Of a stretch of 58,670 bases of DNA, positions 1-58,670 are shown one piece after another. The notes below the pieces were generated by a model. It worked only from the letters and a program-made list of their open reading frames with translations, was not told the DNA's origin and did not search any database. The DNA is taken from NCBI GenBank assembly GCA_016872645.1, contig VGZH01000032.1, positions 1 to 58,670 of the forward strand, read 5' to 3'. Position numbers and translations under genes: made by a program. How positions within the stretch are numbered: position 1 is the stretch's first letter; each line of letters opens with the position of its first letter. The DNA comes from Planctomycetota bacterium (GTDB lineage: Bacteria > Planctomycetota > Planctomycetia > Planctomycetales > Planctomycetaceae).

Positions 1-147
1 GCGCTCGCAAATTCGGGCGACCCGCAGGCCGTGCCGGTATTGCAGCGAGCCGCGCAGGATTCCGAACCACTCGTGCGAGAAGCGGCGCAGTGGGGGCTCA
101 GGCAACTGCTCCCTTCTCCCTCTCCTCTGGGAAGAGGGTCGGGGTGA
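1..147 (+). CDS. C-terminal end of a HEAT-repeat protein, probably epoxyqueuosine reductase (partial)
   Basis: Frame 1 is open from the first base to TGA at 145-147 and encodes about 48 residues. The first 36 or so read as one HEAT-like repeat (ALANSGDPQAVPVLQRAA, then DSEPLVREAAQWGL). This matches the PBS-lyase-type HEAT repeat that ends epoxyqueuosine reductase QueG, the iron-sulfur/cobalamin enzyme of the last step of queuosine synthesis. Other HEAT-repeat proteins, such as phycobilin-lyase-like or planctomycete membrane-bound dehydrogenase proteins, are equally possible because the catalytic part lies outside the window. The last dozen residues (LLPSPSPLGRGSG) are encoded by a palindromic repeat at 116-149, which also supplies the stop codon, so the natural end has probably been replaced. 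Confidence 0.5.
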   Translation, partial: ALANSGDPQAVPVLQRAAQDSEPLVREAAQWGLRQLLPSPSPLGRGSG

Positions 148-149
148 GC
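111..149. repeat. Palindromic intergenic repeat, copy 1 (CCCTCTCC / GAGGGTCGGGG type)
   Basis: The core at 116-149 starts with TCTCCCTCTCC and ends with GAGGGTCGGGGTGAG, forming a short hairpin. A second copy lies at 43261-43296 with the same two ends and a different loop. From memory, very similar elements are scattered between genes in many planctomycete and other high-GC genomes. This copy overlaps the 3' end of the first gene. Confidence 0.65.
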
Positions 150-495
150 GTTCCGGTTCGCACGTTGAGTTCGCGATCGAGCCGACAAGCATCTTCGGCT
201 CCCACATCCGATCTTCGTCCACCCGCTTCCAAGGAGAGAGGGCTTACGCATCAGAAGTCGCTCCCCGTCACCCACTCATCTTCTCCCCAGTTAACCCGGG
301 CGCTCCAAGCCCCCCCCGCCTTTGCCTTATCCGAGCAATCGGAATTTCCGCTTCTTGTCAAGCATTCCGCACAACCAGACCGATAAAGCCGAGGAGAGAG
401 TCCTCGCAGCGCGCGGAGAGTCGGAATTAGTGCCCACTCAAGGCGGATTCAGGCGAAATCGGCCGGTCGTGCAGCGAGCAGTCAGGGGGGAGATC
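148..495. other. Intergenic stretch of 348 bases upstream of the BBP7-like gene
   Basis: No convincing gene is present. The stretch follows the palindromic repeat and includes a purine-rich Shine-Dalgarno-like tract (GGGGGGAGA) at about 485-493 that serves the ATG at 496. Open frames here have no protein-like composition. I could not identify a promoter with a proper -35/-10 pair. Confidence 0.5.
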
Positions 496-1785
496 ATGGG
501 AATGCGTCGAATAAACATGGCCGCCTGCTTGCTGAGCCTGACGTTGTCGGCTCCGGCCGTGGCCCAACCCCCGGCCACCGGATCGCCGATGGACGCGGCC
601 GCCCCACTGGCCCGTGCCGAATACGTCAACGCCAGCCCCACCGACGGCTGGAACCTCGACTGGCAATGGCGTTTCTCCGCCGACGCGGTCTACATGAAAC
701 GCAACAACCGTTCGAATGACATCCCGATCATCGATGGGCCCGATACGTTCCGGTTCAGTGATGTCGATTTTGATTTCCAGTACGGCACGCGAGTGTCGCT
801 GGGAATCATGGAAGACGACTACGAGTTCGAAGTCACATTCCTGTCGCTCAAGGATTGGCTGGACAGCCAAAGTGGAGTGCTGTCGCATGGGCTCGACTTC
901 GATGGCCCGGTCGCGTACGGCGCGGCCGCGGCGGGAGCACGGACCGCCGTGGATGCGGGAGTCGATCCGAATTTCTTGACGGCGGGGACGTACTTCTCGC
1001 CGCTCCACTCAGCAGCAAGTGCGGCATTGGAATCTGACGCGCTCGATTTCTTGGCGCCCGGCGCATCGTTTCAATCGCACTACCGAGCAGACTTTCAGGA
1101 CATCGAAGCCAACTACAAGCAACGCAGCCAACCGGGCCGCTGGCTTCGATACGGTTTGGGCTTCCGCAACGTGACGGTCCGCGAAAATGGATTCGCTTCG
1201 CTTTCGGGGACGTTCAGCAGCGTGGATGCCGACGGCGTTGGTGCTCCGGGTACAGCGGGGCTAACCAGTGCCGCACTGACCGGCGCCGGACTGACATTTG
1301 ACACGGGCACGAATGACGGATTTATCGCGAACGACTCGTTGTTGTTCAGCTCGCGAACACTTACACAGAATCGACTCAACGGCATGCAAGCCATCGCCGA
1401 GTTTCAGTTCTTGGAGTCTGATCATTTCGACCTCGGCGGCTTTACGAAGGCCGGCGTGTACTACAACGCCGCGACCGGTTCGATCAGCGAGCAGTACGTC
1501 GGCTCCGGCAGCAACAGTTCGACCTACACACGCAGCTTGGCTGACGAGAAAAGTGCCGTCTCATTCCTCGGCCACGCGGGAGTGAACGGCCGGCTGCATT
1601 TGCGAAGCAACGTCAGCATCGTCGCCGGCTACGAAGCGGTGTACCTCGCCGGCCTGGCATTGGCTCCCGACCAAGTGCAAGCCGCGGCAACTCCCGTCGC
1701 CGGTGCCGCGTCGCTCAACCTGCGCACCGACGGCACCATGTTCATCCACGGCGGCCGACTCGGCCTGGAAATTCTCTTTCCGTAG
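496..1785 (+). CDS. BBP7-like outer-membrane beta-barrel protein
   Basis: The ATG at 496 was chosen over an upstream in-frame start at 322 because it follows a purine-rich ribosome site and begins a clean signal peptide (MGMRRINMAACLLSL to AVAQ, residues 1-24). The mature part of about 405 residues alternates aromatic and small polar residues, with recurring patterns such as RVSLGIMEDDYEFEVTFL and FDLGGFTKAGVYYN, and it ends in GGRLGLEILFP. A terminal hydrophobic strand of that kind is typical of outer-membrane barrels. The length and the DVDFDFQYGTRVSLG region resemble the planctomycete BBP7 family (beta-barrel protein 7). Its likely location is the outer membrane; the substrate is unknown. 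The family call is from memory, while the signal peptide and barrel character are seen in the sequence. Confidence 0.65.
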   Translation: MGMRRINMAACLLSLTLSAPAVAQPPATGSPMDAAAPLARAEYVNASPTDGWNLDWQWRFSADAVYMKRNNRSNDIPIIDGPDTFRFSDVDFDFQYGTRVSLGIMEDDYEFEVTFLSLKDWLDSQSGVLSHGLDFDGPVAYGAAAAGARTAVDAGVDPNFLTAGTYFSPLHSAASAALESDALDFLAPGASFQSHYRADFQDIEANYKQRSQPGRWLRYGLGFRNVTVRENGFASLSGTFSSVDADGVGAPGTAGLTSAALTGAGLTFDTGTNDGFIANDSLLFSSRTLTQNRLNGMQAIAEFQFLESDHFDLGGFTKAGVYYNAATGSISEQYVGSGSNSSTYTRSLADEKSAVSFLGHAGVNGRLHLRSNVSIVAGYEAVYLAGLALAPDQVQAAATPVAGAASLNLRTDGTMFIHGGRLGLEILFP

Positions 1786-2250
1786 CCCGATAGATGAGAT
1801 TTCATCGACGATGACCCTGAGTTTGTCCCGCCGGGGACATCAGTGGGTTTTCGAGACGGCGAGAGACCAAGCCCCAGCGGGGCGAACGATTCTTGCCGTG
1901 GCGCATCCCGAAACTCTTCCGTCCCTGACAGGCTTCCGAAGATGAGCCTCGATCACTCCCCCACTGTTGAATCGGTGGGCTATTTTCGAGCGTCTCTGAC
2001 GGGACGAACGCGAACAGGCTCATGAAAACTACGTTGATGACGTTCGCGGCCGTCAGATCAGCCGTGATGGTATCGCCATCATTCACGCTGTCACCACTGC
2101 AAGCCACTGTCGCGCCGCAGCGGCGAAAGATTCCGTAAAACTGTCAGAGTCAACGCCGCTGCAGGATGGACGCTCATGCCCGTCTCATTTTCGAATGGAA
2201 CGCCGCACGGGTAAGAGCGCCCATCTTTGGAATGTGAAGTCGAGTCCAAT
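1786..2250. other. Intergenic stretch of 465 bases with two short palindromes
   Basis: This is the gap between the 3' ends of two convergent genes. It holds a palindrome at 1824-1839 (TGTCCC / GGGACA) and another at 1871-1883 (GCCCC-AGC-GGGGC). They could be bidirectional terminators or degraded copies of an interspersed repeat, but neither has a clear run of T. Apart from the 38-codon frame at 2022-2138 I see no gene here. Confidence 0.4.
2022..2138 (+). other. Short open frame resembling a signal-peptide-only remnant
   Basis: An ATG at 2022 opens 38 codons ending in TAA at 2136-2138. The peptide starts MKTTLMTFAAVRSAVMV, which resembles a secretion signal, but no mature domain follows and no good ribosome site precedes it. 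It may be the decayed start of a lost gene or chance. Confidence 0.15.
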
Positions 2251-3051
2251 TCAGCGGGCATGCGGCGGTACGACTGCGATCACGGCCACGATGACCTGGG
2301 TGGCCCCTGCGTGGAGCAACGCTCGCGTGCATTCGTTGGCGGTCGTCCCGGTCGTCAGGATGTCATCGACGAGTAGCACCGTCTTGCCGGCGAGCGACCG
2401 AGGGCGCGACCAAACAGCAAAGGCGTCCTTCAAGTTGAGCTTACGTTCCGCCGCAGTCAAATCGGATTGATCCAGCGTCCATTTGATTTTGCGAAGCAAG
2501 CCTCGGCCGTGCGGTTTGTTCAAACGACGGGCCAAAACTCGGGCCAGCGTCTCCGCCGCGTGATGCCGATGCAGTAGGCGCTTGGTCCAATGCCGCGGCA
2601 CTGCCACGACGACATCGATCTGTTCCGAGTCGAGTTCGTGACGCGCGTGGAGCCAAAGTAAATTGACGAGTGCCGCCGCCAATGGGGATTCTGTGGACGA
2701 CTTGGCTCGAATACACGCCGACCTCATCGCGTCGTCGTACAGGCCGCAGCGGATCACCGAGCGAAATCGAAATTTCGACGATCGGCAGTGCGGACAGCCG
2801 TCCGTCGGCGCGTGAGATCCGACCGGCAAGCCGCATCGCACACAGCGACGGCTCGGCGGCGGCAACAAGTCGGCCGCGCATTGGTGGCACAGCACGGGAG
2901 CAATCAACCGGCCACGGCCATCTCGCTCTTCGAATTCCACTTCACGACGACACCGCGGACACGACGGCGGAAAGACAAAACGAAAGGCCGCTCGACCCAA
3001 TTGGGTGAGCGGCCGCGCCACCGCTGCAGAAATTTGCCGCAGGTCATTCAT
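2251..3051 (-). CDS. comF: ComF family phosphoribosyltransferase-like protein
   Basis: This 266-residue protein has the ComF layout. The N-terminus carries CxxC pairs (C31/C34, C55/C58, C70/C73, C86/C89) that look like zinc-binding knuckles. The C-terminal type I phosphoribosyltransferase fold has the PRPP-binding motif VLLVDDILTTGTT at about residues 225-237. ComF proteins are cytoplasmic; in naturally transformable bacteria they help single-stranded DNA uptake or processing, and elsewhere the role is unclear. The ATG overlaps the TGA of the upstream SMP-30 gene as ATGA at 3048-3051, so the two genes are probably translationally coupled although their functions look unrelated. I see no other competence gene in the window. 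Confidence 0.9.
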   Translation of the reverse strand: MNDLRQISAAVARPLTQLGRAAFRFVFPPSCPRCRREVEFEERDGRGRLIAPVLCHQCAADLLPPPSRRCVRCGLPVGSHAPTDGCPHCRSSKFRFRSVIRCGLYDDAMRSACIRAKSSTESPLAAALVNLLWLHARHELDSEQIDVVVAVPRHWTKRLLHRHHAAETLARVLARRLNKPHGRGLLRKIKWTLDQSDLTAAERKLNLKDAFAVWSRPRSLAGKTVLLVDDILTTGTTANECTRALLHAGATQVIVAVIAVVPPHAR

Positions 3052-4106
3052 TTCTTCGCGAGCTGGACGTGGAAGCCTTTGACCTTCAGCGCGATGCGGT
3101 ACAGGCTCGTGTCGATTGTCACGTACAAGACGTTCGCTTCGTCGCCGATTCCAAACTCGACGTTGCTGGGCTTGCCGACCGCTTTGTCTTCCGGCTGATT
3201 CGGAGCGCCTGTCGGAATGAACGCGACCTCTTTGCCGCTGGGATCAATCACCAACACTCCCGGCCGTTTCAGGCCACGAGCGGTCAGATAGACGTTCCCT
3301 TTTTGATCGATCGTCATGCCGTCACAGCCTGCTTGATCTCCGAAGTCGTAGATCGTCTTGCGAGCTCCACCGACCTTGCCGTCGGCATCCAGCGGAAAGG
3401 AATAAATCTTCATCGCTCCCGGTTTGGGCTTCTCGTCCGAGCCGATGCGGTCGGTGCCGTTGTCGTGGTCCGCGAGATACATCGTCTTGCCATCGGGACT
3501 GATCGCGATCCCGTTCGGCTTGCCGACGTCGTGAGTAATCTCCAGCACCGTGCCGTCGCGGTCGATGCGGTACACCGAGCGGTGTTCGAGTTCGCGCGGC
3601 TCGGCCCCGACGTATTTTGGATCGGTGAAGTAAATCCGCCCCAGCCGATCGACGCAGATGTCATTCGGAGCGTTGAACTTTTTTCCCTGGAAACGGTCGA
3701 TCAACACCGTGCGCTTGCCCGTCTTCAAATCCCAACGAGCCACTCCGCGTCCGCCGTCGTCGGCACCCTCGGCCGCCAGCAATCGTCCTTCGGAATCGCA
3801 AATCAGCCCATTGGATTTGTAGCTGTTCTCGGCGAACACGGTCGTCTTCTTCGTCTTCGGGTCGAACCGCAAGATCATCCCGTTGTCTTTGCCCATTGGA
3901 ATGTCTGAAAAATAGATCGACCCATCCGGAGCAACGGCCGGACCCTCGGTCAGTCCCCCTTCGATCTTCGCCGTTCGAGTGAAAAGGTGTTCGAGCTTTG
4001 CGTCGGGCGAAACAATCGCTTCACCGGTCGGCTTGGGAAGATCGGCCGCATGAACGGCTGTCATGGAGATCGCATACAGACACACTACCCACAGCCAACG
4101 ATTCAT
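3048..4106 (-). CDS. SMP-30/gluconolactonase family beta-propeller protein, secreted
   Basis: The start is the second of two adjacent ATGs (4106), five bases after a perfect AGGAGG ribosome site; the longer frame from 4136 is rejected. The signal peptide is MNRWLWVVCLYAIS to VHAA, so the protein is exported. The mature region of about 330 residues is a six-bladed propeller of the SMP-30/gluconolactonase/LRE type, with blade motifs EGPAVAPDGSIYFSD, NDICVDRLGRIYFTDP, PNGIAISPDGKTMYLAD and CDGMTIDQKGNVYLTA. The Glu of EGP, the Asn of NDI and the Asp/Asn of the later blades match the metal-binding positions of gluconolactonases. A lactone-hydrolysing role on sugar acids is plausible but unproven. 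It is the first gene of a two-gene unit with comF. A palindromic repeat abuts and slightly overlaps its ribosome-site region. Confidence 0.85.
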   Translation of the reverse strand: MNRWLWVVCLYAISMTAVHAADLPKPTGEAIVSPDAKLEHLFTRTAKIEGGLTEGPAVAPDGSIYFSDIPMGKDNGMILRFDPKTKKTTVFAENSYKSNGLICDSEGRLLAAEGADDGGRGVARWDLKTGKRTVLIDRFQGKKFNAPNDICVDRLGRIYFTDPKYVGAEPRELEHRSVYRIDRDGTVLEITHDVGKPNGIAISPDGKTMYLADHDNGTDRIGSDEKPKPGAMKIYSFPLDADGKVGGARKTIYDFGDQAGCDGMTIDQKGNVYLTARGLKRPGVLVIDPSGKEVAFIPTGAPNQPEDKAVGKPSNVEFGIGDEANVLYVTIDTSLYRIALKVKGFHVQLAKK

Positions 4107-4116
4107 CATTGCCTCC

Positions 4117-4224
4117 TTTGGACTACGGCGGGGCATCGCCGCTTTCGTTTGCTTCTTTAATTCTCACTTCTGTGAACTCTGCAGTCATCGAAAGGGATGC
4201 AGCGATGCCCCGCCGCACTCCAAA
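4117..4224. repeat. Imperfect palindromic repeat of about 108 bases in an intergenic gap
   Basis: The left arm (from TTTGGA at 4117 through CGGCGGGGCATCGC and TTTCG at 4147) is mirrored by the right arm (from CGAAA at 4189 through GCGATGCCCCGCCG to TCCAAA at 4224), with small internal mismatches. The two arms enclose about 40 bases. Such long-armed, non-coding palindromes look like MITE or REP-type elements. It lies between the flavoprotein gene and the SMP-30 gene, both on the minus strand. Confidence 0.7.
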
Positions 4225-4263
4225 ATCGGACAGCAAGCTATCGCCGACCCAACGCTTCGACAA

Positions 4264-5568
4264 TCAACCGCGAGCGATCTCGAGGAACTGAATTGGTCGA
4301 TCACAAATGCCCTTCTGTTTGGCCATGTGATGAAGCCAAACCACGAAGCCCGTTTGTGGATGAAAGTAAAGCTCGTGCAAGGCACGCTGTGTCCGATTGC
4401 CGCTCTTCATCGCGTAGTGCTCGGCAGGAAGTTGGAAGAACGTGTGCAACTGAAAGCTTGTCGCGCCGCGCAACAGGTATTCGACCGCCATGCGGCCCGT
4501 CGTGATGTTGCCAGTCGCCGACCACGGCAAACCAACCCGCAGCGTCAGCGAGGGCGAACACTCCAGTCCACCGTCCTGTGAGCGATTCTTGGAACGCTCG
4601 CTGACGCCGCGAGTTCGTTTTTGCTGCCACCGATCGAGCACTCGTAGATTGCGGTCGCTCAGATCCGGGCCACCGTAGGCGACACCGCGATGGCCGTCAA
4701 ATTCGCGATTCGGATCGAACAGCCGATTCGCATAGATGAAGAAGTCCGGGCGGTCCGTCTCGCCGTGGATCGCGTTGAGCATTTCCAACTGAAAATCATC
4801 GTCGAACAGGGCGTTGAACAGCTTCATGCCGATTCGTACTTCGCCGAGTCCGCTGCGCGCCGCCGAGTCGCGCACCAGCTTCGGGACGAAACGCAACCAT
4901 TCAAGAATCTTGGCTTGCGCCGCCGCGCGGTCGCTGCCTGCCAGCGTCGGGCTGAAATCTTTTTCAAGCGGCATCGGGGACTCACTGGCTTGCCACGCCT
5001 CCAGTAACTTCGCGGTCGTGAAGTCGTACTCGGCGATGCGCCATTCCGGTTCATCCGGCGACGGCAAGTGATACTTGCATGACGGGATAATCAGCGTACC
5101 GGTCCCACTGGCGATGCGCCGCGCGTCCCGAATCAACTGCAAATAGTCCTCGAATGGTTGCCACCAGCCGCGGCCTTTCCAGGTGATCGTCCAGCCGGCT
5201 TCGCCCGATTGACCGACGATCGGCTCTGCCACCATGCGAGCTTCCGGGATCGCCCAGGCCGACATTGATTGGCCCCCCTGCTCGTCCTGCGCGATCACGG
5301 TCTTGAGCACGACAAAGCCGAGTCCGGCAGCAACATCTTCCTCGACTTGCCGAGCCGTCATGGACAACTGACCGGAGGCTTTGCCCCACGGATTCTTGAG
5401 CCGGAACCCAGCGTGCTCGGCCGTCATGTCGAGACCGTATTCGTCGAGCAGGTACTGTTCGAGCGCAGATGGCAATCCGGCTGTTGCAAACCGTTCGTAA
5501 TCCCGCTGGACTCGTTGTCGCAGCGAGTCAGACACGGCGAGTGGCTCCGTAGTGTCGAGATGCGACAT
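4264..5568 (-). CDS. Dihydroorotate-dehydrogenase-like FMN TIM-barrel protein with an in-frame repeat insertion
   Basis: The 434-residue protein has DHOD/PreA-like TIM-barrel motifs. FRLKNPWGKASGQLS near residue 57 resembles the N-terminal NP..ASG strand. LGFVVLKTV follows. SATGNITTGRMAVEYLLRGATSFQLHTFF near residue 350 matches the FMN-phosphate-binding end. I do not see the NxSxPN substrate motif of true PyrD, so pyrimidine synthesis should not be assumed; IPSCKYHLPSPDE occupies a comparable place. About 28 residues (roughly 318-345, including GVSERSKNRSQ and SLTLRVG) are encoded by a palindromic repeat at 4534-4615 that sits in frame just before the SATGN strand. The rest is uninterrupted, so the gene may remain functional. 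The start ATG at 5568 has no strong ribosome site. fur lies 64 bases upstream on the same strand. Confidence 0.7.
   Translation of the reverse strand: MSHLDTTEPLAVSDSLRQRVQRDYERFATAGLPSALEQYLLDEYGLDMTAEHAGFRLKNPWGKASGQLSMTARQVEEDVAAGLGFVVLKTVIAQDEQGGQSMSAWAIPEARMVAEPIVGQSGEAGWTITWKGRGWWQPFEDYLQLIRDARRIASGTGTLIIPSCKYHLPSPDEPEWRIAEYDFTTAKLLEAWQASESPMPLEKDFSPTLAGSDRAAAQAKILEWLRFVPKLVRDSAARSGLGEVRIGMKLFNALFDDDFQLEMLNAIHGETDRPDFFIYANRLFDPNREFDGHRGVAYGGPDLSDRNLRVLDRWQQKRTRGVSERSKNRSQDGGLECSPSLTLRVGLPWSATGNITTGRMAVEYLLRGATSFQLHTFFQLPAEHYAMKSGNRTQRALHELYFHPQTGFVVWLHHMAKQKGICDRPIQFLEIARG
4534..4615. repeat. Palindromic repeat inserted inside the flavoprotein coding sequence
   Basis: The left arm at 4534-4554 (AACCCGCAGCGTCAGCGAG) and the reverse complement of the right arm at 4594-4615 (AACTCGCGGCGTCAGCGAG) agree at about 18 of 21 positions. 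The element is about 82 bases long. It has no stop in the flavoprotein frame and encodes a basic, serine-rich loop. From memory, GCGTCAGCGAG-type repeats are common interspersed elements in planctomycete genomes and produce spurious peptide strings such as TRSVSEG when translated. Confidence 0.7.
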
Positions 5569-5632
5569 GATCGGTCGCTACGTTCCGAAAAGGGAATTAC
5601 GGATGTTGGCCATTGGCTCGCGGCCGAAAAAC

Positions 5633-6124
5633 TCAGACCAAATCCAACTTGCGATGTCGGCGTTGGGGCGGAGCATTGCACTTCGCACAGGTGCCGTACA
5701 CCTCCAGACGATGACCGCTTTTGATGAAGCCGTTTTGGTTGCAGATTTTCTCCACGATCACGGAGATTGCCTCGTTGGTGAACTCGATCAACTCGCCGCA
5801 CTTCGCGCAAATCAGATGGTCGTGTTGAGGGTAGCCGTAGTCGTGTTCGTAGACCTCACTGCCGTTCGGTCGCGCGACTTTGCGGAGCAGGCCCGCTTCT
5901 TCCAGCAGCTTGAGCGCGCGATACACGGTCGCGCGACTGACGCGACGGCCAGACTTGTCGCGAGCGACCTTCGCGATCAGGTCATCCGCGTCAAAGTGTT
6001 CGTGTTGAGCAAACACCTCTTCAATGATGATCGACCGCTCACGAGTCAGCCGCTCCCCTTTCGTCAGCAGAAACTCGCGGAATTTTTCGATGGGAGTCAA
6101 TTCACCCACAAGACACCTCGTCAT
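5633..6124 (-). CDS. fur: Fur family metal-dependent transcriptional repressor
   Basis: This 163-residue protein has the full Fur layout: an N-terminal winged helix with recognition helix RVSRATVYRALKLL (61-74), metal ligands H41 and H43 in HEHFDADDL, HDHLIC (H101, H103), and two CxxC pairs (C106/C109, C146/C149) for structural zinc. Fur-family proteins repress iron (Fur), zinc (Zur) or peroxide-stress (PerR) genes; the sequence does not settle which. The ATG at 6124 has a poor ribosome site. A GTG five codons downstream (6109) follows GAGG at good spacing and may be the real start. I could not recognise a Fur box in the window. A strong hairpin at 6179-6235 separates it from the flgM-like gene upstream. 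Confidence 0.92.
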   Translation of the reverse strand: MTRCLVGELTPIEKFREFLLTKGERLTRERSIIIEEVFAQHEHFDADDLIAKVARDKSGRRVSRATVYRALKLLEEAGLLRKVARPNGSEVYEHDYGYPQHDHLICAKCGELIEFTNEAISVIVEKICNQNGFIKSGHRLEVYGTCAKCNAPPQRRHRKLDLV

Positions 6125-6178
6125 TGAAGCCGGTCAAGTCGCCCAATGGAGCAGGTCGACTACGTCAGCCAAAAGATA

Positions 6179-6235
6179 ACGGGCTGGGGTGCGGGACAAC
6201 ATCGAACGCCGATGTTATCCCGCACCCCAGCCCGT
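6179..6235 (-). terminator. Long hairpin after the flgM-like gene, terminator or repeat
   Basis: Two 26-base arms (6179-6204 and 6210-6235) are reverse complements with one mismatch and enclose a 5-base loop. On the minus strand the stem is followed by TTATCTTTT, so it fits a Rho-independent terminator for the flgM-like gene ending at 6258. The arms are unusually long and G-rich (GGGCTGGGGTGCGGGA), so it may instead be a mobile palindrome acting as a terminator. Confidence 0.65.
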
Positions 6236-6257
6236 AAAGTTGGTCTTTGGCCAGCGA

Positions 6258-6560
6258 TCAGGCTTCCAAGTCGATGCCGTGGCTGTCAAACATCTTCAGC
6301 ATCGCCGCTTCGAGCTTGGCATCCGTGTCGTAGGTGCCAGCATCAATCTCGGCCTTGATGCGAGCCAGTCGCTCCGCGCGTTGAGACGCTGCGGTTCCCT
6401 CGGTCAACTTGCCCATCAATTGGCCGGCGGCGGAGAGTTCGACTTCATCTTGCGGTACTTCCAGCGGTGGCTTGCTGGCGGCATTCGTCGGACCAGTCGC
6501 TGGACGGGCTCCTTGAATCGGAGTCGCATTGGGGATGAATCCAGGGCCTCGGACTTCCAT
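6258..6560 (-). CDS. flgM: FlgM-like anti-sigma-28 factor
   Basis: The 100-residue form begins MEVRGPGFIPN at 6560, seven bases after AAGGAGAGG. Its C-terminal half carries the FlgM signature DEVELSAAGQLMGKL followed by RAERLARIKAEIDAGTYDTDAKLEAAML, the two helices that bind sigma-28 (FliA) and hold it inactive until the flagellar hook is complete. The frame remains open upstream to an ATG at 6758, which also has a fair ribosome site (GAGGA), giving a 166-residue version with a polar Arg/Asp-rich extension. I prefer the short form because it matches the family length. No flagellar gene is nearby, so this would be a stand-alone regulator. A strong hairpin follows. Confidence 0.7.
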   Translation of the reverse strand: MEVRGPGFIPNATPIQGARPATGPTNAASKPPLEVPQDEVELSAAGQLMGKLTEGTAASQRAERLARIKAEIDAGTYDTDAKLEAAMLKMFDSHGIDLEA

Positions 6561-7145
6561 GTCGCCTCTCCTTGCCGGACTGGCATCTGGGGGGGTATTG
6601 CGACGACGACGAGAACGGGCATCATCCTTTTCAGGCTGATCCTTCCGCTCGGCGTCATCACCGTGGGGAGAATGCGGGGCATGGTATCGGAGATTGGAAA
6701 AACGGTTCAACGGGGTTTTGGGGTTCCCCGGCTCGATTGGCTCCGATTCGGATGACATGTTGATTCCTCAAAGTTGGCGGAGGTCAGCGAGCGGGATCGG
6801 TCTCGGTGGCAACGTTCCTTGCGAATCGTTCCGTATCCGACGGGCGTGGCCCGGCCGCGGCCTCACTGAGGATTTATCGTCACCGGCAAATTCCGCCGAT
6901 GAGCCGTCTGCAACCGATCCTGGCAAACTTTGAGGGCGCGCGGTTCGTCACGCAGTTTCTGCCGATTACGCCGCAACCGGCATTTCTTTTCGGCACTTCC
7001 TACGCCGCTCTTCGCTCACACGCGCCCCTGGCAAACCAGCCAAAGTTTGCGGATTGTGTCGCCGATACCACTTGTAAGGGTCGTAGCGCCGGTCTGCGCC
7101 GACGTTGTCCCAGCCGCGAGATCGTTCTCGAACAAGGTAGCCAGC
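6561..7145. other. Divergent intergenic region between flgM-like and tolC-like genes
   Basis: These 585 bases separate two divergently read genes and should hold both promoters. Part may be coding if the flgM-like gene starts at 6758. I looked for a sigma-28 pattern (TAAA then GCCGATAA) upstream of the flgM-like gene and found no convincing match. AAGGTAG at about 7133-7139 is the probable ribosome site of the tolC-like gene. Confidence 0.4.
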
Positions 7146-9206
7146 ATGTCATTTACCAAATCGCAGCCGACACGTCTTCGCCGGCTCGGCAGTGCAGGAC
7201 GCCGACTCTTGCGACGTCTGACTTTTGGCTCAGTGCTGGGAACCTCCCTGTTGGGTTGCGCCACTAATCCAGAATTGAAATATCTCGGCGACGACAAAGA
7301 GTTGGATTACTACAAGGCAACCGCCACTTCCATCGACTACCCGGCGATCGATACGCAAACCTCCCCGGAAGCCGCCTACGCCAAACGACCGCGCACAGTG
7401 CTTGATCGCGAGAAGGAAGAGGTTTGGGAAATCTCGCTCAGCCAAGCGATTCAATTGGCGATCCAGAACAACAGCATCATCCGTTCGCGAACCGCCGTCG
7501 GCGCACCATCGACCATTCTGACAGCCGGCGAACGGGCTCCATCCACCTACGATCCTGCCATTCAAGAGACCGGCGTCTTGTTCGGCGGGCGAGGAATCTC
7601 CGGAGCACTGCAGGCTTTCGACGCGACCTTTGAAACGACGATGACCTTTGGAAAGTCCAAGCTTCCTCAAAACTTAGACCCTAGTCCCGTCCAACAAGAC
7701 ACCGACACCGGACTTCTTGAATCCCGATTGTCCAAGACATTCGCCTACGGTGGTTTAGTGGCCTTGAACCACACAATGAATTACTCGAACGCCAACCCGG
7801 CGACTGGCTTGGCGTTTCCATCCGCTTATTCAGGCTTTGTCCGAGCGGAATACCGTCAACCGTTGTGGGCTGGTGCTGGAACCGAGTTCACGCGCATCGC
7901 GGGGCCGATCTCACAAAGTTTTGGCGGATTGAGCGGCGTCAACCAAGGTGTCGTGATTGCGCGGATCAACCAAGACATCACACTTGCGGACTTCGAAGCT
8001 CGCGTCTTGCAGATGCTCAAGGACGTCGAGGACTTGTACTGGGAGCTTTATCTTCGATATCGCGAATACGACACGGCGGTGACGAATCGGAACAGCGCCT
8101 TGCAGTCTTGGCGTGAGGCTCATCGCATCCTCGAGGCGGGAGGCAAGCCGGGCTTCAAGCCGTCTGACGAGGCTCAGGCCCGCGACTTTTATTTCCAGAG
8201 CCGCTCCCTGGCTGAGACGGCGCTGTCAGACATTTACTCTGCCGAAATTGCTTTAAGACGGATTGTCGGTCTGTCGGTCAATGACGGACGGATGATGCGT
8301 CCCAGCGATGAACCGACAACGGCCGCATTTCACCCAAGCTGGGAGACGTCGCTGACAGAAGCTCTGACGCAACGCGTTGAATTGCGAATGCAGAAGTGGA
8401 GTATCAAAAGTCTCGAATTGCAGTTGTGTGCGGCGGAGAGCCTGACAAATCCACGACTCGATTTCGTTTCAGACGTTCAGGCCAATGGACTCGGCGATGG
8501 CCTGCTCGGGAGTTACAACTCACCGAATCAGTTCAGCACCGTCTACGGTTCGATGGCAACTGGCAATTTCCCCGGCTGGAATTTGGGCTTTGTCTTCCAA
8601 ATGCCGCTCGGCTTCCGAGCCGCACACGCCCAGGTTCGCAATATCGAGTTACGACTGGCGAAGGCACGCGATCAACTTCAAGCCCAGGAGATCGACATCA
8701 GCCACGAAGTCGCTCAGGACTTCCAGAACATCGCAGTGCAGTACACGACGGCACAAACGAACTTCAATCGGTTCCGCGCCGCTCAACAGCGCGTGCAACT
8801 CTTCCGAGCGGAAGTGGAGGCCGGAACCAAGACCTTCGACGTGCTCCTGCGAGCACTCGGCAGTCAGGCCGAAGCCGAAGTCGCGTACTTCCGCAGCTTG
8901 ACCGAGTACAACAAAGCCATCGTCGCGCTGCACTATCACAAAGGGACGTTGCTGCCCTACGACGATGTCTGGCTCGCCGAGAGCGACTGGACTCCGGAGG
9001 CATACCGCGATTCGTTGCGTCATGCATGGGCACGTACTCACGCCCACGACGCTCCACAACTCGACACCGAACCGGCGGAATTTGTCGCTCAACCGGACTG
9101 GCACGCCCAGGAATCTGCGGCTCCAAATGGCACGCCGCCGGAGCCTGCCGTGCCGTACGAAACCGAAGTCGAGTTACCACCGCGACCAGCCCCTGCCGCC
9201 AAGTAG
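7146..9206 (+). CDS. TolC-family outer-membrane efflux lipoprotein
   Basis: The ATG at 7146 gives a 686-residue protein with an Arg-rich start and a lipobox (SLLGC, Cys 38), so it is probably lipid-anchored. The longer frame from 6930 is rejected because the upstream 72 residues are Arg/Ser-rich and precede the signal. After ISLSQAIQLAIQNN, a typical first TolC helix, come two long helical halves with coiled-coil character (ARVLQMLKDVEDLYWELYLRYREYD; YTTAQTNFNRFRAAQQRVQLFRAEVEAGTKTFDVLLRA). This matches the duplicated outer-membrane-factor fold that forms trimeric efflux channels. The tail is Pro/Glu-rich. No RND pump or membrane-fusion gene adjoins it, so its partner is encoded elsewhere. 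Confidence 0.85.
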   Translation: MSFTKSQPTRLRRLGSAGRRLLRRLTFGSVLGTSLLGCATNPELKYLGDDKELDYYKATATSIDYPAIDTQTSPEAAYAKRPRTVLDREKEEVWEISLSQAIQLAIQNNSIIRSRTAVGAPSTILTAGERAPSTYDPAIQETGVLFGGRGISGALQAFDATFETTMTFGKSKLPQNLDPSPVQQDTDTGLLESRLSKTFAYGGLVALNHTMNYSNANPATGLAFPSAYSGFVRAEYRQPLWAGAGTEFTRIAGPISQSFGGLSGVNQGVVIARINQDITLADFEARVLQMLKDVEDLYWELYLRYREYDTAVTNRNSALQSWREAHRILEAGGKPGFKPSDEAQARDFYFQSRSLAETALSDIYSAEIALRRIVGLSVNDGRMMRPSDEPTTAAFHPSWETSLTEALTQRVELRMQKWSIKSLELQLCAAESLTNPRLDFVSDVQANGLGDGLLGSYNSPNQFSTVYGSMATGNFPGWNLGFVFQMPLGFRAAHAQVRNIELRLAKARDQLQAQEIDISHEVAQDFQNIAVQYTTAQTNFNRFRAAQQRVQLFRAEVEAGTKTFDVLLRALGSQAEAEVAYFRSLTEYNKAIVALHYHKGTLLPYDDVWLAESDWTPEAYRDSLRHAWARTHAHDAPQLDTEPAEFVAQPDWHAQESAAPNGTPPEPAVPYETEVELPPRPAPAAK

Positions 9207-9213
9207 CTCAGGC

Positions 9214-9265
9214 CCTTGTGGCCCGGGTGGTTCGCGGCGATGCAAGCATCAACCGACCCACAAGG
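9214..9265. repeat. Possible degenerate inverted repeat after the tolC-like gene
   Basis: CCTTGTGG at 9214-9221 is mirrored by CCACAAGG at 9258-9265. The interior is mostly unpaired. It sits between convergent genes and may be a weak terminator or a decayed interspersed palindrome. Confidence 0.3.
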
Positions 9266-9303
9266 TGTCGGGCGACAGTGCGAGAGGCGTCGGCCACGTC
9301 GCA

Positions 9304-10755
9304 TCACGCCAGAATTTCGCGGACCACTCGACACTCGCGTTTGGCAGTTAGTGTTTGCTCTTGCCCGTTGTGGATGTAGGCCAGCTTGGAATGATCCAGA
9401 CCGAACTGATGCAGCAGCGTGGCTTGGAAGTCATTCGCGGTGACGATGTCCTTGACCGCGCGATGTCCGAACTCATCGGTTTCGCCGAAGGTCATTCCAG
9501 GCTTGATCCCTCCGCCAGCAAGCCACGTCGAAAACCCTTGGCCGTTGTGATCTCGGCCGCAGGTCGCGGGATCCCCTTCGGTCACCGGTAGTCGACCAAT
9601 CTCGCCCCCCCAGTGCACGATCGTGCTGTCGAGTAATCCGCGGCGTTTCAGATCGGTGACCAGTGCGGCGGCCGGTTGATCGGTCTGTTTGCAGACCGCT
9701 GGCAGAGCCGTGCGGATGTTGGTGTGGTTGTCCCACGGTTGCCCTGCGAGGAATAACTGAACAAAGCGAACACCGCGTTCCACCAACCGTCGAGCGATCA
9801 GGCAGCGCGTGCCGTACTCGCGCGTTTCGTTCTTGTCCAAGCCGTAGAGTTTCTGCGTCTCTTCGGTCTCCTGCGACAGGTCGAGTGCTTCCTTCGCCGC
9901 TGTCTGCATGCGCGCAGCCAACTCGTACGACTGAATGCGTGCTTCGAGATCAGCCTCGCCGGGATGCAGTTCGAGGTGTCGGCGATTTAAGACTCGCAGC
10001 AGGTCGAGATTCTGAGCCTGCAATGACCCCTTCAAATGCGGCGGCGGGTCGAGGTTGAGAATCCGAGGCTCCTGAGCACGCAGTACCGTTCCTTGAAAGA
10101 GCGGCGGCATAAATCCATTCGACCAGTTCAGCACACCGTCGACCGGATGCCCACCGGGATCGCTGAGCACCATGTACGCCGGCAGACTTTGGCTCTCGCT
10201 GCCCAGCGCGTACGTCAGCCATGCTCCCAGCGTCGGCCGACCGGTCACGGCCGGGATGCCCGCCTGCCAGTAGCGAATCGAAACTTCATGCCCATTGTGC
10301 CCGGAGTGCATCGAGCGAATCACGCACAAATCGTCGACGACCTGAGCGGTGTGCGGCAACAACTCAGAAACCTCGGTCCCGCAGTCACCGTGCTTCACGA
10401 ACTGAAACGGCGAGCCGAGCAGCTTCTTGCTGGCTCGATTGACGAAGCTATAGACGACCTCGCCGGGATAATCGGTCCCGTTGAATTTCGTCAGCTCCGG
10501 CTTCGGATCGAGCAAATCCATGTGCGCCGGTCCGCCGTGCATGAACAGCGAGATCATCGCCCGGGCCTTCGCTTCACCCGACGCCTGCTTCGGCTTTAAG
10601 TCGAAGGACTGCGGCTTGAGCTTCACTGTCGGCGGGACGGCCAGCAAATTCTCCTGGTTCAGCAACCAAGCCAGCGCAACGCCGCCGATGCCAAGCGTCC
10701 CGTTCGCGAGCAGTTCGCGTCGTGTCGGTCGGAGTCTGCCAAAGTTGTCGGGCAT
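9304..10755 (-). CDS. DUF1501 family protein with Tat-type signal (copy 1)
   Basis: The ATG at 10755 follows GAGGA by eight bases and gives 483 residues. The N-terminus (TRRELLANGTLGIGGVALAWLL) is a twin-arginine-like signal. The body has DUF1501 landmarks: MISLFMHGGPAHMDLLDPKPEL, VIRSMHSGHNGHEVSIRYW, YGTRCLIARRLVERGVRFVQLF, and a C-terminal WGGEIGRLPVTEG-(x)-GRDHNGQGFSTWLAGGG block. DUF1501 is related to the alkaline-phosphatase/sulfatase superfamily, but no catalytic activity is established. It lies 10 bases after the DUF1553 gene on the same strand, so the two form an operon, the usual planctomycete pairing. The likely location is periplasmic or cell-surface. Confidence 0.9.
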   Translation of the reverse strand: MPDNFGRLRPTRRELLANGTLGIGGVALAWLLNQENLLAVPPTVKLKPQSFDLKPKQASGEAKARAMISLFMHGGPAHMDLLDPKPELTKFNGTDYPGEVVYSFVNRASKKLLGSPFQFVKHGDCGTEVSELLPHTAQVVDDLCVIRSMHSGHNGHEVSIRYWQAGIPAVTGRPTLGAWLTYALGSESQSLPAYMVLSDPGGHPVDGVLNWSNGFMPPLFQGTVLRAQEPRILNLDPPPHLKGSLQAQNLDLLRVLNRRHLELHPGEADLEARIQSYELAARMQTAAKEALDLSQETEETQKLYGLDKNETREYGTRCLIARRLVERGVRFVQLFLAGQPWDNHTNIRTALPAVCKQTDQPAAALVTDLKRRGLLDSTIVHWGGEIGRLPVTEGDPATCGRDHNGQGFSTWLAGGGIKPGMTFGETDEFGHRAVKDIVTANDFQATLLHQFGLDHSKLAYIHNGQEQTLTAKRECRVVREILA

Positions 10756-10765
10756 CGTTGATTCC

Positions 10766-13700
10766 TCAATCGACGTACAAGAATTCATTCGAAGTGAGCA
10801 GAGCCTGACACAGGTCGGTCAGAGCCTGCAATTCGGGATCGGTTCCCGAAGATATTTCGGTCAAGGTCGCGAATTGCTGCCGGAAGAATCCGCACACGGC
10901 GGCGAATTCGGACGGAGTGATCGGGCGGTGATACGCGATCTGCCATACGGCGGCGATTTGATTCGTCAGTGGCGGAGCGGGCTGACCAGGGAATCCCTTG
11001 TCAGCAGCCCACGCGACCTCTTTGCCGTCAGTCCCTTTCAGCTTGATCGTGATCGACCACGCGAACGAATCGGAAGTGACTGACTCGCGGCAGTCAGTGA
11101 TGAAGTCGAGCGTGTCACCCGCCTGCACTTCGATCGCGGCGACGTTGGCATCGACCGTTTTATGCTCGGCGATCCATTCGGCGGCGAGTCCACTGCGGCT
11201 GGAGACGACTCGGCTGCGGACACCATCGCCGTTTTCACTCGGATGATGCAGGCTGCCGGAAATCGAAACGGTGCCGCCGATCGGAGCGGTCCAGCGACGA
11301 ATCGGCGAGTGCTGTTGATCGTTGCCCGTGTGGCCACCAGCCGCATTCAGGAATGAGTAACCAATCGCGGGATCAGGCACGACCGGACCACCTTGCCATT
11401 GCGAGCCGGTCCAGTGCGGAAATTTGGCGAACGACTTCGTCCGTTTCGTTGAGTCATCAAATTCACCGTAGCCGATCTGCCAGAGATCGCTCGGACGCGG
11501 TGGCAGCAGGCTGCGGTCGAGTTCACCAGCACGACGCGCCAGCGGATGATCTGATGTCGGCGGCGTTTCCAACCCCTCGTTGGCGTGTCGGGCGAGTTCG
11601 GCGTCCCGCCATGTCGCCGCTTCCTGTCGAACTCGCGCGGCTAGCGAGCCGGCTTGCTTCAACGCGAACTCGCTGTTCATCAGCATCAGCGATTGAGTCG
11701 CGACGGTCGATGCCGGACGCTTGTCGCAGTTGCATTCCATGACTGGTGCGTCAAACGCTCGCATCAGCGTTTCCGGTTTGCTGCGCTTCTGTTGCACGTA
11801 AATGCTGCGGCGCGACATGTCGTTCACGATGACCTGCCCGACGAAATCCTCGGCAACGGAAATCGATTTTCCGAACATCGCATTGGACAACGAGCCACTC
11901 GCCGCAAGGACTCGATCGCGCATCACCTCGGCCTCCAGTCGCCGCACGCTCATCCGGCCGAGCAACAAGTTACTTGGATCAACCGCATCGAGTTCCGGTC
12001 GCCGAGCCGCCGATTGCCGGTAGACCGTCGAGGTCATCAGCAGACGATGCAGACGCTTGAAGGAGAGCTGCGAGGGAGCCGCGGAATTGCCTTCACTCTC
12101 AACTCTCGTCTCTCGTCTCTCGATCATTTCCGACGCCAGCCAATCCAGCAACTCCGGATGCGTTGGCCGTTCGCCGAGTTGCCCGAAATCGCCGGGGGTG
12201 CCGACGAGACCACGACCGAAGTGATGCATCCAAAGTCGATTAGCCAGCGCTCGTGGCAACAACGGATCGCGGCCGCTGACGAGATGCTTCGCAAACGCCA
12301 AGCGGCGGCCGGTCGAGTTGATTGCCGGGTCGTTGACCGGAAATTCGATGAGCTGACCGGGCGGGGTGGCGATCTCCAACATCGCGGCCTTCACGATATC
12401 CTTCGGCTGACGATGATCCCCACGATGAAACAGGTGCGTCGGCGGCGGTTCGCCATCTTCCTCGGCGAGGCAGTGCAAAAACTCTTCGACCGGCTTTTTG
12501 GCTCGCATCTCGGCCATGCGCGCGTCGAAGCCTTTCAACTCATCGGCCTCTTTCGGCAAGTACTGGTACAGCACGCCGGGGGAGATGTTGACACTGGGCC
12601 GCTCCTTCAGAAGCTGCTGTTGCTCCGGCGTCCGCTTGTCGGCGGCCGTGTTGTAGGCGTCGCGCAATTTACCGCGCAGTTCTTCGGGATGCTTGGCGAG
12701 TTCTAATTCGAGAGCCTTCGCCATGTATTCGGTTTGTTTGGTGTCCTTCTGGGCAGCGACCTTCGCGACGTCGGCTTCGATCGCGGCCGACGCCGTCCGA
12801 TCGGCATCCGTGTACAGCGTCTTCAGCCGACCCTGCCAGCGTTTCCAATTCAGAGACGGCTCGAAGATCGCCCGCAACCGGTAGTAGTCAACTTGAGAGA
12901 TCGGGTCGTAGCGATGGTCGTGACACTGAGCACATCCCACCGTCAGGCCCAGTAGCGACGAACTGACCATCTTCAATGTTTCTGCCACCACCGCGTTCTT
13001 CGCCAAATCTTGATCGACGGAACCATCGCTGGTGCCATCGGAGACCATGCGGAGGAAACCGGTCGCCGTCAGCCGGTCAATTTCGGAGGGCGACAGATTC
13101 GCGAACTTGCCGTTGAGAAATTCGTCGCCGGCCAATTGCTCGACGATGAATTCGTCGATCGGTTTGTCGTCGTTGAGCGCGCGAATAACCCAATCCCGAT
13201 ACTTATAGGCCCATGGCCGATCAACGTCCGCGTTCGAGTAGCCATCCGAGTCGGCGTAGCCCGCTGCGTCCAACCAGTGCCGTCCCCACCGTTCGCCATA
13301 GTGCGGCGATGCAAGTAACCGGTCGATCACGCGCTCGTAGGCGTCGGGTTCGTTGTCGTTGACGAAGTCCTCCACTTCGTTGTGTGAAGGCGGCAAACCG
13401 AGCAGATCGAAATACGCTCGCTTAAGCAACGTCCCCTTCTCTGCTTCCCGTCCGAACGAGAGATCACGTTCCTGCAGCTTCGCGAGAACAAAGACATCAA
13501 CCGAGCTTCTCGCTTCGAGCTTCGGATTTTTCCATTGCGGCACTGCTGGTCGGATTACCGGTCGGAATGCCCAGAAAGAACGTTCCTCTTCAGTGATTCC
13601 CAGTCCTTTACCGATCTCGGTTGGCTCGGCGCGAGTCGTCTTCGCACCGGCCGCAATCCACTTTTCAAGCAACTCGACTTCGCGCGCTGAGACCTTTGTC

Positions 13701-13993
13701 TGCCCCGGAGGCATTTCACCCGACTTGATTCGCCGCAGAAACAAACTCGCGTCCGGCTTGCCCGGTTCAATCGCAGTGCCCGACTCGCCCCCTTTGATCA
13801 TCAACCGTACCAGTCGCAAATCGAGCTTACCTTTCAGTTCTTCTTCCGCGCCGTGGCAGTCAAAACAGTGCGCCTTCAAGATCGGCCGCACATGAGTTTC
13901 GAATGTCAATTCCTGGCTGCGGCTCGGCTGGCCTGCGAGCAACATCGCGGCAATCACGAGACTCAAGTGACGCACGGAGCGCAAAACACACAT
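10766..13993 (-). CDS. Planctomycete cytochrome c / DUF1549 / DUF1553 protein (copy 1)
   Basis: This 1075-residue secreted protein starts with a signal peptide (VRHLSLVIAAMLLAGQPSRSQ). A PSCyt1 domain with one haem-binding motif CFDCH at about residues 43-47 follows. Next is DUF1549 (YFDLLGLPPSHNEVEDF, then HYGERWGRHWLDAAGYADSDGY) and DUF1553 (FAKHLVSGRDPLLPRALANRLWMHHFGRGLVGTPGDFG). A second conserved CAQCHDH motif sits near residue 355. An extra beta-rich segment (WTGSQWQGGPVVPDP, then GGTVSISGSLHHPSENGDGVRS) of about 200 residues is embedded near the C-terminus before the final YHRPITPSEF helix; it looks like a carbohydrate-binding or lectin-like module. The function of this abundant family is unknown; a link to sulfated-polysaccharide use has been suggested. 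It is the first gene of an operon with DUF1501. Confidence 0.92.
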   Translation of the reverse strand: MCVLRSVRHLSLVIAAMLLAGQPSRSQELTFETHVRPILKAHCFDCHGAEEELKGKLDLRLVRLMIKGGESGTAIEPGKPDASLFLRRIKSGEMPPGQTKVSAREVELLEKWIAAGAKTTRAEPTEIGKGLGITEEERSFWAFRPVIRPAVPQWKNPKLEARSSVDVFVLAKLQERDLSFGREAEKGTLLKRAYFDLLGLPPSHNEVEDFVNDNEPDAYERVIDRLLASPHYGERWGRHWLDAAGYADSDGYSNADVDRPWAYKYRDWVIRALNDDKPIDEFIVEQLAGDEFLNGKFANLSPSEIDRLTATGFLRMVSDGTSDGSVDQDLAKNAVVAETLKMVSSSLLGLTVGCAQCHDHRYDPISQVDYYRLRAIFEPSLNWKRWQGRLKTLYTDADRTASAAIEADVAKVAAQKDTKQTEYMAKALELELAKHPEELRGKLRDAYNTAADKRTPEQQQLLKERPSVNISPGVLYQYLPKEADELKGFDARMAEMRAKKPVEEFLHCLAEEDGEPPPTHLFHRGDHRQPKDIVKAAMLEIATPPGQLIEFPVNDPAINSTGRRLAFAKHLVSGRDPLLPRALANRLWMHHFGRGLVGTPGDFGQLGERPTHPELLDWLASEMIERRETRVESEGNSAAPSQLSFKRLHRLLMTSTVYRQSAARRPELDAVDPSNLLLGRMSVRRLEAEVMRDRVLAASGSLSNAMFGKSISVAEDFVGQVIVNDMSRRSIYVQQKRSKPETLMRAFDAPVMECNCDKRPASTVATQSLMLMNSEFALKQAGSLAARVRQEAATWRDAELARHANEGLETPPTSDHPLARRAGELDRSLLPPRPSDLWQIGYGEFDDSTKRTKSFAKFPHWTGSQWQGGPVVPDPAIGYSFLNAAGGHTGNDQQHSPIRRWTAPIGGTVSISGSLHHPSENGDGVRSRVVSSRSGLAAEWIAEHKTVDANVAAIEVQAGDTLDFITDCRESVTSDSFAWSITIKLKGTDGKEVAWAADKGFPGQPAPPLTNQIAAVWQIAYHRPITPSEFAAVCGFFRQQFATLTEISSGTDPELQALTDLCQALLTSNEFLYVD

Positions 13994-14119
13994 GAGGGCA
14001 ACCTTGAACGGCGGTTAGGTGGGAGCCGAAGAATCGGCCAGTGGGCGGGGGACATCCTGAAACGTCGCGAACATTCTGCACGAGTCAGGCTTCTAGCTCA
14101 ACCGTGAATTGTCGAGCCA

Positions 14120-14908
14120 TCAACTCGGAATGGGCCACGCCATTCCCGCCGAGAACCCCCCATCGACCCGCACAACTTGGCCGGTCATAAACGCGGACGC
14201 CTCAGAAGCCAAGAAGACGGCAGCACCGACCATGTCTTCAACCTCGCCCAGCCGGCCAAGCGGTGCGTTGGCTTTGCCCCACTCAAGCATCGTCGGATCG
14301 GACCACAGCTTGCGAGTCAGATCAGTCAAGATGAAGCCCGGCGCGAGCGCGTTGACTCGCACGCCGCGCGGCCCCCATTCGGTCGCAAGTCCGCGCGACA
14401 TCGCCGAGATGCCGAACTTCGTCATCGCGTACGGCGTCACGTTTTTCAGCGGCGAAAAAGTGTTCAGCGAGTCGATGTGAATTTGCGAACCAGATTTTTG
14501 CTCGAGCATCACCTTGCCAACTTCAACCGCCATCCAGAAGGCACCGCGCAAGTTGATGTCGATGATGAAGTCGAACTCTTCTTCAGTGTAAGTCTCGGCG
14601 GGCTTGCGCTTGTTGACTCCAGCGACATTCAGTAGCACGTCGATGCGGCCGAACTGATCGGTGACTTGCTTCACACAACACGCGATGTCGGTTTTCTTGG
14701 CGGCATCGCAGACAAGCGGTACCACCGGATTCGACGGCGAACCAATCTCGGCGGCAGTGGCTGCCAAGGTGCTGGCTTCACGACCGGTGATGATGACCTG
14801 GGCACCGCGCGCAGCGAAACCCGCTGCAAGTGCCTTGCCGATACCGCGACTCCCTCCGGAAACAAGCGTGATTTTGTCAGAGACAGAAAACAGCGGGTCG
14901 GTGGTCAC
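14120..14908 (-). CDS. Short-chain dehydrogenase/reductase (SDR)
   Basis: This is a classical SDR of 262 residues. The NAD(P)-binding motif GGSRGIGK is at about residues 18-25, NVAG is at about 95-98, and the catalytic residues are S147, Y160 and K164 (in YAMTK). The C-terminal VRVNALAPGFILTDLT and the final MTGQVVRVDGGFS are typical. The closest-looking relatives are gluconate 5-dehydrogenase and 2-deoxy-gluconate 3-dehydrogenase types, but the substrate cannot be fixed. There is no ATG near the start. A GTG at 14908 follows AAAGGA at good spacing and is chosen over another GTG at 14944 that has no ribosome site. It lies 28 bases downstream of the MscS gene end on the same strand. Confidence 0.88.
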   Translation of the reverse strand: MTTDPLFSVSDKITLVSGGSRGIGKALAAGFAARGAQVIITGREASTLAATAAEIGSPSNPVVPLVCDAAKKTDIACCVKQVTDQFGRIDVLLNVAGVNKRKPAETYTEEEFDFIIDINLRGAFWMAVEVGKVMLEQKSGSQIHIDSLNTFSPLKNVTPYAMTKFGISAMSRGLATEWGPRGVRVNALAPGFILTDLTRKLWSDPTMLEWGKANAPLGRLGEVEDMVGAAVFLASEASAFMTGQVVRVDGGFSAGMAWPIPS

Positions 14909-14972
14909 CGGGTGTCCTTTCGAGAGGGGCACGGCGCCAGCCACCGACGCCGCTCAGATCGCCGGTCGCAAA

Positions 14973-16634
14973 TCATTTTGGTGGCGTTGGAATACTTCGG
15001 ATCGTGTTGTAGGCGAAGTTAATATTTTCCGACTTCTGGATCGTTCGCAGGATCTGCGTGTTGAGTCGGTCCTGGATCGTCGGCCTGCGGCGCGGGTGAA
15101 CCAGAAAACGAAGTGTCAGATCGATCCCGTTGGCAGCCGCCCAAGTGCGGACGACCGGATCGGTCGAATCGGCTTGAATCGACAACTCCGACGACATCTT
15201 TTGAATTTGGGTAAACGCGATCGCAGCGGTCTGTTTGATCTCTGGCTCCTCGAGCGCGATGTTTTGCAGCAGATCGCGAGCCTTTTCCCAATCGCTTTCG
15301 TAGGTCACGGTGTAGACCATTGAGCACCAAACATACGGAAACCCGCGCGTGTAATTGACCAGCGGCTGCTTGAAAACTTGATTGTTCATCAGCACGACAA
15401 GTCCGCCGGTCAAACTACCGCTGATCGTGGCGGTGTCAGCCAGCGGAGCACACTGCAGGAGCGTCGTGTGCGTAAAGGTGATGTCCACGACCTCTCCTTG
15501 ATAATTGCCGATCGCGACCCAGTCGCCGTTGCGATAGCCGCGCGATCCCTTGATGAAGAACCACGCAGCGAAGCTGGCGACCAATTCTTGCAGAGCGATC
15601 GCCAGTCCGGCGACCGACAGGCCGAGCAGTGTCAGCAGGTTCTGGTATTGGTCCGCGAAGACGAAGACCAGGCCGACGACGATCGCCAGCGCGGTCAGCA
15701 ACGACAGCACTTTGTTGAGGTAGTACCGTCGCTGCGGATCGCTGACTCGACGATTGACGACCACTCGCAGCACCAGCATCGTCAACAGGACGGCCGCAAA
15801 AATGATCATGAGCCGCAATATTTGCTGCCACCAGCGCCCCAGTTCCCGCTCCTCGTTCAGAGCTTGCGATTCCTTGGTCTTGGCGGTCGCCTCTGCCATC
15901 AGCATCTCTTCGCGAGTCGCGAGAATCTGGTCAGACAGTTTGCGGCTTTCATCCGTGATTTGTTGACGTTCGGACCAAAGGTTCTTTTTCAATTCCTCCG
16001 ACAAACCGCCCTGCATCGACAGCTTCTTCTGAACCTCATCGCTGTCCTTGCGGACCCGATTGAGTTGAGCTTGCAGCAGCCCGACTTCCTTCCGAAGCGA
16101 TGCGGCCATTTGTTTGGCGAGATCCGCCTCCTCACGGGCGTTTTTCGCCTGCGAGAGTCTCTTGAAGAAGGACTCCAACCAAACGGCCGAGTCTTTTTCT
16201 GAAGAGGTTTCGGCACTGCGTTGCCGCAGATCTTCCTCTTTCTGCACCAAATCGAACGCTTCCTGGGCCCGTTCCGCGAGTTGTTTGGCCGAGGCCGATT
16301 CCGCTTTGGCGTCGGCCAGTTCCTCAGTCGCTGATTTGACGGCAGCTTCCGCTTTCTCCTTGGCTTTTTCGTCATCCGCAGCAACCGCTTCGGCAAGTTG
16401 ACCCTTAGCCTCCTCCAACGACTTGGCCGCGGTCAATTCACTTTGCTCGGCCTCGTCACGTTCGACCAGCCTGCGTGCCAACTCGCGTTCCGCTTTGGTG
16501 AGCGGTGTCTCGGCCTTTGCCGGAGCAGATTCCGACTTCGCAGTGGCAGGCTCAGCGGAATCGCGCTCCTGCGCGGCAAATGCCGACACGGCGGTCAACC
16601 ACAAACAGAGTCCAACCAATGCTCGTCGCCACAT
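14973..16634 (-). CDS. MscS-type mechanosensitive channel with long coiled-coil N-terminal domain
   Basis: The 553-residue protein has a signal peptide (MWRRALVGLCLWLTAVSAFAA). A highly charged Ala/Glu/Lys coiled coil follows at about residues 40-265 (for example KAEAAVKSATEELADAK), probably periplasmic. Three membrane helices follow (LRLMIIFAAVLLTMLVL, LSLLTALAIVVGLVFVFA, LLTLLGLSVAGLAIALQELVASF). The last is the pore-lining TM3 of MscS, then GSRGYRNGDWVAIGNYQGEVVDITFTHTTL begins the beta domain. Such channels open on membrane tension to release solutes in osmotic shock; the coiled coil could gate or tether it. GGAG seven bases upstream supports the start. It is downstream of citrate synthase on the same strand. 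Confidence 0.88.
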   Translation of the reverse strand: MWRRALVGLCLWLTAVSAFAAQERDSAEPATAKSESAPAKAETPLTKAERELARRLVERDEAEQSELTAAKSLEEAKGQLAEAVAADDEKAKEKAEAAVKSATEELADAKAESASAKQLAERAQEAFDLVQKEEDLRQRSAETSSEKDSAVWLESFFKRLSQAKNAREEADLAKQMAASLRKEVGLLQAQLNRVRKDSDEVQKKLSMQGGLSEELKKNLWSERQQITDESRKLSDQILATREEMLMAEATAKTKESQALNEERELGRWWQQILRLMIIFAAVLLTMLVLRVVVNRRVSDPQRRYYLNKVLSLLTALAIVVGLVFVFADQYQNLLTLLGLSVAGLAIALQELVASFAAWFFIKGSRGYRNGDWVAIGNYQGEVVDITFTHTTLLQCAPLADTATISGSLTGGLVVLMNNQVFKQPLVNYTRGFPYVWCSMVYTVTYESDWEKARDLLQNIALEEPEIKQTAAIAFTQIQKMSSELSIQADSTDPVVRTWAAANGIDLTLRFLVHPRRRPTIQDRLNTQILRTIQKSENINFAYNTIRSIPTPPK

Positions 16635-16685
16635 CGAGATCTCCGTACTCTGACGTAGGCCGCCTGAATTCCTGCTACCCCACGA

Positions 16686-17960
16686 CTAACCGCGTTTGTC
16701 CAACGGTGCGAAGGATCGCATCGTCGGGCCGGTGTAGACTTGCCGGGGACGATTGATTCGGCTCGTCGTGTCCGCGTTTTGCTCGCGCCAGTGAGCAATC
16801 CAGCCGGGCAGTCGGCCGATCGCGAACATGACTGTAAACATGTTCGTGGGAATCCCCATCGCGCGATAAATGATGCCACTATAAAAATCGACGTTGGGGT
16901 ACAGCTTGCGCTCGATGAAGAATTCGTCATGCAGCGCGACTTCTTCGAGCTTCTTGGCAATGTCGAGCAATGGATCATCGATGCCAAGCTGTCCAAGGAT
17001 TTCGTCACAGGTCTTCTTGAGGATCGTGGCCCGCGGATCGAAGTTCTTATAGACGCGATGACCGAAGCCCATCAACTTGAAGCCGCTGTTCTTGTTCTTG
17101 GCCATATCCACGTATTTTTTGTAGTCGGATCCGTCGTTACGAATCTGCTCCAACATTTCGAGCACGCTTTGATTGGCTCCACCGTGCAGCGGTCCCCAGA
17201 GCGCGCAGATTCCGGCCGAGATCGAGGCGTACAAATTCGCCTGGCTGCTGCCAACGATGCGGACGGTCGAGGTGCTGCAATTCTGCTCGTGGTCGGCGTG
17301 CAGAATCAGCAGCTTGTTGAGTGCTCGCACCCAGACGTCGTTGACTTTGTACTCCTCGCACGGGATCGCAAACATCATGCGCAGAAAGTTCGCGCAGTAC
17401 GACAGTTCGTTTTGCGGATAAATCGTCGGCTGACCGATCGACTTCTTGTAGGCGTAGGCCGCGATCGTCTTGGTCTTGGCGAGCAGGCGGATGATGTCTT
17501 GGTCGGGATCGTCGCGATCGACGTTCGGATAAAATGTCGAGAGCGAGGCAACCATTGAGGACAGCACCGCCATTGGGTGCGCGGTCGGCGGAAAGCCTTC
17601 GTAGAACTTCTTCATGTCCTCGTGGATCATGCTGTGCCGCGTCAGCTTCTCGCGAAAGACGCCGAGCTGTTGCGGATTCGGCAGCTCGCCGAAGATCAGC
17701 AGATGCGCGACTTCGACGAACGAGGCGTTCTCGGCCAAATCTGCGATGTCGTAGCCCCGATACCGCAGGATTCCCTTCTCGCCGTCGATGAAACAGATCG
17801 AGCTTTTGCAGGCCCCGGTATTGCCGTAGCCTGAATCCAGCGTGATTGCGCCGCTCTTGGCTCGCAGGGTCGTGATGTCGATACCAACCTCACCCTCGCT
17901 GCCGACGACAACGGGCAGGTCGAATTCTTTCCCATTCAAAATCAACTTCGCGTTGTCCAT
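16686..17960 (-). CDS. gltA: Citrate synthase
   Basis: The 424-residue length and the N-terminal beta domain (KLILNGKEFDLPVVVGSEGEVGIDI) match the hexameric type II enzyme of Gram-negative bacteria. It condenses oxaloacetate and acetyl-CoA to citrate at the entry of the TCA cycle. The catalytic triad is present: H259 in GPLHGGAN, H301 in GFGHRVYKNFDPR, and D358 in NVDFYSG. The ILHADHEQNCSTSTVR motif near residue 220 is also intact. The ATG at 17960 is preceded by GGAAG. It is transcribed away from the ABC-F gene, with 230 bases between the two starts. Confidence 0.96.
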   Translation of the reverse strand: MDNAKLILNGKEFDLPVVVGSEGEVGIDITTLRAKSGAITLDSGYGNTGACKSSICFIDGEKGILRYRGYDIADLAENASFVEVAHLLIFGELPNPQQLGVFREKLTRHSMIHEDMKKFYEGFPPTAHPMAVLSSMVASLSTFYPNVDRDDPDQDIIRLLAKTKTIAAYAYKKSIGQPTIYPQNELSYCANFLRMMFAIPCEEYKVNDVWVRALNKLLILHADHEQNCSTSTVRIVGSSQANLYASISAGICALWGPLHGGANQSVLEMLEQIRNDGSDYKKYVDMAKNKNSGFKLMGFGHRVYKNFDPRATILKKTCDEILGQLGIDDPLLDIAKKLEEVALHDEFFIERKLYPNVDFYSGIIYRAMGIPTNMFTVMFAIGRLPGWIAHWREQNADTTSRINRPRQVYTGPTMRSFAPLDKRG

Positions 17961-18190
17961 GAGTCTTCCGAATTCTTTCTCTTTAGGCCAATCCTGCGAG
18001 CGGGGCGGGGGGGATGGGCGGAATGGTTTCGATCAGGCGCATTGTGGTGGCCCGGACGTGATTTTTCCAACCCGCACCACGGATGAATTCGCTGACGGAC
18101 TGCAGGGGTGCCGAGCCCGAATCCACATCGGGGCAAAGCTCCGTTACAGTCCCGCACTTTCCAATCTTTCCTGGCGAGGGTTCGCGGCCG

Positions 18191-19975
18191 ATGGCAGTGT
18201 TGATGCAGATTCTGAAGGCGTGCAAGAGCTACGGCGAGCAAGTGCTGCTGGACAATGCCGAAGCCACGCTCTCCGACGATGTGAAGGTTGGCTTCGTCGG
18301 TCGCAACGGAGCGGGAAAGAGCACGCTGCTCCGCGTCCTGCTGGGGGAAGAGGAACTCGACAGCGGCGAAGTGACTCGGCATCCCAACCTGAAAATCGGC
18401 TACCTGCGACAGCACGATCCGTTTCTGCCGGGTGAATCGGCTCACGACTTCTTGATCCGTGACAGCGGCCAGCCTGAATGGAAGTGCGGCGAAGTCGCCG
18501 GTGAATTCGAACTGAAAGGGGACTACCTCGAAGGCCCGGTCTCACGCCTGTCTGGTGGGTGGCAGACGCGCGTCAAACTGGCGGCACTGCTGCTGCACGA
18601 GCCGAACCTGCTGCTGCTCGACGAGCCGACCAACTTCCTCGACTTGCGCACGCAGATCCTGCTCGAACACTTTCTGCGGCACTTCAAAGAGGCCTGTCTG
18701 ATCGTCTCGCACGACCGGGCGTTTCTGAATGCGACCTGCGATCACACGCTCGACCTGTCGCGCGGAAAGCTGACGATGTATCCCGGCAAGATCGATGCCT
18801 TCTTGACTTACCAGAAGGAACAGAACGAACACTTGCTCCGCTCGAATGCGGCGATCCAGGCCAAGCGTCGCGATCTGGAAACGTTCATCGCCAAAAACAA
18901 AGCGCGCGCCAGCACCGCCACGCAGGCTCGGTCTAAATCCAAGCAGCTTGAACGACTGGAGCTCTCCGATATCGCCTCGGAGGAGCCGACGGCCTACATC
19001 CTTGCCCCGGTTGTCGAACCACGACAAGGCCCCGCCGTGCGGTGCAAAGATTTGACGATCGGATATCCCGAACGCCAGGTCGCCAGCGGCATCGACGTCG
19101 AGATCGATCACGGATCGCGAGCGGTCATCGTCGGTGACAATGGCCAAGGAAAGACGACGTTCCTGCGAACGGTCGTCGATTCGCTCAAGCCGCTGGCCGG
19201 CGAAGTGAAGTGGGGATTCGGATGCTCTATCGGAGTCTATGCCCAGCACGTCTACACCAGCCTGCCAGAAAAGGACACCGTGCTGGAGTACCTTCAGTAC
19301 CACGCCATGTTCGGAACAACGACTCAAAAGATTCTGAACGTCGCCGGAGCAATGCTCTTCCGCGGTGATGCCGTTCAAAAACGAATCGCGATTCTGTCGG
19401 GAGGTGAGCGCGCGCGAGTCTGTCTCGCGGGGTTGTTGCTGTCGCAGTACAACGTGCTGGTTCTTGACGAGCCGGGCAATCATCTCGACGTCGACACGGT
19501 CGAGGCGCTCGCACAAGCGCTGATCGATTACAAAGGGACAGTGATCTTCACGACGCACGATCGGCATTTCATGAAGCGGGTCGCCACCTGCGTCATCGAA
19601 GTCCGCGACGGCCGAGTCACCAACTATGGCGGTGGCTACGATGCCTACCTCTATGCCGTCAACAAAGAGATCGACGATGGCGAGCGCGAACTGGCAACAC
19701 GGCTCAGCAAAGCCCCACTGGCAGCTCGTAATGCCCCAGCCACTCGCGCGCCTCGCCGCGATGATCGGGCGATTCGCAAAGAAATTGCCACTCTTGAAAA
19801 AGTCATCGCACGCTTCGACGACCTGAAGAAGAAAGCCAACAGCCAACTTTTGCAAACGTGCGACGCCGCCGAGTCTCTCCGCCTGCACAACGAAGTAACC
19901 AACCTGACTTCGCAGCTCGAAGAGGCTGAAGAGCGATGGTGCCAGCTACAGGCCGAAATGGAAGAGTCCGGGTGA
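18191..19975 (+). CDS. ABC-F family ATPase (Uup-like)
   Basis: The 595-residue soluble protein has two ATP-binding cassettes and no membrane segment, the ABC-F layout. The first cassette has Walker A GRNGAGKST (37-45), signature LSGGWQTR and Walker B LLLLDEPTNFLD. The second has GDNGQGKTT, LSGGERAR and VLVLDEPGNHLD. A linker rich in Arg/Lys/Gln (IQAKRRDLETFIAKNKARAS) joins them, as in ribosome-acting ABC-F factors. A C-terminal helical segment (REIATLEKVIARF-like, then SQLEEAEERW) resembles the Uup coiled coil. ABC-F proteins act on stalled or E-site-empty ribosomes. I started at 18191, the first ATG compatible with a normal N-terminus; another Met four codons later is possible. Confidence 0.88.
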   Translation: MAVLMQILKACKSYGEQVLLDNAEATLSDDVKVGFVGRNGAGKSTLLRVLLGEEELDSGEVTRHPNLKIGYLRQHDPFLPGESAHDFLIRDSGQPEWKCGEVAGEFELKGDYLEGPVSRLSGGWQTRVKLAALLLHEPNLLLLDEPTNFLDLRTQILLEHFLRHFKEACLIVSHDRAFLNATCDHTLDLSRGKLTMYPGKIDAFLTYQKEQNEHLLRSNAAIQAKRRDLETFIAKNKARASTATQARSKSKQLERLELSDIASEEPTAYILAPVVEPRQGPAVRCKDLTIGYPERQVASGIDVEIDHGSRAVIVGDNGQGKTTFLRTVVDSLKPLAGEVKWGFGCSIGVYAQHVYTSLPEKDTVLEYLQYHAMFGTTTQKILNVAGAMLFRGDAVQKRIAILSGGERARVCLAGLLLSQYNVLVLDEPGNHLDVDTVEALAQALIDYKGTVIFTTHDRHFMKRVATCVIEVRDGRVTNYGGGYDAYLYAVNKEIDDGERELATRLSKAPLAARNAPATRAPRRDDRAIRKEIATLEKVIARFDDLKKKANSQLLQTCDAAESLRLHNEVTNLTSQLEEAEERWCQLQAEMEESG

Positions 19976-20569
19976 CCAACCAGTTCCGCTTCTGCGGCTC
20001 ATTGAGCACATCGGCCAACTCCACACATGCGCCACGAGCATTCATGACGACACCAAATTGAACTCTTTGCTGCGGCGTGGTTGTTGGACAGCATGCCACT
20101 CGTCTCAAAGGCCAGACTCCTTCTTGGCAAGAGATTCTGTCCCACGGATCTGTCCCCTCAACAACCCTGTGCGACCAAATCCAGCTGCCCAGCGCCACCA
20201 TTTTCAACCGTCGTCAACATCTTCAATCATGTTCCCGAAAGACTGACATCCCGTTACCGGGAATCTGCGACTCTCAAGGCCGCCGCGCTCAACGGCGAGA
20301 CAAATCAGGCCGTGGCATCTCTTGAGAAACCTCTGAACTTTGACAAGCAACTGTTGCTTTCGCCGTGTCGCTCGTGCTCTATTAAGCCTCGAAAAAGAGT
20401 GCGTATCATATTGCGGCAAATAACCCTGAACTCAGGAACACATCTGATCGTTCTATGTGGTGGGATGTTACTGACATCGATCAGTGCCACAGGGGGCTTC
20501 GTCGCCGTGTCACCGAGACCGTGACATTAAGGCGACCTCCCATCACAACCTGAAACCGCGAGTGCTCCA
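19976..20569. other. Intergenic stretch of 594 bases with no identified gene
   Basis: No frame on either strand looks like a normal protein start to finish. On the minus strand a frame of about 130 codons (19803-20207) contains somewhat protein-like text (VVMNARGACVELADVLNEPQKRNW) but overlaps the ABC-F 3' end and has no recognisable family. A TTGACA at 20340-20345 lacks a matching -10. The region may be a decayed insertion or a long leader for the downstream DUF1553 gene. Confidence 0.35.
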
Positions 20570-23479
20570 ATGCCAGTTCGCTTTCCACATCGGCAGCTTG
20601 TTACGCCCTGGACCGCGCTGTCATTCGCGATCATCGGACTGTTGGTCTCGACCGATCGGGTTGGAGCCGCCGACGCGCCGGAATTTCTGCGAGGTCTGAA
20701 TCTCAACGGCCCGCCAGTCGCGATTGACGGACATCCGTGGGAGGGAAGTGACTCGAACAATTACGTCTGCAAAGACAAGGCATTCGAGAATCAGAAGGTG
20801 CCACTGGTGCCTGCCACCGACCCAGTGCGGGCGAAGATGATCCGCTCCAGCCGTTGGGGCGGGAATCGAATCGAGCTGACCAATCTGCCCAACGGAACCT
20901 GCACTCTGTTCTTGTACGTATGGGAGGACAATGAACCTGAGACGTACAACATCGCGGTCAACGGCCGCGATGTGCTGCGGCGGTACACCAGCGGAACGGC
21001 CGGGCACTGGGAAAAGCTGGGGCCGTGGACGGTCGAGGTGACGAAGGGGTCGATCGTGTTGACCAGCCAAGGAGGCGCGGCAAATTTTTCGGGCGTCGAG
21101 ATTTGGAGCGGGCGGTATGACGGTTCCGATCTCGGTTCGTTTAAACCCGACGATCTGGCCTTCTTTGAGAATCGCATTCGGCCGTTGCTGGTGAAGCACT
21201 GCTACGAGTGTCACAGCGCGGAAGCTAAGGAGCTGCAAGGCGAATTGCTGCTCGATTCGCGCCCCACGACACGGCGCGGCGGAGCCAAAGGCCCGGCCGT
21301 TGTGCCCGGCAATCTCGATCGCAGCCTGTTGATCGAGGCGGTGCGTTACAAGAACGAAGCGATGCAGATGCCACCCGACGGCAAGCTGACGGCGGCGGAG
21401 ATTGCGGACCTCGAGCAGTGGGTGAAAATCGGCGCCCCCGACCCGCGCGCCACAGCGACGAAGTCGGCCGGCAAGCTGATTGATGTTGCGGCGGCGCGGC
21501 AGTTCTGGTCGCTGCGGCCGATCGCGAATCCGCCGATCCCGGCGGTAAAGAACCACAGCTGGCCAGCCGGTGACATCGACCGGTTCATTCTCGCCAAACT
21601 GGAGGAGCAAGGCTTGTCGCTCGCTGCGGATGCCGACAAGCGGACGCTGCTCCGCCGCGCGACGTTCGATCTCACCGGGCTGCCGCCGACGCCCGAAGAG
21701 ATCGGCTCGTTTCTTCGCGATGAATCGCCGCGAGCGTTTGAGCTGGTCGTGAATCGATTGCTCGATTCGCCGCGCTACGGAGAGCGGTGGGGGCGACATT
21801 GGCTGGACGTTGCACGCTACGCGGACACGGCGGGAGACAACTCGGATTATCCCATTCCGCAGATGTTCCGTTATCGCGACTGGGTGATCGCGGCGTTCAA
21901 CCGCGATCTGCCGTACGACGAATTCGTGCGCGATCAACTTGCCGGCGACCTGCGCGGCGGAGCGACGGACGAAGAGAGATTTCAGCGGATCATCGCCACC
22001 GGGTACATCGCCAACGCGCGGCGGTTCGGCTCGCGCGTCGACGACTATCCGCAGCATTTGACGATCGAAGACACGCTCGACAATCTCGGACGCAGCTTTC
22101 TGGGCATGACGCTCAGTTGCGCCCGCTGCCACGATCACAAGTTTGATCCGATCACCACGCGGGATTACTACGGCCTGTACGGCATCTTTCACAGCACGCG
22201 ATATCCGTGGCCCGGCATCGAACTCGACAAGCGGCAGCGAGATTTCGTCCCGCTTGTTCCCCCCAGTCAACTCGCGCAATCGGAACAGCGACTTGCCGAG
22301 TGGAAGCAGGAACACAAGCGGCTCGATGAGATCGTCACGAAGCTCAAGAAGTCGCAAAAGAATGCTTCCGACGCCGAGAAGAATGCGTTGGATGAAAAGG
22401 TCAAGCGAGCCGAGAAAGCAGTCGCCGACTTTCAGGCTAGTCCCCTACCCTTCGAGACAGCCTACGCGGTCGCTGATGCGCAGACGGTTGAAGATGTCGC
22501 CGTTCAACTGAAGGGAGACCCGACGCGCGAAGGCGAGATTGTTCGACGCCACTTTCTGACTGTCTTGGGCGGAAGCGAAGTGCCGGAGGGCAGTCCGTCG
22601 AGCGGACGTGAACAACTTGCTGAGTGGATTCTCGCGGACGACAACCCGCTGACAGCGCGTGTCATGGCCAATCGCATCTGGCAGCATCATTTCGGTCGAG
22701 GTCTCGTGCCGACACCCAACGATTTCGGCGCCAAGGGCCAGGCTGCTTCGCACCCGGAACTGCTCGATCATCTCGCGACGGTGTTTCGCGATGGCGGTTG
22801 GTCGATCAAGGCGATGCATCGGCGGATCATGCTCTCGCGTACGTACCGCCTGGCCGCGATTCGCGACGCTCGTGTCGTGGCAGAGGATCCAGCGAACGTC
22901 TGGCTCGCCGGATATCCGCGCCGGCGGCTCGATGCCGAATCGATTCGCGATGGGCTGCTCATGCTGGGAGGGAATCTCGACCTCACGCCGGCGGGGCCAC
23001 ATCCGTTTCCCGCGCAGCACACCTGGAACTTCACGCAACACAACGCGTTCAAAGCGGTGTATGAAAGCAATCGTCGCAGCGTTTACTTGATGACGCAGCG
23101 GATCCAGCGGCACCCGTTCCTCGCGATCTTCGACGGAGCCGACCCATCGACCAGCACCCCGGCGCGTTCCACAAGCACCACGCCGTTGCAAGCACTGTAT
23201 TTGCTCAACGATCCGTTCGTGCATCAGCAGTCGAAGCTGATCGCAGCGCGGATCATGTCCCAAGCTGTCGATGACGGCGTTCGCGGGCAAGCGGCCTACG
23301 AATGGTTATTCGCGCGACCGGCGGTCCACGAGGAACTCGCCGCCGCCAAAAAGTTTTTGACCGATGCCAAGGTCCTGCTGCGGGACGAAGGCCGCTCGTC
23401 CGATCAAGTGGAGAACGAAACATGGCAGGCGTACATCCGTTCGTTGTTGAGGCTGAATGAGTTCGTGTACCTCGATTAA
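20570..23479 (+). CDS. Planctomycete cytochrome c / DUF1549 / DUF1553 protein with malectin-like N-terminus (copy 2)
   Basis: The 969-residue protein begins with a signal peptide (WTALSFAIIGLLVSTDRVGA). It differs from copy 1 by an added N-terminal beta-sandwich of about 150 residues (FLRGLNLNGPPVAIDGHPWEG, then GTCTLFLYVWEDNEPETYNIAVNG) that resembles malectin-type carbohydrate-binding domains. The PSCyt1 domain with haem motif CYECH follows near residue 213, then DUF1549 (FDLTGLPPTPEEIGSFL, RYGERWGRHWLDVARYADT), a CARCHDH motif, and DUF1553 (MANRIWQHHFGRGLVPTPNDFG). A helical, Lys-rich insert near residue 580-620 separates the last two. It is followed by a DUF1501 gene 86 bases later on the same strand. 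Confidence 0.92.
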   Translation: MPVRFPHRQLVTPWTALSFAIIGLLVSTDRVGAADAPEFLRGLNLNGPPVAIDGHPWEGSDSNNYVCKDKAFENQKVPLVPATDPVRAKMIRSSRWGGNRIELTNLPNGTCTLFLYVWEDNEPETYNIAVNGRDVLRRYTSGTAGHWEKLGPWTVEVTKGSIVLTSQGGAANFSGVEIWSGRYDGSDLGSFKPDDLAFFENRIRPLLVKHCYECHSAEAKELQGELLLDSRPTTRRGGAKGPAVVPGNLDRSLLIEAVRYKNEAMQMPPDGKLTAAEIADLEQWVKIGAPDPRATATKSAGKLIDVAAARQFWSLRPIANPPIPAVKNHSWPAGDIDRFILAKLEEQGLSLAADADKRTLLRRATFDLTGLPPTPEEIGSFLRDESPRAFELVVNRLLDSPRYGERWGRHWLDVARYADTAGDNSDYPIPQMFRYRDWVIAAFNRDLPYDEFVRDQLAGDLRGGATDEERFQRIIATGYIANARRFGSRVDDYPQHLTIEDTLDNLGRSFLGMTLSCARCHDHKFDPITTRDYYGLYGIFHSTRYPWPGIELDKRQRDFVPLVPPSQLAQSEQRLAEWKQEHKRLDEIVTKLKKSQKNASDAEKNALDEKVKRAEKAVADFQASPLPFETAYAVADAQTVEDVAVQLKGDPTREGEIVRRHFLTVLGGSEVPEGSPSSGREQLAEWILADDNPLTARVMANRIWQHHFGRGLVPTPNDFGAKGQAASHPELLDHLATVFRDGGWSIKAMHRRIMLSRTYRLAAIRDARVVAEDPANVWLAGYPRRRLDAESIRDGLLMLGGNLDLTPAGPHPFPAQHTWNFTQHNAFKAVYESNRRSVYLMTQRIQRHPFLAIFDGADPSTSTPARSTSTTPLQALYLLNDPFVHQQSKLIAARIMSQAVDDGVRGQAAYEWLFARPAVHEELAAAKKFLTDAKVLLRDEGRSSDQVENETWQAYIRSLLRLNEFVYLD

Positions 23480-23565
23480 AGTCTCTCGGAGCCTCGGTAG
23501 TGAAATTCGGATTGGAAATGTCGAGGCACGGAGCTGACAGGGACCGTGAACCAGGAAAGTGGATT

Positions 23566-24954
23566 ATGACGGCATCGACTCTGACGACACGACGCGAGCT
23601 GTTGCGATCGTTTGCAGGTGGATCGTTGCTGATGCCGGGGCTGCTTTCCGAGTTGCTGGCTGATGGGTCGCTTGTCGGATCCGATCCGCTGGCTCCCCGT
23701 CCCTCGCATTTTCCGGCGAAGGCGAAGCAGGTGATCTTCGTCTTTTCCAATGGCGGCGTTTCGCACATGGACACGTTCGATCATAAGCCGGAACTCGAAA
23801 AGGCCGACGGCAAGAAGACGGGCGCGGGTGGTGGGCTTTCTAATCAGCAGCGAGTCCTGCTCAGGCCGTTGTGGAAATTTCGCCCCGGGGGACAGTGCGG
23901 CACGCTCGTCAGCGATCTGTTCCCGCACCTCCGCGAATGCATGGACGACATCGCCGTTATCCGCTCGATGAATGGCAACGACAACGAGCATTACAACGCG
24001 ACTCTGGGCATGCACACCGGATCGTTTTTCTTTTCGCGGCCCAGCATCGGCTCGTGGGTCAGTTACGGGCTGGGGACCATGAACAACAACCTGCCGTCCT
24101 TCATCGCGCTCGCGCCGCAGATGCCGTATGCCGGCACGCAGATTTTCAACAACGATTTTCTTCCCGCGTATCATCAAGGGGTGCGCGTTGTCGGCGGCCC
24201 GGAGCCGATCGCAAATCTCGATCGCCGTTCCAAGCAGCGCGGGTTGCAGGAACTGGAACTCGGCCTTGCGGACGTACTCAACAACCGGCATCTCAATTCG
24301 CGCGTCGCCGACACGGACCTCTCCGCCCGCATTCGGAGTTTCGAGACCGCCTTTCGCATGCAAGCCGACGCTCCCGAAGCGTTCGACATCGACCAGGAGA
24401 ACGACGACACGCTCGCGATGTACGGTCTGCAACGAGGACAAAGCGAGGGCTTCGGTTGGCAGTGTCTGGTCGCTCGGCGACTGGCCGAACGGGGCGTGCG
24501 ATTCATCGAACTCGTGGACGGCAGCAGCAGCGACAACTGGGACCAGCACGGCGACATGGCTGAACATGCCATCCATGCCAGGCAAATCGATCAACCGCTG
24601 GCCGGCCTGCTCCGCGACCTGAAGTCGCGCGGGATGCTCGACCAAACGCTCGTGGTCTGGACGACCGAATTCGGCCGCACCCCCGGTGTGGACGGCGCGA
24701 AAGGCCGCGGACATCACAGCGCCTGTTTCTCGTCTTGGCTGGCCGGGGCCGGCGTCAAAGGGGGCATCGCCCACGGCACCACCGACGAGATTGGAGCCAC
24801 CGTCGCGACAGACAGAGTCCACGTCCACGATTTCCACGCCACCATCCTGCATTTAATGGGCCTGGATCACACGCGCTTAACCTACCGCCACGCCGGCCGC
24901 GACTTCCGCCTGACCGACGTGCATGGCCATGTCGTTCGCGAAGTGCTGGCTTGA
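23566..24954 (+). CDS. DUF1501 family protein with Tat-type signal (copy 2)
   Basis: The ATG at 23566 follows AGGAAAG and gives 462 residues starting with TTRRELLRSFAGGSLLMPGLL, a twin-arginine-type signal. DUF1501 landmarks are VIFVFSNGGVSHMDTFDHKPEL, DIAVIRSMNGNDNEHYNATLGMH, GWQCLVARRLAERGVRFIEL and WTTEFGRTPGVDG-(x)-GRGHHSACFSSWLAGAGVKGG. It forms an operon with the DUF1553 gene before it and with the esterase gene after it (17 bases). Presumably exported in folded form. No biochemical activity is known for the family. Confidence 0.9.
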   Translation: MTASTLTTRRELLRSFAGGSLLMPGLLSELLADGSLVGSDPLAPRPSHFPAKAKQVIFVFSNGGVSHMDTFDHKPELEKADGKKTGAGGGLSNQQRVLLRPLWKFRPGGQCGTLVSDLFPHLRECMDDIAVIRSMNGNDNEHYNATLGMHTGSFFFSRPSIGSWVSYGLGTMNNNLPSFIALAPQMPYAGTQIFNNDFLPAYHQGVRVVGGPEPIANLDRRSKQRGLQELELGLADVLNNRHLNSRVADTDLSARIRSFETAFRMQADAPEAFDIDQENDDTLAMYGLQRGQSEGFGWQCLVARRLAERGVRFIELVDGSSSDNWDQHGDMAEHAIHARQIDQPLAGLLRDLKSRGMLDQTLVVWTTEFGRTPGVDGAKGRGHHSACFSSWLAGAGVKGGIAHGTTDEIGATVATDRVHVHDFHATILHLMGLDHTRLTYRHAGRDFRLTDVHGHVVREVLA

Positions 24955-24971
24955 ACGAAGGAGACCAATTC

Positions 24972-25787
24972 GTGCGAACGTTGATGGTGATGTTTTTCTC
25001 GCTGTTCGTCGCCCAGAGTGCCGGCTGGTTGGTGGCCGCCGAACCAACTCGAATGAATTGGACGATTGAGGGTGTGAAACGGGAGGCCGACGTTTTCGCG
25101 CCGAGCAAACTGTCGAGCGAACCTCCGCCGCTGGTGTTTGGCTTTCATGGGCATGGCGGGAACATGCGGAATGCGGCTCGCAGTTTTCGGCTGCATGAAC
25201 TGTGGCCGGAAGCGGTTGTTGTCTACATGCAGGGGCTAAATACCCCAGGGCGTCTGACGGATCCCGAAGGGAAGAAGCCGGGTTGGCAAAGCACCGTCGG
25301 GGACCAGAGCGATCGCGATCTGAAATTCTTCGACGCCGTGCTGGTCTCCATGAAAGAAAAACACAAGATTGACGAGCGCCGCGTGTACTCGACCGGACAC
25401 TCGAACGGCGGCGGCTTCACCTATTTGTTGTGGGCCGCTCGCGGAGAGGTCTTCGCGGCAGTCGCACCTTCGGCGGCGGTCGGAGGGCGATTGCTAGGAG
25501 ACCTCAAGCCCAAACCGGTCCTGCACGTCGCGGCGGAAAACGACGAACTCGTGAAGTTCTCCTGGCAGCAAGCGATGATCACGCGCCTGCGAACGCTCAA
25601 TGGCTGCGGAGAGGGAACCGCCTGGGACAAAAACTGCACCTTGTATCCCTCGAAGGATGGCAATCCCGTTGTGACGATGATCCATCCCGGAACGCACAAG
25701 TACCCACAGGAAGCTCCGCCGCTGATCGTGAAGTTCTTCAAAGAACATCGTCGACCCACCGATACCCCCAGGAAGTCGCCTTCGTAG
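24972..25787 (+). CDS. Secreted PHB-depolymerase-like alpha/beta hydrolase
   Basis: A GTG at 24972, eight bases after AAGGAG, starts a 271-residue protein with a signal peptide ending near AAEP. The esterase D/PHB-depolymerase (LpqC-type) fold is shown by HGHGG (residues 59-63, oxyanion region), the nucleophile elbow GHSNG with S144, D191 in AAENDELV and H242 in HPGTHKYP. Proteins of this family cleave ester bonds such as feruloyl, acetyl-xylan or polyhydroxybutyrate; the substrate is not evident. It follows the DUF1501 gene by 17 bases in the same operon, which suggests a place in extracellular polymer breakdown. The frame is open further upstream, but that part overlaps DUF1501 and is rejected. 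Confidence 0.85.
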   Translation: MRTLMVMFFSLFVAQSAGWLVAAEPTRMNWTIEGVKREADVFAPSKLSSEPPPLVFGFHGHGGNMRNAARSFRLHELWPEAVVVYMQGLNTPGRLTDPEGKKPGWQSTVGDQSDRDLKFFDAVLVSMKEKHKIDERRVYSTGHSNGGGFTYLLWAARGEVFAAVAPSAAVGGRLLGDLKPKPVLHVAAENDELVKFSWQQAMITRLRTLNGCGEGTAWDKNCTLYPSKDGNPVVTMIHPGTHKYPQEAPPLIVKFFKEHRRPTDTPRKSPS

Positions 25788-25891
25788 CCGCGAGTTCCTT
25801 CGTTGCTGATCGGTCGGCGCGTGAGTACGACCAACACTTATTTGGCAACGCTCATGGTGTCTGCTACGGTCGGGGTGAGAAAGGACTTCCA

Positions 25892-26647
25892 ATGCCGCTC
25901 ATTGATCACCCGTCGGGAAACTATCGTTTTCTGCCAGGCATCGCGCCGTACTCGTGCGGTGTCGTTTCCAGTCCCGGCTTCGAGATTGTGCATGTCACAC
26001 TGCAGCGGCCCGTCGCTTATCACGAAGGGTTCGAGACACTCGCCGCATTTCTCGCCGCGGAAGGCCGTCCAAAGACCGCGCTCTGCGCGATTGAACTGCG
26101 GTCACCACGGCCGTTCAGCTTTTCAGGCTTCGCCGAATTCAATGCCGGGTACGCCGCGATCCTGCAACGCTGGGGCGTCTTCGTCGATGGAGTCAATCCG
26201 GTCGCCCGGACGAATGTCGCTCCGGTCATCAACCCGCCCGCCGAGCCAGTGCTTTCCGGCTTCTCATTCGCGCGGCCGTGTTGCGGCAATTCGCTGCCGA
26301 CGTTCGTGGTCGCGGGCGCCGGAGAACTTCCGGAGGGAATCCTGTCGCGGGAGGGAATCGTGGCTCTCGGCGACACTTCGCCCGCAGGTCTGGCGATCAA
26401 AGCTCGATTCGTGATGGACTTGATGGAGACTCGCCTGCAAGGACTCGGCGCGAACTGGGCACAGGTCAGCACCGTTAATGTTTACACGGCGCATTCACTG
26501 ACGCCATTGTTGCCGGAAATCCTTCTTGGCCGTATTGGTCCCGCGAGCATGCACGGCAGCACCTGGCACTTCAGCCGACCGCCGATCGCTGAGATCGAGT
26601 ACGAAATGGACGTGCGCGGAACACGCACTGAACTCCGCCATGATTGA
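25892..26647 (+). CDS. RidA/YjgF-like protein (possible aminomuconate-deaminase type)
   Basis: The ATG at 25892 is six bases after AAAGGA and gives 251 residues without a signal peptide. The C-terminal part (LGANWAQVSTVNVYTAHSL) reads like the RidA/YjgF fold, and the overall sequence (NYRFLPGIAPYSCGVVSSPGFEIVHVTL) resembles, from memory, the CnbZ 2-aminomuconate-deaminase type. RidA proteins hydrolyse reactive enamines or imines in the cytoplasm. At 251 residues it is about twice the length of a single RidA domain, so it may contain two copies of the fold or an added N-terminal domain. The upstream open frame from 25430 overlaps the esterase and is rejected. Confidence 0.55.
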   Translation: MPLIDHPSGNYRFLPGIAPYSCGVVSSPGFEIVHVTLQRPVAYHEGFETLAAFLAAEGRPKTALCAIELRSPRPFSFSGFAEFNAGYAAILQRWGVFVDGVNPVARTNVAPVINPPAEPVLSGFSFARPCCGNSLPTFVVAGAGELPEGILSREGIVALGDTSPAGLAIKARFVMDLMETRLQGLGANWAQVSTVNVYTAHSLTPLLPEILLGRIGPASMHGSTWHFSRPPIAEIEYEMDVRGTRTELRHD

Positions 26648-26720
26648 GCGGCTGCAAGCTTCGGCCAAGAGTGTGAGTGTGGGTGCTTGAGGGAGCGGAA
26701 ACTCGACGCCGATGGCTGGA

Positions 26721-28340
26721 TCACTCGGCCGTGTAATCCGTGACCTTCAAGTCAGGCAACTGCTGTTTGAGCCGATCGACGACCGCCGGTTTGAATTTGA
26801 GATCCGTGATGTACAGCGTTTTCAAGTTCTTCAGCCCCATTAAATACTCCAGTCCGGCGCTGGTGATCTGGGTGCCGTAGATGTTGAGCACTCGCAGTTC
26901 AGGCAGGCTCTTGATGTGTGCCAAGCCGACGTCGCCGATCGCGCATTTCGCGATGAACAATCGTTCGAGGCTTGTCAGACTTTTGAGCTGCGCCATCCCC
27001 ACATCGGTCACCTTCGTTGCGGTGAGGTGCAGTTCTTTGAGTGTCGCGACACCTTGAAGCTGTGCCATCTCGGCGTCGCCGAACGATGTTCCGGCAACAT
27101 TGATCGCCATCACGTTCCCCAGGTCGTCGACGACCGCTGCATCCAGCGCGGCGAGTGCGGCGGTGAGTGGTCGTTGCTGTTCGCTGGTAAAAAGACGGAC
27201 GACTCCACTGAGCGTGATTTGCGATCCGGCAATTGACAGCTTGCGCAGGCGAGTCAGGCGTTTCAGGTGCGACAACCCCGCGTCGCTCACGGCGGTCCCG
27301 GTCAGATTCAGTTCTTCGAGATCGATCAGTTCAGCGAAGTGTGCGAGGCCGGCATCCGAGATCGACGCCCCGTTGAGGTCCAGCCGAACGAGTTTCTTGA
27401 AGGCCGCTAAGTGGGCGAGTCCCGCGTTGTCAAACCGCGAATCACTCGCAATCAACGTCTGCAACTGGGCCAGCGGTTGCAAATGAACCAGCGCTCTCGT
27501 GGTCGCTCCGGCTGGCATCGTTAATGATCGGAGTCGCGTCAGCCGGCCGAGCTCAACGAGATGTTCGTCCAAGATCGGTGTCAGTTCGAGGTCCAGCGAT
27601 TCCAAGTCCGGCAGCGTGGCGAGGTGCTTTAAGCCTGGACCACGAACGCTCGTTTCCGAGAGCCGCAGAGTCCGCAATTGTTTGAGCGCCGCCAGATGTT
27701 CCAAGCGGGCATCGGTGACCGAGCAGCGGTTCAGCATGAGGCTGCGAAGACTGTGCAGCGATGAGAGTCGCTCAATTCCTCGATCCGTGAGTCGGCGACA
27801 ATTGGTCAGGTCGAGGACTTCCAGATCGGACAATTCGGCAATGGCAAGCAGGCCATCGTCGGTGATCTGGCGGCAATGCGACAGCTCGAGTTGCCGAAGA
27901 CTTTTCATCGTAGCCAGATGCCGCAATCCAACATCGCTGGTCTGCGGGGGAAGAGCCAGGGCCCTGAGTTGCGGTAACCGAGCCACATGCGCCAGACCGG
28001 CATCGGTAATCGAGCGATAGGCCCGCAGGTCCAGCCCAGTCACATTGGTCACCGCTCCAATCGACTCCAGTCCGACATCGTCAACGACCGGCGGCAGCGC
28101 CAACTTCGAGACATGCGGCAAGTACCGAACTTGCTCCAGTCCCGCATTCGCCGCAACACACGCGGACAAATCCACGGATACGATCCGATTCTCAGAGTCC
28201 CGTTCCAATCTGGCTCCGAGACGATGCAATTGCGCGACGGACTCGGCCAATCGATCGGAAGCCACGCAGCGATCACTGCTGGCTGCCAGCGATGCCAACA
28301 ACACGATCGTTGTCCAGACGCATGTCGAATGTTGTGGCAT
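26721..28340 (-). CDS. Secreted leucine-rich-repeat protein
   Basis: This 539-residue protein has a signal peptide (MPQHSTCVWTTIVLLASLAASSDRCVAS) followed by about 18 leucine-rich repeats of 23-25 residues. They follow the pattern L.xL.LxxTxxTDxGLxHLxxLxxL (for example LDLTNCRRLTDRGIERL, LNLTGTAVSDAGLSHL). The spacing resembles the AMN1/F-box type of LRR common in planctomycetes, where such proteins are thought to bind ligands; none is known here. A region of about 40 residues (FTSEQQRPLTAALAALDAAVVDDLGN) interrupts the repeats near residue 370. It is preceded by a DUF1501 gene 7 bases upstream on the same strand, an unusual operon partner. Confidence 0.9.
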   Translation of the reverse strand: MPQHSTCVWTTIVLLASLAASSDRCVASDRLAESVAQLHRLGARLERDSENRIVSVDLSACVAANAGLEQVRYLPHVSKLALPPVVDDVGLESIGAVTNVTGLDLRAYRSITDAGLAHVARLPQLRALALPPQTSDVGLRHLATMKSLRQLELSHCRQITDDGLLAIAELSDLEVLDLTNCRRLTDRGIERLSSLHSLRSLMLNRCSVTDARLEHLAALKQLRTLRLSETSVRGPGLKHLATLPDLESLDLELTPILDEHLVELGRLTRLRSLTMPAGATTRALVHLQPLAQLQTLIASDSRFDNAGLAHLAAFKKLVRLDLNGASISDAGLAHFAELIDLEELNLTGTAVSDAGLSHLKRLTRLRKLSIAGSQITLSGVVRLFTSEQQRPLTAALAALDAAVVDDLGNVMAINVAGTSFGDAEMAQLQGVATLKELHLTATKVTDVGMAQLKSLTSLERLFIAKCAIGDVGLAHIKSLPELRVLNIYGTQITSAGLEYLMGLKNLKTLYITDLKFKPAVVDRLKQQLPDLKVTDYTAE

Positions 28341-28347
28341 CGTAATA

Positions 28348-29805
28348 TCAGCTCTGCGCGAGCTCCCGAATGACTTCGCCTTTCGGCAAGATCGGGACTG
28401 GTCGTCCGACGCTATTTACAAACGTGTGTGCGAAGTTGATTCCCAGGCTGTGATAGATGGTGGCCAACAGCGACTGATAATCCAGCGGTCGATCGCGCGG
28501 CTGTTCTCCCTTATCGTTTGTCGAACCAACGACCTGGCCCATGTTGAGTCCACCGCCGAAGAGCAGCGCACATCCAGCCGGTCCCCAGTGTTCGCGGCCC
28601 GGGCAGCCCTTGTGGACGTGGACTCGCGGAGTGCGACCGAACTCGCCCGCGACGACGACCAGCACTTCGTCTTCGAGTCCGCGGTCTGAAAGGTCTTCGA
28701 TCAACGCGCTCACTGATTGATCGAACTGTGGCCCGCGCTGGCGCATGATCTCGAAGATGTTGCCGTGCACAGCGTGATCATCCCAGCCGATCATCGTCTT
28801 TTCGTAATCGCCGCGCCCGTCCGGACAGAAGCGGACGGCGACGACACTGACCCCCGCTTCCACGAGCCGGCGAGCCAACAGGCACTGCTGACCGGATGTG
28901 TGCAAACCGTAACGCTGCCGAACTCGTTCCGGCTCGCGCGACAAATCGAAAGCTCGGGCAGCTCCCGATCCGGTCAGCAAGTCGATCGCTTGCCCGCGAA
29001 ACGCATCGGTCGCTTGCATCTGCTCGGCAAAATCTTGGCTTGCCGAATCAAGCTTCCGACGACCGAATTGATCCAAGTCCTGAAGCATTCGAAGTCGAGT
29101 TTCCAATTGCGTCGGTGAGCCTTTCATCCGCAAGTTTTGCACGACGAAATCTGGTTTCGACGGATCGCCCGCAACGGCAAAGGGTGCATGAACCGGTCCC
29201 AGAAACGCCGGCCCGCCGCGATGCAAACCGCTGCTAATATCGACGTAACGCGGTAATTCCTGTCGAACAACGCCAGCCTCTCGTTTAGCTCCGGTCTTCT
29301 TCAAACCCATCGCCAGACGCGGATCGGTCGACTCGCCGATCTGCGCGCCACCTTCCGATTCCTCCGCCCGCTTGCGACTGATGATCGAGGCCAAATCGGG
29401 ATAACGCGACTTGGAACCTTCGGTCTCGCCGTCCCAGCCGGTGAGCACATTATGCGAGCCGACCACATGATCCGACGACGGTTGATGCAGCGAGCGAATC
29501 ACGCTGAACCGATGCGCGAGATGAGCTAGTCGCGGCAGCACCTCACAGAACTCAATGCCTGGCAAAGTGGTCTGAATGGCCGCCAACTCTCCACGAAACT
29601 CAACCGGCGCCGCCGGCTTGGGATCGAAGGTCTCGAAGTGGCTCGGCCCACCGTCTTGCCAGAGCAGAATGAGAGAACGCTTCCGCGCTCCGGGTGATAT
29701 TGCGGCCTCAACCTGCAGTCGCAGGACATGCGGCACGCTGAGAATCCCAACCCCTGTCAGCGCTTGCCGGATGAAAGCGCGACGGCCCAAATCAGAATCC
29801 ATCAT
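28348..29805 (-). CDS. DUF1501 family protein without a DUF1553 partner (copy 3)
   Basis: It is about 485 residues from the ATG pair at 29805/29802, chosen because it puts the Tat motif GRRAFIRQALTGVGILSVPHVL right at the start; an earlier ATG at 29844 is open and possible, and neither has a strong ribosome site. DUF1501 landmarks are LILLWQDGGPSHFETFDPKPA, RFSVIRSLHQPSSDHVVGSHNVL, GQQCLLARRLVEAGVSVVAVRF and VVAGEFGRTPRVHVHKGCPGREHWGPAGCALLFGGG. This form keeps HWGP, as in the longer DUF1501 subgroup. Unlike copies 1 and 2, no cytochrome/DUF1553 gene adjoins it; the downstream gene encodes an LRR protein. Confidence 0.9.
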   Translation of the reverse strand: MMDSDLGRRAFIRQALTGVGILSVPHVLRLQVEAAISPGARKRSLILLWQDGGPSHFETFDPKPAAPVEFRGELAAIQTTLPGIEFCEVLPRLAHLAHRFSVIRSLHQPSSDHVVGSHNVLTGWDGETEGSKSRYPDLASIISRKRAEESEGGAQIGESTDPRLAMGLKKTGAKREAGVVRQELPRYVDISSGLHRGGPAFLGPVHAPFAVAGDPSKPDFVVQNLRMKGSPTQLETRLRMLQDLDQFGRRKLDSASQDFAEQMQATDAFRGQAIDLLTGSGAARAFDLSREPERVRQRYGLHTSGQQCLLARRLVEAGVSVVAVRFCPDGRGDYEKTMIGWDDHAVHGNIFEIMRQRGPQFDQSVSALIEDLSDRGLEDEVLVVVAGEFGRTPRVHVHKGCPGREHWGPAGCALLFGGGLNMGQVVGSTNDKGEQPRDRPLDYQSLLATIYHSLGINFAHTFVNSVGRPVPILPKGEVIRELAQS

Positions 29806-30141
29806 CGTTCGCTCTGCGAGGATCGGCATGGTTGAATTCCACATCAGAAGGATTCAGAAACCTCGGGCGGCAAGATCAATCCGTGATGTTATCTTCAAAA
29901 CTACAGCGAGTATACAATCGTTCCTGCTTAAACCCCATAAGTCGATCCGGTGATCGTCCGCGAAAAGAACGAAACTCGGATCATGCGTGGCTGGGTACAT
30001 CCGCTGTCGACTGCCGATTCTGTACGTGCGAAATCGTACCACACAAACAGGTCCAGCAACTGACGAATCAGAACATTTCGCGAGGCATGACAATCGTCGC
30101 ATTTACAAATTCTGTCATGAACTTTCGCCCGTTCCCGTGGG
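29806..30141. other. Intergenic stretch with lower G+C and a possible minus-strand -10 box
   Basis: The 336 bases between the third DUF1501 gene and the propeller gene are more A/T-rich than their surroundings. On the minus strand TATACT (29909-29914) lies about 100 bases before the DUF1501 start and could be a -10 hexamer, but no good -35 precedes it. No gene is seen. Confidence 0.3.
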
Positions 30142-31854
30142 TCAGTTCTGTTTGGGTGCGGAATCTCCCGCTGGGTCAAATCGATATTCGGCTTGCACCA
30201 GCCCGATTGGCCGCTCCTGATCGCTCATGGTCATCGCATGCAGTCGGGCACGCGTCATGTGGAACTTAAGTCGAATCTCCTGGCCCATGAGTTTCCCCAG
30301 ATCGGCGTTGTCCGACCAGTGAACGGGATGGTCGAGAGCGTCTCCCTGAATCTCGCGAGACTCGGCTACTGTGAAGCCCGGGATCGGCTGCCAGTCGCGG
30401 GTCAGCACCTCCACGCGGATGGAACCTTTCTCCCACGTCGCGGCGTTCAGGTACAGGCGGGGATGTGAGACGACCAGCGGTTTGGTCAGCACGCGGCAGG
30501 GTTCGGCATAGGGCGTGCCGGTTTCCAGTGAGGAGAACCGGTCGCGCTTCAGAGTCGCCAGCGCCACGCCCCCGGAATAATCCGCCGACTCGCTTTGATC
30601 GACGTTGTGGGGAAAGTTCAAGGCCGCGTAATAGATGTAGATCGTATCGTTGACCACGATCGGCCGGGGCTGCGAACAAGCCATCGCCATGAAGTCATAA
30701 TTTCCCAGCGGCCCGTGCGGAATGAACGGAGTCCCACGACAGACCCGCGTGAAGTGGATGCCATCGCGGCTGGTCGCCAGATGAATTTCGATCGGCTGGG
30801 GGCGACGCAGATAGAAGATGCTCACGTAGCCAACATACGTCGCACCGAACTTGTGGCAGCCGAACTGGTAGAGTTCCGTGTCGGCCGGGTCATCGGCGTC
30901 CATCGCGAGTATGAACCGATGGTTCTTCCATTCGCGCAGGTCGTCGCTCTCAGCATAGGCGTACGAGCGGTTATAGCGGTCGATGGGCGACCGATTCCGA
31001 TCGCTGTCGTTGGCGATCATGCGTTCGCTGAACTCCGGGATGATCCGCCGGTAGATCACCCACTTCTGCTTCGCCTCGTCGAACATCAAATGCATCAGGC
31101 AGTCATCCCCCGTGCCCGCGACATCGTGTGGCGTCTGCCAGAACGGCGATGCCGCGCAGGACCAGTGAATGCCATCCGGCGAGGTGACGATGTGTGCTCC
31201 GCGGCGGTGATCCTGCACGATCGCCAGAGCGACGTAATTCTCCGACGGGTCACGCGGCTGCGGATGCTTGTTCACGCCCCAGAAAAATGCCTTCTTGCCC
31301 TGCGGCACCATCGGCTTCGTCGGCATGACGAATTTCTCCGGACCGTACGCGAGCCGGGTCGGCGCCTTCGGAATCAGGTCGCTGGCAAAGACCACGTTGT
31401 GGTCGCGGCGACCGTCCACGTCGCAGACTTCCAGCTCGGGCTTCTCCCAATGAACGCCGTCTTGTGACGTGTAATAGAGCATCCACGCGGCATTGCCGCC
31501 GACGAAACTGGCTTTCGCATCGCTTCCGGCACGAGCCCACATTTTGAACAGCTTTGCCTCGGGGTCGTACAGCGTCGTGTAGGGTTCGATGTACCTTCCT
31601 TCACACCAGCGTTCCGGTCGGATCACGGGATTCAGCAAGTGCTTCCTGGCCGGGTGCAGTTTCCGCGACACGCCCGGGGTCGCTTCCAGTAACTGATTGT
31701 CGAGGAACAACTCCGTCGTGAACGGAGGCCGGTCAGCGGATCGGCTTCGATCGGCCGCCTTCGCCCCGGGGTCGTCCGCCGCCGTCAGTGAAGTCCACAG
31801 CGCCGCTCCGGCGGTTCCTGCGGTTTGAATGAACTGGCGGCGATTCGATTTCAT
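30142..31854 (-). CDS. Tat-secreted five-bladed-propeller (glycosidase-like) protein, paralogue A
   Basis: The 570-residue protein has a Tat signal (MKSNRRQFIQTAGTAGAALWTSL) and AAGGAG seven bases before its ATG. The body has repeated blades with YYTSQDGVHWEKPEL, IVTSPDGIHWS and LATSRDGIHF, which resemble the GH32/GH43/GH68 five-bladed propellers. Asp/Glu active-site residues cannot be assigned by eye. A C-terminal beta module (GSIRVEVLTRDWQPIPGFTV, then LMGQEIRLKFHM) recurs in the next gene. Its likely role is recognition or hydrolysis of a glycan outside the cytoplasm. It lies 27 bases downstream of its paralogue and is probably cotranscribed. Confidence 0.75.
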   Translation of the reverse strand: MKSNRRQFIQTAGTAGAALWTSLTAADDPGAKAADRSRSADRPPFTTELFLDNQLLEATPGVSRKLHPARKHLLNPVIRPERWCEGRYIEPYTTLYDPEAKLFKMWARAGSDAKASFVGGNAAWMLYYTSQDGVHWEKPELEVCDVDGRRDHNVVFASDLIPKAPTRLAYGPEKFVMPTKPMVPQGKKAFFWGVNKHPQPRDPSENYVALAIVQDHRRGAHIVTSPDGIHWSCAASPFWQTPHDVAGTGDDCLMHLMFDEAKQKWVIYRRIIPEFSERMIANDSDRNRSPIDRYNRSYAYAESDDLREWKNHRFILAMDADDPADTELYQFGCHKFGATYVGYVSIFYLRRPQPIEIHLATSRDGIHFTRVCRGTPFIPHGPLGNYDFMAMACSQPRPIVVNDTIYIYYAALNFPHNVDQSESADYSGGVALATLKRDRFSSLETGTPYAEPCRVLTKPLVVSHPRLYLNAATWEKGSIRVEVLTRDWQPIPGFTVAESREIQGDALDHPVHWSDNADLGKLMGQEIRLKFHMTRARLHAMTMSDQERPIGLVQAEYRFDPAGDSAPKQN

Positions 31855-31881
31855 CGAGTGGCTCCTTTTTTATCTCATGAC

Positions 31882-33417
31882 TCATTCGGTGAATTGAAAC
31901 GAGAACAAGTCACCGTCGCGAAGAACAAAATGCAGTCGCACTAATTGGCCCGCAAGACGACTGACGTCGGTGGAGTTTTTCCACACGGCATTTTGGTCGA
32001 TCGTATCGCCGAACAACTCATCCGCGTCGGCGAGGGAGAAACCCGGGATCGGTTTGCCGGCGGAGTCTTGCAGTTCGACTCGGAGGTTGCCGGCTGCGGA
32101 CGTCGCGTAGTTCAATGAGAGGCGTCGGCCCGTGAACTTCAGCGGCTTCGTCGTCAGTTCGCCACCGGACAGCGGCGCATGTAGCGAAACGAAGCCGTCG
32201 AGCCGAATCGTGTAGCGTCGCAGTCGGTGCATTTCGTCTCGCCACGAGCCTTCGTTGAAATGCAGCGAGATTTCGTTGGGCAAACCAGGCCCGTCGGCCT
32301 TAGTTTCAAACAGGCCGTAGCTCTGATAATTGTCGCCGTAGATCCACCGACCTTCCGCCTGCGGTCCCGGACGCAGGAACGCTTCGTCCCAACGACGAAA
32401 TGTCTGACCGTCTCGGCTGGCGATCAGCAAACTATCCGTCACTTCAGCGCCCGTGTAGGCATCGAATTCTTTCACCGAGGCCACGAATTGAGCCCGCGTT
32501 TGAACCGGTTCCAGCCGCTTCGCATGCTCGCTCAGCGGACGAGCTACGAAGCGAGTCGGAAAGCCGAGTAACAGTTGCGGCGCGCGGTAATACGGTGCGA
32601 TTTGATTTGTGTACATTTGCTGAGGCGGCGAGTTCGGGTACGTCAGCCCGACCGGTTCAGACCAAGTTTTGAAGTCCGTCGAATGTGACACTCCGATGGA
32701 ACGCAGTCCCTTGAAGTCTGCTTCACTGAAATACCGAACATACATCGCATAGCGTTGGCGATTGGGATCCCAGAAAACTGTATTGTGCGAATCAAATGCC
32801 CCCTTCGTGACGACTGGCCCGTCGCTGAGTTTAGACCAACGAATGCCGTCGGCCGACTTGAATGTGAGCAACCCCTTGCTGGAAGTCGTTCCGCCGACCG
32901 CCTTGTAACGCTGGTCGGGTGGGCATGCCGGATTCGTGTCTTTGAATGGCGCGAAGTTGTGCGTCTCGTAACCGCCACGCCACAGGATGTTGTTCTCTTT
33001 CGTACCGGTATTGTTCATCGTCGGCGGCCAATCGAACAAACCGAGGTTTGGCTTCACCCAGTGAATGCCGTCGCGACTTTCGGCATAGCAGACCACTTCT
33101 GATTGAGCCTGCCGAAGCGGGGGCGGATCGATGATGTAGCGATGGCCTCGGTAGTACATTCGATAAAGATCGCCATCCTGAAACACGGTCGCATATCCGC
33201 TCGAATTTCCCTCCCAGGGCTTCTCGAAGGTGATCGCAACTTCCCGCGGAACGGGGTGATGCAACTTGAACTCGGCTCGTCCCTCCAAACGCTCGAGCAA
33301 CGTCTGATCGACGAACAACTCTCTCCGCGATCCGAGTTCGATCGATTCGGCAGCCAGACCGAATGTAGCCCAAAGTGAAATCGACTGAACGCAAATTCGA
33401 ATCAGCAGCCTGCGCAT
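31882..33417 (-). CDS. Secreted propeller (glycosidase-like) protein, paralogue B
   Basis: Start ATG at 33417 gives 511 residues with a signal peptide (MRRLLIRICVQSISLWATFGLAAES). The upstream in-frame start at 33528 is rejected for lack of any signal. The opening LGSRRELFVDQTLLERLEG matches paralogue A's ELFLDNQLLEATPG, as do the blades (CYAESRDGIHWVKPNL, FKSADGIRWSKL) and the C-terminal module (GNLRVELQDSAGKPIPGFSL, then LAGQLVRLHFVL). The two are tandem homologues of unknown substrate. GH32/43-like hydrolysis is possible. A short intergenic region separates it from the divergent sialidase-like gene. Confidence 0.72.
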   Translation of the reverse strand: MRRLLIRICVQSISLWATFGLAAESIELGSRRELFVDQTLLERLEGRAEFKLHHPVPREVAITFEKPWEGNSSGYATVFQDGDLYRMYYRGHRYIIDPPPLRQAQSEVVCYAESRDGIHWVKPNLGLFDWPPTMNNTGTKENNILWRGGYETHNFAPFKDTNPACPPDQRYKAVGGTTSSKGLLTFKSADGIRWSKLSDGPVVTKGAFDSHNTVFWDPNRQRYAMYVRYFSEADFKGLRSIGVSHSTDFKTWSEPVGLTYPNSPPQQMYTNQIAPYYRAPQLLLGFPTRFVARPLSEHAKRLEPVQTRAQFVASVKEFDAYTGAEVTDSLLIASRDGQTFRRWDEAFLRPGPQAEGRWIYGDNYQSYGLFETKADGPGLPNEISLHFNEGSWRDEMHRLRRYTIRLDGFVSLHAPLSGGELTTKPLKFTGRRLSLNYATSAAGNLRVELQDSAGKPIPGFSLADADELFGDTIDQNAVWKNSTDVSRLAGQLVRLHFVLRDGDLFSFQFTE

Positions 33418-33616
33418 GTTGTGTTTCTCTGATGCAAGGATTTCAAATGGATCACGACGTCGACAACGGCGGGATTGGAGTTGTTTGAGAGTATGACGTA
33501 TTCTCGCCGACGCCAAAACATCTGACACGATTTGCAGCGGCGAGGTCGTCTTGGAAGAGAGCCTTTTCTGGCGATGCTACTGCGTGAGACAACGGGTTGC
33601 GAAAGAAGGCCTTGAA

Positions 33617-34906
33617 ATGATGACCATTCACTCAAAGATCGAACACCCATCTGAAGCCGTCTTGATGAATTGGGTCCTTCGATCCTCGTGGGTGCGGTGC
33701 ACGTGCGTCGTCTTGGTGTTGATCGTCGTGTCTACCGCTCGAGCCAATGAACCCGCACTGCTGCACTATCAAGTGAACGCTGAGCCGGTCTTCAAGGAAC
33801 TGACTCCCGCGTTCTGTTGGTTTCATCCGCGAGTCGCTCCGTTGCCCGGTTACGGAAAGGATGGCCGGCCGGCGGTCGTGATGACCATTCAGAAACACCT
33901 TGCGGCTTCGGATCATTACTCAGGACTTTACTTCCTGCGAACGGATGACCTGGGGAAGACGTGGACTCGACCGATCGAGATTCCAGAGTTGGCTTGGCAA
34001 CCCGGTGAGAACAATGAAACGATCGCCGTCTGTGATGTGACGCCAGGGTGGCACTCGCCGAGCGGCAAACTGCTGGCGATTGGAATCAAGCTTCGCTACA
34101 GCCCGAAGGGGGATCAACTTCTCGACAAGCCACGTTCTCACGAATGCGCCTATGCCACGTACGACCCAAAGTCTCAGACGTGGACCGCTTGGAAAATGTT
34201 GGCGATGCCACAGACCGACGGGAAATTCTTCCTGGTTTCTCCCGGGTGCGTGCAGTGGTTGGTGAACGCGGACGGCACGCTGTTGATTCCGACCTACTTC
34301 CGAGGACCAACCGGCGATGACTACGTCACAACAGTGCTGCACTGCTCATTCGATGGACAGGAACTCAAGTACCTGAAGCACGGTGATGAACTGGCAACCG
34401 CCGGAGGCCGTGGGTTCGTTGAACCCTCGTTGGCGCTTGTCCAAGGAACGTATTTCCTCACGCTGCGCAACGATGCGGCGGCGTACATCACCACCAGTTC
34501 GGACGGTCTGCATTTTCAACCGGTCAAGAAATGGACATTCGACGATGGCCAGGAACTCGGCAGCTACAACACTCAGGCTCACTGGCTGGCTCACAGCGAC
34601 GGATTGTTTCTGACCTACACGCGGCGTGGTGCGAACAATGACCACATCGCGCGGAACCGAGCGCCGATTTTCGTGGCACAGGTCGATCCCAAGAGACTCC
34701 AAGTGATTCGCAAAACCGAGCGTTCTCTGTTGCCAGAGCGAGGCGTGATGCTGGGAAACTTTGGTGCGACCGCCATCACGCCCGACGAGTCGTGGGTCAC
34801 GGACGCCGAGTACATCCTGACCGGCAAGCCACATCCCAAAGGCGCCGACGGTACGACCTGGCTGGGGCGAGTCCGGTGGTCGAAGCCGAATCAACTCGCG
34901 AAGTGA
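33617..34906 (+). CDS. Secreted BNR/sialidase-like propeller protein
   Basis: The ATG at 33617 follows AAGAAGG and begins a 429-residue protein. A signal or membrane anchor (VLRSSWVRCTCVVLVLIVVSTARA) starts about 20 residues in, so an ATG at 33665 is an alternative. An Asp-box-like motif (TDDLGKTWTRP) and other blade starts (TTSSDGLHFQPV) place it in the BNR/sialidase-type six-bladed propellers. A true neuraminidase would have an Arg triad and a Tyr/Glu pair, which I cannot confirm. It is transcribed divergently from the two paralogous propeller genes, so all three may share a regulatory region at 33418-33616. Confidence 0.72.
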   Translation: MMTIHSKIEHPSEAVLMNWVLRSSWVRCTCVVLVLIVVSTARANEPALLHYQVNAEPVFKELTPAFCWFHPRVAPLPGYGKDGRPAVVMTIQKHLAASDHYSGLYFLRTDDLGKTWTRPIEIPELAWQPGENNETIAVCDVTPGWHSPSGKLLAIGIKLRYSPKGDQLLDKPRSHECAYATYDPKSQTWTAWKMLAMPQTDGKFFLVSPGCVQWLVNADGTLLIPTYFRGPTGDDYVTTVLHCSFDGQELKYLKHGDELATAGGRGFVEPSLALVQGTYFLTLRNDAAAYITTSSDGLHFQPVKKWTFDDGQELGSYNTQAHWLAHSDGLFLTYTRRGANNDHIARNRAPIFVAQVDPKRLQVIRKTERSLLPERGVMLGNFGATAITPDESWVTDAEYILTGKPHPKGADGTTWLGRVRWSKPNQLAK

Positions 34907-34949
34907 GCAAATCGAGTCGATGGTTGATGGCGGCTTCAGTTCATCGCGA

Positions 34950-35846
34950 TCACCGAACGAACCAGCGAATCGCCTGCTGCGCAACGTGATCCGAAAACTT
35001 CAGTGAATACGGATCGCAACGACGATAGACGACTCGCCCATCGCTGCGCAGCATCAGCCAGCCAAAGTCCCAATTGCGGCTGCAGTATCGCATCGGCACA
35101 CTCGGTCGAACTCGCACTAGCGGATGCGAGCCGATGATGAAGAGCTTCTGCTCGGAGTAGTAATACGCCGAACCTCCTTGCACAAAGACCTCGTGGTCGG
35201 GAGCAGTGCCCAGATCGGGACAAAGATCCGCGCAAAGTCCGCTGATGCCCAGTTTGATCGCACAGCCTGACGAGAACGCCTCGATGAGTTGGTCTAGCGA
35301 TCCCGAAATCACTTCACCGTTTGCCGAGTGATGCAGCACCTCGCGCCACGAGTCGTTGACGCAGTAGCGAAACCGATCGAAATCATAAACAAAATTCTGA
35401 CTGGGGGCGTTCGTCCCCGCATCCCAACTTTCGATCACATGATACTTCGGCATCTTCACTGGCTGCCGGGACGGCGCTAAACCCAATGTCGCCTCGAACG
35501 GACCACCGTCGAGATACGGTCTCGCGATCGCCTGCGTGCCATCCTGGTTGTACAGGAAGAACGACATCGACGATCGGGGGCCAAACCCAGCCGGCAATTC
35601 GATCGGTTGCCGCAGGCTCATGATCGCCGCAGTCCATGTCCGATCGACGAAGTAGGTGACACCAAACTCAGCGACCTCGCGGATGCGCTCCTTGCTGGGT
35701 GAGTCCACGTCGATGTGCTCGTTATGCAGAAACTCCGTGTAGATTCGCAGGTCGGCTGCGCGTCGGATCGCGTCCGCCAAGTTGGCGGCGCTCCCGGCAA
35801 CGACATTCCGTCTCGCGTCCAATTCCAGAGCACATCGCCAAGTCAT
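34950..35846 (-). CDS. Conserved hypothetical protein, probably frameshifted near its N-terminus
   Basis: The open frame encodes 298 residues with good protein character (for example LRIYTEFLHNEHIDVDSP, SSMSFFLYNQDGTQAIARPYLDGG, NFVYDFDRFRYCVNDSW). I do not recognise the family. The ATG at 35846 has no ribosome site. Just upstream the overlapping frame (35820-35949) carries a plausible continuation ending NDIPVTNNDLAM, and ALELDARRNVV follows in this frame if one base is skipped. That suggests a single-base insertion or two-base deletion at about 35825-35832. It may be a pseudogene, a sequencing error or a real short product. No signal peptide is seen. Confidence 0.55.
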   Translation of the reverse strand: MTWRCALELDARRNVVAGSAANLADAIRRAADLRIYTEFLHNEHIDVDSPSKERIREVAEFGVTYFVDRTWTAAIMSLRQPIELPAGFGPRSSMSFFLYNQDGTQAIARPYLDGGPFEATLGLAPSRQPVKMPKYHVIESWDAGTNAPSQNFVYDFDRFRYCVNDSWREVLHHSANGEVISGSLDQLIEAFSSGCAIKLGISGLCADLCPDLGTAPDHEVFVQGGSAYYYSEQKLFIIGSHPLVRVRPSVPMRYCSRNWDFGWLMLRSDGRVVYRRCDPYSLKFSDHVAQQAIRWFVR

Positions 35847-35959
35847 TATTGGTCACCGGGATGTCGTTGATCGAAACTTCGTCATGATAGGCCGCGTCTC
35901 GCGGTCCGTCGAACAAACGAATCTGAGAGATTGGCAAATCGATTAGCAATGTTGAGCAT
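35823..35959 (-). other. Probable displaced 5' coding part of the frameshifted gene
   Basis: In the frame that starts at TTG 35949 the peptide reads LIDLPISQIRLFDGPRD, then HDEVSINDIPVTNNDLAM, and then reads into nonsense (SGIGRETECRCRE). A GGAGG at 35969-35973 is nine bases before an ATG at 35959 that is in yet another frame. If that ATG is the true start, a second frame change near 35950 is needed. This piece supports the frameshift reading of the neighbouring entry. Confidence 0.45.
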
Positions 35960-36123
35960 CACTGGAGTCCTCCGGTAAGCTGGCCGACAAGTTCGTGGGA
36001 TGTGGATTCGGTTTCTCCGCGGCAGAAACAGATTGCGATTGCTTTGCCCGCGAGGATGCTTGCCGCAAGTCGCTGAGACTTCATCGGCTGAGCCACAATA
36101 GATTGCGACGGCGGAGGGGCTTT

Positions 36124-37584
36124 GTGTCGAACGCGGTGACCAGCATGGCCTTTGCGCAGCTTGGCGTGTTCCTGCTGCTTGCCGGTTGCGCAAGCGAACC
36201 GCCAACGACTTCGGCCGTCGACTTCCACACGCAGGTCGCGCCGATCTTCAAAGCTCGCTGTTGGCATTGTCACGGCCCGCAACAACAGCAAGGGGGATTG
36301 CGGCTCGACAAAAATACGATCGCGTTCCAAGGTGGCTTGTCCGGCAAAAAATTAGTCGAGCCGCCGACCGACGAAAGTGAATTGCTGCGTCGCGTGACCA
36401 GTGATGATCCGGCGATCGCCATGCCGAAAGAGGGGGGACGGCTGACGATGCAAGAAGTCGAGGTGCTCCGACGTTGGGTTGTGGCGCGAGCTCCTTGGCC
36501 GGACAAACTTCCCCCTTCGGGTCGAGACGAATTCCTGACTCGATATGGCCATGACTTGTGGAAGCGGCTCGGCGAATATCGAGGCGAGGCAAAGATTTGG
36601 TTCTTGCTCATCTTCGCCGTGCTCGTTGGAACGGCAGAACGTATTCGGCGAGTGCCCGCTGACTCTCCACGTTGGTCGAATGGCTTGCTGAAACAAATGC
36701 GTTCGCGCTGCCCGCAGGTTTCGGCGGCTGGATTTGTCGTCGTGGTGCTCGGAACGATCCTGTGGGATGTCGTTGGCTTTTCGATGCGTCTGTCGGCCGA
36801 TGCTGAAATCTTGAACCAAAAACTGGTCGAGGCCGAAGTGGCCGGAATAATGCAGCCTGTCACTGTGAGCGGCGCGCCACCGACACCGCTGCGTCCGCGC
36901 GGCGCGACGGGGCTCGGCGGGACGTACTACCGCGGCAACGACGAACGGAGCGAGAAACTTTTCAACGGCGGGTACTATCGGACTGCGACCATGCGGCTCG
37001 CATTGATCGATGAGACCGATCAACCGTTGATGCTGGGCCAACAAATCACAGGTTCGCAACTGTTCGTGCGGCTGGAGATCGAACGCGCACTGCAAGCGAC
37101 TCCTTCGCTGTTTACCGATCAGGCGATGCAGTCCGTGTTGCTCACTCGTCGTACGAGCGATCGCAAGACGCCGTTCCCGACCGACGTACCAGTCCCGTTG
37201 GACGTGTTGCAAACAGGCGATCGCTGGTCAGCGAAGTATCGACTCGCGGACTTTACCGGGCAGCCGGAAATCGCCCTCAATGACCTCATCTACGTCGTCA
37301 CGGGTGCGACGCGATCGGCAGAAGCGGTGCAGGGGCAAGTGCAATACGGCATCGTCTTCGCGCTACGAATCCGCGAACGAACTCTGCAAGAGAATTCGGA
37401 ACTGTGGCTTGGCCCGATTCTTGTCCCCGGCAATTTCCAATATCCCAGCGATGGCAAAATCACGCTGGCCGAGTGGCTCGACACCAATCCCATTCCGGAG
37501 ATCACCAGCGATAACACCTCTGACCCAAAGCTTCTCGGCATCCCCGAACACTTGCCAGAGGGAGCTAAAAAAACGGATAGATGA
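36124..37584 (+). CDS. Membrane-anchored planctomycete cytochrome c (PSCyt1) lipoprotein
   Basis: A GTG at 36124 follows GGAGGGG by six bases and gives 486 residues. The signal ends in a lipobox (LLLAGC, Cys 22), so the protein is lipidated. One haem motif CWHCH lies at residues 46-50 in a PSCyt1 domain (FHTQVAPIFKARCWHCHG, then GGLRLD). After a short helix, IWFLLIFAVLVGTAERI and AAGFVVVVLGTILWDVVGFSM look like membrane segments. The C-terminal 280 residues form an unassigned, mostly beta soluble domain. It has no DUF1549/DUF1553 part, unlike the larger proteins. Its 3' end overlaps the convergent DUF5989 gene by 20 bases. An electron-transfer or sensing role is inference only. Confidence 0.72.
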   Translation: MSNAVTSMAFAQLGVFLLLAGCASEPPTTSAVDFHTQVAPIFKARCWHCHGPQQQQGGLRLDKNTIAFQGGLSGKKLVEPPTDESELLRRVTSDDPAIAMPKEGGRLTMQEVEVLRRWVVARAPWPDKLPPSGRDEFLTRYGHDLWKRLGEYRGEAKIWFLLIFAVLVGTAERIRRVPADSPRWSNGLLKQMRSRCPQVSAAGFVVVVLGTILWDVVGFSMRLSADAEILNQKLVEAEVAGIMQPVTVSGAPPTPLRPRGATGLGGTYYRGNDERSEKLFNGGYYRTATMRLALIDETDQPLMLGQQITGSQLFVRLEIERALQATPSLFTDQAMQSVLLTRRTSDRKTPFPTDVPVPLDVLQTGDRWSAKYRLADFTGQPEIALNDLIYVVTGATRSAEAVQGQVQYGIVFALRIRERTLQENSELWLGPILVPGNFQYPSDGKITLAEWLDTNPIPEITSDNTSDPKLLGIPEHLPEGAKKTDR

Positions 37585-37783
37585 ACGGTGCCGCTGCGGT
37601 GCCGCTCAGGATGATCAGTGCACCAATCAACAACAGCACGACGAGAATCGGGGTTAGCCACCACTTCTTGCTGGTTTTCAGGAAGTCGATGAATTCGGCG
37701 ATCAGCCCAGGCGAAGCTTCTTCGGCCTGTCGTTCAAAATCGCTCGACGGGGTGCTGAGCGGACGCTGGGCGTTGTCGGCCAT
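37565..37783 (-). CDS. DUF5989 family small membrane protein
   Basis: The 72-residue protein has a polar N-terminus, then LIAEFIDFLKTSKKWWLTPILVVLLLIGALIILSG and AAAPFIYPFF. The xxKKWWLxPI motif followed by one membrane helix and a short APFIY tail is the DUF5989 signature. Its function is unknown. From memory, DUF5989 is often found next to SxtJ-like and carbamoyltransferase genes. Here it follows SxtJ-like by 8 bases on the same strand. Its 3' end overlaps the convergent cytochrome lipoprotein gene. Confidence 0.8.
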   Translation of the reverse strand: MADNAQRPLSTPSSDFERQAEEASPGLIAEFIDFLKTSKKWWLTPILVVLLLIGALIILSGTAAAPFIYPFF

Positions 37784-37791
37784 AATCTACC

Positions 37792-38211
37792 TCAAAACTG
37801 TCGGAAATATCGCTGTGAATCAGTCGGCTCGGTTGGCCGAGCGATCCAGTAGGTTGCGGCTGATCGATCGGATGACTTTCGCATCGGGTCACGGCCAAGC
37901 GCTCGCAGAATCAACCCGATGGGCATGATGACTCCAAAAAAGATCGCCGCCAAGAGGAGATGCGAGACGACCCAACCAATCGGAAAGGCTGCAACCATCC
38001 AACCAACGTAGACCCAGCGGATCGCTTGCGGTGCGACCAGACCCACCAGTCCGACGGTCGACGTCACACTCACCAAAATCGCCGGTGCTTGCCCGTGTCC
38101 CGATTTGAGCTTCCAGATTCCAGCAGCAATCGCGAAGAACACGATCAACATGCCCGAGAACCACCGCAAATCGCGGTCGGACGGTTTCCAATTGATCGAG
38201 ATCACCGCCAT
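37792..38211 (-). CDS. SxtJ-like small membrane protein
   Basis: This 139-residue protein starts at the ATG at 38211, rather than 38778 as the longest frame suggests. The extra 189 residues are antisense to the DUF456 gene and Ser/Thr/Pro-rich. INWKPSDRDLRWFSGMLIVFFAI opens the protein, then three or four membrane segments follow (LVSVTSTVGLVGLVAPQAIRWVYVGWMVAAFPIGWVVSHLLLAAIFFGVIMPIGL). The pattern matches the SxtJ membrane-protein family. The C-terminus is basic and cytoplasmic-looking. Its ATG shares two bases with the ATG of the divergent DUF456 gene. DUF5989 follows 8 bases downstream. I see no carbamoyltransferase. Confidence 0.75.
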   Translation of the reverse strand: MAVISINWKPSDRDLRWFSGMLIVFFAIAAGIWKLKSGHGQAPAILVSVTSTVGLVGLVAPQAIRWVYVGWMVAAFPIGWVVSHLLLAAIFFGVIMPIGLILRALGRDPMRKSSDRSAATYWIARPTEPTDSQRYFRQF

Positions 38212-38758
38212 GAATTCAAACGTCCTTCCGTTTGTCGAAGCCGTCTTGCTGGTGTTGGGGAGTCTATTCGCGTGGCTCTTGACCGTGCTGCAATTGCCCG
38301 GCAACTGGCTGATGGTGTTGTTGACCGCAATGGCCGCGTGGCTGATTCCCGAAGAGACACGCTTCAGCGTCGGTTGGCCGACGGTCGGCATTGTGTTCGC
38401 GCTGGCGGTCGTCGGGGAAGTGTTGGAACTGGCCACGGGAGCAGTCGCCGCGAAAAAACAAGGTGCCAGTCGTCGAGCCGTTTGCCTCGCGCTGGTGGGT
38501 GGAATCGCGGGTGCGCTGTTCGGAGCCGGTGGTGGTTCGGTCGTACCGGTGCTCGGCACTTTAATCGGCATCTTGGCGGGCGGGGCCGCCGGAGCATTCC
38601 TCGGCGCGTACCTTGGCGAAACCTGGAAAGGCCGCAGCGAAGCACAAGCGGTCGCCGTCGGCAGAGCCGTCGCGATCGGTCGCACGCTGGGAGTGCTCGG
38701 CAAGATGAGTGTCGGCGTCGTGATGGTGCTGATCGTGGCGTGGGATGCGTTTTTCTGA
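38210..38758 (+). CDS. DUF456 family membrane protein
   Basis: Starting at the ATG at 38210 gives 182 residues. The N-terminus is a membrane helix (LPFVEAVLLVLGSLFAWLLTVLQLPGNWLMVLL), followed by VGIVFALAVVGEVLELATG and two Gly/Ala-rich helices (ALVGGIAGALFGAGGGSV, GTLIGILAGGAAGAFLGAYLGE), the DUF456 pattern. Glycine-zipper-like repeats suggest tight helix packing. The upstream frame from 38105 is rejected because it is antisense to SxtJ-like and polar. No strong ribosome site is visible. The function is unknown. Confidence 0.8.
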   Translation: MNSNVLPFVEAVLLVLGSLFAWLLTVLQLPGNWLMVLLTAMAAWLIPEETRFSVGWPTVGIVFALAVVGEVLELATGAVAAKKQGASRRAVCLALVGGIAGALFGAGGGSVVPVLGTLIGILAGGAAGAFLGAYLGETWKGRSEAQAVAVGRAVAIGRTLGVLGKMSVGVVMVLIVAWDAFF

Positions 38759-38851
38759 TCGCGACCCTTCGCACGCATCGCTCACCCGCTACGATCTCGC
38801 CCCTCAAAATCTATGCCGCCGACAGGTGGGACTTCAAACTCCGAGGACACT

Positions 38852-39403
38852 ATGAAACTGCCAATGTTGCCTGTGATTTTTGCGTCGCTCACGGCGCTGT
38901 TTTGGGGCATGTATGGACCAGCCATCGGACTGGCTCGGACCGCCGAAGGGAACAATCCCTTCAAGCCGTATGTGATGATCGGCGTCGCGTATTTGATCTG
39001 GGCGATTCTCGGCGGAGCTGGCGGCATGGTTTACACCAAAGTCCCGTTCTCGTTCAGCGGCGCCGGAGTCACTTGGGGATTCATCGGCGGAAGTCTCGGT
39101 GCCTTCGGTGCTCTGACTTTGACACTGGCCATGTTCAGCTTCGAAGGCAAACCGAAGCCCGAGTTGGTCATGCCCATCGTCTTCGGTGGAGCCGTGACCG
39201 TAAACGCAATCACGAATCTCGTCCTGGGCTGGAAGCAAGGAAGCTCACACGAGACCAGTCCATGGTTGTGGGTCGGCATGATCGGTGTGGCGGCGAGCAT
39301 CGTGGTCGTCGCGGTTTTCACTCCCCACGTCGGCCCCAAATCGAAGCCTGCGGCTCCAACATCCACTGTGGCACTGGACGAAACGCCCAAGAGCCAAAAC
39401 TGA
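38852..39403 (+). CDS. Five-helix inner membrane protein, possibly DMT/EamA-related
   Basis: The ATG at 38852 follows GAGGAC and gives 183 residues. Five membrane helices are visible: LPVIFASLTALFWGMYGPAIG, VMIGVAYLIWAILGGAGGMV, GAGVTWGFIGGSLGAFGALTLTLAMF, PIVFGGAVTVNAITNLVLG and PWLWVGMIGVAASIVVVAVF. The C-terminus is polar and Pro/Ser-rich. The helix-loop pattern is reminiscent of half of a drug/metabolite transporter, but I cannot confirm this. It follows the DUF456 gene by 93 bases on the same strand. Confidence 0.65.
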   Translation: MKLPMLPVIFASLTALFWGMYGPAIGLARTAEGNNPFKPYVMIGVAYLIWAILGGAGGMVYTKVPFSFSGAGVTWGFIGGSLGAFGALTLTLAMFSFEGKPKPELVMPIVFGGAVTVNAITNLVLGWKQGSSHETSPWLWVGMIGVAASIVVVAVFTPHVGPKSKPAAPTSTVALDETPKSQN

Positions 39404-39418
39404 TTCGCCATCACCCAC

Positions 39419-40393
39419 TCACGGTGTGCGTTCGCCGGATGCCGGTTCGACTCGTGATTCCCTTTTGATCTGTTCACCGCTTGCAGGTACGGCTCCCTCT
39501 TGAGCGGCTTTGCGAAACACGGCCATCATTTCTTCGAGCGACAACTCGCGGTCGCCGGCTTGACGTTGCAGTTCCCGTTTGCGAGCGGCGGTGTTTATCT
39601 GCAACGCCACCTTCAGCAATTGGCTACGGCGGACTTCCAGCACACCATCCATCTTGTCGGCGAGTTGCTTGATCCAGTCCGGCTGCTGGACCATCCCGGC
39701 GTTCATCATCGCGACCCACAAACTGACTTCGCGAAAATTACGGTCGGCCATCACATGGCTGACCGGCGAGATCAGCTTCGCCGTGATGTCCACAGGTTGC
39801 GATGGAAACGAGACGAACATGTCGAGCGAATGTGTCACCGTCGTCTGACCATCGGCGTTTTTCTGAAACGTTGGTTGCAGGTGCAGCAGTGTTCGCGCCT
39901 TGATCGGCTTGGGCAGCAGCGGACTCTTGAACGCGCCTTCGCACAACACAAGCTGTCGCTCGGTGGACGAGTGCAGCACTTCGATCGTGCCGTTCGAACC
40001 GTCATGAGAATCGGCTTCGTAACTGGCCGGACCGGTCTGCCACATCTCGAACGTCGAGATGTCCATCACTCGCCACAAGCTGACTGCGACCTCGGGGTGC
40101 GCGAGAAAGAAGTTGTAGACCTCCGGCTCCGAAACGAATTTCAGTGTCGGCATGTGGCGAAACAGACTGACGTTTTTGGTGATCTCGTCCACTTTAGGAC
40201 GCCAGTCCGCCGCAATTTTGTCGAGCGGCAAATCGGCCAGCGCCTTTTTGCGAATCGCGGCCACGGAACTGCCGGACGAAACGACCTCGACGTCGATCGC
40301 CGGCTTAGCGTCGTCGGCCGCACAAGGATTCGCGCCGAGCAGCCAGCAGACGGCCAGCACGACGATCCCTCCGACCAGATTTCGTCGTGGCAT
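39419..40393 (-). CDS. Conserved secreted hypothetical protein
   Basis: The ATG at 40393 gives 324 residues with a signal peptide (RRNLVGGIVVLAVCWLLGANPCAA). The mature part is mixed alpha/beta with no motif I recognise (LPLDKIAADWRPKVDEITKNVSLFRHMPTLKF, VSLWRVMDISTFEMWQTGP, FVSFPSQPVDITAKLISP). The C-terminus is Glu/Lys/Arg-rich. It is on the same strand as the NfeD-FloA run, 227 bases after the preceding gene; that gap shows nothing. The function is unknown. Confidence 0.65.
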   Translation of the reverse strand: MPRRNLVGGIVVLAVCWLLGANPCAADDAKPAIDVEVVSSGSSVAAIRKKALADLPLDKIAADWRPKVDEITKNVSLFRHMPTLKFVSEPEVYNFFLAHPEVAVSLWRVMDISTFEMWQTGPASYEADSHDGSNGTIEVLHSSTERQLVLCEGAFKSPLLPKPIKARTLLHLQPTFQKNADGQTTVTHSLDMFVSFPSQPVDITAKLISPVSHVMADRNFREVSLWVAMMNAGMVQQPDWIKQLADKMDGVLEVRRSQLLKVALQINTAARKRELQRQAGDRELSLEEMMAVFRKAAQEGAVPASGEQIKRESRVEPASGERTP

Positions 40394-40620
40394 GTGCTCG
40401 AACCTTCCTTGGCCAACTTGCCTGGCTTACCTGGCCGCACATGACAGCAGCAGAGGCTCAGCCGACATCGATACCTCTTTCTTGATCGGCAAGCTCTTCC
40501 CGGCATCCGCACGGAAACTTGGCGGCGAAATCTGCGCGAGCTGTCAGTCAGCCATTCCAAGCGGACTCGATGCGCAATCTGAACACAACCGATGATCGGA
40601 ATCCGCCTGGAAAGGCTGAC

Positions 40621-41331
40621 CTACTTCTTGTTCTTGCCGAAGTTCGGGCGGTTCAGAATCAAGTTGAGCACAAAGGCCTCTTTGAGGCTCACCGGATCAC
40701 GCATCAATTTGGCGACGCCCAGCGCAGTCGCCGTCTGGCGAGAGGTCGTCACCGTGGCTGCCCCAACGGGGGGAATGAGACCGGTAAACGTTCCAAGATC
40801 CTGCTGAACTTTTTCGGCCACACCGTGAGCGAAATGGTTTTGAGCTTCTTGCAGGACGCGACCTTCCTGCATGTGCTCGGCGAGATGTTGTCGGACGCCG
40901 GAACCGAGTCCTGACGAACCTGGTTCTTTCCGTTGAGCGATCCGGCCTCCCGGACGAACGTCACCGGGGCCTTCGGATCCTCCCGACTTTGGTTGAGTGG
41001 CCGCGCTCTTCCGCTTCGTCCCCTCCACCTTCGATCGCTGCTTTTTCTGAACGCGCGGCTTTTTGCTCTCCTCGTCGACAACTAGCACTTCCAAGCCTTC
41101 TTCCTCGGCCTGATTTTGGCCCATCACGTTTTTGAGGAAGCGGTTGATCTCGGCTTGCAGATCCGTCTCGATCTTCTTGCCGCCCGGGAGAGGCTGCGCT
41201 CTCCGGCCCGCACCCGGCACGTTTTGATTTCCGTTGAATACGTTCCACAGCCAACTGACAAAAGCGATCACCAGAAACAAGATGGAGATCGCCGTTCCTC
41301 CCGCCGCCAGGATGGGGTTTAGATTGAACAT
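40621..41331 (-). CDS. Membrane-anchored hypothetical protein downstream of FloA
   Basis: An AAGGCGG lies six bases before the ATG at 41331, giving 236 residues. There is one N-terminal membrane helix (LAAGGTAISILFLVIAFVSWLWNVF), then a highly charged Lys/Arg/Glu/Gly-rich linker of about 110 residues that looks disordered (RVQKKQRSKVEGTKRKS), then a compact C-terminal helical part (LREAFVLNLIL-like, NRPNFGKNKK end). It is the third gene of the NfeD-FloA run, separated from FloA by a 47-base repeat pair. The family is unknown to me. Confidence 0.6.
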   Translation of the reverse strand: MFNLNPILAAGGTAISILFLVIAFVSWLWNVFNGNQNVPGAGRRAQPLPGGKKIETDLQAEINRFLKNVMGQNQAEEEGLEVLVVDEESKKPRVQKKQRSKVEGTKRKSAATQPKSGGSEGPGDVRPGGRIAQRKEPGSSGLGSGVRQHLAEHMQEGRVLQEAQNHFAHGVAEKVQQDLGTFTGLIPPVGAATVTTSRQTATALGVAKLMRDPVSLKEAFVLNLILNRPNFGKNKK

Positions 41332-41361
41332 GACGATCCGCCTTTCGACGTTCTTTGGTGC

Positions 41362-41407
41362 CACGGCTCAGTGAGCCGTGCAAACGACCACGGCTGACGT
41401 AGCCGTG
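41362..41407. repeat. Two tandem perfect-stem palindromes between floA and the next gene
   Basis: CACGGCTCA-g-TGAGCCGTG occupies 41362-41380, and CACGGCT-gacgt-AGCCGTG occupies 41389-41407. Both share the CACGGCT arm sequence. They sit in the gap between two same-strand genes and may partly terminate or stabilise the floA transcript, or be a small REP-like unit. Confidence 0.65.
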
Positions 41408-41414
41408 TCACTGG

Positions 41415-42458
41415 CTATTTCGTAGTCGGCTCTCCGCCGGAGATCGAGTCGCGCATCTTGGTATCGGCTTGGACGTTTCTGAGTTCGTAGTAATCCAGCA
41501 GGCCGAGCTTGCCGCTGGCGAGTGCTTGGGAAATCGCCAGCGGAATCTCCGCTTCGGCCATGACGACCTTCGCCCGGTTCTCTTGGATCAGCGCCACCAT
41601 TTCCTGTTCGGCGGCCGTGTAGGCGGCACGCTGCTCTTCCGCTTTGGCCTGAGCCACTCGAACCTGAGCTTCCGCTTGATCGGCCTGCAAGCGGGCACCG
41701 ATGTTTTCGCCCACGTCCACGTCAGCGATGTCGATGGAAACGATCTCGAACGCGGTCTGCGCCTCGAGTCCTTCGCTGAGCACCGTCCTCGAGATGTTAT
41801 CCGGGTTCGCGAGAACCTCTTTGTACGAGGGAGTCGAGCCAATCGCCTGCACGATCCCTTGGCCGACACGAGCAATCACCGTTTCTTCCGTCGCACCGCC
41901 GACCAGCTGCTTGATGTTGGTCCGCACGGTGACTCGCGCACGCACTTTCAATTGGATGCCGTCCTTGGAAACTGCATCCAGAGTGGTGCCACGTTTCGGG
42001 TCCGGGCAATCGATGACCTTCGGATAAACGCTGGTGCGGATCGCATCGAGCAAATCGCGGCCAGCCAAATCAATCGCTGCGGCCGTCTGCCAATCCAAGT
42101 CCGTCAGCCCGGCTCGTTGCGCCGCGATCAGGGCGCGAATGACGTCGGGGACGTTGCCACCAGCCAGATAGTGAGCTTCCAGAGCCTTCGTGGTGATTGG
42201 ATACGAGCGTGTCAGCCCGGCCTGCACCGCCATAATCTTGCTGCGGACGATAATCGTCGGACTGACTTTCCGCAGCGACATCATCAGCAAGCTGGGCAGC
42301 GAGATGTTCGCACGTGTCGTGACGCACTGAATCCACAACCCAAAGTAGCGAAAGAAGACCAGCAGAAAAATCAGCGCGAAGAACGCGACCAGCACGACCA
42401 CGCCCAACACCCAGGCATTCGAGTTTTCGGCGGCCAGCAAAGACAGATGATTCATCAT
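41415..42458 (-). CDS. floA: Flotillin-like protein FloA
   Basis: It encodes 347 residues from the ATG at 42458, six bases after GGAAG; the frame extends four codons upstream to a TTG that is rejected. A single membrane-embedded N-terminal hairpin ([22 protein letters not shown]) is followed by an SPFH domain ([37 protein letters not shown]) and a coiled-coil tail ([31 protein letters not shown]). FloA proteins form membrane microdomains involved in signalling, secretion and membrane fluidity. It lies 103 bases after NfeD on the same strand, the common FloA-NfeD arrangement. Confidence 0.92.
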
Positions 42459-42561
42459 AATGGCTTCCAAAGTGGGAGGGGCACTCTTGCCCGTCTTGTT
42501 TTCGGTGTCCGCGTTCGAGGACGGGCTAGAGTGCCAGTCCTACTACTACTTGTCGGTCGGT

Positions 42562-43152
42562 TTAGCTCTGTCCAAAATCATCGTCAAGCGGCGTCCGTTC
42601 GCGCTCGGCGAGTGGCTCCTCGCCGGGTATCTGCTGCGGCACCGCACTCTCGCGCACTTGCCGGACGAGTAGACGATTGCCTTTGAGTGCCAACACGCGC
42701 ACCGGCGTGTCAGTCAAAATGAGCATCCCTTCGCTCTCGGCATGCATCCGCTCCCCTTCAATCAATACCATGCCACCGGGGCCGAGACGAGTCAGCGTGG
42801 TCCCGATTTTTCCGATTAATCGCGAGAGGCGTTCCGTTTCGGCGACAAACGGTTCCATCTCATCCAAGCTGGGCGGATTCATCATCCGCCGGCCGTATTC
42901 CGTGCGTGGAAAAACGTAAAACGCTCCCCCCAACACTGACGGAAATAACACAACCAGCGCCGCGATGTAGATCAAAAACAGCGTCAGCTCGCCCGACTTT
43001 CCCCACGCTTGCCATGCGCTCCACACTGAAATGATGAAGACGATTCCGGCCGCCGTCATGATGACGCCGCCAGACGGAATAAAGACCTCCGCAGCCAACA
43101 GTGCCAGCCCTAAGGCCAACGTCAGCACCGCTATCAACGCGTAACTGTCCAT
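42562..43152 (-). CDS. NfeD family membrane protein
   Basis: The ATG at 43152 gives 196 residues; a GTG four codons earlier (43164) is an alternative start. There are three or four membrane helices (LIAVLTLALGLALLAAEVFIP, VIMTAAGIVFIISVWSAW, LTLFLIYIAALVVLFPSVLGG), and a C-terminal beta domain of the NfeD OB-fold type (IGKIGTTLTRLGPGGMVLIEGERMHAESEG). It lacks the N-terminal ClpP-like protease domain of long NfeD proteins, so it is the short form that partners flotillins. FloA follows 103 bases downstream. Confidence 0.85.
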   Translation of the reverse strand: MDSYALIAVLTLALGLALLAAEVFIPSGGVIMTAAGIVFIISVWSAWQAWGKSGELTLFLIYIAALVVLFPSVLGGAFYVFPRTEYGRRMMNPPSLDEMEPFVAETERLSRLIGKIGTTLTRLGPGGMVLIEGERMHAESEGMLILTDTPVRVLALKGNRLLVRQVRESAVPQQIPGEEPLAERERTPLDDDFGQS

Positions 43153-43260
43153 GACCAACTGCACCCTTCGCGAGAACTCACTTCAGAAACGGAGCGCAGT
43201 TTATCGGGCTACCGAGGTCAGACAAGGAGGTCGCACATCTTCAGGTGGCAGCGCTGTTTC

Positions 43261-43296
43261 TCTCCCTCTCCCTTTCTGAGAGGGTCGGGGCGAGGG
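43261..43296. repeat. Palindromic intergenic repeat, copy 2 (CCCTCTCC / GAGGGTCGGGG type)
   Basis: TCTCCCTCTCC opens the element and GAGAGGGTCGGGGCGAG closes it, giving a CCCTCTC / GAGAGGG stem. It matches copy 1 at 116-149 except for the loop and one base near the end. It lies in the 234-base gap between fadB-like and nfeD. That gap shows no gene. Confidence 0.65.
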
Positions 43297-43386
43297 AATC
43301 AATGGTCGTTGACGGTCTATTGTGGATTGCATCCCTCATCCGGCCAGCGGCTCCCGAAGGGCGACGGGCGGGATCAAGTCGCGGGA

Positions 43387-45522
43387 TCAGCCAACGGTTT
43401 TCGTTCGTGGGAAGAACACGCGTTTCGATGTGATCGACTCCGTCGCCTCGAAGCGTTTGCCCAGGCTGGCGTACTGGCCGAGTCGATCGGCGATCGCGGA
43501 CGCACCCTCAGTGTCGCACCAGTGCAAAATGCCGCCGCGAAAAGGTGGAAAGCCGATCCCCAGAATCAAACCCATGTCGACATGATGCGGTGCAGCGACG
43601 ATCCCTTCTTCGAGGACTCGTGTCGCCTCCAGCAGCATCGGCAAGAACAAGCGGTCGGTCAGTTCGTCGAGCGAGAACTGGCGGTTGTCCGTTCGATGCT
43701 TTTCGAGGAACGGCGCGAAATCGGGATCAGCCTCCGGCTTCCCCTTCTTGTTGAGCTTGCGGAAACCGGAACCGCTCTTGTTGCCAAGCCGTCCCGCTTT
43801 CACGAGTTCACCGAGAATCGGCGTCGGCTTCGCGCGGTCGGCGTATGCGGTCGAAACGACTTGGCCGGCATAGTATGCGGTATCCAAGCCGACGAGATCA
43901 CTGAGCGTGATCGGTCCCATCGGCATGCCGAACTTTGTCGCTGCCTTGTCGATGTCATCCATCGATGCCCCTTCTTGCAGCAAGAGCACCGCCTCGTTCA
44001 TGTACGGCAGCAGTACCCGATTCACCAGGAAGCCGGGGCAGTCTTGCATCACGATCGGCGTCTTGCCGATCCGCTTGGCGAGAGCCACGATCGTTGCCAC
44101 GGTGTCATCGTCGGTCTTCGCGCCGCGAATGACTTCAACCAGTTCCATCCGATCGACCGGATAAAAGAAGTGCATGCCCACAAATCGCTCGGGATGCGGC
44201 GCGGCTTCGGCCATGCGCGTGATCGAGATCGTCGACGTGTTGCTGCACAGGATCGCGTCGTCGCGGAGCAGCGGCTTCAGCTCACCGTACGCCTGCTTCT
44301 TGAGCGCCTCGTTTTCGGTGATTGCCTCGACGACGACGTCGGCATTGCAGAAGACCGCCCGCGATGTCGACGTGCTTAACCGCGTGAGCATCTCCTGCAT
44401 GTCTTGCGGAGTCGCGCGGCCGATCTTGATGCGGCCTTCGACCACCTGGCACGCCCGCTTCAGGCCATCGGCCAGTCGATCCTGTCCGACATCGACCATG
44501 ACAGCCGGCACGCCGCGGCGCGCGTGCGCGGTCGCGATACCCGCTCCCATCAGCCCGCTGCCGAGCACTCCGATGCTCGTCACGTCACGAGCCTTTGCGG
44601 TCGGTGGCAGAAATCCCGGATCGCGCCCCAGCGCGTTGTTCATAAAAAAGACCGAGATCAAATTCGACGAGATCGGAGTGCCGGTCACTTCGAGCGCGAC
44701 CTCCTGCTCGACCTTCAAGCCCTCATCGAGCGGCCGGTTGATCCCCAGCTTGATTGCTTTCAGCGCAGCCAGCGGAGCCGGATACTGCCCCTTCGTTTTC
44801 CCTTTAATCGCTCCCTCAGCACACGCGAACGCGAAGGTCAACTCGTTTTCGCTGAGTCCCAGAGGCTGCGAGCGGCGTTGACGTTCGGTCTGCCACTCGC
44901 CGGTCGATTGCACCCGCTCGATCAGCGCGGTACCCACGTCGATCAACTTGTCGGCCGGGACCGCATCGAAGCAAAGTCCGATCTGCACGGCCTTCGTCGC
45001 CGACACCGGCTCGCCGCCACAGATGATTTCGATCGCGTGCTGCACACCGACCAGGCGAGTCATCCGCTGCGTCCCGCCCCAACCGGGGATCAGTCCAATC
45101 TTCGTTTCCGGCAGCGCGATTTTCGTCGACGGGTTTGTGGAGGCGACACGGTAGTCCATCGACAGGATCAACTCGGTCCCGCCACCCATCGAGTTGCCAT
45201 CGACCAGAGCGACAACCGGCAGGGGCAACTGACTGATTCTCGAAAACAAGGTGTGACCGCTCGCGATCGCTTGTTGGCACCGCTCGCGCGGAGCGTCGAT
45301 CAACGCGGCCAGCTCATTCAAGTCTGCTCCGGCAATGAACTGCCCCGGCTTGCCGCTGCGAAACAGCAAACCCCTGAGGTCCGACCGCTTCTCGAGTTGT
45401 TCGACATGCGCGGCCAACTCGGTCAGCACCGCCTGCGACAACGTGTTGACCTTTTTGTCCAGCACGTCGAAAGTCAGCAACCCGATCTGGCCGGCGAGTT
45501 CTTCGAAGCGGAAAAATGCCAT
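43387..45522 (-). CDS. Fatty-acid oxidation complex alpha subunit (FadB/FadJ-like)
   Basis: The ATG at 45522 follows AAAGGA; an upstream TTG at 45537 is rejected. The 711-residue protein fuses an enoyl-CoA hydratase to a 3-hydroxyacyl-CoA dehydrogenase. The hydratase has catalytic E117 ([12 protein letters not shown]) and E139 ([17 protein letters not shown]). The dehydrogenase has the NAD-binding motif [19 protein letters not shown] at about residues 320-338, [19 protein letters not shown], and a duplicated C-terminal 3HCDH domain. It hydrates trans-2-enoyl-CoA and oxidises the product in beta-oxidation. No thiolase (FadA) is in the window. It follows yggS 11 bases downstream in the same operon, an unexpected neighbour. 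Confidence 0.93.
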
Positions 45523-45533
45523 GAGGAGTCCTT

Positions 45534-46229
45534 TCAAGAATCCAGACCTTCAAACAACCTGCTGCCGATACGAACTAAAGTCGCGCCCTCTTCGATGGCG
45601 ACTCCGAAGTCGCCGCTCATGCCCATTGAAAGCTCGGTCAATCGAGTTTGCGGCGCCGCTCGCCGCGCGAGTTCGTCTCGCAATTCTCGCAGTGCGCGGA
45701 ACACCGGCCGGGCGGCTTCGGGATCGTCGGTGAGAGGGGCCATCGTCATCAAGCCCGCGATCTGCACGTGGGGCACCGCTTGCAGCACGTCCCACTGCGC
45801 CTTCAACTCGGCGGCGGGCAGTCCGTCCTTCGCAGTTTCGCCCGAGACGTTGACCTCCAAGAGCACTTGCGGAAGAAGCGTTCGTTCGGCGGCGACCTCG
45901 GAGATTCGCTCCAGCAGTCGCAGGCTGTCGACAGAGTGAATTAACGTGGTTCGAGGCACCACGGATTTCACCTTGTTCCGCTGCAAATGGCCGATGAGGT
46001 GCCAGCGGATTTCGGCAGGAAGCTGCGCTGCCCGTTCAGCGAATTGTTGCGGTCGATTTTCGGCGAGGTCATGGACTCCCAGTTCGACCAATTGCCGGAC
46101 CCAAGCCAGCTGTGCGTATTTAGTGACAGCAACCAGCGTGACTTCGTTCGGCGAACGCCCGGCGCGCACGCAAGCAGCCGCGATTTCCGCGGTGACCTGC
46201 TGTAGATTGTCGGCTAAACGGTCATTCAT
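45534..46229 (-). CDS. YggS/PROSC family PLP homeostasis protein
   Basis: The start at ATG 46229 ([10 protein letters not shown]) fits the family N-terminus; ATG 46238 is an alternative, and the long frame start at 46265 is a TTG. The 231-residue protein has the PLP lysine K37 in LVAVTKYAQ, the ENRPQQ loop, [13 protein letters not shown], and the phosphate-binding GxSGD-like motif [14 protein letters not shown]. It binds pyridoxal phosphate and keeps its pool balanced without known enzyme activity. It starts a two-gene operon with the fadB-like gene. Confidence 0.93.
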
Positions 46230-46358
46230 GCCGGGCATTCTGGGGTGGTCGGCCAGCCCCGACAACGTATTGACCCTTCGGCGACGTCACGAATAGAGTC
46301 CGAAGCGTCTGCCGGCGGCCCCGTCGGAACGGAATCTCACTTCGCAGGATGGCGACAC

Positions 46359-47441
46359 ATGCCACGAATCATTGCTTGCATCTGTCTGTTGTCAGCAGCT
46401 TGGGCCAGTTCAGCCGAATCTCTCGGCCAAGCTCCAGAGAAGGATTATGGCTTCAAAGTCGTGGCAACATCTCAGACCACCGGCATCGAACGAGCCAGCC
46501 AGTCCAGCCTGTGGGTCTTGGAAATCCAGTTCAAGTCGCTGCGACAAGTGCAACTCGATCTGCCTGATCCGAAGACCGGCCAGAAACGCAAAGAGATCGT
46601 CCAGTATTTGATCTATCGAGTCGTGAACCGTGGGCTGGGCGAAGTCAAAGAGGAAACCGAGGCTCCCTCCACGAATACCTTCGATCCCGAAGCCGTTCCG
46701 CCATTGTTTATCCCCGAGATCTCGCTCATCACGCAGGACAACGGCCCGCAGAATATTTACGACGACCGGCTGATCCCAGCCGCCGAGAAAGAAATTCGCA
46801 AACGGGAACAAGAAGGAAAAACGCCCCACTTGCCTCTGGGAGTGGTGCTGAAGAACAGCGTGAAGATCGCCGGAGCAATTCCGCGAGAAGCGGCTCCCGG
46901 TATGCCTCCCGAAATGCACTACGGTCTCGCGATGTGGCGTGGGGTCGATCCCACCGCCGACCGATTCACGATCATGCTTTCGGGATTCTCGAACGGATAC
47001 AAACTGGTACGGGGACCGGTTACCTACCAGGAGCTTCTGGACCGCGTGAAGGCCAACAAACTGACGTTCTCGGATCAAATCTGGGACGGCAAGTCGACCT
47101 GGAAAGCTGCCTCCGAGACCTACAACCTCTTCGATGAAAAGAAACCCCTACCCGCCGATCCCGAGGCCAACATTTGGTTTTACACGACCACCTACGACCG
47201 AGTCACCGACGACGAAGAAAAGCCGATCGTCTGGCGCAAAACTCTGATCCAACGTTTCTGGCGACCCGGTGACGAACTGAATCGGCAAGAAAAAGAATAC
47301 CGCTTTGACGGCGAACCCGAATGGATCTATCAGCCGGACGACATCCGCTTTCCAGTCGTGAAGCGAGTTCCCAAAATCGCAGCGGCGGCCAAGCCGGTCA
47401 ACAACGCGACTGAGAAGCCTGCGGCCGAAGAGAACAAGTAG
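46359..47441 (+). CDS. Conserved secreted hypothetical protein
   Basis: The ATG at 46359 after AGGATGG gives 360 residues with a signal peptide (MPRIIACICLLSAAWASSAE). The mature part is beta-rich with aromatic residues (FKVVATSQTTGIERASQSSLWVLEIQFKSLRQVQLDLPDPKTG, FSNGYKLVRGPVTYQE). The C-terminus is Ala/Lys-rich (RVPKIAAAAKPV). I do not recognise a family. It is divergent from yggS, with 129 bases between the starts. The open frame upstream to 46245 is rejected because it overlaps yggS. Confidence 0.6.
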   Translation: MPRIIACICLLSAAWASSAESLGQAPEKDYGFKVVATSQTTGIERASQSSLWVLEIQFKSLRQVQLDLPDPKTGQKRKEIVQYLIYRVVNRGLGEVKEETEAPSTNTFDPEAVPPLFIPEISLITQDNGPQNIYDDRLIPAAEKEIRKREQEGKTPHLPLGVVLKNSVKIAGAIPREAAPGMPPEMHYGLAMWRGVDPTADRFTIMLSGFSNGYKLVRGPVTYQELLDRVKANKLTFSDQIWDGKSTWKAASETYNLFDEKKPLPADPEANIWFYTTTYDRVTDDEEKPIVWRKTLIQRFWRPGDELNRQEKEYRFDGEPEWIYQPDDIRFPVVKRVPKIAAAAKPVNNATEKPAAEENK

Positions 47442-47589
47442 TGCGGCTGAGCCCTGAAGTCCAAGTCCCAAGCTTTGATGTCCAAGGAATCCTTAACTCT
47501 CAATGTCCAAGTGAGCCGCGACAAACTTTGGGATTGGGGCCTTGGGGTTTCCTTGCTCATTGGGTTTTGGAAATTCGGATTTCTCGCCA

Positions 47590-48510
47590 ATGCACCAGAA
47601 ATTCAATCCACTGAATCGTGATCTGATCGTCAACATCAACGGACGACTGATCCACCGCGACCACGCGGGAGTCAGCCCTTTCGATTCAGTTGTGCAAGGA
47701 GGGGACGCCGTCTGGGAAGGCTTACGGTTGTACTCCGGCCGCATCTTCAAATTGTCAGAGCACCTCGCCCGGTTGCGCGGTTCGGCGAAGGCGCTCGCAT
47801 TCGCCCAGATTCCCAGCGACGACGAGCTGATTGAACAGATTCGCCGGACGCTCGAAGCCAATCAGATGTTCGACGGTGTCCACATCCGGCTGACGCTGAC
47901 GCGCGGAGTCAAGTACACGTCAGGCATGGACCCACGACTCAACACGGTCGGCCCAACGCTGATCGTGCTCGCCGAACACAAGCCTCCGGTCTACGACAAA
48001 GCAGGATTGAAACTCATCACCAGCAGCGTCCGTCGATTTCCGCCTGACTGCCTCGACCCGAAGATTCACCACAATAATTTGATTCAGTCGATCCTCGCGA
48101 AACTGGAAGCCAATCACGCCGGGGCCGATGATGCCTTGATGCTCGATACGCGAGGCTTCGTCGCCGAAACCAACGCGACGCACGTCTTTCTCGTCGATCA
48201 CGGAGAGGTCCTCACCAGCCGGCTGGTCGCCTGTCCGGAGGGGATCACGCGCACGACCGTGCTGAGGCTTTGCCGCAAGCACGGTATCCCACACGCCGAA
48301 CAGGATCTCTCGCTCACCGAGGTCTATCGTGCCGACGAAATGTTCTGCACAGGCACGATGGGCGAACTGGCCGCCGTCATAGACGTCGATGGCCGCACAA
48401 TCGGAACCGGCCAACCCGGCCCAATGACCCGCCGCCTCAGCGAACTCTTTGCCGAGCTGACCCGCACTGAAGGAGTCCGATTGCTATCTCCGCCAACAGC
48501 GATCGTCTGA
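47590..48510 (+). CDS. Class IV PLP aminotransferase (branched-chain aminotransferase type)
   Basis: The ATG at 47590 gives 306 residues. Motifs of fold-type IV aminotransferases are WEGLRLYSGRIFKLSEHLARL (43-63), catalytic K158 in DPKIHHNN, and E193 in GFVAETNATHVFLV. GITRTTVLRL follows later. These enzymes interconvert branched-chain amino acids and their keto acids; D-amino-acid transaminase and aminodeoxychorismate lyase belong to the same fold, so ilvE is likely but not certain. It follows the hypothetical gene by 148 bases on the same strand. No valine/leucine biosynthetic gene is nearby. Confidence 0.85.
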   Translation: MHQKFNPLNRDLIVNINGRLIHRDHAGVSPFDSVVQGGDAVWEGLRLYSGRIFKLSEHLARLRGSAKALAFAQIPSDDELIEQIRRTLEANQMFDGVHIRLTLTRGVKYTSGMDPRLNTVGPTLIVLAEHKPPVYDKAGLKLITSSVRRFPPDCLDPKIHHNNLIQSILAKLEANHAGADDALMLDTRGFVAETNATHVFLVDHGEVLTSRLVACPEGITRTTVLRLCRKHGIPHAEQDLSLTEVYRADEMFCTGTMGELAAVIDVDGRTIGTGQPGPMTRRLSELFAELTRTEGVRLLSPPTAIV

Positions 48511-48900
48511 TTTCAAGTGCGTTTGTGTCGGGAATGTTCGGATCGCTGGCGGAGCGATCGTCACGGAATGAAGTACCGGTGCGACCGATTCACTACCGTT
48601 AATCGGCAGGGGGGTTCCAGCCGATTCCGCCGAAGACATCTAATGCCCACCCTAGTCCTTCGCTGATTCGGACAAACGGCTATGTTACACGGTGGTCGAA
48701 TTTGACTACGGCTCTCCGTGTCTTCGGACTCGGGAGTTCGTTTTTTGCGAGCCAATGAGAACAATTAAGGGTTGTAGGATCGCGATTTTCCGCACGGGCA
48801 TTGCCAGCGCTTTGACCGGCTAAGTATCGTGTCCAGACTCACGCCATTTTCTCGGCGGTATCGCAGCGGGCCCAACTCTTCTCCAAGAGGCTGTGATCCA
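48511..48900. other. Intergenic region upstream of the giant gene
   Basis: The 390 bases hold a hairpin at 48541-48559 (GATCGCT-GGCGG-AGCGATC) just after the aminotransferase stop, a terminator-like hairpin at 48725-48746, and the AGAGG ribosome site near 48886-48890 for the giant gene. The 5' leader of the giant gene must start in the last 150 bases. I did not find a convincing promoter. Confidence 0.5.
48725..48746 (+). terminator. Rho-independent terminator-like hairpin with T6
   Basis: CGGACTC pairs with GAGTTCG around a tight loop, followed by six T at 48741-48746. It is 215 bases after the aminotransferase stop and about 155 before the giant gene, so it could insulate the two. Confidence 0.5.
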
Positions 48901-51900
48901 ATGTTTTTTACTCCTTGGTTGCGCTCTTTTTCCCGTCGTATCCGCTTTTCAAAACGTCGCCAGAAACGACTCAGTCCGCAGCAGCACCAAAAGATGCTGC
49001 GCGGGCCGATCGTCGTAAGCCAAAACGTCGAAGGCCTGGAAGAACGGCTCGTTCTGACTCCGCCCAGCTTCGTGTCGGTGACGCCGAACGGCGGGTTGTT
49101 TTTGTCGGACGGCGCGACGTTGACCGAGTCGCCGCGCGAATTGTTATTTCAATTCAGCCCTGGCCAGACGCTGGCGGCGGCGCAATCGACGCTGTCCGTC
49201 GCGGTGAATTCTGGAGCGACGTTTCTGACGTTGCCCACTGCCGCCGAGATCAACAAATTCAGCAGCCTGACCACACCGTTCAACGTGCAGATCGGGCGAG
49301 ATGGCTCAGAGATTGCCACGGTTTCCTCCGTCGACGTTCCCCTCAGACGCCTGAATTTGACATCGCCGACTACCGCCGCTCACGCGATCGGGGAATCGGT
49401 GACGTTGGCTTCGCTGACCGCCATTCAGATTTATGCCGCCGGAAATGACGGCGGCTTCCGTGCCGCATCGGCCGTGACCGATTTCAATTCTGCCGGTTCT
49501 GTCGTGTTGCGTCTGGGGACCGCACGCTTGGGGGCCGCCGAAAACGGCAGGATCCTGACGATCAACAAGTCGGATCTTGGTCTCAATGCGCTGCCAACGA
49601 TCACCGGCGCTGCTGGCGCGATCACGCTGAGGTTGAACAGCAATACGACCACGCCCACCACGGCCAACGGGTTGATTCAATTCCTGCAAACGGATGCCAC
49701 CGCGAAGACGTTGTTGACAGCGGAGTTGGTGTCTGGATCAGGCACGACCTCGCTGGCGGCGATTGCCAATGGCACGAATCTGACCCTCAATGGCGCTGGG
49801 GCCGCTTCCGCCTTGTCCAGTCTCGGAGCAACACCCGGGTTCTCGATGCAGTTCCGGGCGAAAGCGTCCGGGCCGGCGGGGAATTTGATTTCCTTGCAGT
49901 TCGTTGGCCGAAACCTGGGATCGGCCACCCCATTGATCAACGTGGTGGGGAATCGCATCGAAGTCACACTCAACAACGGTGCCAGTCCGACCTTGGCGTC
50001 GAACTTAATCACCGCCATTCAAGGCAATGCTCAAGCGAATGCGTTGATTAGCGTCTCCACGGTTTTTGGAAACAGTGCGACCAGTCTGGCCGAGACGCCG
50101 GATGGCACGCTGCTGCAACTTTCCGGGGCCGATCAGTTGCTGTCGCCAGGTTATCGCGATTTGCAATCCGGCAGCACGAATGAAGTGATCTATCGCTTCG
50201 CGGAAGCGTTGGGAGACGACAAGTATCGCATTCAAGTGGTGGGCGCCGGAGCCAATCCGCTGGTCAATACGGGATTGGAAGTTCTCAACGACACCAATCT
50301 GGACGGTGTGGGCGCGGACTCACTGTTGACGCTGACTCTGAATCTGGGCACGCAAATCAGCGCGGTGGTGCCGCAACCGGTGATTCGCAATCAAGTGTTG
50401 ACGGTGCTCAACGCCGCTAACGTCACGGATGGCGATGTGCTGTTGATTGATCCAGGAACCCTCTCCGCATTGGGGACACCGAACCTGTTCGCGTTTGAAT
50501 TCGATCGCACGGGTGGTGTGCGGGCAGGCAACACTCCGATCGACATCACGGCCGCAGTGACGGCGACCGACGTTGCGAATGCAATCGTCGCGGCAATCAC
50601 TTTGCAGACCGCGAACATGCGCGGTGTCAGCGCGAGCAATGTCGCCGGGGTGGTGACGGTGGTTGGCAATGCGTTCGACCCACGGCTCACTTTGTCGCAA
50701 GCCAACAGCACCGCGATGTCGGTCAAGGCGGGTGGTCTCACTCCGCGGCAGAATTTGGTGAATGTTTATTTCAACCCGGACCAACTGGTGAGCTCGCTGG
50801 CGACTGATCCGCGCTTCTATCAGTTGATCGACACGCAGGGGACCGTGGCGACCACCGATGACCAGATGCGAATTCCCACCTCGGTCATCTACGACAACGT
50901 CCACAACACGGCGGTGCTGGACTTCGGTCTGAACCTGCCGACGGCGACCTATAAACTGCGCACCGGATCTTCGGACGAAACGAACAACACGATCGGGACT
51001 GCCGTGGATGTCGGTCGCATCCATGGATCGTCACCATTCAGACAATTGGGCTTCATCGGCGACGCGGGGGGGAATGCGGACTTCGATCTCTACAAATTTG
51101 AAGTGCAAGCCAACAGCACAATCACCGCGACCGTTCAGCCAGGAACAAGTCTGGATTCGACCTTACGGTTGTTCTCGGACGCAGGAGTGCCGCTGGGAGC
51201 AACGACGGTTCTGAACGGCGGGCTGGGCGGGACCGATCAGATCTCGTTCGTGTCGCTTCTAGGTGGCACGTTTTATCTCGGTGTGTCGAATAGCGTGAAT
51301 AACGTTTACAGCGCGGTGGACGGCAGCGGAACGGTGGCCGGCGGCACCACCGGCACGTACCAGTTGACGATTGCCAGCAACACGCTGGTTTCTGCGAGCG
51401 ACAACAACTCGAGTTTCGCCACGGCGACGCAACTCGGTCAGTTGGGGCGTGGCGGGCAGGTCTTCCAGAGCCGAATCGAAGCGCAGCAAGGGATTCCTGT
51501 TCCACCGCCCGCTGGCGGTCCGGACGAACCGGGGCATCGCGAGATTCCAGCCGAGTCACACGGCGTCGGCCCCGGCACGGCCCCGAGTGCTCCGGGAGCG
51601 TTGGGCATTGTGCGGTTCAACTTCCCGCTGACCTATGGTGTGGACTCACAGGGCAACACGCTGTTTAACCAGATCACCGAAGATCAGAAGCAGCGTGCTC
51701 GCGAGATTTATGAGATCTACGGAAGGCTGTACGGCTTCGAAGTGGCGGAAGGGGGCGGCACGGGGATCGTCACCGGCGACATCCGCGTGGTGGACCCCAG
51801 CATGCCGCCTGACGCGGCGGCGGGAATCGCCGGCGGCGGGCTGGCGGTGATGAACGCGCGGCTGAACTTCACCGCGACCGACAATCAGTTCGGCGGCAGT

Positions 51901-54900
51901 TGGATGGGCATCGCGCTGCATGAAATTGGTCACATCATCGGCCTGGGACACTCCTACGAACTTCGTTCGGTGCAAGGCAATGGCACGGCAGGGGAAGATC
52001 AGTATCCCGGCCACAACGACATCGTGCATGGCCGCCGCATCAGACCCAATAATGGCTCGGACATCGACCTGTATCAGTTCAATGTGGCGACGACCGGCAA
52101 CTTCACCGCCGAAATCGTGGCGGAACGAGATGCCAGTCTGCTCAGCAATGGCCTGCTCGATTCCGTGCTGCGGCTCTACAAGCTGAATACGGACGGCACA
52201 CGGACGCAGATCGCGCAGAACGACGACTACTTCAGCGCGGATTCGTATCTGAATCTCACTTTGGATGCGGGCACGTACTTCGTCGGCGTCAGCAGCACGG
52301 GCAATAATGACTATGACCCGACCATTTCCGACACCGGCTTTGGCGGAACTTCGGATGGGAACTATCGGCTGAAGCTGAATTTCACGACGGAGACTTCCGC
52401 ATCGCTCGGTCAGTTGAGCGGTGTGGTTTCCGCAGCTTCCAATGCGACTCCGATCGTCATTACCTCCAACGCTCACGGGCTGATCAACGGCAATCAAGTC
52501 ACGGTCAGCGGAGTTGGCGGCAACACGGCAGCCAACGGGACGTTTACAGTCACCGTGCTGGATGGGAACAGCTTCCGGCTCGACAATTCGATCGGCAATG
52601 GAGTCTACGCGGCCGGAACAGGCACTTGGTTCCGCACGACGGACGCTCGCTTCGACGGTGACCTGGACAACAAGGCGGGCGGACCGGCCAACGAGTTCGC
52701 CTTCCGCAGCGGCACGACGCTGTACGTCGACAAGTCGGTTATCACGAACTTGACCAGCGCCATCAACTCCGTGACGACTGCAATTCCGGTCCGCGACGCC
52801 AGCGTGTTCACGTCGCCGACGCCGTTCAACATCAGAATCGATAACGAGGAAATGTCGGTCACCGGCATCAACGGCAACACACTGACGGTGACGCGTGCTC
52901 AAAACGGGACGACGGCCGCGTCGCACACGTCCGGCAAAGCGGTGCGGCCGGTGTCGGCCAACGGGACGTCCACGAATCCCTTTGGCTTGATCTCGGATGC
53001 CATCGCGGCGGCGGCCGAAGGGAATCTGATCCGCATCGTGGGGAACGGTGGCACGGATAACGACATCCTGACGGTAGCCGACAACCGACCGTATTTGATC
53101 GGTTTGAATGATGCGTTCGCGGTACTGGAGGATGGTTCGACCTTTGTCGCGCCGAAGAACGTCGTCGTGCAGATGGATGCCGGAGCGCTCTTCAAGCTCA
53201 ATCGTGGCGTTATCGACGCCGGTACATCGGCGGTGGGATTGGATCGCAGCGGCGGCGCGCTGCAGGTGTTGGGCAATACGCGGCAAAGCGTGTTCTTCAC
53301 CTCGCACGAAAACGACCTGATTGGCGGCGACAGCGACGGCGTGACCGACGGCGCGAATGCCGGCGACTGGGGCGGACTGGTGATGCGAGCCGACTCGGAC
53401 TTCCAGGCGGCGGATGCCGCTGCCAACCCAGATGCTCCCGGCATCTTCTTAAACTACATCAATCACGCCGACATCAGCTTCGGCGGCGGGTTGGTTACGG
53501 TGAACTCGGTCACCAGCACCTTCAACTCGATTCATATCGTGACGGCTCGGCCGACGGTCACGCACAACATCATCAGAAACGGTGGTGACGCGGCCATGTC
53601 GGCCGACCCGGACAGCTTCGACGATTCGCGTTGGCGCATCGGTCCGGAACTGTTTGCCAACCAGTTGATCAACAACACGCTCAATGGCATCTTCGTCCGT
53701 ATTGTCACCACGGCCGGCGTGCCACAGGACCGGCTGACCAAGACCGCTCGGTTCGACGATACGGACATCGTCCACTTGATTACTCAAAACTTGGAAATCG
53801 TGGGCAACGCGGGTGGACCGCTCAATGGCACTCCGCGTCCCAGCGGACGGTTGGCGGTTGATCCGGGTGTTGTGGTCAAGTTCGGCTCGTCACGCATCGA
53901 AGGTTTGCGAGGCAGCTCGCACCTGATCACGGAAGGGACGCCCGGCAATCCGGTCATCCTGACCTCAGTGAATGACGATCGCTACGGCGCAGGTGGAACG
54001 TATGACAGCACCAACAACGGCACCTCGGTGGTGGCCGCGGCCGGCGACTGGGGCGGCTTGATGTTCAACGCGGTGTCGCGGTTGAGCATGGATAACGCCT
54101 ACGTGGCCTTCGCCGGCGGCAACATTCCGATCGAAGGTGGTTTCGACAACTTCAACACGATCGAAGCGCATCACAACACGAGTGTCCGTGTCGCCAACAC
54201 GTTGTTCGAGAACAACGCTGCTGGCGGCGGTGGCAACCGCAACGGCCGCGGCAGCAGCACGGCGGCCACGATCTTCGTCCGTCAGGCGCAGCCGATCATC
54301 GTTAACAACACGTTCCGTAATAACGGTGGTGCGGTCATCGACATCAACGCCAACGCGATGCTCAGCACGTTCCAGCGCGACACCGGCAGCAGCACCGGCG
54401 ACCTGGGAGCCTTTACGCAGTTCGCCGGCAATCATGGTCCGCTGGTGCGGCTGAATCGCATGGAAGGCAACGGCATCAACGGCATGAACGTCCGCGGCGA
54501 TATCCTGACCACCGAATCGGTCTGGGACGATACGGACATCGTGCATGTGCTCCGCAGTGAAATCCGCGTTGATCAGCATCACACCTATAGCGGTCTGCGT
54601 TTGCAGAGCAATCCGGGCGAGAGTCTGGTCGTTAAACTGCTGGGCGCAAACGCCGGATTTACGGCGGACGGAATCCTGCTGGACATCGATGACCGCATCG
54701 GCGGCACGGTGCAGATTCTTGGACAGCCGGGCTTCCCGGTGGTGCTCACTTCGCTGAACGACGATTCGGTCGCTGCCAGCCTGGATCCGCGCGGTTTTCC
54801 GCAGTTCGATACCGACAATGACGGAGCCGCGTCGCCGGCCGTGCCCGGTCAATGGCGCAGCATCCTGTTTAACAGGAACAGCAACGACCGCAACGTCCGC

Positions 54901-57900
54901 ACGGAGTTGGAAGAAGAGAAAGCCAACAACGGTGGCATCGACATCAATGACAACGCGGGGAACGCTCAGTACCTCGGTGAACTGGCTCCGCAACATAAGA
55001 CGGGGCCGCAGGCAGACTCGCTGGGTGTGACCACGCGCATCAACAGCGACGACAATCGGCCGGCTGGTTTTGAAGTTCAAGGGTTTATCAGCGCGGATGA
55101 TGCTGGTGACGTTGATATTTACAGCTTCGATGCCACCGCTGGCAGCGAGATCTGGGTCGACCTCGATCGCACGCGCGGCGCGGCACTCGATCCGGTTGTT
55201 GAACTGGTTCGAGCCGACGGCTTTGTGCTGGTGCGTGCCCGCTTCAACCCGCTCACGAATCGCGTCGAGGATTTGAACGGCAATGCACAGCCAGCCAATC
55301 AGCAACTGACCAAGTTCGACTATGATGGCGGCGACTTTTACACGTTCAACTTCCGTGATACCGGCTTCCGCACGACTCTGCCGGGCAATGCTGGAACCGT
55401 TGGCACGTACTTCGTCCGCGTCCGCAGCAATCAAGCAACCAATGCCAATCTCAACAACGTGATTGATGGCGGCCTGACCAGCGGCGAGTATCAGTTGCAA
55501 ATCCGCCTGCGGCAAACGGACGAGAAGCCCGGCTCGGTGGTTCGCTTTGCCGATATCCGGTTCGCGACGATCGGCATCGAAGTCAACGGCCTGCCACGGC
55601 ACTCGCCGCTGCTGGGCGAATCGATGGAGACCACCGCGCAAAATAACGGTCCGAACCAGACGCATCAGCCGTTGGGTAACTTGCTCGATTCCGACCGCAA
55701 CACGATCAGCTTCGGCGGGACATTAAGTTCCGGCAATGATCAGGACTTCTTCCGATTCAATAGCGACTACGCCAGGACGATTCTCGGCGATTCGATTCAG
55801 GTGATTGGCGGTTCCAGCGGTGGCGGCAAGACTTGGACGGCGGTGTTCGATCTGGACTATGCCGATGGTCTGTCGCGCGGCGATACGACGCTAACCGTCT
55901 ACGATGCCGGCGGACGGCCGATCTTGATTGGTCGTGAATCGAGCATCGAAGACGATCGTCCGGCCACCGGAACTGGCGTCAACGGGCTCCCGCAAGGGAG
56001 CGATCTCGACGATCTTACGCGCGGTTCGGTCGGTCCGCTGGATCCCTTCATCGGTCCGGTGCAGTTGCCGACGGGGAATCCGGGCGATACCACGAACTAC
56101 AGCGTGGCGGTCAGTTCGAATCGTTTCACCAACTCGCAACTCGATCAGACCTACGATGCCACCCCCACGAACCCGCTGGTTCGGTTGGAGCCGGTTAACT
56201 CGGTCACGCGCATCGTGGAAGATCACATCGGCGTCCAAGGCTACGATTCCAACGGCGCGCAAGTGGACCCCACTTTGGTCGACGGACTGTTTGATATCAC
56301 CAGCGCTGCATCGCTGAGCACCAATGTCCGGCCGTTTGATTTCGGTGACGTGGTGCTGTTCGTCAACCAGGGGGACGCGCTGCGGACGGTGAATCCGCTT
56401 TTCGGGCAGTTGGTGACCACGATCGACACCGATTTGACAGCCGGCAACGACTTCATGCAGGACATCGTGATGCGCTCGGACGGAACGCTTTACGGTTATC
56501 AACGAGTCGACGCCACCCCCAACACGGCGGGACGATTGGTGAGGATCAACACCGGCGACGGCACGCTGACAACGGTCGGAACGGACAATATCCCAGGCGA
56601 GTCTGCGCCCTTCGTGGACGGCAACAATTCAGACTTCGACGATCTGACGATCACCGACGAAGTTGGGGCCGTCACGTTCCGCCGCACCGATGGCCCGTCC
56701 TACGAAGGCTACTACAGCGTTTTTGAAAACGAAGGGGGAGGAACGGGGGCCTCCGACACGACCCGTAATTCCAAGTTGTACCGGTTCGACCCGGCTACCG
56801 GCGTAATTGCCAATTCGGCAAACGATCAAGGCTTTGCCAACATTCAGTACGCGGGCGTGACCTACGCCACCGCAACGATCACGGTGCTCAACACCGCGCC
56901 TGACTCGACCACCATCAGGTTGCAGGCGCGGGCTCCGGGAACCGGCGGCAACGGCATCACGATCAACGTGATCTACGCCGGGGATGGGGGCCAATCGGTC
57001 AGTGCGGGCGGTCGCACCATCACCGTCAGTGCTGGAACGGCCGCGACCGCGCAGGGCATCGTGGACGCGATCAACCAGCACCCGGTTGCCGGACTGCTGG
57101 TCCAAGCGGCTCGGATCACGAACAACGACGTCACGGGGGACGCCAACGTCATCACTAGCGGTACAACGACAGGTGGTACGCAAGGGGTGGCCGGGGTCAT
57201 CAAAGGGAACGTGACCGGGTTGGCGTTTAACCAGTTCAACGGCGGCAATCTGTTCGGCGTGACCAGTCGTGGCGAGTTCATCAGCATCAATCGGGACACT
57301 GGGCGGGCGACCCTGATTAAGGACTTCAGCCTGCCCGCGAACGGCAGCATTGGCACTAACGCGGGCACGAACGGTTTCCAGGGCTTGGCGTTGGGGCCGC
57401 AAAACGTCGATGCCAACGGAAACGGCACCGGAGGTGATTTCGCCAACACGTTCTTTGCGATTACGCAAGACGGACGGCTGGTCGCCTTTGACAACACAGG
57501 GAATACCGTCAGCGCGTTTGACAGCAATCGGCAAACGCAAACGGTCAGTATTCTCGGCGAGCAGGAAACGCTGGTCGGCGGGCATACCATCGAGGACGTC
57601 ACGCTCCAAGTGACCGACGCCAGCGTGTTCACGTCGCCGACGCCGTTCGACATTCAGATCGGTACCGAGCGGATGACGGTCACGAATGTGAATACGGCCA
57701 CTGACATTCTGACGGTCGTTCGTGGAGTGAACGCCACCTTCGTTTCCACCGTCAGTGCGGTGACTCCGGTGTTGTCGACGGACAATTCCGTGTTTGTGGC
57801 GAATGCCAGCCTGTTCGCGACGGCGACGCCGTTCATGATCCGCATCGATAACGAATTGATGCGCGTGAATACTGTGGCCGTTGGAGCGAACCGACTGGAT

Positions 57901-58670
57901 GTGACGCGCGGGGCGACAGTCGGCTCGGTGCGAGCAAACCACAACTCCGGTACGGCCGTTTATGAAACCTCCGCCGTGGCGCACGTCACAGGCGAGCGCA
58001 TCTTCGACCTGACCAGCGAATACACCCTGACGTTCGATACCGGCACGCAGTTGCTGACCACCGCGCCGCTCAGCGTGAATGCGCCGGGGGCCAGTAGCTC
58101 GGCACAGGATGAGAGCCAGGAATTGGACGTCGTCGCCTACAGCGGCACCTGGGGCATCGACATCGTCAACGACTTCGCACGCACGACCGCCCTGCGGGCG
58201 AACGTGCCGGCATCCACCAGTGGTGCCACGGGCACGATCCAGGTGCAAAGCACCGCTGGCTTCCCGGCCGCGCCATTTATCCTCCGTGTCGAAGACGAAT
58301 TGATGCGGGTCACGGGGGTCGGTGCCAACAGCTTCACCGTGATCCGTGGCGTGCGCAACACGTCGGCCGTGGCACATCAAGGGGCCACGACGTCCGGTCA
58401 AACGCTGGCGCCAGAGACGGTCTATCAGGTACTCACCACGACGCTCAACGAGCCAGGCAATCTGGCAGCGGCGCCGACAACGACGATTGCTGCAACATCT
58501 GGTTTGGACAATTCCGCCGCCACAATCACGTTCGATGTGACGGACGCCGCCTTCGCAGCCGCGCTCGTCAACGACGTGTCTGTTCTGCGGATCGACGCTG
58601 AAGAGATGCTGGTGCGAAACGTCGCCGGCACGACGATCACCGTCGATCGTGGCAGCAACGGCACAGCGGT
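48901..58670 (+). CDS. Giant multidomain surface metalloprotease/adhesin, 3' end beyond window
   Basis: The ATG at 48901 opens a frame that stays open to the window edge (at least 3256 codons); I read it continuously and the key motifs all fall in frame. A basic N-terminus leads to EGLEERLVLTP (residues 44-54), an LEPR-XLL-like export motif of planctomycete giants. Beta-rich repeats follow. A pre-peptidase C-terminal (PPC) type domain is near residue 726 (DFDLYKFEVQANSTI). A matrixin-like metalloprotease begins near residue 900 with zinc motif HEIGHIIGLGH at 1007-1017. A second PPC domain (SDIDLYQFNV, 1053) follows. A right-handed beta-helix-like region lies at about 1380-1985 (GDWGGL twice). 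Two more PPC domains start at about 2070 and 2260, then a propeller-like stretch (2430-2880). Five related modules (about 1290 and 2900-3256) carry E-M-V...RG motifs. Probably cell-surface. The start follows AGAGG. Confidence 0.85.
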   Translation, partial: MFFTPWLRSFSRRIRFSKRRQKRLSPQQHQKMLRGPIVVSQNVEGLEERLVLTPPSFVSVTPNGGLFLSDGATLTESPRELLFQFSPGQTLAAAQSTLSVAVNSGATFLTLPTAAEINKFSSLTTPFNVQIGRDGSEIATVSSVDVPLRRLNLTSPTTAAHAIGESVTLASLTAIQIYAAGNDGGFRAASAVTDFNSAGSVVLRLGTARLGAAENGRILTINKSDLGLNALPTITGAAGAITLRLNSNTTTPTTANGLIQFLQTDATAKTLLTAELVSGSGTTSLAAIANGTNLTLNGAGAASALSSLGATPGFSMQFRAKASGPAGNLISLQFVGRNLGSATPLINVVGNRIEVTLNNGASPTLASNLITAIQGNAQANALISVSTVFGNSATSLAETPDGTLLQLSGADQLLSPGYRDLQSGSTNEVIYRFAEALGDDKYRIQVVGAGANPLVNTGLEVLNDTNLDGVGADSLLTLTLNLGTQISAVVPQPVIRNQVLTVLNAANVTDGDVLLIDPGTLSALGTPNLFAFEFDRTGGVRAGNTPIDITAAVTATDVANAIVAAITLQTANMRGVSASNVAGVVTVVGNAFDPRLTLSQANSTAMSVKAGGLTPRQNLVNVYFNPDQLVSSLATDPRFYQLIDTQGTVATTDDQMRIPTSVIYDNVHNTAVLDFGLNLPTATYKLRTGSSDETNNTIGTAVDVGRIHGSSPFRQLGFIGDAGGNADFDLYKFEVQANSTITATVQPGTSLDSTLRLFSDAGVPLGATTVLNGGLGGTDQISFVSLLGGTFYLGVSNSVNNVYSAVDGSGTVAGGTTGTYQLTIASNTLVSASDNNSSFATATQLGQLGRGGQVFQSRIEAQQGIPVPPPAGGPDEPGHREIPAESHGVGPGTAPSAPGALGIVRFNFPLTYGVDSQGNTLFNQITEDQKQRAREIYEIYGRLYGFEVAEGGGTGIVTGDIRVVDPSMPPDAAAGIAGGGLAVMNARLNFTATDNQFGGSWMGIALHEIGHIIGLGHSYELRSVQGNGTAGEDQYPGHNDIVHGRRIRPNNGSDIDLYQFNVATTGNFTAEIVAERDASLLSNGLLDSVLRLYKLNTDGTRTQIAQNDDYFSADSYLNLTLDAGTYFVGVSSTGNNDYDPTISDTGFGGTSDGNYRLKLNFTTETSASLGQLSGVVSAASNATPIVITSNAHGLINGNQVTVSGVGGNTAANGTFTVTVLDGNSFRLDNSIGNGVYAAGTGTWFRTTDARFDGDLDNKAGGPANEFAFRSGTTLYVDKSVITNLTSAINSVTTAIPVRDASVFTSPTPFNIRIDNEEMSVTGINGNTLTVTRAQNGTTAASHTSGKAVRPVSANGTSTNPFGLISDAIAAAAEGNLIRIVGNGGTDNDILTVADNRPYLIGLNDAFAVLEDGSTFVAPKNVVVQMDAGALFKLNRGVIDAGTSAVGLDRSGGALQVLGNTRQSVFFTSHENDLIGGDSDGVTDGANAGDWGGLVMRADSDFQAADAAANPDAPGIFLNYINHADISFGGGLVTVNSVTSTFNSIHIVTARPTVTHNIIRNGGDAAMSADPDSFDDSRWRIGPELFANQLINNTLNGIFVRIVTTAGVPQDRLTKTARFDDTDIVHLITQNLEIVGNAGGPLNGTPRPSGRLAVDPGVVVKFGSSRIEGLRGSSHLITEGTPGNPVILTSVNDDRYGAGGTYDSTNNGTSVVAAAGDWGGLMFNAVSRLSMDNAYVAFAGGNIPIEGGFDNFNTIEAHHNTSVRVANTLFENNAAGGGGNRNGRGSSTAATIFVRQAQPIIVNNTFRNNGGAVIDINANAMLSTFQRDTGSSTGDLGAFTQFAGNHGPLVRLNRMEGNGINGMNVRGDILTTESVWDDTDIVHVLRSEIRVDQHHTYSGLRLQSNPGESLVVKLLGANAGFTADGILLDIDDRIGGTVQILGQPGFPVVLTSLNDDSVAASLDPRGFPQFDTDNDGAASPAVPGQWRSILFNRNSNDRNVRTELEEEKANNGGIDINDNAGNAQYLGELAPQHKTGPQADSLGVTTRINSDDNRPAGFEVQGFISADDAGDVDIYSFDATAGSEIWVDLDRTRGAALDPVVELVRADGFVLVRARFNPLTNRVEDLNGNAQPANQQLTKFDYDGGDFYTFNFRDTGFRTTLPGNAGTVGTYFVRVRSNQATNANLNNVIDGGLTSGEYQLQIRLRQTDEKPGSVVRFADIRFATIGIEVNGLPRHSPLLGESMETTAQNNGPNQTHQPLGNLLDSDRNTISFGGTLSSGNDQDFFRFNSDYARTILGDSIQVIGGSSGGGKTWTAVFDLDYADGLSRGDTTLTVYDAGGRPILIGRESSIEDDRPATGTGVNGLPQGSDLDDLTRGSVGPLDPFIGPVQLPTGNPGDTTNYSVAVSSNRFTNSQLDQTYDATPTNPLVRLEPVNSVTRIVEDHIGVQGYDSNGAQVDPTLVDGLFDITSAASLSTNVRPFDFGDVVLFVNQGDALRTVNPLFGQLVTTIDTDLTAGNDFMQDIVMRSDGTLYGYQRVDATPNTAGRLVRINTGDGTLTTVGTDNIPGESAPFVDGNNSDFDDLTITDEVGAVTFRRTDGPSYEGYYSVFENEGGGTGASDTTRNSKLYRFDPATGVIANSANDQGFANIQYAGVTYATATITVLNTAPDSTTIRLQARAPGTGGNGITINVIYAGDGGQSVSAGGRTITVSAGTAATAQGIVDAINQHPVAGLLVQAARITNNDVTGDANVITSGTTTGGTQGVAGVIKGNVTGLAFNQFNGGNLFGVTSRGEFISINRDTGRATLIKDFSLPANGSIGTNAGTNGFQGLALGPQNVDANGNGTGGDFANTFFAITQDGRLVAFDNTGNTVSAFDSNRQTQTVSILGEQETLVGGHTIEDVTLQVTDASVFTSPTPFDIQIGTERMTVTNVNTATDILTVVRGVNATFVSTVSAVTPVLSTDNSVFVANASLFATATPFMIRIDNELMRVNTVAVGANRLDVTRGATVGSVRANHNSGTAVYETSAVAHVTGERIFDLTSEYTLTFDTGTQLLTTAPLSVNAPGASSSAQDESQELDVVAYSGTWGIDIVNDFARTTALRANVPASTSGATGTIQVQSTAGFPAAPFILRVEDELMRVTGVGANSFTVIRGVRNTSAVAHQGATTSGQTLAPETVYQVLTTTLNEPGNLAAAPTTTIAATSGLDNSAATITFDVTDAAFAAALVNDVSVLRIDAEEMLVRNVAGTTITVDRGSNGTA
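52776..52950 (+). repeat. Protein module copy 1 (E-M-V-RG type) of the giant gene
   Basis: It encodes about 58 residues with FNIRIDNEEMSVTGI, LTVTRAQNGT, and ASHTSGKAV. Copies at 57604-57770, 57790-57966, 58204-58400 and 58540-58670 share F.I.I..E.M.V..V and the V.RG motif. The DNA of this copy matches copy 2 exactly over 34 bases (52794-52827 and 57615-57648). Confidence 0.7.
57604..58670 (+). repeat. Array of four related protein modules (copies 2 to 5) of the giant gene
   Basis: Four consecutive to near-consecutive modules have anchors FDIQIGTERMTV, FMIRIDNELMRV, FILRVEDELMRV and SVLRIDAEEMLV, each followed by an RG motif (VVRG, VTRG, VIRG, VDRG) and often by H and G (HNSGTAV, HQGATTSG). 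Copies 3 and 4 are separated by a different segment (about 57970-58200). The array continues past the window edge. Confidence 0.7.

Follow-up and report, generated by a model that had tools for sequence, protein, structure and literature searches.

The gene that runs off the end of the window, by which we mean the whole 58,670-nucleotide stretch of DNA analyzed here, appears to encode the N-terminal part of a very large protein, probably exported and about 6,900 to 8,400 residues long. As the best explanation of the gene as a whole, to which we assign a probability of about 0.6, we propose one giant, exported, calcium-dependent and surface-attached protein that would bind polymers or neighbours and would carry a protease for proteins at the contact site. 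As judged from sequence comparison, the order of parts in the family to which it belongs is a basic N terminus of the LE-R type, PPC, a matrixin-like protease, PPC, repeated beta-helix-like blocks, PPC, and an RTX end.

The window comprises the entire contig C32, one of 213 in a draft genome of 5.76 Mb. Translation of positions 48901–58670 yields 3,256 codons with zero stops and the frame is cut by the end of C32: The sequence-only reading, a preceding inspection of this DNA that had described a stop-free frame truncated by the edge of the window, was right on both counts, the edge being the end of the contig. The frame extends back to a GTG at 48829, with an ATG at 48901; the frame of G005, a genome of the same genus, begins with MFFTPWLRSF..., the same as from the window's ATG. 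By our own arithmetic, the probability of a random frame of this length being free of stops is near 1e-46 (G+C of the stretch 0.604). The features of the gene and its upstream neighbour are as follows (+ and − denote the strands, aa the residues of the window protein):

47542..48510, +: aminotransferase class IV gene, the upstream neighbour, which served as the 5' synteny marker
48901..58670, +: 5' portion of the giant gene; its 3,256 codons run to the contig end without a stop
48901..49062, +: basic N-terminal segment that closes with ...VEGLEERLVLT; G004, G005 and G006 have similar ones; no Pfam match
49237..49401, +: module B copy within the N-terminal domain, residues 113–167
49507..50127, +: module A, two copies of ~95 aa each, aa 203–298 and 316–409
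50998..51510, +: PPC-type domain 1, by Pfam PPC; limits by eye
51523..51561, +: conserved DEPGHR..P.E.H stretch directly ahead of the protease; all 22 rows have G878, R880 and H887
51598..52035, +: matrixin-like zinc protease domain, about aa 900–1045, by Pfam and PDB profile matches
51919..51951, +: HEIGHIIGLGH, residues 1007–1017, with putative zinc ligands H1007, H1011 and H1017 and catalytic E1008
51973..51975, +: Gln1025, in place of the Met-turn Met that MMP-12 and most relatives have
52063..52296, +: PPC-type domain 2, by Pfam PPC, aa 1055–1132
52438..52632, +: module C, aa 1180–1244; weak Pfam E1_FCCH match
52783..52944, +: module B copy, aa 1295–1348
53023..54930, +: three beta-helix-like repeat blocks, aa 1375–1640, 1644–1912 and 1912–2010, by profile comparison
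55108..55428, +: PPC-type domain 3, after repeat block 3, by profile comparison
55648..56340, +: PPC-like domain 4, approximate limits, by profile comparison
56518..57570, +: propeller-like stretch, by eye, split by a module A copy at aa 2672–2759
57601..58665, +: module B, four copies at 57601–57771, 57790–57960, 58234–58380 and 58528–58665, where the contig breaks off
Contig C82, from its end, −: 3' portion of the giant gene, a frame of 3,490 codons closed by a stop

The 3' part was located by searching the own genome with a 2,000-aa stretch of the G059 protein that lies beyond the point at which the window ends. This stretch matched one place, on contig C82, at 53% over 1,082 residues. The end of C82 falls within the frame, and the C-terminal residues are nearly the same as in G005 and G006. 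The DNA upstream of the window gene shares 82.8–88.0% identity with G004, G005, and G006, all of the same genus, and past the C82 stop the DNA is 85.2–86.8% identical to G005 and G006, which each hold one uninterrupted frame between the same flanking genes (8,987 aa in G005, 8,184 aa in G006). Because of the matching 3' frame, the syntenic flanks and the single-frame counterparts, C32 and C82 are taken as one gene with an unsequenced gap between them, in line with the earlier suggestion that the frame continues into a neighbouring contig: C82 supplies a 3' part of 3,490 codons with an RTX end. The gap is estimated at about 175 aa from the spacing in G059, at 1,070 from G006 and at 1,300–1,700 from G005; with it, the 3,256 and 3,490 codons amount to more than the 5,000 aa (15 kb) by which giant planctomycete proteins are defined. 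Exact repeats as the cause of the break between the contigs were considered and rejected: The last 4 kb of the window share no 20-mer with 15 kb of C82, and there is no exact end overlap of 10–399 bases.

The assignment of the protease domain rests on the family more than on the window protein itself. Pfam matrixin (PF00413) matched 21 of the 22 aligned rows, the window included, at E ≤ 0.1 (best 1e-12); the score of the window region itself is 22.6 bits versus a Pfam cut-off of 24. A profile of the 22 rows retrieved MMP-12, MMP-1, matrilysin, and serralysin chains from the PDB, the best match being human MMP-12 (E 4e-9) with an alignment that spans the first helix to the Met-turn; the window protein alone found nothing there at E ≤ 1. 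AlphaFold prediction of the protease region from seven sequences gave a mean pLDDT of 45.4 and an order of helices and strands that is at most compatible with a metzincin. On the strength of the matrixin and MMP-12 matches, the earlier view of a protease-type domain joined to an adhesin-type giant holds, and the position given for HEIGHIIGLGH is exact; the HMM searches proposed as a check succeeded for the family in both matrixin and PPC, with the window's own scores for both remaining below the cut-offs. The three His and the Glu of the zinc motif are kept in 35 of 40 rows. One or more zinc ligands are missing in the remaining five (L024 and L078–L081); in L079–L081 the motif is wholly absent, and two of these three share a contig with an intact giant copy (G054, G406). 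Cutting therefore appears not to be essential to the family.

The Met-turn Met of MMP-12 lies eight residues past the third His, and the same position of the window is occupied by Gln1025, with no Met within 34 residues after H1017. Among the 35 rows with intact ligands the residue is Met in 24, Gln in nine and Asn in two, a count in which some rows have the residue nine or ten past the His, where the alignment is less sure. The Gln is found in the window and in eight of its 39 relatives, and the zinc ligands are intact in all nine. On a quick tree, built with the Met-turn column left in and with poor support for 11 of its 37 inner branches, at least five changes are required to explain the Met and Gln rows; within the family, the two residues seem to have replaced each other several times. 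Under a strict definition, the window domain misses one defining metzincin feature, the Met of the Met-turn. It has the HExxHxxGxxH motif in common with the matrixins (MMPs), which we take to be family M10 of MEROPS, as well as the profile match to MMP-12, whereas it departs from them by its Gln and by its place within a scaffold that runs to ~7,000 residues or more. By homology the domain is of the matrixin type, and it probably works like a matrixin. According to the part of PMC1266349 consulted here, the Met-turn Met is absolutely conserved in metzincins; MMP-2 with Leu or Ser in its place is only slightly affected, Erwinia protease C was impaired by Leu, Ala, or Ile, and its His, Ser, and Asn variants were too unstable to isolate. 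A word search of the accessible text of this source did not find 'glutamine', and the titles and abstract openings returned by our literature search included no paper on Gln at the Met-turn.

Outside the protease, the N terminus ends in ...VEGLEERLVLT, presumably the planctomycete export or sorting motif of the LE-R type. All Pfam matches of the window protein alone are weak: PPC, E1_FCCH, matrixin, Reprolysin_3, and a holin at E 0.4. The four PPC domains that had been proposed are recovered as three Pfam stretches, with a whole-protein score of 20.4 versus a cut-off of 25.9 bits, and a fourth by profile comparison of residues 2230–2500 with 2030–2260 (94.7%, E 6e-8); across the family, 14 of the 22 aligned rows match PPC at E ≤ 0.1. 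The region of PPC domain 2 also matches NCBIfam FDP_fam (aa 1051–1153, 25 bits versus a cut-off of 29). In the beta-helix-like region, profile comparison of the repeat blocks gives 99.8% and E 6e-29 for block 1 versus 2, and 98.2% and E 4e-14 for block 3 versus 2. An alignment of residues 1640–2570 from 13 rows has 49% mean column identity; its profile gave no PDB match at E ≤ 1, and Pfam Beta_helix matched two of the 13 rows at E ≤ 0.1 (best E 0.013). Of the region suggested earlier, the internal repetition is thus confirmed, and a beta-helix fold of residues 1375–2010 is probable rather than shown. Near the C terminus, RTX nonapeptide repeats (PF00353) are present in C82 (E 3e-21, seven stretches), for which Pfam gave no further match at E ≤ 0.01. 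The C-terminal half of G059 contains cadherin-like, Big_9, and RTX repeats, and that of G040 matches only GEVED at E ≤ 0.1; given these differences in Pfam content, the C-terminal part varies within the family.

Named planctomycete drafts contain relatives of the protease region on six contigs, and a search of 58 other related genomes at E ≤ 0.001 found them in 19; 16 of these matches reach E ≤ 1.4e-12 and the three weakest lie at 2e-5 to 4e-4. The own genome holds no second copy at E ≤ 0.001 and one match of E 0.6 elsewhere. Where stretches from 14 genomes were compared, the frame is complete in ten (4,713 to 8,987 aa; 6,634 aa in G059) and cut by the fetched stretch or the contig in G044, G004, G023, and G025. 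The search of the phylum covered 392 genomes drawn evenly from a larger group, the own genome included, and scored six first-look candidates per genome, which means that weaker or further copies may be missed; at E ≤ 1e-20 it yielded 25 matches in 20 genomes, again with the own genome among them. All 25 sit in frames of at least 3,297 aa, the shortest being that of the window, which is cut by its contig, and the other 24 measuring 4,726–8,396 aa; a free-standing protease of the window type was not present among these strong matches (E ≤ 1e-20). The related-genome search additionally gave matches in frames of 865–2,184 aa, several of them on short contigs, and most of the weak matches (E 1e-5 to 4e-4) in frames of ~900–1,000 aa cover only the PPC side of the query.

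Inserted between these larger parts are copies of the small modules A, B, and C. Module B comprises 54 positions and is present in six copies in the window protein, one in C82, and 16 each in G005 and G006, with 52 copies in the compared set in total. The sequence-only reading had counted five repeats of a small module: The repetition stands, and the copies of module B number six (four at residues 2901–3255, one at 1295–1348, and one at 113–167). That the module is confined to the window gene is ruled out by the 17 matches of a 29-copy profile on six contigs of the own genome, 16 of which are located in frames of at least 1,482 aa and one in a frame of 596 aa. Among 50 blocks of module A, B, or C with enough flank, 27 have at least one relative in which the spacing is shorter by at least 30 residues; for the other 23 no relative with such a shorter flank spacing was found. 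At residue 92, at the site of the N-terminal module B copy, the window protein is longer by about 76 residues than G005 and G006, which have about six residues there. A pair of module B copies in the window, separated by 1,600 residues, shares 87% identity over 70 bp. At E ≤ 0.1, no Pfam family hits more than one of 29 module B copies, and the PHROG families that match are tail, baseplate, and virion families (phrog_1101 in 22 of 29 copies with a best E of 3e-5; lowest E of any family 1e-7). The modules appear to have spread in frame among giant genes.

The relationship of the window gene to its relatives changes along its length. The proteins of the flanking genes are 93–96% identical between the own genome and G004, G005, and G006, the downstream one also in G009. 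Within the giant protein, and with some of the identity figures covering part of a section only, residues 1–92 are 88% identical to G005 and G006, 71% to G004, and 45% to G059, and for residues 410–690 the figures are 65–66% with G005 and G006 and 44% with G059. Between about residue 700 and residue 860 of C82, identity is 31–58% to G004–G006 and 43–77% to G059, with the propeller-like part nearly even (38–39 vs 43); residues 860–2650 of C82 are close to neither side (31–47% same-genus, 29–33% G059), and the last 800 residues are 70–87% identical to G004–G006. In steps of 120 residues, the identity changes sides at about residue 700. A DNA match of >80% to G005 and G006 ends at codon 92 and resumes at C82 codon 2,657–2,685, with weaker pieces of 64–73% and one 94-bp piece at 83% in between. 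In the protease tree the window groups with G017, which is assigned to another genus of the same family, and G059 at 99% support, apart from five other same-genus rows. A single clade of the six same-genus protease rows is rejected in a 35-row tree from which L077–L081 were dropped (p-AU 1.7e-13), and a clade that also takes in L033 and L034, which are placed among them, is weakly rejected (p 0.02), the clade having been tested after the tree was seen. The four protease-bearing alleles (window, G004, G005, and G006) have middles that are 31–69% alike in the sections compared. Together, the window gene looks like a mosaic whose ends are same-genus-like and whose intervening sequence is, over most of its first two thirds, nearer to G017 and G059. 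The locus itself is variable: G009 has kept the downstream neighbour and the C-terminal RTX part, and the rest is a different, shorter protein in which no protease motif was seen and whose frame stops before the usual C terminus. A constant position of the gene between these neighbours throughout the genus is ruled out by G001, G002, G003, G007, and G010: In the stretches read, G002, G003, and G010 have the upstream neighbour, and G001 the downstream one, with no end of the gene next to it, and in G003 and G007 the contig stretch that carries the 5' end of the gene lacks the upstream neighbour.

A plausible origin of this pattern would be that alleles of the locus exchange their middle parts by recombination with the ends and neighbours being kept; outward-facing parts would then differ between close relatives. 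Exchange fits less well with C82 residues 860–2650 and with G005, whose identity to G006 and G004 is 47–69% in the middle and rises gradually to 81–84% at the C terminus, which limits our confidence in the best explanation. Both observations could arise if the mosaic were only apparent, that is, if the middle evolved faster in G004–G006 than in the window and G059 and no recombination took place. Fast evolution is common in surface parts of proteins, and the gradual climb of the G005 identity from 47–61% to 81–84% suits it; the grouping of the window protease with G017 and G059 (99% support, AU p 1.7e-13) does not, nor does the combination of ends and flanks that follow the genus with an identity that flips at about residue 700, and we hold a merely faster middle to be unlikely. 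Far less probable still is an assembly chimera, in which C32 or its pairing with C82 would be an artefact: The draft is in 213 contigs and both contigs end inside the frame, but the frame stays open across the identity switch, which falls between homologous domains, unbroken counterparts exist in other assemblies, and the flanks on both sides are syntenic with G005 and G006. Returning to exchange by recombination, it forms part of a wider picture, of which we would give the conjunction somewhat less than even odds: a polymorphic locus for giant surface proteins with a fixed N-terminal export part, RTX end, and neighbours, middles that can be exchanged between close planctomycete species, modules also matching phage tail families that spread in frame, and a metzincin-like domain with a repeated Gln-for-Met swap and a retained zinc site.

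With respect to function, the N terminus would direct the giant protein to the cell surface, where the RTX repeats, once exported, may fold with the help of calcium; the repeat blocks, the modules, and the cadherin-like parts of relatives would bind polymers or neighbours, and the protease would cut proteins at the attachment site. A different role for the same domain would be that of a maturation enzyme, which cuts the giant itself or sister giants after export and has no part in feeding; release of the N-terminal part or of a fibre would be examples. The occurrence of all 25 strong phylum matches in giant frames agrees with such a role, as does the position of the PPC domains on either side of the protease, given that the PPC domains of other secreted proteases are usually removed after export, and one might guess that the conserved DEPGHR...H stretch ahead of the protease is a latency or cleavage element. 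However, three copies without the zinc motif still sit in frames of 5,243–6,473 aa, so that processing by the protease domain is not obligatory for the architecture; we rate maturation as improbable. There is similarly little chance, in our estimation, that the domain is a pseudo-protease in the window's branch, a structural or binding module that has kept its zinc site and lost efficient catalysis. The Gln at the Met-turn in the window and eight of 39 relatives, the Asn in two, the lack of zinc ligands in five of 40 rows, and the harm done by Met-turn replacements to Erwinia protease C speak for it; against this, 35 of 40 rows, among them every one of the nine Gln types, retain all three His and the Glu, MMP-2 tolerates Leu or Ser at this site with only slight effects (both enzymes according to the portion of PMC1266349 considered), and the at least five Met/Gln changes on the quick tree look like a tolerated swap.

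The combination of protease and adhesin, for which the sequence-only reading knew of no described protein, is not unprecedented, because Pla52n_17500 of Stieleria varia is in print as a protein of 6,858 aa annotated 'Matrixin' with calcium-binding and cadherin-like adhesion domains (PMC7717043, Table 2); by this annotation row, to which the likeness is confined, both are planctomycete giants with a matrixin label. In the sections of the literature covered, planctomycete genes of >5 kb, some of >20 kb, are reported with many predicted surface or adhesion proteins (Fuerstia marisgermanicae, PMC5177795; survey of huge proteins, PMC11573180), and Big_9, cadherin-like, and RTX domains are common in the huge proteins of the phylum (PMC5177795, PMC11573180). 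Word searches of the available text found neither 'protease' nor 'peptidase' in PMC5177795 and neither 'metalloprotease' nor 'matrixin' in PMC11573180. The proteins Giant1-5 of Apilactobacillus kunkeei, described in the part of PMC12863079 considered as exported and diversifying by intragenic recombination, are likewise giant with a beta-solenoid part and a conserved C terminus, whereas they belong to another phylum, have other domains, and are not linked to a named protease in that part. The overall architecture is hence of a known kind, and to the extent of our searches the glutamine Met-turn, the mosaic, and the roaming modules would be new.

Planctomycetes are rich in giant genes whose roles, in the text of PMC5177795 covered here, are mostly unknown. 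A recurrent giant in a single frame with a recognizable catalytic-type domain offers a testable handle on one class of these genes, and the natural Met/Gln pairs make the role of the Met-turn testable. The mosaic, if true, would mean that these giant proteins become diverse by swapping internal parts, a process that the part of PMC12863079 considered describes for giant proteins of bee lactobacilli.

In the alignment of the protease region, G878, R880 and H887 (window 51523-51561), which lie ahead of the protease, and H1043, which lies past it, are invariant in 22 of 22 rows, window included, and may possibly play a role in latency or metal binding. Zinc ligands of the protease motif (HExxHxxGxxH) are lost in the family members L024, L078, L079, L080 and L081, and in the genomes G054 and G406 a giant copy that lacks the motif shares its contig with an intact giant copy. 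One G054 frame (L045/L046; 6,837 aa) carries two such motifs, at residues 281 and 1026, the extra one at residue 281 reading HEIGHGIGIYH and lying close to the N terminus. No protease motif is seen in the G009 counterpart, the N-terminal and middle parts of which differ from those of the window gene:

G009:C75, 513-5939: L082, with the same downstream neighbour and RTX end as the window gene

Two small modules recur within the giant proteins. A profile search of the window's own genome returned 17 matches to the 54-residue module B, which several long genes hold in frame and dispersed; in a PHROGs comparison, this module also matched phage tail and baseplate families.

Window 57601-58665 and 52783-52944: module B copies, with others on contigs C11, C30, C38, C82 and C105 of the same genome

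Elsewhere in the window, the giant gene has the following neighbours:

41415-42470, minus strand: FloA flotillin-like gene (Pfam E 5e-142)
43387-45537, minus strand: fused enoyl-CoA hydratase/3-hydroxyacyl-CoA dehydrogenase
45534-46265, minus strand: alanine-racemase-N protein gene

Module A (~95 aa) is found at the identical point of the post-protease PPC domain in at least four relatives:

Window aa ~1100 (equivalent site): module A in L003 (G059), L047 (G005), L049 (G006) and L052 (G004)

The window protein and other relatives are without module A at this site, a distribution of sequences that points to its repeated gain or clean loss.
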